A stretch of 24,631 nt of DNA from a virus: positions 1 to 24,631 of IMG/VR virus record IMGVR_UViG_3300024264_001583. One strand, 5' to 3'. The notes under the pieces are model-generated. The model saw only the letters and a list, made by a program, of their open reading frames with translations. It did not search any database and was not told where the DNA came from. The position numbers were made by a program, and so were the translations under genes. Positions 1 to 24,631 of this stretch are shown one piece after another; position 1 is the stretch's first letter, and each line of letters begins with the position of its first letter.

Positions 1-1
1 A

Positions 2-262
2 GCAACACTGATTGACTTATTCTACTGGTTGTGCTTGTACTTCTTCAAAGAGCTCAACGATATTCCTATGAGTACAACTTGGGTATTTGTTGGTCTACTT
101 GCAGGACGTGAACTAGCAATGGCTACATACTATGGTAAGCAAAAAACTAAGAGTGTGTTTCCACTAGTGGCAAAGGACTTTGGAAAGATGATGGTTGGAC
201 TTGGTGCTTCGGTAGCATTGGTTCTTATGATACATTATATTATTCTACCAAACGGACTATAA
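2..262 (+). CDS. C-terminal part of a membrane protein (truncated by window edge)
   Basis: The frame is open from the first bases, so the gene begins upstream of the window and only its last 86 residues are visible. The fragment is hydrophobic. One segment lies at about residues 1-16 (LIDLFYWLCLYFF), a second at 26-40 (TTWVFVGLLAGRELA) and a third at 64-82 (MVGLGASVALVLMIHYIIL). A short basic loop (YYGKQKTKS) separates the last two. This suggests a small multi-pass inner-membrane protein. I do not recognise the family, and a holin or another phage membrane protein is possible but unproven. A strong terminator follows 14 bases after the stop codon. Confidence 0.6.
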   Translation, partial: ATLIDLFYWLCLYFFKELNDIPMSTTWVFVGLLAGRELAMATYYGKQKTKSVFPLVAKDFGKMMVGLGASVALVLMIHYIILPNGL

Positions 263-276
263 TCCACAACAAAAAT

Positions 277-301
277 AAAAAGACGTTTCGGCGTCTTTTT
301 T
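277..301 (+). terminator. Intrinsic terminator with UUCG tetraloop
   Basis: AAAAAGACG (277-285) pairs perfectly with CGTCTTTTT (292-300). The loop can close further as a U-G pair around a UUCG tetraloop (287-290). The 3' arm runs into a T-tract. The element ends the upstream membrane-protein transcript just before the prs promoter. Confidence 0.9.
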
Positions 302-302
302 C

Positions 303-331
303 TTGACTTTTAAATCGTTTGTATATATACT
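303..331 (+). promoter_or_regulatory. Sigma70-type promoter of prs
   Basis: TTGACT (303-308), a 17-base spacer and TATACT (326-331) form a near-consensus host-type promoter. It lies directly after a terminator and about 50 bases before prs. No late-type NATAAATA motif is present here, so the gene is probably read early by host RNA polymerase. Confidence 0.8.
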
Positions 332-383
332 ATACAGACACTAACAAATTAACTATCCGCAAAGGAAAGGACACAGTTTGAAG

Positions 384-1316
384 ATGAAAATAATCGCAGG
401 TAATAGCAATAGGGCATTAGCACAAGATATTGCAGAACACTGTTTTGCTGGACTGGTACCAGCTACAATATCAACATTTGCAGACGGAGAAACAAGCGTC
501 GAGTTTGAAGAAAACGTTAGAGGCGAGGATGTGTTTATTATACAAAGTACATCATCACCTGTAAATGATAGTTTAATGGAATTGCTTATTATGATTGATG
601 CGGCAAGACGATCAAGTGCTAGTCGTATTACTGCTGTTATTCCTTACTTTGGTTATGCTAGACAAGATCGTAAGAGTGCAAGTCGTACTCCTATTACAGC
701 AAAACTAGTTGCTAACCTATTAACAACATCAGGCGCAGATAGAATCCTTACAATGGATTTACATGCAGGACAGATACAAGGTTTCTTTGATATTCCAGTG
801 GACGATTTAACAAGCCGTAAAGTATTTGCTAAAGACATCAAGTATAAAGTTAACACAGAAGAGCCAACAGTATTTGTATCACCAGATGCAGGTGGTGCTG
901 TTAGAGCTCGTAAGTTTGCAGACATGTTCCATGGAGACATTGCTATTGTAGACAAGCGTAGGCCTGAAGCAGGCAAGAGCGAAGTAATGGCACTGATTGG
1001 TGATGTTGAAGGCAAACATGCTATTCTAGTTGACGACATTGTTGACTCAGGCGGAACATTATGTAGTGCGGCCAAAGCAATTATGGACGCAGGTGCATTG
1101 TCAGTTCGTGCTTATATTACACATGGTGTATTGTCAGGCGAAGCATGTAACAAGGTTGAAAAGAGTGTGTTAGAGGAGTTAGTAGTTACAGATAGTATCA
1201 ACGATCGTTGTCCTAAGAACTGTAAAAAGACACGACAGGTTAGTGTCGCGCCTTTATTTGGTGAAGCAATCCGTAGAGTATCAAACGAAGAAAGCGTTAG
1301 TAGTTTATTTTCCTAA
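384..1316 (+). CDS. prs: Ribose-phosphate pyrophosphokinase (PRPP synthetase)
   Basis: Makes PRPP from ribose 5-phosphate and ATP in the cytoplasm. PRPP feeds purine, pyrimidine and NAD synthesis. The protein is 310 residues from ATG 384, close to the usual ~315. It starts with the family's typical MKIIAGNSN, has the catalytic flexible-loop region ([14 protein letters not shown], about residues 94-107), the [13 protein letters not shown] segment, and the PRPP-binding loop [10 protein letters not shown] (about 217-226). A TTG at 378 in the same frame is better spaced from the purine-rich AAAGGAAAGG (361-370) and would add two residues. I prefer 384 from family N-termini, but the choice is open. 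The 3' end overlaps the convergent lipase gene by 12 bases. With nrdA, nrdB and guaC in this window it suggests phage control of nucleotide supply. Confidence 0.95.
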
Positions 1317-2072
1317 CGCTGTTTCAATGTGTTTGATGTATTCGTCAATGCTGTGATCACTAAATGAGTCAACCTTACCAGCCTTAAGTCCCATCCATAA
1401 ACCGCGGAACTTATCTTTGATACGTTGCCAAGAATTTAAGTTACGAACGTTGCCATAGGCGTTGATGTAGTGTTTAGTGCCATGATGCTTATAACCCATA
1501 AACGATGGAGGAACTGTAGTAACAATATCATTATTGTTTCTCCATCTATGGTGTTCAACACATAGGCTATCACAATATCCTTTCCAGCCTACACGAGGTG
1601 ATCCATATGTGTAAAGCTCTATTGGATCATTAAGGTCGATATTATGTCTGCAACGACTTGCCATTATAGTAGCCATTGCCGCCCCTAAACTATGTCCGGT
1701 GAACCAAAGTGTCTTAGTAACATTTGTTTTACGTAAAACATCTTCTTCAACCATTGGCCATAGTTCATCAACTTCTGCTTTGAAACCTCTGTGTACACGA
1801 CTCATGGTTTCTGCAAGAACTGGTAGGGCTTTTAGATCTGCCTTGATATCATTAAACTCTGCGGGTTGTGTTCCTCTGCAAGCAATTACTAGATCAGTCT
1901 TATTCATAAAGCGGTATGCTTGAGCTCCGTTTCTGTCATAAAACTCTGTTGTTGTAAATCCTAATTTTTTTGCTTGCTCTTTTGCTTCATCGAAGTTACA
2001 ATATGCTACTTGTGATAGTTTCGCAAATAACAATGAACGTTCGAGAAAGCCTAGTTTTTCTATACCTTGCAT
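1305..2072 (-). CDS. Class 3 lipase-like alpha/beta hydrolase
   Basis: A 255-residue alpha/beta hydrolase of the fungal-type lipase (class 3) family, expected to cleave acyl esters of lipids. Visible signatures are the oxyanion-side CRGT (65-68), the nucleophile elbow GHSLGAA with Ser128, a likely catalytic Asp182 in [11 protein letters not shown], and a His-rich candidate region YKHHGTKHY (194-202). No signal peptide is seen, so it would act in the cytoplasm or be released at lysis. The start has a strong GGAGG ribosome site just upstream (complement of 2081-2085). It is the only gene I accept on the minus strand. It meets prs tail to tail and has its own late-type promoter motif facing left at 2096-2103. 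A role in membrane-lipid breakdown during lysis is inference. Confidence 0.88.
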
Positions 2073-2095
2073 GGGTGCCCTCCATTATGTACAGT

Positions 2096-2120
2096 TATTT
2101 ATTGTTATTGTAACTAAATA
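2096..2120. promoter_or_regulatory. Divergent pair of late-type promoter motifs
   Basis: AATAAATA read on the minus strand (2096-2103) faces the lipase gene, and ACTAAATA on the plus strand (2113-2120) faces the gene at 2141. Only nine bases separate them. Both resemble the T4 late promoter TATAAATA, which needs no -35 box. Each sits about 20-25 bases from a start codon. Confidence 0.55.
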
Positions 2121-2140
2121 CACATATAGGAATTAGAATA

Positions 2141-2404
2141 ATGCGTAAGAAAACACGAAGCATACTAGAAGAACTTAATAACTTAGGTAAACCTAAGAAT
2201 GATGACCTTCTAATTGAAGCAACGGCAAGTAACATAATTGAAAGCTCTATTAATTTGCTTAATATGATTCACCGTGTTTACGATCAAGACAATGCCGCTG
2301 AATTAGAAAGACGTTTTCTTAATAGTATTAGATCTGGCGACCCTAGAAAGTTTAAAAGAAGCATATCAAGAATTATTGAAGGAAAAAATAATGATACTGA
2401 ATGA
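2141..2404 (+). CDS. Small conserved-type phage protein, function unknown
   Basis: An 87-residue charged, mostly helical protein with no signal peptide or membrane segment. It opens the plus-strand cassette that follows a late-type promoter motif (2113-2120), with AGGA about 10 bases before the start. The N-terminal half contains EELNNLGKPKNDDLLIEA and the C-terminal half ELERRFLNSIRSGDPRKF. Proteins of this look occur in marine T4-like phages near head and tail genes, from memory, but no function is known to me. It overlaps the next gene by 14 bases, which suggests coupled translation and a shared virion role. Confidence 0.75.
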   Translation: MRKKTRSILEELNNLGKPKNDDLLIEATASNIIESSINLLNMIHRVYDQDNAAELERRFLNSIRSGDPRKFKRSISRIIEGKNNDTE

Positions 2405-3158
2405 AGGTGGAAACATATTCCAAGGTACAGAACCGTTTGATCATAAGATAATACCTGCTATGATGAAACAAATTAACTCTGTAACAACTAAAACAGGTGC
2501 CAAAGCATTACCAATTGGATCAGGAGCATCACCTACACCAGGTAAGATAAGCGGCGACCTTGATATGATTATTGACGCTGGAGCATTGTTTAAGCATTTT
2601 AATGTTACAACTCCTAAAGATGCAAGAATAGAATTAGAAAAGTTATTTCAACAAGCAGGATATGAAACAAAACGTAGCGGAACAAGTGTCCATGTTAAAA
2701 CAACAGCAGGCAAAGCAGCACAGCAAGTTGACATAATGGTTGTTGCCAATGGCGACACAGCACAAAAGTTTCACGTTCATGACATACCAAAAGGTTCACC
2801 GTATAAAGGTGTACACAAGCAAATACTAATTGCAGACCTAGCAAAGAATACAAAGAATGAAAATCATCCAGAAGGCATGAAGTGGAGTGCATACAAAGGA
2901 TTATTAGATCGTAGAGATGATGCTATGATATCTAATAACTTAGATGAAATTGCCAAGATACTTTTAGGTGGTGATGCCAAAGCAAAAGACTTAGCATCAG
3001 TTGAAGCAATGGTTGCTAAAAGTCCTAGGGCTAAAGACCTAGTAGACAAGCAAGAACAAAACGAGTTTGCTGACACACCATGGAAGAAATCAAAAGTAGC
3101 TGTAGAAACATTAGGTGAAAAACAACTACGTAGATTAAAAGAGTTACTTCCGCGATGA
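2391..3158 (+). CDS. Pol-beta-type nucleotidyltransferase-like protein
   Basis: A 255-residue protein with the signature of the polymerase-beta nucleotidyltransferase fold. GS (43-44) is followed by eleven residues and DLD (56-58, in KISGDLDMIID). A third carboxylate, Asp114, lies in the hydrophobic strand QQVDIMVVA. Members of this fold transfer NMPs to RNA, DNA, proteins or small molecules, and the substrate here cannot be read from sequence. The ATG at 2391 is chosen because GAAGGA lies seven bases upstream; a TTG at 2376 in frame is weaker. The N-terminus MILNEGG has an L-N-E site like a T4 prohead-protease cleavage site. The stop overlaps the start of the next gene (ATGA), tying it to the ligase-like protein. 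Confidence 0.8.
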   Translation: MILNEGGNIFQGTEPFDHKIIPAMMKQINSVTTKTGAKALPIGSGASPTPGKISGDLDMIIDAGALFKHFNVTTPKDARIELEKLFQQAGYETKRSGTSVHVKTTAGKAAQQVDIMVVANGDTAQKFHVHDIPKGSPYKGVHKQILIADLAKNTKNENHPEGMKWSAYKGLLDRRDDAMISNNLDEIAKILLGGDAKAKDLASVEAMVAKSPRAKDLVDKQEQNEFADTPWKKSKVAVETLGEKQLRRLKELLPR

Positions 3159-4246
3159 GATTTACAGAGTTTAGACATACGTTAACAGAAGCGGCCAAAG
3201 TTGGTAGAGAATATCAGCACTTGGAAGACCTTGTATTTGTTAACGGGTCTCAAGGCGCACTTAAAGCCGCTGACGTACTAGACAACTTAGGAACTGATAG
3301 TTCAGATGTTGCAATCAAATGGGACGGTAATCCTACTATCTATTGGGGTAGAGAAAATGACGGAACATTTGTAATGGTAGGTAAAAACGGCTGGGGCAGA
3401 AACAAAAGTAAGAGTGCAGAAGACCTTGCTAACTTTATTAAGAACTCAGGTAAAGGTGAAGAGTGGCGCGAAAAGTTTGGTAATGATATGGGTACAATTT
3501 TTAATGTACTTAAGAATGCAACTCCGCCAAGTGTAAATCAATATGTGTATGGTGATTTATTATATTATCCTGGTAAGCCGTATATAATTAACGACGGCAA
3601 AATACAATTTACACCTAACAAAGTTACATATACTGTAGATGCAAACAGTGACATAGGCAAACGTATTGCACAAAGTAAAGTAGGTGTTACTGTACACACA
3701 CGTTACGATGAATTTGGCGACAAAGCAGGACAACCTATACAACAAACAGGCGAATTAAATAATAAAGATGTTGTTGTGCTAGGACAAACATATGTTTCAC
3801 ATCAACCTGAAGTTAATACAAAAGAAACAGATAAAATACGTAAGCAAGTAAATGCCCATGCAGGCCACATAGATAAGTTCTTAGCGGGTACACAGGGATT
3901 AAGTAATCCAGCACAAATCATTTACACCTATATGAATCATATGACTCGCACACGACAAATAGATAATATAGAAAACGGATTTTTTGATTGGCTTAAAACA
4001 AGCAAAGTTAGTCAAGGACAACAGGCAAAACTAGCGGCAATGAATGAAAGCAATCCAGAGGCATTGCCAGCAATCTTTAGTTTAGTAAAACAAATAATGA
4101 TTGCAAAGGATGATGTCATTACACAACTAGACGGAGCAGATGCAGATATCAAAGCATCGACAGGCGATGAGCAAGGCGGCGAAGGTTACGTTGCTCAAAA
4201 GTCAAAAATAAAACTGGTTCCACGAACTAGGTGGCAACCAAACTAA
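3155..4246 (+). CDS. Ligase/capping-type covalent nucleotidyltransferase-like protein
   Basis: A 363-residue protein carrying motifs like those of ATP-dependent DNA/RNA ligases and mRNA capping enzymes. Motif I (KxDG) is KWDG at 55-58, with Lys55 as candidate nucleophile. A motif III-like strand is YVYGDLLYY (130-138). Motif IV (EGxV) is EGYV (343-346), and KIKLV (351-355) resembles motif V. The gap between III and IV is long (about 200 residues) and IV to V is short, so this is a divergent member at best. From memory the family is common in T4-like marine phages but is annotated as unknown. The N-terminus MRFTEFRHTLTEAA carries L-T-E followed by A, like a prohead-protease site. It overlaps the preceding nucleotidyltransferase gene. 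Confidence 0.7.
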   Translation: MRFTEFRHTLTEAAKVGREYQHLEDLVFVNGSQGALKAADVLDNLGTDSSDVAIKWDGNPTIYWGRENDGTFVMVGKNGWGRNKSKSAEDLANFIKNSGKGEEWREKFGNDMGTIFNVLKNATPPSVNQYVYGDLLYYPGKPYIINDGKIQFTPNKVTYTVDANSDIGKRIAQSKVGVTVHTRYDEFGDKAGQPIQQTGELNNKDVVVLGQTYVSHQPEVNTKETDKIRKQVNAHAGHIDKFLAGTQGLSNPAQIIYTYMNHMTRTRQIDNIENGFFDWLKTSKVSQGQQAKLAAMNESNPEALPAIFSLVKQIMIAKDDVITQLDGADADIKASTGDEQGGEGYVAQKSKIKLVPRTRWQPN

Positions 4247-4259
4247 AAGGAAAAATAAA

Positions 4260-4628
4260 ATGAAAATTAATGAATTAATTTTAGAAGCAGACTTTGATAT
4301 GGATTACCGTCCAGGTCTTGATCCGCATGGATCAGAATTAGACAAAGACGATGATAGTGTAGCGGTCAAACTTAAAGGTGAGCCTATGCAAGTCCAGCTT
4401 ATGAGAATTGAAGATTCAGAAGAAGACGACGATATTAAAAATCCTGTAAGAAGTGTTGTAACTTCAGACAACGAGAAGATTAGAGTTGAACGTCCTGAAG
4501 CTGTAGCAATACTTAAAGCACTTAAGAGCCCAACAGGTAAGCCACAACAAAAACTACAACTTCAACAGAAAATTCAAGACTCAGCAGGGTTAATCAGCAT
4601 TCTTAATATCTTACGCAAGAAGAAGTAA
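4260..4628 (+). CDS. Acidic capsid-internal-type protein, function unknown
   Basis: A 122-residue protein with an acidic first half (DKDDDSVAV, EDSEEDDDI) and a basic helical tail ending ILRKKK. It has no membrane segment. The N-terminus MKINELILEADF matches the recurring M-x-I-x-E-L pattern of this block, with I-L-E followed by A as a possible prohead-protease site. That suggests head-internal location, which is inference. AAGGAAAAATAAA just before the ATG gives a ribosome site. It overlaps the next gene by one base (TAATG), so the two are probably translated together. Confidence 0.75.
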   Translation: MKINELILEADFDMDYRPGLDPHGSELDKDDDSVAVKLKGEPMQVQLMRIEDSEEDDDIKNPVRSVVTSDNEKIRVERPEAVAILKALKSPTGKPQQKLQLQQKIQDSAGLISILNILRKKK

Positions 4629-5002
4629 TGGACTTTCTTAGAGCATTGGAAAACAATACTGAGATACAGCCTGACAAAGAGTCAGCTGAGTTACTCGGTA
4701 AGTTAGAAGAACTACAATTAGTTTTTAACGATCTAGAAGAGCTAGATGAAGGCGCATTTGACCGCATTGAAAAGCGTGTCGAAGCAAGAGACCTAGCTCT
4801 GTATAGAATGATTGTAGGTCAACGTAATATGATGCTCACTAAAAAGTTCTTAGAACTAGCACTTGCTGGCAAAAGCGTACCTAGCACAATGGTAAAAGGC
4901 TTTGTTCCTGCACTAGAAATGCTGGATGATATCGTTACAGCAGGCCCAGGATATGTTCAAATGCTTAAATTACTCCATCAAAGAGCCAAAAAAGGCTCAT
5001 AA
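4628..5002 (+). CDS. Helical phage protein, function unknown
   Basis: A 124-residue protein predicted to be all helical. It has an acidic Leu-rich stretch (GKLEELQLVFNDLEELDEG, about 24-42) and a charged middle (RIEKRVEARDLALYRM), and it ends in a basic tail (HQRAKKGS). I do not recognise the family. It is translationally coupled to the preceding gene through TAATG and is the last gene before a new late-type promoter at 5024, so it likely ends the 2.1-5.0 kb operon. A virion or assembly role fits its place but nothing in the sequence proves it. Confidence 0.7.
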   Translation: MDFLRALENNTEIQPDKESAELLGKLEELQLVFNDLEELDEGAFDRIEKRVEARDLALYRMIVGQRNMMLTKKFLELALAGKSVPSTMVKGFVPALEMLDDIVTAGPGYVQMLKLLHQRAKKGS

Positions 5003-5023
5003 TCAACATTTTTTATAAAAAAA

Positions 5024-5031
5024 GATAAATA
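5024..5031 (+). promoter_or_regulatory. Late-type promoter motif GATAAATA
   Basis: GATAAATA differs from the T4 late consensus TATAAATA in the first base only. It lies 64 bases before the gene at 5095, with the leader hairpin between them. A T4-like start point would fall around 5037, putting the hairpin at the very 5' end of the message. Confidence 0.6.
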
Positions 5032-5041
5032 ATAATAAGCA

Positions 5042-5058
5042 CTCCGAGGAGCTCGGAG
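5042..5058 (+). promoter_or_regulatory. 5'-leader stem-loop upstream of the 124-residue protein gene
   Basis: CTCCGAG (5042-5048) and CTCGGAG (5052-5058) form a perfect seven-pair, GC-rich stem with a three-base loop in otherwise AT-rich DNA. It sits between the late-type promoter and a strong ribosome site (AAAGGAGA, 5081-5088). The position suits an mRNA-stabilising 5' hairpin or a regulator-binding element. Confidence 0.6.
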
Positions 5059-5094
5059 CGTGTCATTAGATATTATATTTAAAGGAGAAATAAA

Positions 5095-5469
5095 ATGGCA
5101 ACACAAGCAAAAGTAAATGGTTTAACAACCGCAGGTAGTTTTTATGGATATGATCCAATCATCCTTAAGATTACAGGAACAAACGTAGCAACAGCAGATA
5201 CAGCATCTGTAGACGGCGTAGCAGCTTTTACACAAGGTAACCTTTCAAAAGCAATTAGTGCAATTCAAACACAAATGAGCGTTGTACACGTTGGCGAAAG
5301 AGCTAACAACATTGTATGTGTAATGGTTGACTCAGCAACAGCAAACGCATATGTTTCAGCTAACACTGACACAGACGTAGCAGCAGCTGTTAAAGCATTA
5401 GTAGATACAGCAACAGGTGTAACATCAACTGTAGCAGCTATCACACTAACAGCAGGCGACTTAGCATAA
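5095..5469 (+). CDS. Abundant small virion-type protein, function unknown
   Basis: A 124-residue Ala/Thr/Val-rich protein with few charged residues, beginning MATQAKVNGLTTAGSF and ending in repeated Thr-Ala-rich strands. The composition suits a beta-rich structural protein such as a small capsid decoration or tail component. I do not recognise the family. It is a single-gene unit: late-type promoter (5024), 5' hairpin (5042-5058), very strong ribosome site (AAAGGAGA, seven bases before the ATG) and an intrinsic terminator (5519-5550). Codons are strongly biased to GCA, ACA and GTA. This packaging suggests high late expression, which is inference. Confidence 0.8.
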   Translation: MATQAKVNGLTTAGSFYGYDPIILKITGTNVATADTASVDGVAAFTQGNLSKAISAIQTQMSVVHVGERANNIVCVMVDSATANAYVSANTDTDVAAAVKALVDTATGVTSTVAAITLTAGDLA

Positions 5470-5472
5470 GAA

Positions 5473-5518
5473 TTCCTAGCTACCTTTAGGAACCGTGATG
5501 TTATAAAGGCGTCACATC
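5473..5518 (+). other. Two small stem-loops before the terminator
   Basis: TTCCTA (5473-5478) pairs with TAGGAA (5487-5492), and TGATGT (5496-5501) pairs with ACATCA (5514-5519), the latter touching the terminator stem. Together with the terminator they give three hairpins in a row in the 3' untranslated region. They could protect the message 3' end or be chance in AT-rich DNA. Confidence 0.4.
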
Positions 5519-5550
5519 AAAAGGCTCACTTTTTAAGTGGGCCTTTTTTT
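5519..5550 (+). terminator. Intrinsic terminator after the 124-residue protein gene
   Basis: AAAAGGCTCAC (5519-5529) pairs with GTGGGCCTTTT (5537-5547) with one G-U pair, a seven-base loop and a run of seven T residues ending at 5550. The next reading frame begins at 5551, the base after the T-run. Confidence 0.92.
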
Positions 5551-5949
5551 ATGGCTATAAGTATTAACATGCGTTTTATATTAAAAACTTTAGTAGATAT
5601 TACACCAACCTATGCTCGTAGAACTGAGGATAGATACATGTACAATCAACACCAAAACTATATGACAGTAGTTAATACACTAGGGTTGCGTAGTAATCCA
5701 TTATCTGTTGTTGTTACAGAAGAAATAGAGTCTACAAAATACTTTGGCTCAACTTACACAGGTGAACAAAAAGTTTGGACAATTGAGTTTGAAATAGAAC
5801 GTGAAGGAAGTTTAGAAGTACCTATGTTAAAAGAAGACTTTAATTTAGTGCCCTTTATACGTGGGTTGAGTGAATCTGTAGAGCTTGATAATTCCATTTT
5901 TCAATCAACTAATAAGAAGTATAAGAACATATATTTTGAACAGATATGA
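5551..5949 (+). CDS. Structural-type phage protein, function unknown
   Basis: Up to 132 residues, beginning MAISINMRFILKTLVDIT. The body is a mixed alpha/beta protein with no membrane segment and an acidic C-terminal half (EREGSLEVPMLKEDF). Similar proteins with an FILKTLVDIT-like start are, from memory, conserved near structural genes in T4-like cyanophages, without known function. The start is uncertain. ATG 5551 directly abuts the T-run of a terminator and has no ribosome site. ATG 5569 (MRFILKT) matches family starts better but also lacks one. How the gene is expressed is unclear, because any transcript from upstream must read through the terminator. Confidence 0.75.
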   Translation: MAISINMRFILKTLVDITPTYARRTEDRYMYNQHQNYMTVVNTLGLRSNPLSVVVTEEIESTKYFGSTYTGEQKVWTIEFEIEREGSLEVPMLKEDFNLVPFIRGLSESVELDNSIFQSTNKKYKNIYFEQI

Positions 5950-5955
5950 TAAATA
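5948..5955 (+). promoter_or_regulatory. Late-type promoter motif GATAAATA
   Basis: GATAAATA overlaps the stop codon of the preceding gene and lies 105 bases before the gene at 6061. The leader would contain the 13-base tandem repeat and a small hairpin. Confidence 0.5.
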
Positions 5956-5980
5956 AAAGTATACAACAAAAGTATACAAC
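5955..5980 (+). repeat. Tandem 13-base direct repeat
   Basis: AAAAGTATACAAC occurs twice back to back (5955-5967 and 5968-5980), sharing its first base with the end of the late-type promoter motif. The core GTATAC is palindromic. Confidence 0.8.
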
Positions 5981-6060
5981 AAAACAAACAGGCATCTATT
6001 TTAAGGCTAACTACGAGTTTACTTAACAAAATCCTTGAGCAGGATATACGGAGATAATAG

Positions 6061-6291
6061 ATGGCCACCAGCCTAGAAAAGAAAAACTTAGAAGCACACG
6101 TTGATTTATGTCAAGAAAGATATGAACAACTTGAAGCACGTCTTACTAAAATAGAAACCAAAGTAGAACACATTCATAAAGATATCACCGATGGGCAAAA
6201 GTCTATGACTAAAGTGCTTGTTGGCACAGCTGGCACAATCGTTGCTGGTTTACTTTCCACAATAATCGTAATTTTATTAAACGTTAATTAA
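6061..6291 (+). CDS. XhlA-like small protein: coiled coil plus C-terminal membrane anchor
   Basis: A 76-residue protein with a heptad-rich charged helix (about 5-48, including EQLEARLTKIETKVEHIHKD) followed by one hydrophobic segment (about 53-74, VGTAGTIVAGLLSTIIVILL). This arrangement matches haemolysin XhlA/holin-accessory proteins that act at the inner membrane during lysis. The motif match is by architecture only, so a structural or membrane-tethering role is an alternative. CGGAG lies about seven bases before the ATG. The leader holds a late-type promoter, a 13-base tandem repeat and a short hairpin (ATCCT 6031-6035 with AGGAT 6041-6045). Confidence 0.65.
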   Translation: MATSLEKKNLEAHVDLCQERYEQLEARLTKIETKVEHIHKDITDGQKSMTKVLVGTAGTIVAGLLSTIIVILLNVN

Positions 6292-6294
6292 TCC

Positions 6295-6302
6295 GATAAA
6301 TA
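6295..6302 (+). promoter_or_regulatory. Late-type promoter motif GATAAATA, very close to a start codon
   Basis: GATAAATA ends only five bases before ATG 6308. With T4 geometry transcription would begin at or next to the start codon, which would make the message leaderless or nearly so. Confidence 0.5.
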
Positions 6303-6307
6303 ACTAT

Positions 6308-6613
6308 ATGTTATTAAGAGAGATTACCTTACCGCTTGACGATCTAGAAGAAGCTAAAATGGCTTGGGCTAAACGTGGCAACAAAGTTGTTCGTAAGTTT
6401 AGATGTGCTGGCGGCAGACGACATGGACGTATTGTTTCTAATATTGCTCAGTGTTTTGCAAAGCCTGACATGAAGAAACGTTTAAAACTTAAAGTTACTA
6501 AAGCAAGGCTTGGTGCTAAAATGGCACGTAAGGCACGTAAGACTAAAAGAGTAAGTTCAGCAAGTCGCAGAGTAGCAGCTCTTAATAAAGCAAGTAGACC
6601 AAAGAGATTATAA
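6308..6613 (+). CDS. Very basic capsid-internal-type protein, paralogue 1
   Basis: A 101-residue, strongly Arg/Lys-rich protein. The conserved core VVRKFRCAGGRRHGRIVSN ends in IAQC, giving two cysteines about 17 residues apart, and a long basic tail follows (MARKARKTKRVSSASRRVA). The composition suits nucleic-acid binding, perhaps DNA packing in the head. The N-terminus MLLREITLPLDDLEEAK fits the block's M-x-L-x-E-I pattern, with L-E-E followed by A as a possible prohead-protease site. No ribosome site is visible, and a late-type motif lies almost at the ATG. The start is supported by its paralogue, which begins the same way. It overlaps that paralogue by one base (TAATG). Confidence 0.8.
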   Translation: MLLREITLPLDDLEEAKMAWAKRGNKVVRKFRCAGGRRHGRIVSNIAQCFAKPDMKKRLKLKVTKARLGAKMARKARKTKRVSSASRRVAALNKASRPKRL

Positions 6614-6939
6614 TGTACTTAAGAGAGTTGACAGAAACAACTTCAATAGAAGAAGGAGCAACTAGCATTTACGGCCGTAAAGGCGGAAAGAATGTTCGTA
6701 AGTACAGATGCAACAGTGGTCCACGTAAAGGACGTATTGTTGCAAAGATGGCAACATGCACAGCACCAAAGAGTATTAAGAAAGCAACTACTCTTAAGAA
6801 AGTAAAACGTGCTGGAGCAAAACGACAAGCGGTTAAGATAGCAAGAACAAAAAGAGCAAACCCTGCATCAAGCAGATTACCTAAAGTAAACAAGGGTATA
6901 AGAACTAGACGTAAACAGTCTAAGGCCAAGAGGATATAA
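6613..6939 (+). CDS. Very basic capsid-internal-type protein, paralogue 2
   Basis: A 108-residue paralogue of the preceding protein. The core NVRKYRCNSGPRKGRIVAK ends in MATC with the same cysteine spacing, and the basic tail ends RRKQSKAKRI. The N-terminus MYLRELTETTSIEEGA again fits the M-x-L-x-E-L pattern, with L-T-E and I-E-E sites. The pair probably arose by tandem duplication. A DNA-condensing or internal head role is inferred from charge, paralogy and the N-terminal signal. Start ATG 6613 is fixed by the overlap with the preceding stop (TAATG). Confidence 0.8.
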   Translation: MYLRELTETTSIEEGATSIYGRKGGKNVRKYRCNSGPRKGRIVAKMATCTAPKSIKKATTLKKVKRAGAKRQAVKIARTKRANPASSRLPKVNKGIRTRRKQSKAKRI

Positions 6940-6940
6940 A

Positions 6941-7201
6941 ATGAAAATTAATGAAATTACAGAAATGCAAGGATCTAAGCCTGCAATTATTAAAAACCTC
7001 AAGCCAGGACAAAGTGCAGAGGTAGATAATATGGACGGCACTAAAACTATTATTGATCTTAAAAAGAATCCATCAGCACTACAAAAAGATCCTAAGACTA
7101 AAAAAGTCACTATAAACAAAAAGCCCCAACCGGGCACGAAAACCAATCCAGCAACAACTGTTAAAAGAGGCGACAAGGTTTTCGCAACACCAGGACAATG
7201 A
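6941..7201 (+). CDS. Small basic phage protein with capsid-targeting-like N-terminus
   Basis: An 86-residue Lys/Pro/Thr-rich protein, probably poorly structured at its C-terminal half (KKPQPGTKTNPATTVKRG). The N-terminus MKINEITEMQG fits the block's pattern, with I-T-E as a possible prohead-protease site. The middle (about 24-40, PGQSAEVDNMDGTKTII) may form a small beta unit. I do not recognise a family. It begins one base after the preceding stop and overlaps the next gene by four bases (ATGA), so it is part of one translated chain. Confidence 0.72.
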   Translation: MKINEITEMQGSKPAIIKNLKPGQSAEVDNMDGTKTIIDLKKNPSALQKDPKTKKVTINKKPQPGTKTNPATTVKRGDKVFATPGQ

Positions 7202-7410
7202 AACTAAACGAGTTAATTAATAGCTTTAGTATAGCTATTTCGAATGAGGAAGCAGAGGTATTAGAAAAAGTAAACCCTGTGCAACCCCTACAAGGCTTTT
7301 CTCCTAGAGAACAAGTCATAATTGATAACTTAATAAGGAAAAGTCTAGTAAGTAAAATACTGAAAGACAATATTGTAATGGTGGTGCAAAATGAATTCGG
7401 AACTAGCTAA
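7198..7410 (+). CDS. Small phage protein, function unknown
   Basis: A 70-residue helical protein starting MKLNELINSFSIAI, so it shares the M-x-[IL]-x-E-L start of its neighbours. No clear (L/I)-x-E cleavage site follows. A second half, SPREQVIIDNLIRKSLVSKI, looks like a short amphipathic helix pair. It overlaps the preceding gene by four bases and the next by 20 bases. The family is unknown to me. Confidence 0.68.
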   Translation: MKLNELINSFSIAISNEEAEVLEKVNPVQPLQGFSPREQVIIDNLIRKSLVSKILKDNIVMVVQNEFGTS

Positions 7411-7816
7411 TAGACTTGAAAGTTTAATAAACAGCAAGATACAAGATTATCCACTACCTGTAGTGAATGGTAACAGTATACGTATTAAGAACTACATTGT
7501 AAGATATAGTAAACGTGCCGGTGCATGGTTAGTATATGACAGCAAAGAAAATGTCCAAGCAGGAAAGTTCTTTGCAAAGACTAGTGCAATAGCATTTGCC
7601 AAAGTAAATGCGTCAAATGACTCATATCTAAGTGCAACTATAAACAGGCTAGATGATGTACTAAGCAAACACTATCAAGATTGTGTATTTTACAATCACA
7701 GTATGAAAGTTACTGAAGACGAAATCAAATATGATGTTTTATCTACTAGATTTGACATAAGTTATAGTATAGCACAAGACGTAAAGTCGCAACTGGATGA
7801 ACTAATCCTGTGCTAG
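7391..7816 (+). CDS. Phage protein, function unknown
   Basis: A 141-residue mixed alpha/beta protein without membrane segments or motifs I can name. The first half contains a strand-rich section (NSIRIKNYIVRYSKRAGAWLVYDSK, split here as IRIKNYIVRY and AGAWLVYDSK). The second half is helical with NRLDDVLSKHYQDC. It overlaps the previous gene by 20 bases and has GGTGG just upstream of the ATG. It ends just before a late-type promoter (7819), so it closes the 6.3-7.8 kb chain. A virion role is a guess from position. Confidence 0.7.
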   Translation: MNSELANRLESLINSKIQDYPLPVVNGNSIRIKNYIVRYSKRAGAWLVYDSKENVQAGKFFAKTSAIAFAKVNASNDSYLSATINRLDDVLSKHYQDCVFYNHSMKVTEDEIKYDVLSTRFDISYSIAQDVKSQLDELILC

Positions 7817-7818
7817 AT

Positions 7819-7830
7819 GATAAATAAATA
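7819..7830 (+). promoter_or_regulatory. Overlapping late-type promoter motifs
   Basis: GATAAATA (7819-7826) and AATAAATA (7823-7830) overlap directly after the preceding stop codon. They lie 31-35 bases upstream of the start at 7862, a good distance for a short leader with the AGGAAA ribosome site at 7848-7853. Confidence 0.6.
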
Positions 7831-7861
7831 TACAAAGAACAACACATAGGAAAGTTGAACA

Positions 7862-8623
7862 ATGAATATAAGAGAAATATCAAAACCAATTACAGCTAAG
7901 GCACTTAATGAGAGCCTAGCAAAGAAGTTTGGCCAGCGTCTAAACTTAGAAGAATTTACACTTGTGCAACTACAAGATGCTCAAAACAAACTAAGAACAA
8001 CACTTAGTCAAGTAGAAACAAAAGAAAGTTTCAACGCAACACAAACACCAGCATATCAAAAATCAAAACTTTTCCTAGATGTTCTTAATGCTGAAATTGG
8101 TGAAAGATCTGATATTGATGAGCCTGTACTTGAAGCAACTATTACTGAAGGCGAAGAAGATAAAGCAGAATTAGTAATGGCAGCCAAAGACATGGTAGAC
8201 CGTGTAACGGGTTGGATGGAAGACACAGCAGAAATGCAAACAGAATCAATGCTTGAACTAGCAGATGCTATTAGAGACGAGATGGGTAGTGAGCAAGCTG
8301 AGTCATTCACTAACACTATTAAGCCAGCACTAGAGCAAATGTACGAAGTAATGGAAACTACACGTTCTGCACTTACAAACGGTGTAGGTATGCTTACAGG
8401 TGAAGGCGGCGCTGAAGAGCCTATGGGCGACGAGCTAGGCGATATGGGTGACATGGGTGACATGGAACCAACAGACGACATGGATGCGGAAGCACCAGCA
8501 GACGACATGGACATGGACATGGGCGATGACTTTGGTGCAGACGATGCTGCGGCAGGCGGAGAAGATGAAGCTGGTCGTGAAAAGCGTGAAAGTGTTGAGC
8601 GTTCAAAAAAAAAGCTCAAATAG
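7862..8623 (+). CDS. Asp-rich head-associated-type protein, zero-frame part
   Basis: A 253-residue zero-frame product. It starts MNIREISKPITAKALNESL, matching the block's N-terminal pattern with L-N-E followed by S as a possible prohead-protease site. A helical region follows, then an acidic low-complexity segment at about 180-237 built from Gly-Asp-Met and Asp-Asp-Met units. The frame stops at TAG 8621-8623, right after a nine-A run. The -1 frame stays open from that run to 8925 with a sensible domain. The full protein is therefore probably made by -1 frameshifting, giving about 354 residues. The alternative is a homopolymer sequencing error. By type and place it may be a scaffold-like or internal head protein. 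Confidence 0.8.
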   Translation: MNIREISKPITAKALNESLAKKFGQRLNLEEFTLVQLQDAQNKLRTTLSQVETKESFNATQTPAYQKSKLFLDVLNAEIGERSDIDEPVLEATITEGEEDKAELVMAAKDMVDRVTGWMEDTAEMQTESMLELADAIRDEMGSEQAESFTNTIKPALEQMYEVMETTRSALTNGVGMLTGEGGAEEPMGDELGDMGDMGDMEPTDDMDAEAPADDMDMDMGDDFGADDAAAGGEDEAGREKRESVERSKKKLK

Positions 8624-8925
8624 CTGAAGCATTAGACGAATCTGGTACGCTAGTACAAATTATCAAAACAATTAAACCTGGAACAACTGTTAGTTGGGAT
8701 AAACTCAACGGCTATATGAAAAAAGCAGGCGTTCCACAGTTTGATTATAACACATTCAAAGAAACATACGATTCAAATCCACAACTCCAAAAGCTAGTTA
8801 AGTTTGACCCACAAGGGGTAACTATTAATGATAGCTCAATGGATCAAGTAGGTAGCACTGAGCCTAGCAATGCTGACACAGTTGGCGCCATGGCAAAAAG
8901 AGCAACTAACCTAAGCGACTTATAG
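8605..8925 (+). CDS. C-terminal domain of the Asp-rich protein, reached by -1 frameshift
   Basis: Reading in the -1 frame from the A-run gives KKKAQIAEALDESGTLVQ and continues unbroken for 106 residues to a TAG at 8923-8925. It includes YMKKAGVPQFDYNTFKETYD, a compact helical-looking domain. The first internal ATG (8716) would yield only 69 residues, has no ribosome site and would cut the domain. Continuation from the upstream gene is therefore the better reading. The segment has the same codon habits as its neighbours, which supports real coding. Confidence 0.7.
   Translation, partial: KKKAQIAEALDESGTLVQIIKTIKPGTTVSWDKLNGYMKKAGVPQFDYNTFKETYDSNPQLQKLVKFDPQGVTINDSSMDQVGSTEPSNADTVGAMAKRATNLSDL
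8608..8614 (+). promoter_or_regulatory. dnaX-type slippery heptamer A AAA AAG
   Basis: In the zero frame of the Asp-rich protein the codons run TCA AAA AAA AAG CTC AAA TAG. The last heptamer (8608-8614) is the classic bacterial -1 slip site A AAA AAG, inside a nine-A run (8605-8613). A stop follows seven bases later. I see no strong upstream Shine-Dalgarno stimulator and only a weak downstream GTAC/GTAC stem. Confidence 0.65.
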
Positions 8926-8926
8926 G

Positions 8927-8955
8927 TTGACTTTCCATAGTTATTGTAGTACAAT
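8927..8955 (+). promoter_or_regulatory. Sigma70-type promoter of the nuclease gene
   Basis: TTGACT (8927-8932), a 17-base spacer and TACAAT (8950-8955), followed by AAAGGAA and the start at 8980. It begins one base after the preceding stop codon. Confidence 0.78.
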
Positions 8956-8979
8956 ACACTAAAGGAACCTATATATTAT

Positions 8980-9660
8980 ATGTCACTAATCATCGAGAAA
9001 TACAAATACGAACGACTCAAGCGAGTTGAAGTTAACGGCAAACGTAAGTATGCCGCACCTGGCGGTGTACCAGTAGCAAGTGTAACAACTATCTTAGATG
9101 CAACAAAAGATAAATCACATTTGATTGCTTGGCGCAAACGTGTAGGCGAAAAGAAAGCACAAGAGATTGTAACCGAAGCTGCAGGCGTGGGTACACGTAT
9201 GCACAAATACCTTGAAGACTATATAGAGTTTGGCGAATGGCCTACTTGCGGTAGTAATCCATATGCACAAAAAGCACATGCAATGGCAACTAAAATACGC
9301 GAAGAAGCAATGGGCGATGTAGACGAGATATGGGGAAGTGAAGTTCCTTTATATGTACCTGGTATCTATGCAGGAACAACTGACTTAGTAGGACAGTACA
9401 AAGGACAGCCATGTATAATGGACTTCAAACAAACTAACAAACCTAAGAAACCTGAGTGGGTATATGACTACTATCTACAGTTAACAGCGTATGCTCTAGC
9501 ACACAACGAAGTACATGGCACAAATATACGTGAAGGACATATCTTTATGTGTTCACGTGATCTAGAATATCAACAGTTTGATATATGGCCAGACGAGTTT
9601 GATGACTGGGCGCAGGAGTGGTGGAAGCGTTGCGAAATGTATTATGAGAAACAAGCATAA
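8980..9660 (+). CDS. PD-(D/E)XK exonuclease (RecB/MGME1-like)
   Basis: A 226-residue nuclease of the PD-(D/E)XK superfamily, RecB-like or MGME1-like. The core is GTRMHKYLEDYI, with an upstream His, then AGTTDLVGQYKGQPCIMDFK. The latter gives the metal-binding Asp of TDL and the D-x-K pair of MDFKQT, followed by a Tyr/Gln-rich helix (YYLQLTAYALAHNEV) typical of this group. It should degrade or process single-stranded or end-exposed DNA in the cytoplasm, in replication, recombination or host DNA turnover. It has its own sigma70-type promoter, unlike the flanking virion genes, which fits early or middle expression. Confidence 0.88.
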   Translation: MSLIIEKYKYERLKRVEVNGKRKYAAPGGVPVASVTTILDATKDKSHLIAWRKRVGEKKAQEIVTEAAGVGTRMHKYLEDYIEFGEWPTCGSNPYAQKAHAMATKIREEAMGDVDEIWGSEVPLYVPGIYAGTTDLVGQYKGQPCIMDFKQTNKPKKPEWVYDYYLQLTAYALAHNEVHGTNIREGHIFMCSRDLEYQQFDIWPDEFDDWAQEWWKRCEMYYEKQA

Positions 9661-9663
9661 ATA
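9656..9663 (+). promoter_or_regulatory. Late-type promoter motif CATAAATA
   Basis: CATAAATA overlaps the nuclease stop codon and lies 30 bases before the fibre gene start at 9693, with the AGGAGAG ribosome site between them. Confidence 0.6.
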
Positions 9664-9692
9664 CATTATAGAAAGCAACTTAGGAGAGCGCA

Positions 9693-11294
9693 GTGGCCGT
9701 AGTACAAATCAGTCGTATACAAGTCCGTAGGGGACAAGCAAATCAAGGATCAGGTATCCCGCAACTTGCTGGCGGTGAATTTGGCTGGGCGGTTGACGCA
9801 CAAGAACTTTACATTGGTAACGGTTCCGTAGCTGAAGGTGCTCCTGCTGTTGGTAATTCAAAGATACTAACAGAACATGATGACATATTCGAACTTGTAG
9901 GCACATATGCATACAAGAAAGGCGCAATTGATACCGGTGAAGGTATTGCTGTTGAGCGTACACTTAACGCAAGACTAGATGACATCGTAAGTGTTCGTTC
10001 GTTTGGTTGTGCAGGTGATGGATCAGACATTACTGCATCATTACAAAAGGCACTGTACGAACTTTACTTAAACCCTACTACAAAAACTAATCCACAGAGC
10101 AGAGTAATATTACATGTAGAGCCAGGAACTTATAGAATTAGTTCTACAATTAATATTCCACCTTTTGCAACTATTGCAGGAGCAGGTAAAGACAAAACTA
10201 TCTTTATAAAGACAGGTGACTTTACTATGTTCCAAACTATTTCTAAAGACTCTACGTATGACGGTGTTGTAGCCAATGCTATAGTATATGGCGATCCAAC
10301 AATAACATATGCAAACAGTTCGCAATACATAGAATTTAGAGACTGTACACTACAATCAGAAAGCAATGATGGTACACTACTACAACTTAATAGTTGTCGT
10401 GACAGCCGTTTTGTAAACATGCAATTCCAAGCAAACAAACTAGCAACATCTTCAACTAATCCTGCTGTATTAATTAGAAGCAAGAGTGATGCTGTAAGAT
10501 CTGAATTTAATAGATTCGTTGATTGTGAGTTTGTAAACATTGGTAAAGCAATAGTTAGTGATCATAATATTTCACGTAATGAAATAGACGCATGTAAGTT
10601 CTATAACATTACAAAGGCCATTGAGCTAGGTGTTACACCTACTATTGGTCAAGCAAATGCTACCGACAATAACATTAGAGAATGTTATTTTGAAAACGTT
10701 GAGCAACAAGCAATACACATTGCAAATGGCACACGTAACTCTAGTATCAATAATAGATTTGGTCCTAGTGTGGGCAATAACGGCGGTAGCGAATTAACTG
10801 TTGCTCATAGTATAATAAAATTTGGCGAATCAGGCAATATTTCAGTTGACAATGAGTTCGATAGAACGTATAATCTTAGTATTAATCAGGCGTATATAGT
10901 TAGTAAACCATATATACCTGAGGTTGAAGGACCCGCGTTCTATGAACACGAATATACTGAGCAAGTTGAACTAAGCCAAATAGGTACACCTCAACTCTTG
11001 TTTAGGTTGCCCGCTGATACAAGTAAGTCATTTGACATTGACTACTGGTATAAGACAGACAGAGCTGGCATTGTGTTTTCTAGATCAGGTACTTTAACTG
11101 TATTTGTAAATAGAGAGAACAATAGCGTAAGCGTTATGGATGATTATGATATTAGCGGACTAGATAGTTTAGGCCAAAGCCTGCAATTTAGTGCAACATT
11201 AAACCAGTTAGAAACGGCATGGAGTGCTCAAGTGAAATATACTAACCAATTAGACTCAGGAAATTTAACTTTTAAAATACGTACACGAAGTTAA
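9693..11294 (+). CDS. Tail fibre/tailspike-type protein with pectate-lyase-like fold
   Basis: A 533-residue virion adhesin. Residues about 1-50 (ISRIQVRRGQANQG, then PQLAGGEFGWAVDAQELYIG) match the N-terminal attachment module of many phage fibres and appendages. From about 85 the segment VRSFGCAGDGSDITASLQKA is the classic entry to a right-handed beta-helix (pectate-lyase-like) domain. It continues as short repeats rich in Asn and aromatic residues to about 390. The last 120 residues form a separate C-terminal domain, probably for receptor binding or trimerisation. It starts at GTG 9693 with AGGAGAG five to ten bases upstream. Whether it cuts host polysaccharide cannot be told, because no catalytic residues are evident. 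Confidence 0.85.
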   Translation: MAVVQISRIQVRRGQANQGSGIPQLAGGEFGWAVDAQELYIGNGSVAEGAPAVGNSKILTEHDDIFELVGTYAYKKGAIDTGEGIAVERTLNARLDDIVSVRSFGCAGDGSDITASLQKALYELYLNPTTKTNPQSRVILHVEPGTYRISSTINIPPFATIAGAGKDKTIFIKTGDFTMFQTISKDSTYDGVVANAIVYGDPTITYANSSQYIEFRDCTLQSESNDGTLLQLNSCRDSRFVNMQFQANKLATSSTNPAVLIRSKSDAVRSEFNRFVDCEFVNIGKAIVSDHNISRNEIDACKFYNITKAIELGVTPTIGQANATDNNIRECYFENVEQQAIHIANGTRNSSINNRFGPSVGNNGGSELTVAHSIIKFGESGNISVDNEFDRTYNLSINQAYIVSKPYIPEVEGPAFYEHEYTEQVELSQIGTPQLLFRLPADTSKSFDIDYWYKTDRAGIVFSRSGTLTVFVNRENNSVSVMDDYDISGLDSLGQSLQFSATLNQLETAWSAQVKYTNQLDSGNLTFKIRTRS

Positions 11295-11299
11295 CTTTA

Positions 11300-11725
11300 A
11301 TGTTTGGTGAAAAATATTCAGTAAGACTCCAGGCCTGGCATGACTTTAGGACAGAGTTAGAAAGCCATCCAGATCCCCTACAGTACACAATCGACACGTA
11401 TGAAAGTGTGCCTCAAGTTAGTATTCATACTGACCCTTGGGATCAAAAAATATGGCCTCAACCTTGGGAACTGATTTTAGAAAATCAGTACTGTTCCTTT
11501 TGTACTGTATTAGGAATGTGTTATTCGCTACAGTTAACAGACCGCTTTAAACAGGTACCTGTAGAGATACATATCTGTATAGATAGAGAAGACAACGAAA
11601 CTTACTATCTGCTACTAATCGAAGATAGGATAATTGGCTATGAACCAGACACTCATATAGCCAAGTCTGATCTTCCTGAAACAATAATTTCGCAACGTGA
11701 GTACCACATGTCTGGGTTGCAATAA
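11300..11725 (+). CDS. Phage protein, function unknown (follows fibre gene)
   Basis: A 141-residue Trp- and Tyr-rich protein with no signal peptide. The core has two close cysteines (ENQYCSFCTVLGMCY) after a WPQPWEL motif, then a strand-rich acidic section (EIHICIDREDNETYYLLLI). The Cys-strand-His order is faintly like a transglutaminase/cysteine-protease fold, but I cannot identify a full catalytic triad. I recall similar proteins next to tail genes in marine T4-like phages, with no function assigned. The start lies five bases after the fibre stop, without a clear ribosome site, so it is probably coupled to fibre translation. Confidence 0.7.
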   Translation: MFGEKYSVRLQAWHDFRTELESHPDPLQYTIDTYESVPQVSIHTDPWDQKIWPQPWELILENQYCSFCTVLGMCYSLQLTDRFKQVPVEIHICIDREDNETYYLLLIEDRIIGYEPDTHIAKSDLPETIISQREYHMSGLQ

Positions 11726-11728
11726 ATA
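11721..11728 (+). promoter_or_regulatory. Possible late-type promoter motif AATAAATA before nrdA
   Basis: AATAAATA overlaps the preceding stop codon, 33 bases before the nrdA start at 11762. It is AT-rich enough to be chance. No TTGACA-type -35 box is seen here, although nrdB has one. Confidence 0.35.
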
Positions 11729-11761
11729 TAAAACTTAATAGGAATGATAGAGGAGAACAAT

Positions 11762-14065
11762 ATGTCCAACGGGATTCAGATCGTAAAACGATCCGGCAAA
11801 AAAGAACACATCAACATTGATAAAATACACAAGGTAGTAGAATTTGCTTGTGAAGGTTTAGCCGGCGTGAGTAGTAGTCAAATTGAAATGAATGCTAACT
11901 TACAATTTTATGATGGTATGCCAACAAGTGACATACAAGAAATTTTAGTAAGAAGTGCTAATGATTTAATTAGTTTGGACAATCCAAACTATCAGTATGC
12001 CGCAGCAAGACTATTAAGTTATGGTGTAAACAAAGATGTATTTGGCGAGTACACAGCAATTACACTACAGAAAAACATTGAACTTAACATTAAGCGTAAC
12101 GTATATGATCCTGAGATACTTGAAAAGTATACAGCAGATGAAATTGCTACACTTGACAGTTATATAAGACATAAGCGTGATGAAAACTTTACCTATGCAG
12201 GACTACGCCAAGTAGTTGACAAATACCTTTGCCAGGATCGTTCTAATGGACAAATATTTGAAACTCCTCAGTTTATGTATATGATGATTGCGGCAACATT
12301 GTTTGCTAATTATCCAGCAGAAACACGTATGCACTACGTAAGGAGATACTACGATGCGACCTCACTTTTTAAAATCAATATTCCAACCCCAGTTATGGCA
12401 GGTGTCAGGACCCCTGTTCGACAGTTTGCAAGTTGTGTTCTTGTTGATAGTGATGACACTCTTGACAGCATTTTTGCTAGTGATATGGCTATTGGCCGCT
12501 ATACAGCTCAACGTGCAGGCATTGGCATCAATGCTGGAAGAATACGCGGGGTCAACGCAAAGATACGTGGCGGCGAAGTGGCGCACACTGGTATCATTCC
12601 TTTCCTAAAGAAGTTTGAAAGCACAGTACGTTGTTGTACACAAAATGGGGTACGTGGCGGTAGTGCTACTACACACTTCCCGTTTTGGCATCAAGAGATT
12701 GAAGACATCCTTGTACTAAAGAACAACAAAGGCACAGAAGACAACAGAGTACGTAAGTTAGATTACAGCATACAGTTAAACAAAACAATGTATGAAAGAT
12801 TGTTATCTGGTGGTGATATTACTCTTTTCTCGCCGCACGATGTTCCGGGCTTGTATGAAGCATATTTTGGAGATGCAGATAAGTTTAAAGAGCTTTATGA
12901 AAAATATGAACGTGCTACAAGCATTAAAAAGAAAACTATTCCTGCAATGGAATTGTTTAGTGCATTAGTAAAGGAACGTGCAGAAACAGGACGTATCTAC
13001 ATTATGAATGTAGACCATGCTAACACACACAGCTCGTTTAAAGATACAGTTTACATGAGTAACTTGTGTCAAGAGATTACATTGCCAACGAAGCCACTTA
13101 ATCACATTGATGACCCAGAAGGTGAAATTGCATTGTGTATTTTAAGTGCTATTAACGTAGGCACACTAAGAAACTTAGATGACTTAGAAGAACTATGTGA
13201 GTTGGCTGTTAGAGCATTAGAAGAAATTATTGATTATCAAAAGTATCCAATTAAAGCGGCTGAGATTAGCACAAAAGCAAGGCGTAGTTTAGGTGTAGGT
13301 TATATTGGACTAGCACATTACCTTGCAAAGAATCATGTTAAGTATTCTGATAAAGAAGCATGGAAACTAGTACATGACTTATCAGAAGCGTTTCAGTATT
13401 ACTTGCTTAAAGCCAGCAACACTTTAGCGCAGGAGCGAGGACCATGTGATTACTTTAACCGTACTAAATACTCCGACGGCATTCTTCCTATTGATACTTA
13501 CAAGAAAGATGTCGATAATGTAGTAGAAGGAAAGTTAAATTATGATTGGGATAGCCTACGTTCTAACATACAGGAACACGGACTTAGACACTCGACATTG
13601 TCCGCACAGATGCCATCGGAGAGTAGCAGCGTTGTGTCAAACGCCACAAACGGCATCGAACCACCTAGAGGCTACTTGTCCACTAAAAAATCGAAGAAGG
13701 GGCCTCTTAAACAGATTGTTCCCCAATACCAAACTCTAAAGAACCACTACAGCTTGTTATGGGATATGCCTAACAACACAGGATATATAAATATTGTTGC
13801 TGTGATGCAGAAGTTCTTTGACCAAGCTATAAGCGGCAACTGGAGTTATAACCCTACGCACTTTGAAAATAATGAAGTGCCTATGAGTGTTATGATTGGT
13901 GACTTACTAAACACCTACAAGTTAGGATGGAAAACTAGTTACTATCAGAACACTTATGATTACAAAACAGATCCAAGTGAACTGGAAGATGAAGAAGCAA
14001 AAGTAGAATTACCAATCGGCACCCAAGACATAGACGAAGAAGAATGTGAAGCATGTGCAATTTAA
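11762..14065 (+). CDS. nrdA: Ribonucleoside-diphosphate reductase, class Ia large subunit
   Basis: The 767-residue catalytic subunit that turns NDPs into dNDPs with NrdB. Key residues are present: Cys225 (FASC), the N-x-C-x-E site Asn434/Cys436/Glu438 (NLCQE), Cys459 (ALCIL), the radical-path tyrosines 727-728 (SYYQN), and the C-terminal redox pair Cys762/Cys765 (ECEAC). An ATP-cone-like N-terminal domain (about 5-95) suggests overall activity control by ATP/dATP. ATG 11762 is chosen because AGGAG (11751-11755) lies six bases upstream; ATG 11744 in frame has no such site. A stretch coding QMPSESSSVVSNATNGIEPP uses GC-richer codons than the rest. No intein or intron is seen, though such genes often carry them in phages. 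Confidence 0.97.
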   Translation: MSNGIQIVKRSGKKEHINIDKIHKVVEFACEGLAGVSSSQIEMNANLQFYDGMPTSDIQEILVRSANDLISLDNPNYQYAAARLLSYGVNKDVFGEYTAITLQKNIELNIKRNVYDPEILEKYTADEIATLDSYIRHKRDENFTYAGLRQVVDKYLCQDRSNGQIFETPQFMYMMIAATLFANYPAETRMHYVRRYYDATSLFKINIPTPVMAGVRTPVRQFASCVLVDSDDTLDSIFASDMAIGRYTAQRAGIGINAGRIRGVNAKIRGGEVAHTGIIPFLKKFESTVRCCTQNGVRGGSATTHFPFWHQEIEDILVLKNNKGTEDNRVRKLDYSIQLNKTMYERLLSGGDITLFSPHDVPGLYEAYFGDADKFKELYEKYERATSIKKKTIPAMELFSALVKERAETGRIYIMNVDHANTHSSFKDTVYMSNLCQEITLPTKPLNHIDDPEGEIALCILSAINVGTLRNLDDLEELCELAVRALEEIIDYQKYPIKAAEISTKARRSLGVGYIGLAHYLAKNHVKYSDKEAWKLVHDLSEAFQYYLLKASNTLAQERGPCDYFNRTKYSDGILPIDTYKKDVDNVVEGKLNYDWDSLRSNIQEHGLRHSTLSAQMPSESSSVVSNATNGIEPPRGYLSTKKSKKGPLKQIVPQYQTLKNHYSLLWDMPNNTGYINIVAVMQKFFDQAISGNWSYNPTHFENNEVPMSVMIGDLLNTYKLGWKTSYYQNTYDYKTDPSELEDEEAKVELPIGTQDIDEEECEACAI

Positions 14066-14068
14066 TTC

Positions 14069-14097
14069 TTGACAAATAGAATAAAAGATAGTAGCAT
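14069..14097 (+). promoter_or_regulatory. Sigma70-type promoter of nrdB
   Basis: TTGACA (14069-14074), a 17-base spacer and TAGCAT (14092-14097) lie just after the nrdA stop and 30 bases before nrdB. It would let nrdB, glutaredoxin and the genes behind them be transcribed separately from nrdA. Confidence 0.65.
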
Positions 14098-14126
14098 TGC
14101 TACACATAGGATAAGGAAAGTTTAAA

Positions 14127-15230
14127 ATGGCGAAAACAGTATTCAACACTGATAAAGTTGACTTTACAAAACAAAACATGTTCTTCGGAGCAGATATGAA
14201 CACGCAGAGATATGATACATTTAAGTTTCCTGTGTTTGATAAATTAAACCAAACGATGCTTGGATATTTTTGGCGTCCAGAAGAAGTTTCATTGCAGAAA
14301 GATAGAGCAGACTATGCTAACTTCCGCCCTGAGCAGAAGCATATCTTTACAGCAAACTTAAAGTATCAAACATTACTTGATAGTGTACAAGGACGTGGTC
14401 CGTGTTTAGCATTTTTGCCACACGTATCCTTACCAGAACTAGAAGGTTGTATTGTTACTTGGGACTTCTTTGAAACAATCCATTCACGTTCGTATACACA
14501 TATTATGAAAAATGTGTACGCTGATCCAAGTGAAGTATTTGATACTATCTTGGACGACAAAGAGATTCTTAAACGTGCAGAAGCTGTTACTAAGAACTAC
14601 GATGCATTTACACAAGCGGCAGACGCTTACAATCATCGTGGCGAAGGTAGTATGCTAGATGTCAAAAAGAAACTTTACTTGGCTATGATGAATGTAAATA
14701 TCCTAGAAGGACTTCGCTTTTATGTATCCTTTGCATGTACGTTTGGCTTTGGCGAACTAAAACTAATGGAAGGTTCTGCAAAGATTATTTCATTAATTGC
14801 ACGTGACGAAGCACAACACTTAGCACTTAGCACACACGTTCTTAAGAACTGGAGCAATGGCAAAGACGATCCACAAATGGTTAAGATTGCTAGAGAGTGT
14901 AAAGAAGAAGTGTACGAAATGTGGCGCACTTGCGTAGAAGAAGAAAAGGCATGGGCGGAGTACTTGTTTAAAGATGGTTCAATGATTGGACTTAATGCAA
15001 CACTACTTAATCAGTATGTAGAGTATATTGCTAACAGACGATTAAAAGCATTAGGATTAGATGCAATCTTTAACCAACCTGTAAATACTAACCCATTACC
15101 GTGGACTACACATTGGTTGAGTAGTTCAGGCTTGCAGGTAGCCCCACAAGAGACTGAAGTAGAGTCTTATGTTATTGGCGGTATTAAACAAGATGTAAGT
15201 GAAGAGTCACTTAAAGGATTTAGTTTATGA
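14127..15230 (+). CDS. nrdB: Ribonucleoside-diphosphate reductase, class Ia small (radical) subunit
   Basis: A 367-residue diiron-tyrosyl-radical subunit that pairs with NrdA. The metal ligands and radical site read as Asp85 (LLDS), Glu116 and His119 (FETIHS), Tyr123 (SRSYTHI), Glu194 (ILEGL), and Glu228 with His231 (DEAQH). The tyrosine and all ligands are therefore intact and the enzyme should be oxygen-dependent. The C-terminal tail (ESLKGFSL) would dock into NrdA. AAGGA lies before the ATG. The stop overlaps the glutaredoxin start (ATGA), so its electron donor is translated together with it. Confidence 0.97.
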   Translation: MAKTVFNTDKVDFTKQNMFFGADMNTQRYDTFKFPVFDKLNQTMLGYFWRPEEVSLQKDRADYANFRPEQKHIFTANLKYQTLLDSVQGRGPCLAFLPHVSLPELEGCIVTWDFFETIHSRSYTHIMKNVYADPSEVFDTILDDKEILKRAEAVTKNYDAFTQAADAYNHRGEGSMLDVKKKLYLAMMNVNILEGLRFYVSFACTFGFGELKLMEGSAKIISLIARDEAQHLALSTHVLKNWSNGKDDPQMVKIARECKEEVYEMWRTCVEEEKAWAEYLFKDGSMIGLNATLLNQYVEYIANRRLKALGLDAIFNQPVNTNPLPWTTHWLSSSGLQVAPQETEVESYVIGGIKQDVSEESLKGFSL

Positions 15231-15484
15231 CAAATATTGTAGTATGGAGCAAACCAAACTGCCCGTTTTGTGACAAAGCAAAAGCAAAGTTAGATGCAAT
15301 GCATATTAACTACGAAGTAAAGATGATTGGCACTGACGTACAGTTGGAAGATTTATTAGAGGCTGTACCAGGCGCAAGGAGTGTACCACAAATACAAATC
15401 AATGGTGAGAATATTGGTGGCTACACAGATTTATTAAAATATATTGAAGACACCAACTTCAATGGCACAGGATATACATTATAA
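15227..15484 (+). CDS. Glutaredoxin
   Basis: An 85-residue thioredoxin-fold redox protein with active site CPFC (Cys12/Cys15), the cis-proline turn SVP (Pro54), and the glutathione-binding GGYTDL (64-69). It most likely reduces the C-terminal cysteines of the phage ribonucleotide reductase, as its place directly behind nrdB suggests. AAAGGA lies eight bases before the ATG inside nrdB. The gene overlaps both nrdB and the next gene by a few bases, so production of all three is linked. Confidence 0.94.
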   Translation: MTNIVVWSKPNCPFCDKAKAKLDAMHINYEVKMIGTDVQLEDLLEAVPGARSVPQIQINGENIGGYTDLLKYIEDTNFNGTGYTL

Positions 15485-15771
15485 TGTTGATTCAAAAAAC
15501 ACACAGCATTGGTGACGTAGTTTCAATGAAGCTATCAACTGGTGAAGAAATAATTGGTAGATTAGAAGAAGAATCTGAAACAGGTTACAAACTTAAGAAA
15601 CCATTTGCAATAGTAATGGGCCAGCAAGGCCTTGCACTAGCACCATTTATGTTTAGTACAGCAAATGACCAGTCAATGGCATTTAAGCATACTAACGTAA
15701 TGACAGTAGGCATAACACTTGAAGAAATTTCAAAACAGTATGTCCAACAAACTACAGGTATTGTAACTTAA
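15484..15771 (+). CDS. Sm/Lsm-like small protein
   Basis: A 95-residue protein whose first half resembles an Sm1 motif. After a short helix come strands in GDVVSMKLSTGEEIIGRLEE and then GYKLKKPFAIVM. The Sm fold in phages was previously reported for a protein of putative cyanophage origin, as I recall, and this looks like a relative. Sm/Hfq-type rings bind RNA, but the RNA-contact residues cannot be assigned here and an unrelated SH3-like barrel is possible. It is coupled through TAATG to glutaredoxin upstream and to the PAAR gene downstream, an odd place for an RNA-binding protein. Confidence 0.65.
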   Translation: MLIQKTHSIGDVVSMKLSTGEEIIGRLEEESETGYKLKKPFAIVMGQQGLALAPFMFSTANDQSMAFKHTNVMTVGITLEEISKQYVQQTTGIVT

Positions 15772-16037
15772 TGCCTGGAATTAGTCGTGACAATGATACA
15801 GCAGGCGGAGATTTAATTCCAAGCCAATCAACTGTATTCGCAAATAGCGAACTAGTCATTGTTAACGGCGACAGTGTAGAAGGTCACGGGTCAGGCGAGC
15901 ATGCCGGACCAACTATAACAGCAGGTTCTAAAAATGTATTCATTGGCGGAGTTGCTGTTGTTAATGCAGGTGACCTTGCTACATGTGGTGATGCCGCAAC
16001 AGGTAGTGATACCGTAAATGTTGCCGATCCTAGCTAA
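15771..16037 (+). CDS. PAAR-domain baseplate spike tip protein
   Basis: An 88-residue PAAR protein. It is rich in Gly, Ala and Val strands and carries SVEGHGSGEHAGPTI, with histidines suited to bind the zinc or iron at the tip, then VNAGDLATCGDAATGS with Cys and Asp. PAAR proteins cap the gp5-type spike at the baseplate centre (gp5.4 in T4) and help pierce the outer membrane. The start is fixed by overlap (TAATG) with the Sm-like gene. Its position in the nrdB-glutaredoxin chain is unusual for a virion protein. Confidence 0.85.
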   Translation: MPGISRDNDTAGGDLIPSQSTVFANSELVIVNGDSVEGHGSGEHAGPTITAGSKNVFIGGVAVVNAGDLATCGDAATGSDTVNVADPS

Positions 16038-16068
16038 ACCACTTTTAACACCCCTTAAACGCAGATCT

Positions 16069-16076
16069 ATTAAATA
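16069..16076 (+). promoter_or_regulatory. Possible late-type promoter motif ATTAAATA
   Basis: ATTAAATA in the 68-base gap after the PAAR gene, 30 bases before the start at 16106. The match to the late pattern is weaker than the GATAAATA copies, and the same octamer also occurs inside genes. Confidence 0.35.
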
Positions 16077-16105
16077 AATTTGTAATTATAATACAGGAGA
16101 GCATT

Positions 16106-16282
16106 ATGGCGACACATGAAGAGATTGTACAAGCGTACAACAACTACTTGGCAGAGCATGCAACTTTCGAAGAGAAAGGTGTAAAGGCTGCAGCAACAAG
16201 AGCTAGAAAGGCACTTGGCGACTTAGGTAAACTAACTAAAGATCGCAGAAAAGAAATCATTGAAAAGAAGAACTCAATGTAA
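16106..16282 (+). CDS. Small basic helical protein, function unknown
   Basis: A 58-residue protein: MATHEEIVQAYNNYLAEH, then a basic stretch GVKAAATRARKALGDLGKL and a charged end RRKEIIEKKNSM. It is helical and Lys/Arg-rich. From memory, very similar short proteins occur across T4-like cyanophages, with no function known. The composition suits nucleic-acid binding. AGGAG lies six bases before the ATG. The stop overlaps the next gene's start (TAATG). Confidence 0.8.
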   Translation: MATHEEIVQAYNNYLAEHATFEEKGVKAAATRARKALGDLGKLTKDRRKEIIEKKNSM

Positions 16283-16491
16283 TGAGTGGACAAAGAAGTT
16301 GGCTTAAATTTTGGGCCCGAACTGTTGGTATGCCAATAGGCGTTACCGATGATGACAAACCAGAGTTTTTGCCAATTACGCAACAGGAAGTACGGAGAGC
16401 ATTAGCATTCCGTACTTTTTGGATTGTACTCCACATAATAACGTGTTTTATGATTATAGCAGGGAATGCGAAAGCAATATTTTTTAGTTAG
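16282..16491 (+). CDS. Small single-pass membrane protein, function unknown
   Basis: A 69-residue protein with a soluble N-terminal half (GMPIGVTDDDKPEFLPITQQ) and one hydrophobic helix (about 45-65, FWIVLHIITCFMIIAGNA). The order EVRRALAFRTFW before the helix looks conserved in marine T4-like phages, from memory. The start is fixed by TAATG overlap. A perfect nine-pair inverted repeat with a T-run lies inside the gene at 16388-16420. Confidence 0.75.
   Translation: MSGQRSWLKFWARTVGMPIGVTDDDKPEFLPITQQEVRRALAFRTFWIVLHIITCFMIIAGNAKAIFFS
16388..16420 (+). other. Intragenic terminator-like hairpin
   Basis: AAGTACGGA (16388-16396) pairs perfectly with TCCGTACTT (16409-16417) around a 12-base loop, and the 3' arm ends in a run of five T residues (16416-16420). 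It has the form of an intrinsic terminator but lies within a coding frame, so it may act as an attenuator or RNA-processing site. Confidence 0.5.
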
Positions 16492-16522
16492 CCAAAAATA
16501 GGAAACTGATTTTGATTAATTT

Positions 16523-16530
16523 ACTAAATA
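16523..16530 (+). promoter_or_regulatory. Late-type promoter motif ACTAAATA
   Basis: ACTAAATA lies 48 bases before the exported barrel-like protein at 16578. A weak TTTACT/GATATA pair (16520-16548) overlaps it, so sigma70 use cannot be excluded. Confidence 0.45.
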
Positions 16531-16577
16531 ATCTTTGCGTATGATATAAACGCGACAATAATAAAAAGGAATATTAT

Positions 16578-17177
16578 ATGAACAAACTATTATTATCAAT
16601 AGTAGCAGCAACCTTTATGGCTTTACCAGCTTTTGCAGATGACTTCGACAAAACTGGTGTAAGCGTAACGGCTTCAAAAGGTGATTTATCTTTTGGCTAC
16701 GCAACAGGAACACACGCTGACTTCGCAGATGGCGCTGATGTGTTCTCACTGGGCACTTCAGGCCCAGTAGCTAATGTTGGCTTACAATTCATTAGCAACG
16801 GCTCAACAGATGATTACAGATTGAATCTATCTAAAAGAGCTGATCTTACATTAATTAATTTAAATCTTTATGGTGTTGCAGAAGCACACTATGACTTTGG
16901 TGATTCATTTGCTAAAGATAGATTAGTATTAAGCCCATATGTAGGTATCGAAGCACCTGTTTTTGGTGTAACACCATATGTTGAAGTAGGCTACGATGTT
17001 AGCTCATTAGAAGGTGACTACCTTGACTTTAACAACCAGGACAGCTATGCAGCTGTTGGTGCTAGAGTAGCTATTAACGAAAGCGTTGAGTTGAATGCTC
17101 AAATCCTTCAAAAGATGGATACCGATTTTGATAGCACAGATAGAGAATTTGTAGTAGGGTTCAACATTAAGTTGTAA
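16578..17177 (+). CDS. Exported outer-membrane beta-barrel-like protein
   Basis: A 199-residue protein with a clear Sec signal peptide, MNKLLLSIVAATFMALPAFA, likely cut after AFA (20). The mature part alternates short amphipathic strands (VSVTASKGDLSFGYA, RLVLSPYVGIEAPVFG, DREFVVGFNIKL). It is rich in Gly, Asp and aromatics and ends on a hydrophobic residue, the pattern of an eight-strand outer-membrane barrel. A phage may use it to alter the host surface or block other phages, which is inference. AAAAAGGA lies seven bases before the start, and an intrinsic terminator closes the unit, so it is a single-gene transcript. Confidence 0.8.
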   Translation: MNKLLLSIVAATFMALPAFADDFDKTGVSVTASKGDLSFGYATGTHADFADGADVFSLGTSGPVANVGLQFISNGSTDDYRLNLSKRADLTLINLNLYGVAEAHYDFGDSFAKDRLVLSPYVGIEAPVFGVTPYVEVGYDVSSLEGDYLDFNNQDSYAAVGARVAINESVELNAQILQKMDTDFDSTDREFVVGFNIKL

Positions 17178-17202
17178 TTTACCACAAAGTTCTATTTGAA
17201 TT

Positions 17203-17239
17203 AAAAAGGGTTGCTTTGTTGAATTGCAACTCTTTTTTT
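17203..17239 (+). terminator. Intrinsic terminator after the barrel-like gene
   Basis: AAAAAGGGTTGC (17203-17214) pairs with GCAACTCTTTTT (17226-17237) with one G-U pair, followed by more T residues. The loop is eleven bases. Confidence 0.9.
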
Positions 17240-17242
17240 ATG

Positions 17243-17250
17243 ACTAAATA
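17243..17250 (+). promoter_or_regulatory. Late-type promoter motif ACTAAATA
   Basis: ACTAAATA directly follows the terminator and lies 33 bases before the start at 17283. Confidence 0.45.
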
Positions 17251-17282
17251 ATGTTAGTATATAACAGGGCAAGGGGCAAACA

Positions 17283-17549
17283 ATGGCAGATATAAATCAA
17301 ACAGTGGAGATGCCTACTAGCGAGGACGATTTTCCAGAAGCAGATATTATTATCGAAGATGGAGCGTTTGACGGGTTCGAAGGTAAGACAATAAACATTA
17401 CTGAAAACGTAGAAAGTCAGGGCGATGTACAAGCAGGTATAGAATTTATCTATCATATGCGAGAACATATTATAGATGTAACAGTAGCCACAGCATATCT
17501 ATTAGTAGTGTATGCAATTTATATGTGGATTAAAAAGAAACTAAGTTAA
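17283..17549 (+). CDS. Small acidic protein with C-terminal membrane anchor
   Basis: An 88-residue protein with an acidic N-terminal half (SEDDFPEADIIIEDGAFDGF), a middle helix and one hydrophobic segment at about 64-83 (VTVATAYLLVVYAIYMWI) followed by KKKLS. This is a tail-anchored topology with the acidic part probably in the cytoplasm. I do not recognise the family. AAGGGGC before the ATG gives the ribosome site. It is followed 12 bases later by the thermonuclease gene and probably shares its transcript. Confidence 0.7.
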   Translation: MADINQTVEMPTSEDDFPEADIIIEDGAFDGFEGKTINITENVESQGDVQAGIEFIYHMREHIIDVTVATAYLLVVYAIYMWIKKKLS

Positions 17550-17561
17550 GAGGGCAAATAA

Positions 17562-18029
17562 ATGTACGAATATAAATGTAAGGTGTTACGTATAGTAGAC
17601 GGAGACACTGTTGATATAGATATCGATTTAGGATTTGGTATATGGATGCACAGAGAACGTGTTCGTATAATGGGAATTGATACTCCTGAATCAAGAACAA
17701 GAGATACAGTAGAGAAAACATTTGGACTAGCGTCTAAAGCAAGACTCAAAGACATGTTACCAATTGGATCGATCCAAATACTTAAAACAGAAATTGATCG
17801 AAGCGGAGAAGACAAGAAAGGAAAGTTTGGAAGAATCCTTGGAGACTTCCTTATTGACGATAGAAGAGTCACTGAAATACTTGTTGAAGAAGGACATGCT
17901 GTAGCATACTTCGGTGGAAGCAAAGAAGAGATTGCAGCAAAACATTTAGTTAATAGAGATAAGTTATTGCGTGAAGGGGTAGTAAGTCGTGAAGACTATG
18001 ATGCCGCTGTCGCTAAAATGACAAAATAA
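17562..18029 (+). CDS. Staphylococcal-nuclease-like (thermonuclease) protein
   Basis: A 155-residue SNase-fold nuclease. Catalytic positions are present: Asp15 in DGDTVD, Arg35 with Asp40 and Glu43 in RVRIMGIDTPE, and a second arginine, Arg91, in KFGRILGD. The family cuts DNA and RNA with calcium. No signal peptide is seen, so it would act inside the host, perhaps on host DNA or RNA, or be released at lysis. The start has AGGG about six to eight bases upstream. The next gene follows a fresh consensus promoter, so this gene ends its unit. Confidence 0.93.
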   Translation: MYEYKCKVLRIVDGDTVDIDIDLGFGIWMHRERVRIMGIDTPESRTRDTVEKTFGLASKARLKDMLPIGSIQILKTEIDRSGEDKKGKFGRILGDFLIDDRRVTEILVEEGHAVAYFGGSKEEIAAKHLVNRDKLLREGVVSREDYDAAVAKMTK

Positions 18030-18032
18030 AGG

Positions 18033-18061
18033 TTGACATAACGTCTACTCTTTGCTATAAT
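18033..18061 (+). promoter_or_regulatory. Consensus sigma70-type promoter
   Basis: TTGACA (18033-18038), exactly 17 bases, then TATAAT (18056-18061): a perfect match to the bacterial housekeeping consensus. It drives the gene at 18093 and probably the lysin behind it. Confidence 0.88.
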
Positions 18062-18092
18062 ATTATTATAATATAGGCACGGAGTAGGCAAT

Positions 18093-18545
18093 ATGACAAT
18101 GCATCTAGCGAGAGGTCTTAGTACCATCAGTACTAAGAAGCGTAAGAAAAAAGCTCTCACACAAAAAGATATCGAAAGATATACTGTCGAATGGCGTAAG
18201 CACAACAAAGCAATGCGTCAAGCAAACAATCACTCATTACAGTACGAAACATTAGACGACTACATTTCGTATGTTCGTGGTGAATACAAAGCCCCTATAA
18301 AAAGTAGAGGCACGTACACACCGGACACAAGCTGGCGTAGAGATGAACCAAAGATTCCTTCTGCAATGGAAGAAGCAATTAAGAATGGTACATTTAATAG
18401 AGGTTGTTCAGGCGGTACTAAGAAAGAAACACCTAAGTATACAGGTGATCTTATTGTAGGCATTGCAACAATGCACAAATCAAATGCTGTTCCTGTAATG
18501 AGAGGCACAAAGCAGGCAGAAGAAATTGCAAGGATGAGGAGATAA
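18093..18545 (+). CDS. Conserved-type phage protein, function unknown
   Basis: A 150-residue basic protein starting MTMHLARGLSTISTKKRKKK, with a helical middle (ERYTVEWRKHNKAMRQ) and a C-terminal motif VGIATMHKSNAVPVMRG. I recall proteins with the same start and end in many T4-like cyanophages, all without function. There is no membrane segment or signal peptide. ATG 18099 is an alternative start. A perfect consensus promoter precedes it, so it is likely among the strongest early genes in the window. That would suit a host-takeover role, but this is inference. Confidence 0.8.
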   Translation: MTMHLARGLSTISTKKRKKKALTQKDIERYTVEWRKHNKAMRQANNHSLQYETLDDYISYVRGEYKAPIKSRGTYTPDTSWRRDEPKIPSAMEEAIKNGTFNRGCSGGTKKETPKYTGDLIVGIATMHKSNAVPVMRGTKQAEEIARMRR

Positions 18546-18547
18546 GC

Positions 18548-19108
18548 ATGAAACATTTAATGAGTATATTTTTTATCGCTCTGTTCACAACGGCAACACA
18601 TGGCTCTACATTTCAACAACCAATAGAAGGCGAAGTGTTTACTGAGCGTGAAGAGCCCGAATTGTACTGTTTAGCAATAAACATTTATCACGAAGCAAGA
18701 GCAGATCATATTGCAGGCCAATATGCTGTTGCAGATGTAGTTCTTAATCGTGTACAAGATACACGATATCCTAATACTATTTGTGAAGTAGTAAAACAAG
18801 GTCCAGTAAAAGAGAGTTGGAAGACTAAACAGTATTCTAATCTACATGATAACGAACGTATATACAATCCTATTCGACACAAGTGCCAATTTAGTTGGTG
18901 GTGTGACGGTCGTAGTGATGCAACACATGACTTGGACAGTTGGATGCGAGCGCAAGAAATTGCACAGCGTCTTGTGTATCTAGGAAGATATAGAGGCATA
19001 ACAGAAGGTGCTACGCACTATCACGCAACATATGTTTCTCCAAAATGGATTAGTGATTTAGACCAGGTTGGACGTATAGGACAACATATTTTTTACCGTT
19101 GGCCATAA
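18548..19108 (+). CDS. Exported SleB-type cell wall hydrolase (lysin)
   Basis: A 186-residue endolysin-type protein with an N-terminal signal (MKHLMSIFFIALFTTATHG, likely cut near residue 19) and a hydrolase-2/SleB domain. The domain starts with the catalytic glutamate in INIYHEAR (Glu49) and continues AVADVVLNRVQDTRYP and CQFSWWCDG. SleB enzymes cleave the glycan strands of peptidoglycan. Export by the host Sec system means it may work without a classic holin pore. GGAG lies about six bases before the start, just behind the preceding stop. Its unit is closed by a new promoter at 19115. Confidence 0.9.
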   Translation: MKHLMSIFFIALFTTATHGSTFQQPIEGEVFTEREEPELYCLAINIYHEARADHIAGQYAVADVVLNRVQDTRYPNTICEVVKQGPVKESWKTKQYSNLHDNERIYNPIRHKCQFSWWCDGRSDATHDLDSWMRAQEIAQRLVYLGRYRGITEGATHYHATYVSPKWISDLDQVGRIGQHIFYRWP

Positions 19109-19114
19109 AAGTGG

Positions 19115-19143
19115 TTGACATTCTTTTAACTTGAACATATACT
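19115..19143 (+). promoter_or_regulatory. Sigma70-type promoter of the lipoprotein cluster
   Basis: TTGACA (19115-19120), a 17-base spacer and TATACT (19138-19143). It lies 37 bases before the first lipoprotein start at 19181. Confidence 0.85.
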
Positions 19144-19180
19144 ATAAACTTAATAATGAATAGGCTAAATGGAGGCTAAT

Positions 19181-19696
19181 ATGAATAATATGTTGAAAGC
19201 GGCTACATTCGCAGGCGTCATCCTGACACTTGGAGCATGTAGTTCAATGACTACTATCGACGTAAGAGAAACTAAAGCAAACCCTAAGTGGTATGAAGAT
19301 TGTGAGCAAATTGGCTCAGAAGGTTTCTTGTTTTGGAAAACTGACTATGCGTATGCATGTGGTATGGGCGAAAGTCAATACGAACAAGCAAGTGAATCAC
19401 AAGCATATACTTTTGCTGTGAAAGGTTATGCAGAACGTATTAACGGTACTGTGAATAGTTTTACAGAAGTAGACATCAACGACAATAGTCGTAAAACTAG
19501 AACGTATGTAAAACATTCTGTTGAAGACACAGTTATTAGAGAGCATCTTGAAGTTAAGAAGAAGTCTTACCAACTTGCATCTACTGGCAACGTTCATACG
19601 TATGTAAGAATTAAGATGCCACTTGAAACTTTTGATCGTTTGATTCAGGAGGCAAAGAATGGTCAAGTATCTATTGCTGACAATAGTAGCAATTAG
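19181..19696 (+). CDS. Lipoprotein 1 (LPP20-like)
   Basis: A 171-residue protein with a lipoprotein signal: MNNMLKAATFAGVILTLGAC, the lipobox LGAC making Cys20 the lipid-bearing residue. The mature part contains ACGMGESQYEQASESQAY and AYTFAVKGYAERINGTVNSF. This order of Gly, Ala-rich helix and Leu/Ile-x-x-x-V resembles LPP20-type bacterial lipoproteins. The start at 19181 is preferred over ATG 19169 because GGAGG (19171-19175) sits five bases before it. It should be fixed to the inner or outer membrane. It overlaps lipoprotein 2 by 38 bases in another frame. Confidence 0.78.
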   Translation: MNNMLKAATFAGVILTLGACSSMTTIDVRETKANPKWYEDCEQIGSEGFLFWKTDYAYACGMGESQYEQASESQAYTFAVKGYAERINGTVNSFTEVDINDNSRKTRTYVKHSVEDTVIREHLEVKKKSYQLASTGNVHTYVRIKMPLETFDRLIQEAKNGQVSIADNSSN

Positions 19697-19988
19697 TAGT
19701 GCAGGGTGTACAACACCCGCCTACTTTGACTACAAGGCGCCATACTGTTACACTGATGAAACTGTCCAATTAAAGGATGGCGAAAAGGTATCAGGTAATG
19801 CAACCCACTCTTGTACTGATCGTCCAGGACAACAGGTTGCTATACAACGTGCAGGAATTGATGCAGGTTGTAAAGAGTTTTGGTATAATGAATTTAGAAA
19901 CGGGAAAGTAATTCCTACTAGAGGAGTGTATTGTGAGAAACTTGACGGTAGCACTGAGATCATTAATATTAACGGCAACAATAATTAG
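19659..19988 (+). CDS. Lipoprotein 2, function unknown
   Basis: A 109-residue protein with signal MVKYLLLTIVAISSAGC, where SAGC is the lipobox and Cys17 the lipid-bearing residue. The short mature part holds five further cysteines (in APYCYTDE, THSCTDRPG, AGCKEFWY and VYCEKL, plus the lipid Cys), which suggests disulphides in the periplasm. It overlaps both neighbours in different frames. The family is unknown to me. The arrangement partly recalls the nested Rz/Rz1 spanin genes, but no partner spanin is evident. Confidence 0.72.
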   Translation: MVKYLLLTIVAISSAGCTTPAYFDYKAPYCYTDETVQLKDGEKVSGNATHSCTDRPGQQVAIQRAGIDAGCKEFWYNEFRNGKVIPTRGVYCEKLDGSTEIININGNNN

Positions 19989-20376
19989 TCTAGGGGCGTG
20001 TTCAACAACTACGCCCTATCAGACTAGTGCTGTACAAGTTCCTGCTGTTAATAGTCCAACCGGTGGCACAAGCATTATGGTTGATGTTGTAAACGGCTTG
20101 TATATTACAAACAAGTACGGACTAGATAAGCAACAGAAACAAAAACAAACAGCCGCCTTTTATACAGCGTTAGACAGCGACTACGGCAAGGTTATTAGTT
20201 GGTACGAACGTAATGCAATGGGTCATGTTAAGGCTGTACACGGCTATCCACAAGGTAGAGGATTTTGTAGAGTAGTTTATAGTCAAGTAACTGTTAAAGG
20301 TCGTTCACGACACTTTGAAGAAACTGTATGTAAGAAACATCTCGACGATGTGAGGTGGCACTTTGTCCGAAAATAA
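19933..20376 (+). CDS. Lipoprotein 3 (17-kDa surface-antigen-like C-terminus)
   Basis: A 147-residue protein starting at GTG 19933 with GAGGAG six bases upstream. The signal MRNLTVALRSLILTATIISL is followed by the lipobox LGAC, giving lipid Cys23. The last 40 residues (GRGFCRVVYSQVTVKGRSRH, then FEETVCKK and WHFVRK) resemble the C-terminal part of rickettsial-type 17-kDa surface antigens, with paired cysteines and a Trp near the end. That match is by eye only. It overlaps lipoprotein 2 by 56 bases. A host-derived envelope protein captured by the phage is one explanation. Confidence 0.72.
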   Translation: MRNLTVALRSLILTATIISLGACSTTTPYQTSAVQVPAVNSPTGGTSIMVDVVNGLYITNKYGLDKQQKQKQTAAFYTALDSDYGKVISWYERNAMGHVKAVHGYPQGRGFCRVVYSQVTVKGRSRHFEETVCKKHLDDVRWHFVRK

Positions 20377-20377
20377 C

Positions 20378-20385
20378 GATAAATA
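20378..20385 (+). promoter_or_regulatory. Late-type promoter motif GATAAATA
   Basis: GATAAATA overlaps the end of the lipoprotein 3 region and lies 17 bases before ATG 20402. The leader would be only about ten bases and would begin close to the AGAGGG ribosome site. Confidence 0.55.
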
Positions 20386-20401
20386 CATAGAGGGAAATAC
20401 A

Positions 20402-22105
20402 ATGTTACTAGGTATACTAACACTAATCACGGCCCTTGCTATATCGGCCGTGGCAATTTACTATTCTGTAGCAGGACTGGTTGCAATATTCGCAGCCGCC
20501 GCTATCCCAATTATGATTATGGGTGGTGTGCTAGAGGTTGGTAAACTAGTGACCGCTGTATGGCTACACAAACATTGGAGTAAAGCCGCTTGGTGGCTGA
20601 GAACTTATCTCGCCTCTGCGGTGTTTGTCCTTATGCTTATAACAAGCATGGGCATCTTTGGTTTCCTATCTAAAGCACACATCGAACAAACAAGTGCAGG
20701 CGAAGAAAGTGTTGCACAAATAGAACGTATCGAAGATGAAATAGCAAGATACATTGGACAAGTTGGCCGTGCTGAAAATAAAATTAGAGAATTAGAATCA
20801 AGCACATTTGATAACGATTCACAAATTCAAGATCAAATAGATAAAGAACAAAAGCGTATTGACACAGCATACGATCGCATACAACCTGCTATTGACGAGC
20901 AGAATTTAATTATTGCAAACGTAACACAACTGTACCAAGATGAACTAGATAAGATTGATACAGACATAGCCACACTTCAAGGTTATGTGGACAATGGCGA
21001 AGTTAAGAAAGCTCAACAAACAATCGGCGCAAGTGCAGACGGAGTGTTTGGCAAAAAGACAGCAGAAAAAATTGGCGATTGGAAAGACCAAAAACAAATA
21101 GAACGTGCAGGATGGTTACAGAAGATACAAGAGTCTGCTAACTCGCCTACAGTAGTAGCCGCACGTGAAGAAATTAAAAGACTAAGAACTGTTGCAGACG
21201 ATAACATTGCACAGTCTAATACACTTATCAATAGACTGAGAAGCAAGTTAGGTACAGACGATGTTAACCTTGACGAGCTATTAGATGAACAGTTCGAAAG
21301 AGTTCGAACAGCAAATGCAGAAATAGAAATACTTACTGATGAAAAATTTGAGCTACAAGCAGAGTACAGAAAACTAGAAGCAGAAGTAGGACCTATTAAA
21401 TACATTGCTGAATTTGTTTATGGCGAACAAGCAGATAAAAACTTATTAGAAGAAGCGGTGCGTTGGGTTATTATTACAATTATATTTGTATTTGATCCTC
21501 TTGCAGTACTGTTACTAATAGCAAGCCAATACACGTTTGAATGGAATAGAAAGCGTAAGCCTAAACCTGATAACGATGAATGGAAACACTACGAACAAAT
21601 GAGAGCAGAAGTAATTGCTGCTAATGTTCCTCCTACGTTTGAGCCTGAGCCAGAAGAAGAATATCCAGTAGACTTGTTTAACAACAAAGCACAAAAGCAT
21701 GAAGAAGCTGAAGCTGAAGAAGAGTTACCAAGTGCTGTAGATGATGCCGCAACGGCAATGGCTGAAAGTGCTGAAGACTCAAAAGAATATCCAGATACAA
21801 AAAACGCATTCTTCTTCGCAAACGAAATAGAAGAATCTAAAAAAAAAGACCTAAGACTTAAAGCAGGTCAATCACAAATAGAACAAACTAGACGTGAACA
21901 CATAGATGCACTTGAGGCAGATGCATCTATAGCCGAACGCAAACGTGAATGGAAACAAGCCAATCCAGATGAGAACCTTAAGAGTTGGAAAACATTATAT
22001 ATACAAGGTAGGATTGATAAGTTACCGTGGGTACCAGACGAAGATGGGTACGTGCAGAACGGCGAACAATCAGACGACACTATTTGGAAACGGTTGAAAA
22101 AATAA
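20402..22105 (+). CDS. Large membrane/coiled-coil protein with a peptidoglycan-binding-like motif
   Basis: A 567-residue protein. Three hydrophobic segments lie near the N-terminus: about 2-23, 26-46, and 68-88 (YLASAVFVLMLITSMGIFGF). A long charged coiled coil follows (about 95-345), then another membrane segment at about 358-378 (WVIITIIFVFDPLAVLLLIA) and an acidic, low-complexity C-terminal region. Inside the coiled coil, at about 204-222, QTIGASADGVFGKKTAEKIG resembles the PG_binding_1 motif. The start is ATG 20402, with AGAGGG seven bases upstream; a TTG further up is less likely. From memory, homologues are common in marine T4-like phages and are called structural or membrane proteins without known function. 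Confidence 0.8.
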   Translation: MLLGILTLITALAISAVAIYYSVAGLVAIFAAAAIPIMIMGGVLEVGKLVTAVWLHKHWSKAAWWLRTYLASAVFVLMLITSMGIFGFLSKAHIEQTSAGEESVAQIERIEDEIARYIGQVGRAENKIRELESSTFDNDSQIQDQIDKEQKRIDTAYDRIQPAIDEQNLIIANVTQLYQDELDKIDTDIATLQGYVDNGEVKKAQQTIGASADGVFGKKTAEKIGDWKDQKQIERAGWLQKIQESANSPTVVAAREEIKRLRTVADDNIAQSNTLINRLRSKLGTDDVNLDELLDEQFERVRTANAEIEILTDEKFELQAEYRKLEAEVGPIKYIAEFVYGEQADKNLLEEAVRWVIITIIFVFDPLAVLLLIASQYTFEWNRKRKPKPDNDEWKHYEQMRAEVIAANVPPTFEPEPEEEYPVDLFNNKAQKHEEAEAEEELPSAVDDAATAMAESAEDSKEYPDTKNAFFFANEIEESKKKDLRLKAGQSQIEQTRREHIDALEADASIAERKREWKQANPDENLKSWKTLYIQGRIDKLPWVPDEDGYVQNGEQSDDTIWKRLKK

Positions 22106-22108
22106 TAC

Positions 22109-22498
22109 ATGCCTCAAATCAAAGTAATTACTCCGCCTGATATATTACACAATAGCGACCCCAACATATTGTTAATATATCCAAGTGCAGATCTTAAAGA
22201 AGAATTTCAAACAATTATACAAGACTGGGATATAAACTTCAACTTGTATATCTATTCACAACCTGCTCATGACCATGATTTAGATTGGCTTCTTACTTTA
22301 GTTAAAATGTGTGATAAAACTATTATGGACCTCGATCAATGCGATGCTCAAGTACGAGAACTTGCATCATATATTATATCGCATTCAAAAACTTATTGGT
22401 TGACAAATGCGGTCGAAACAGTGTATAATAAATTAAGTATGAATCGCATATACGATTTACAACAACTAAAGGAAGGAGTACTTAGTGACAAGAAATAA
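22109..22498 (+). CDS. Rossmann-like phage protein, function unknown
   Basis: A 129-residue alpha/beta protein. The pattern of a strand (NILLIYPSADLKEEFQTI), a second strand (NLYIYSQPAHDHDLDW) and a Cys-containing helix-strand pair (LLTLVKMCDKTIMDLD) looks like a Rossmann-type or nucleotide-2-deoxyribosyltransferase-like fold. No catalytic residues can be claimed. Its 3' part holds the promoter for bS21 and overlaps the bS21 start by 14 bases. It follows the large membrane protein by three bases. Confidence 0.72.
   Translation: MPQIKVITPPDILHNSDPNILLIYPSADLKEEFQTIIQDWDINFNLYIYSQPAHDHDLDWLLTLVKMCDKTIMDLDQCDAQVRELASYIISHSKTYWLTNAVETVYNKLSMNRIYDLQQLKEGVLSDKK
22400..22429 (+). promoter_or_regulatory. 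Sigma70-type promoter of rpsU inside the preceding gene
   Basis: TTGACA (22400-22405), an 18-base spacer and TATAAT (22424-22429) lie inside the preceding coding frame, about 55 bases before the bS21 start. Both boxes match the consensus exactly. Confidence 0.75.
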
Positions 22499-22766
22499 TA
22501 AATTTAACAACTTCAACAGCAACAAGCGTTGGGATAATAAACCTAAAGAACAACCTAAAGGTCTTACTGTAGAAGTACGTAACGGTGATGTAACCAAAGC
22601 TCTTAGAATCTTTAAGAAGAAAGTACAAGAAGCAGGTATTATTCAAGAAGTACGTGAAAGAGAATACTACGAAAAACCTTGCGAAAAACGTAATCGAAAA
22701 AAGAAAGCGGCAATTAATAGACATAAGAAAGCCCTAGCTAAGAGAAAAAGCGACTTAGGATTCTAG
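22485..22766 (+). CDS. rpsU: Ribosomal protein bS21
   Basis: A 93-residue protein whose core is a good bS21: LTVEVRNGDVTKALRIFKKK, then VQEAGIIQEVREREYYEKP and a basic tail with RKKKAAINRHKK. Host bS21 sits at the 30S platform near the anti-Shine-Dalgarno end and helps start translation. A phage copy could replace it and favour phage messages, which is inference from phage-encoded bS21 reports in related viruses. It starts at GTG 22485 with a strong AAGGAAGGAG upstream, and has a consensus promoter (22400-22429). A 23-residue Asn/Lys-rich N-terminal extension (NKFNNFNSNKRWDNKP) is unlike typical cellular bS21. Confidence 0.93.
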   Translation: MTRNNKFNNFNSNKRWDNKPKEQPKGLTVEVRNGDVTKALRIFKKKVQEAGIIQEVREREYYEKPCEKRNRKKKAAINRHKKALAKRKSDLGF

Positions 22767-22767
22767 A

Positions 22768-23346
22768 ATGGCGATGCACACAGAGTTGTGGTTCCCTAGT
22801 GTTGTATGGAGCTCAATGATTCATGTTGGTAAGAACGAAGACTTAAAAGCATATGCTTACGAGTTGAAGAAAGAAGTACCAACACAAGTTCTAAGCAACT
22901 ATGGCGGATACCAAAGTCCTAATCTAAAAGCAGGTGAGTCTCAAGCACTTGATAGACTAATGGATACTATCACAGAAGAAGTAAATTTTTGTGCTAACCA
23001 AGTTGGTCTTAAACCTTTAGAACTATACAATGTTTGGATTAACATCAACCCGCCGGGTGCTTACAATGATTTGCACAACCATGTAGGCAGTGTACTAAGT
23101 GGTGTGTACTACATTGAAGCAGACCCTTCACAAGGAAACATACAGTTTGAAAGAAGCGATAATGCAGATTATCACATGCCTCTTGATGTAGAGAAACACA
23201 CATACTTTACAAGTACAAGAGCAAGTTATGCTTCTAAGACAAACGCATTGTATGTCTTTCCTAGTTGGCTTAAACACTCAGTACAAGGCAACACGTCACG
23301 CCGTGACAGACTTTCAATATCATTTAACTATGGAGAAGTGAAGTAA
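22768..23346 (+). CDS. 2OG-Fe(II) oxygenase family protein
   Basis: A 192-residue protein of a 2-oxoglutarate/iron oxygenase family common in marine phages. The double-stranded beta-helix core reads [20 protein letters not shown] with histidines 103 and 105 as candidate ligands, and then [14 protein letters not shown] with His170. RDRLSISFN follows, with arginine(s) for 2-oxoglutarate binding. The substrate is unknown and could be a protein or nucleic-acid modification. The first ATG lies directly after the bS21 stop, and the gene overlaps guaC through TAATG, so the three are linked. From memory the family is widespread in T4-like cyanophages. Confidence 0.85.
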
Positions 23347-24458
23347 TGCGTATCGAAGAAGACACGAAACTAGACTACAAAGATGTACTTATTCGTCCTA
23401 AGCGTAGTACATTAGGCTCACGTAAAGAAGTAGACTTATCTAGGGAATTTACATTCCGTAATTATAAATCAGACTTTCCAGATAATGCTCACGACATAGA
23501 TTACAAAGGAGTACCTATCATTGCAAGCAACATGGACGGTGTTGGTACAATGGAAATGGCAGACTACCTTGCAACAGGAGAAGTAATGACTTGTCTTGTA
23601 AAAACATACACTGAAGATGAACTTGTAGAGTACTTTGACGACCACCAAGAACGCACAGATTATGTTGCAATGAGTATTGGCATAACAGATAACGATTATA
23701 TAAAGTTTAAAGATGTTTACGAACGTGTGGGCAATCGCCTAAAGTATGTTTGTATTGATGTCGCTAACGGATACAGTCAACGTTTTGTTGAATTTGTACG
23801 TGGCTTTAGACTGAACTACCCAAATGTTGTTATTATAGCAGGTAATGTAGTTACAGGAGAAATGACAGAGGAGTTAATTTTAAGTGGAGCAGATATTGTT
23901 AAAGTGGGCATCGGTCCTGGGAGCGTTTGCACGACTCGTATTCAAACTGGTGTTGGTTATCCTCAGCTTAGTGCTGTTATTGAGTGTGCTGATGCTGCTC
24001 ATGGCCTTGGCGGACATATCATCGCTGATGGCGGATGTAGTACTCCTGGAGACGTTGCTAAGGCATTCGCAGGAGGCGCAGACTTTGTTATGCTTGGAGG
24101 CATGCTTGCCGGACACGATGAAGGCGGCGGTGAGGTAATTACAAAAGAGTATAACACACGAGAAATTGGCGTGACAGAAATAAAAAGTTTTGTACAGTTC
24201 TACGGTATGAGTAGTGAAAGTGCAAACGACAAGCATTTTGGTGGATTGAAAAATTATCGTTCATCAGAAGGACGCACAGTGTTAGTGCCTTATAGAGGAG
24301 AAGTTGCCCGAACGGTGCAAGAGATCCTTGGAGGTGTGCGTAGTACATGTACCTATGCAGGTGCAATGAAACTAAAACAACTAGCAAAATGTACAACGTT
24401 CGTTCGTTGTACGCAAACTCATAATTCAGTTTATGAGTCTGCAACCATAGGAAAATAA
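23346..24458 (+). CDS. guaC: GMP reductase
   Basis: A 370-residue TIM-barrel enzyme that turns GMP into IMP with NADPH. It starts [20 protein letters not shown], nearly the same as bacterial GuaC. It has [19 protein letters not shown], the catalytic loop [10 protein letters not shown] with Cys195, [20 protein letters not shown], and the flap-side [13 protein letters not shown] few extra residues lie around 262-276 ([14 protein letters not shown]), otherwise length and order agree with cellular GuaC. The choice of GMP reductase over IMP dehydrogenase rests on this close match and the lack of a CBS domain. A run of GCT and CCT codons at about 23950-24065 differs from the GCA-rich remainder. Translation is coupled to the oxygenase gene (TAATG). 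Confidence 0.95.
24391..24412 (+). other. Intragenic inverted repeat near the end of guaC
   Basis: GTACAACG (24391-24398) pairs perfectly with CGTTGTAC (24405-24412) around TTCGTT. It has no T-run, so it is not a terminator. It may be an RNA-processing or chance hairpin. Confidence 0.35.
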
Positions 24459-24489
24459 ACACACGAGATAAAATCAACAGGAGTATAAT

Positions 24490-24567
24490 ATGAAAGAATT
24501 TATACCTATCGCAATTGCGATGACAATCTGTGTAGCATTTTTAATTACTGTATTGATGGGATTATAA
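24490..24567 (+). CDS. Tiny single-pass membrane protein
   Basis: A 25-residue reading frame that is almost wholly hydrophobic: MKEFIPIAIAMTICVAFLIT followed by VLMGL. CAGGAG lies about six bases before the ATG, which supports translation. A single membrane helix without a soluble part suits a small membrane effector, but the function is unknown. It is followed within two bases by another small frame with the same MKE start. Confidence 0.6.
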   Translation: MKEFIPIAIAMTICVAFLITVLMGL

Positions 24568-24568
24568 T

Positions 24569-24631
24569 ATGAAAGAGTTATGGGCTGTATTAGCGGGTCT
24601 TACTGTATTCACACTGTTCTATAGCACTGTG
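24569..24631 (+). CDS. Start of a second small membrane protein (cut by window edge)
   Basis: The frame begins MKELWAVLAGLTVFTLFYST and runs off the end of the window. It is hydrophobic from residue 4. It starts one base after the stop of the preceding tiny membrane protein, has the same MKE beginning, and probably belongs to the same message. Its length and type cannot be judged from here. Confidence 0.5.
   Translation, partial: MKELWAVLAGLTVFTLFYSTV

What the first reader, a model, noticed from the sequence alone, without database searches (positions are those of the whole stretch)
2391..4246. Adjacent Pol-beta-type and ligase-type nucleotidyltransferase-like genes, overlapping and possibly packaged in the head
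The 255-residue protein shows GS-x11-DLD plus a third Asp114. Its overlapping neighbour shows KWDG, YGDLLYY, EGYV and KIKLV in the order of ligase motifs I, III, IV and V. One family adds nucleotides and the other seals or caps through a lysine-AMP intermediate. Side by side, with one stop/start overlap, they suggest an end-repair or tagging system, for example tRNA or DNA-end repair against host defence. Both have N-termini with (L/I)-x-E sites like T4 capsid-targeting sequences, so they might enter the cell with the DNA. The motifs are seen directly. The joint function and delivery are inference, and the motif IV-V spacing is atypical.
Basis: partly seen in the sequence, partly recalled or inferred. 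Interest (0 to 1): 0.8.

Follow-up and report, generated by a model that had tools for sequence, protein, structure and literature searches.

The report
Phage polymerase-and-ligase-like repair gene pair
A marine phage carries two overlapping genes that look like a tiny gap-filling polymerase and a strand-sealing enzyme, probably packed into its head, and relatives of the second gene may be the sealing enzyme that some ocean cyanobacterial phages seemed to lack.

Summary
The motifs are real and conserved. P1 (2391-3155) keeps G43, DLD and Asp114. Its model matches family-X DNA polymerases over palm and thumb (Foldseek E 8.2e-6, the 50 rows shown all Pol lambda/beta; VIA Z 11.2). P2 (3155-4243) is DUF6267. 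In 58 sequences down to 23% identity K55, D57, G58, D134, E343, G344 and K353 never vary, but its fold evidence for a ligase is only suggestive (Foldseek E 0.011; VIA Z 6.9). The genes overlap as ATGA in 83 of 85 loci. P1 relatives also sit beside or near other KxDG genes in Atu_ph07, Phosso and PA5oct; the PA5oct P1 relative is tagged ESI-MS/MS. 75 of 79 P1 proteins carry [LIVM]xE before a conserved GG; three begin with Met there. I read the pair as a virion-borne fill-and-seal module; DNA versus RNA is undecided. Against a tight pair: DUF6267 often sits beside a HIGH-type nucleotidyltransferase instead. In seven cyanophage-type records four known ligase families give nothing, while DUF6267 is present.

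The parts
2391..3158 (+). P1: Pol X-like nucleotidyltransferase, 255 aa (palm plus thumb)
   Evidence: Model pLDDT 90.7; Foldseek E 8.2e-6 to Pol lambda; VIA Z 11.2, 165 residues, model 4-204; no credible Pfam or PHROG family
3155..4246 (+). P2: DUF6267 protein with ligase motifs I, III, IV and V, 363 aa
   Evidence: PF19782 E 4.6e-32; motif residues invariant in 58 of 58; model pLDDT 88.6; weak ligase fold matches
3155..3158 (+). ATGA stop/start overlap of P1 and P2
   Evidence: same overlap in 83 of 85 loci holding both genes, the other two differ (loci not de-duplicated)
2517..2564 (+). P1 residues 43-58, G-S-x11-D-L-D active-site loop
   Evidence: D56 and D58 50/50, G43 49/50
2730..2732 (+). 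P1 third acidic residue D114 in Q-V-D-I-M
   Evidence: 50/50
2397..2411 (+). P1 residues 3-7, L-N-E then G-G: candidate prohead-protease site
   Evidence: [LIVM]xE directly before GG in 75 of 79 non-redundant members, Met at that place in 3, other in 1
3155..3190 (+). P2 residues 1-12, capsid-targeting-like N-tail ending L-T-E
   Evidence: Model pLDDT under 50 for residues 1-17, yet T11 48/51 and E12 50/51; tail pattern in 47 of 62 window-type and 0 of 33 cyanophage-type relatives
3317..3328 (+). P2 K55-W-D-G, motif I (candidate adenylylated lysine)
   Evidence: 58/58
3548..3559 (+). P2 Y132-G-D-L, motif III-like
   Evidence: D134 58/58
4181..4192 (+). P2 E343-G-Y-V, motif IV
   Evidence: E343 and G344 58/58
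4205..4213 (+). P2 K351-I-K353, motif V
   Evidence: K353 58/58, K351 38/58
2141..2404 (+). upstream gene, virion structural family phrog_11854
   Evidence: E 3e-14
4260..4628 (+). next gene, 122 aa, N-terminus MKINELILEAD (targeting-like)
7862..8623 (+). head-and-packaging family phrog_14154 (E 1.5e-14), N-terminus MNIREISKPI (targeting-like)

Best explanation
P1 and P2 are a translationally coupled fill-and-seal pair. P1, a minimal Pol X-like enzyme made of palm and thumb only, would add one or a few nucleotides at a gap or end using the D56/D58/D114 metal site. P2, a divergent KxDG nucleotidyltransferase, would take AMP on K55 and activate a 5'-phosphate so that the strand is sealed. In the family P2 ends 11-21 residues after the motif V lysine, so it has no C-terminal OB domain; P1 may supply nucleic-acid binding. 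Both are made in a virion-gene cluster, targeted to the prohead by short N-terminal tails cut at (L/I)-x-E, and delivered with the genome, so that they act on ends at entry, more likely DNA than RNA. Shown: genes, conservation, P1 fold prediction, neighbourhoods, one P1 relative tagged as a virion protein. Inferred: both activities, adenylylation, substrate, processing, delivery.
For: P1's fold matches Pol lambda/beta across palm and thumb. Catalytic residues are invariant in both families. The ATGA overlap holds in 83 of 85 loci. P1 relatives lie against a different KxDG gene, overlapping, in Atu_ph07 and Phosso (KLDGS, EGVV; PF09414 E 0.002 and 0.085, both below cut-off) and about 1.3 kb from one in PA5oct (KIDGY, EGYV), so the partnership recurs with other ligase-like genes. 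PA5oct EST35_0231 is tagged 'structural protein, ESI-MS/MS'. LxE|GG in 75 of 79 P1, M|GG in 3, and MGG starts in Atu_ph07 and Phosso suggest that GG is the mature N-terminus. A polymerase X fused to a ligase domain does gap repair in Phaeocystis globosa virus (PMC5537341, abstract read).
Against: P2's ligase fold match is weak: no PDB hit at E <= 0.001, best 0.011, VIA Z 6.9, and the tool warns that Z under 8 may be a common arrangement. Profile comparisons of A4 with T4 Rnl1, Rnl2 and gp30 sets, and of A3 with five bacterial PolX, gave probability at most 2.6%. Partners are not fixed: 43 of 102 non-redundant DUF6267 loci have a HIGH NTase downstream and no P1 upstream, seven cyanophage-type records lack P1, and P1 occurs apart from P2 in contigs G002 and G004. 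Divergence is discordant: L037 has P2 78% but P1 30% identical, L023 34% and 66%. Five of seven P1-bearing contigs carry a PF01068 DNA ligase and a sixth a T4-Rnl1-type RNA ligase (G009), so P2 would be an extra ligase there. DUF6267 is not among the 30 proteins listed for the S-SZBM1 virion, and the ligase-like PA5oct EST35_0228 bears no ESI-MS/MS tag. The T4-type protease PF03420 was found in 1 of 7 P1 contigs. No ligase-like neighbour was seen on P1's strand in Lak-B5.
Confidence: 0.52

Rival explanations
1. The pair repairs RNA: P1 restores missing nucleotides of tRNAs cut by host anticodon nucleases and P2 rejoins them, like the RlaP nucleotidyltransferases that accompany phage RNA ligases.
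For: The nearest folds of P2 include RNA ligases: Foldseek ranks 1-5 are tRNA ligases, Palaeococcus RNA ligase and T4 Rnl1, and Naegleria RNA ligase is first in VIA; six of BFVD ranks 14-30 are named RNA ligase, one DNA ligase. T4 Rnl1 has EGYVAVMKDGSHFKIK where a cyanophage DUF6267 has EGYVLHKDGSMIKFV. The Atu_ph07 partner is closest to PF09414 RNA_ligase, below cut-off. RlaP with RNA ligases is described in PMC7824862 (passages).
Against: P1's best folds are template-using DNA polymerases including the thumb, and none of the 13 Pfam families listed for 44 P1 members is a nucleotidyltransferase model (that PF10127 is the RlaP model is recalled). No tRNA gene in the window. DUF6267 sits in the replication cluster in four annotated cyanophages. 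In the VIA list RNA and DNA ligases lie within about 1 Z of each other near the top.
Confidence: 0.25
2. P2's true partner is the HIGH-type (NMNAT-like) nucleotidyltransferase. P2 is an adenylyltransferase in NAD+ or small-molecule chemistry, or an NAD+-using ligase whose released NMN is recycled by the HIGH enzyme; P1 is only a neighbour.
For: HIGH gene downstream within 1.5 kb in 43 of 102 non-redundant loci without P1 upstream. One PHROG family, phrog_455 (764 positions), matches DUF6267 at 19-341 and a cytidylyltransferase at 406-695, and a 591-aa S-PM2 protein named cytidyltransferase-like matches P2, which I read as fusions. A HIGH gene is present elsewhere in P1-P2 contigs G001 and G003. 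HIGH proteins are reported in cyanophage virions (PMC9146016 Table 1; PMC9602691 passages).
Against: NCBIfam's NMNAT model hits one HIGH protein far below cut-off (22.3 versus 112.45 bits). In 48 loci P2 follows P1 with no HIGH gene downstream. P1 relatives lie by other ligase-like genes, with no HIGH-profile match at E <= 0.1 among the neighbouring proteins tested.
Confidence: 0.14
3. The two proteins are virion structural or scaffold-associated proteins that kept old folds and have no catalytic role.
For: They lie among virion and targeting-like genes, and a P1 relative is tagged structural.
Against: Catalytic residues stay invariant while P1 falls to 28% and P2 to 23% identity.
Confidence: 0.05

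Closest known systems
Family-X DNA polymerases (Pol beta, Pol lambda; the two-domain PolX of African swine fever virus is recalled, not fetched)
   Same: Palm and thumb fold; G-[GS]...D-x-D...D active site
   Different: No 8-kDa or fingers domain; G-to-D spacing 13 in the window's P1 versus 11 in bacterial PolX (GSFRRARETVGDLD); no Pfam PolX hit; C-terminal extension after about residue 205
PolX-ligase of Phaeocystis globosa virus (PMC5537341, abstract)
   Same: Pol beta-like core joined to a ligase function for gap repair
   Different: There one protein with an NAD+-dependent ligase domain; here two genes, and P2 matches no ligase family model
RlaP nucleotidyltransferase with Rnl1/Rnl2 RNA ligase in phages (PMC7824862, passages)
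   Same: Pol beta-type enzyme encoded with a ligase
   Different: P1 matches no Pfam nucleotidyltransferase model and resembles template-using polymerases
T4 RNA ligase 1 (gp63)
   Same: KxDG, EGYV and a short IV-V hairpin with K-x-K
   Different: P2 family has 285-317 residues between motifs I and IV against 128 in Rnl1, and only 11-21 residues after motif V
DUF6267 / phrog_455 of cyanophages
   Same: P2 is a member
   Different: Window-type members carry an N-tail and follow P1; cyanophage ones lack the tail pattern and P1 and precede a HIGH NTase or appear fused to one
T4 internal proteins and Alt with capsid-targeting sequences
   Same: Short N-terminal tail with L/I-x-E-like sites (T4 ipII MKTYQEFIAEA, gp24 MAKINELLRE)
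   Different: Processing and packaging not shown here

Membership tests
Pol beta nucleotidyltransferase superfamily (P1) | G-[GS]...D-x-D and a third acidic residue | tested here: met
   D56, D58, D114 50/50, G43 49/50; S44 36/46
Pol beta nucleotidyltransferase superfamily (P1) | characteristic fold | tested here: met
   Foldseek E 8.2e-6, prob 1.00, 129 matches at E <= 0.001, first 50 shown; VIA Z 11.2; a model, not a solved structure
Family-X DNA polymerase (P1) | palm followed by thumb | tested here: met
   model 9-205 aligned to Pol beta 142-335, e.g. 4jwn_A, Z 11.0; domain borders of Pol beta recalled
Family-X DNA polymerase (P1) | Pfam thumb or other PolX model | tested here: not met
   PF14791 absent in the window; no Pfam PolX model listed for 44 members; profile match to five PolX, probability 2.6%
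Family-X DNA polymerase (P1) | template-directed gap filling | not testable with these tools
   needs enzyme assay
RlaP (P1) | RlaP profile (PF10127 recalled) | tested here: not met
   not among the 13 Pfam families listed for 44 members at E <= 1
RlaP (P1) | gene linkage to an RNA ligase | tested here: inconclusive
   KxDG neighbours in Atu_ph07 and Phosso, PF09414 E 0.002 and 0.085, both below cut-off
Covalent (KxDG) nucleotidyltransferases: ligases and capping enzymes (P2) | motifs I, III, IV, V with the lysine, acid, EG and lysine kept | tested here: met
   58/58 at K55, D57, G58, D134, E343, G344, K353
Covalent (KxDG) nucleotidyltransferases (P2) | nucleotidyltransferase fold | tested here: inconclusive
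   best Foldseek E 0.011; VIA Z up to 6.9, the 50 rows shown being ligase entries or NHEJ complexes that hold ligase IV
Covalent (KxDG) nucleotidyltransferases (P2) | lysine-AMP intermediate | not testable with these tools
   needs labelled-ATP assay
ATP-dependent DNA ligase (P2) | PF01068 match and C-terminal OB domain | tested here: not met
   only DUF6267 and a sub-cut-off DUF2229 hit; chain ends 11-21 residues after the motif V lysine
RNA ligase Rnl1/Rnl2 (P2) | family profile | tested here: not met
   no PF09414 or PF09511 hit among families at E <= 1; profile comparison with T4 Rnl1 and Rnl2 sets, probability 0.3 and 0.4%
T4-type capsid-targeted internal protein (P1, P2) | N-terminal propeptide with L/I-x-E site | tested here: inconclusive
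   P1 75 of 79; P2 tail pattern 47 of 62; patterns set after seeing the sequences; 3 of 104 other T4 genes also match
T4-type capsid-targeted internal protein (P1, P2) | found in virions | tested here: inconclusive
   PA5oct P1 relative tagged ESI-MS/MS, its ligase-like neighbour not; cyanophage DUF6267 without tail not among 30 S-SZBM1 virion proteins

The most novel reading that the evidence does not exclude
DUF6267 is a new ligase family: the long-missing DNA ligase of T4-like cyanophages and, joined to a Pol X-like enzyme in other phages, half of a virion-delivered end-repair machine that fills and seals the genome, or host-made breaks in it, at the moment of entry. The HIGH-type enzyme beside it would regenerate its NAD+ cofactor.
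Probability: 0.17. Interest if true: 0.9.

Novelty: new variant of a known kind. Interest (0 to 1): 0.72.

Why it matters
If true, tailed phages carry a polymerase X and a ligase-like partner into the cell with their DNA. The only viral polymerase X-ligase combination that I noticed in the listings of my two literature searches on this (20 and 10 papers listed) is one fused protein of a giant algal virus (PMC5537341). It also bears on an open question in print: a 2010 review says that g30 DNA ligase homologues are not found in cyanomyoviruses and that either distant homologues are unidentified or the gene is absent, which it thinks more probable (PMC2984593, passages). DUF6267 is nearly as widespread there as gp41 (Synechococcus 368 versus 376 records, Cyanophage 61 versus 61; counted by first word of the name with different E-value limits, not matched record by record) and lies in the replication cluster. 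One enzyme assay would test this.

Tried and rejected
Sequence searches for a named family of P1 failed: Pfam, PHROGs, tblastn of the window protein in 50,697 phage records, PDB profiles (best E 2, terminal uridylyltransferase Tailor, aligned at the right motif but not significant). P2 against PDB sequences gave nothing useful (best E 1.2, unrelated). Profile-profile tests against PolX and ligase alignments were uninformative: the alignments held 5 to 33 sequences.

A simple 'either P1 or HIGH' exclusion was rejected: whole contigs show both enzymes in the same genome with DUF6267 beside one or the other.

The idea that P2 is the sole ligase of the window-type phages was rejected: five related contigs carry PF01068 and a sixth PF09511. 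The idea that the gene before DUF6267 in cyanophages is a P1 relative was rejected: no score in the five phages tested. A scan for the exact T4 late-promoter octamer found no excess (1 match, 2.76 expected). Targeting-tail statistics against all 110 T4 genes tested are weak (P 0.037); that T4 sample was chosen to hold the packaged proteins.

A second divergent P1 (L171) found no phage record. In the VIA lists only ligases (P2) and Pol X (P1) are shown; other families are not excluded by their absence.
Full report
OBSERVATION. The window is a 24,631-base virus record. P1 matches no Pfam or PHROG family at a useful score; P2 is DUF6267 (PF19782, E 4.6e-32) and phrog_455 (E 2.6e-17). No paper in the library holds the word DUF6267.

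CONSERVATION. Scans of viral contigs gave 25 P1 loci, the best 80 of 250 for P2, and the best 80 of 494 and 80 of 314 with alignments. Of the 238 loci held at that point 192 hold both genes, 18 P1 only and 28 P2 only (many loci overlap or repeat each other, and some end near the gene). Where both occur in the first set, 83 of 85 have the ATGA overlap. In 46 P1 sequences (relatives 28-99% identical to the window's) G43, S54, G55, D56, D58, D62, H101, Q112 and D114 are invariant. In 58 P2 sequences (relatives 23-88%) K55, W56, D57, G58, D134, F152, E343, G344, K353 and R357 are invariant.

FOLD OF P1. The model has mean pLDDT 90.7. Foldseek against PDB: best E 8.2e-6, probability 1.00, TM-score by query length 0.51; 129 matches at E <= 0.001; the 50 rows shown are all Pol lambda or Pol beta. 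VIA: Z 11.2, rmsd 3.1, 165 residues, model 4-204 against Pol lambda 373-575, and model 9-205 against Pol beta 142-335. That is palm plus thumb (borders recalled); the rest of the chain, from about residue 205, is extra. Bacterial PolX genes read GSFRRARETVGDLDILI at the same place. A profile comparison with five of them aligned QVDIMVV with QVDLRVI, but at probability 2.6% only.

FOLD OF P2. The model has mean pLDDT 88.6, with residues 1-17 under 50. Foldseek: no PDB match at E <= 0.001; the best is the adenylyltransferase domain of Candida tRNA ligase (E 0.011, probability 0.51), and ranks 1-8 are ligase entries. VIA: best Z 6.9 (180 residues, 4.5 A, Naegleria RNA ligase); the 50 rows shown are ligase entries or NHEJ complexes that hold ligase IV. 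The tool warns that such Z can arise from common arrangements. In BFVD the 13 matches at E <= 0.001 include unnamed phage proteins, cytidyltransferase-like proteins and one named ribonucleotide reductase; among ranks 14-30 six are named RNA ligase and one DNA ligase. The chain ends 11-21 residues after K353 in all 58, so a C-terminal OB domain is lacking. T4 Rnl1 reads EGYVAVMKDGSHFKIK at motifs IV-V; the S-RSM4 DUF6267 reads EGYVLHKDGSMIKFV.

PARTNERS. Among 102 non-redundant DUF6267 loci, 48 have P1 upstream and no HIGH NTase within 1.5 kb downstream, 43 the reverse, 1 both (L155), 1 neither by a 300-nt rule (L157, whose P1 lies about 420 nt upstream by the coordinates), and 9 lack room on one side. 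The loci came from P1, P2 and cyanophage queries, so the proportions follow the queries. Whole contigs show that this is not exclusion: G001 and G003 have P1-P2 together and a HIGH gene elsewhere; G002 and G004 have P2 beside HIGH and P1 elsewhere. The family phrog_455 matches DUF6267 in its first half and a cytidylyltransferase in its second. P1 and P2 do not always travel together: L037 has P1 30% and P2 78% identical to the window's, L023 66% and 34%. Seven cyanophage-type records have no P1: P-TIM40, ACG-2014j, S-RSM4, DSL-LC02, and contigs G005-G007, which were found with the P-TIM40 protein and whose hosts are not known.

P1 OUTSIDE THIS GROUP. A divergent P1 found Atu_ph07 (E 7e-7) and Phosso (E 2e-4), and from Atu_ph07 the search reached 23 records: Pseudomonas 11, Prevotella Lak 9, Agrobacterium 2, Sinorhizobium 1, at E up to 1e-3. 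The P1 profile scores 12.0, 18.1, 25.6 and 46.6 bits in Atu_ph07, Phosso, PA5oct and Lak-B5, the best of the 14 or 11 local proteins given being these four. In Atu_ph07 and Phosso the gene directly upstream, overlapping P1, has KLDGS and EGVV; Pfam RNA_ligase scores E 0.002 and 0.085, both below cut-off. In PA5oct a gene with KIDGY, EGYV and QVKIV lies about 1.3 kb upstream with two genes between, without a Pfam hit. In Lak-B5 no KxDG was seen in ORFs of 150 aa or more on the same strand of the 8.5-kb stretch; the other strand was not read. With the four added, G7, G55, D56, D58, Q112, D114, M116 and G140 are 50/50.

PACKAGING. I did not see the proteomics paper. In 75 of 79 non-redundant P1 proteins [LIVM]xE stands directly before GG; in 3 the start Met stands there, 1 differs, and 3 hits without the pattern were set aside. 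Atu_ph07 and Phosso start MGG. So the propeptide-like part is replaceable by a start codon, as expected if GG is the mature end; a structural role of the glutamate would look similar. P2's first 17 residues are disordered in the model yet conserved; the tail pattern occurs in 47 of 62 window-type and 0 of 33 cyanophage-type DUF6267 (DLP_6 counted with the latter; its MMKFTQFLAES looks tail-like but misses the pattern) and in 10 of 49 HIGH proteins. 7 of 39 window genes match, 7 of the 12 from 3155 to 8623. In two T4 stretches 9 of 110 genes match: ipI, ipII, ipIII, alt, its duplicate alt.-1, gp24 and three others. The pattern was set after reading the window. T4 internal proteins and Alt carry N-terminal targeting propeptides cut by gp21 and enter the host (PMC7411985 and PMC9958956, passages). 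In S-SZBM1 the HIGH enzyme (start MRFRQFIIEA) is among 30 virion proteins and its neighbour DUF6267 (SSZBM1_141, no tail) is not (PMC9146016, section 27; map). NMNAT-like virion proteins are also reported for S-SCSM1 and S-CBWM1 (PMC9602691, passages) and a cytidylyltransferase for S-CREM2 (PMC10665884, section 18). Against: the T4 protease family was found in 1 of 7 P1 contigs.

CYANOPHAGE LIGASE. PF01068, PF09414, PF01653 and PF09511 give nothing at E <= 0.01 in the same seven cyanophage-type records; T4 as control is found by the first, second and fourth, and 11 of 14 control genomes by the third. DUF6267 is present in all seven. Five of seven P1 contigs have PF01068, and G009 has PF09511; G004 and G009 are records of 113 and 69 kb. 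DUF6267 sits between gp41/MazG and gp61 in four annotated cyanophages (by their product names and order). DLP_6 has both DUF6267 and a PF01068 ligase, so DUF6267 is not always a substitute. S-CREM2 is said to carry a ligase (PMC10665884, passage), so the lack is not general in cyanophages.

VERDICT. The step to activity, to DNA rather than RNA, and to delivery is inference.

Noticed in passing
L046, L059, L095, L103, L225 downstream of DUF6267: A HIGH-type nucleotidyltransferase (GRLNPPTIGH or GGFHPFHPGH) with a targeting-like start (such as MLLRELYEA, MLLRELFEA) follows DUF6267 where P1 does not precede it; phrog_455 looks like a fusion of the two.
   Followed up: partly
P1 C-terminus in 28 of 90 unique proteins; small genes downstream of the HIGH gene (L046, L059, L103): A shared motif like L..IK.L[AS]G occurs in the last 40 residues of P1 and in small proteins such as MDDLEYIKKLAGVNEFKGY; perhaps a docking signal.
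   Followed up: no
window 6308-6613, 6613-6939, 6941-7201, 7198-7410, 7862-8623: Run of genes with the N-terminal pattern M-x-[IL]-x-E-[IL], two of them short, basic and similar to each other by eye; they look like T4-style internal head proteins.
   Followed up: partly
window 378-1316 and 1305-2072: Ribose-phosphate diphosphokinase (NCBIfam 466.8 bits, cut-off 297) and, on the other strand, a class 3 lipase just upstream; a similar kinase is also near P1 in contig G002 (by eye).
   Followed up: no
L037-type versus window-type loci: P1 exists in two forms about 30% identical that sit beside nearly the same P2 (78%), as if P1 alleles were swapped.
   Followed up: no
BFVD H8ZNG8; L424 5188-6276: A 728-aa cyanophage protein named NrdB ribonucleotide reductase matches P2's model, and the C-terminal part of the S-SZBM1 HIGH protein hits a family named ribonucleotide reductase: probably a naming error spread by a shared domain.
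   Followed up: no
L425 4773-5561, L426 4833-5510, L142 5445-6380, window 4628-5002: Genes after P1 in the jumbo phages look by eye like the gene that follows P1 in this group, hinting at a wider conserved virion block.
   Followed up: no
L239 5151-5930, L241 3443-4969, L242 3829-4980: The gene before DUF6267 in cyanophages differs between phages; one reads like a restriction-endonuclease-type protein by eye.
   Followed up: no
contig G009, 8337-8900: A contig with P1 and a DUF6267 copy interrupted by one TAA also carries a T4-Rnl1-type RNA ligase.
   Followed up: no
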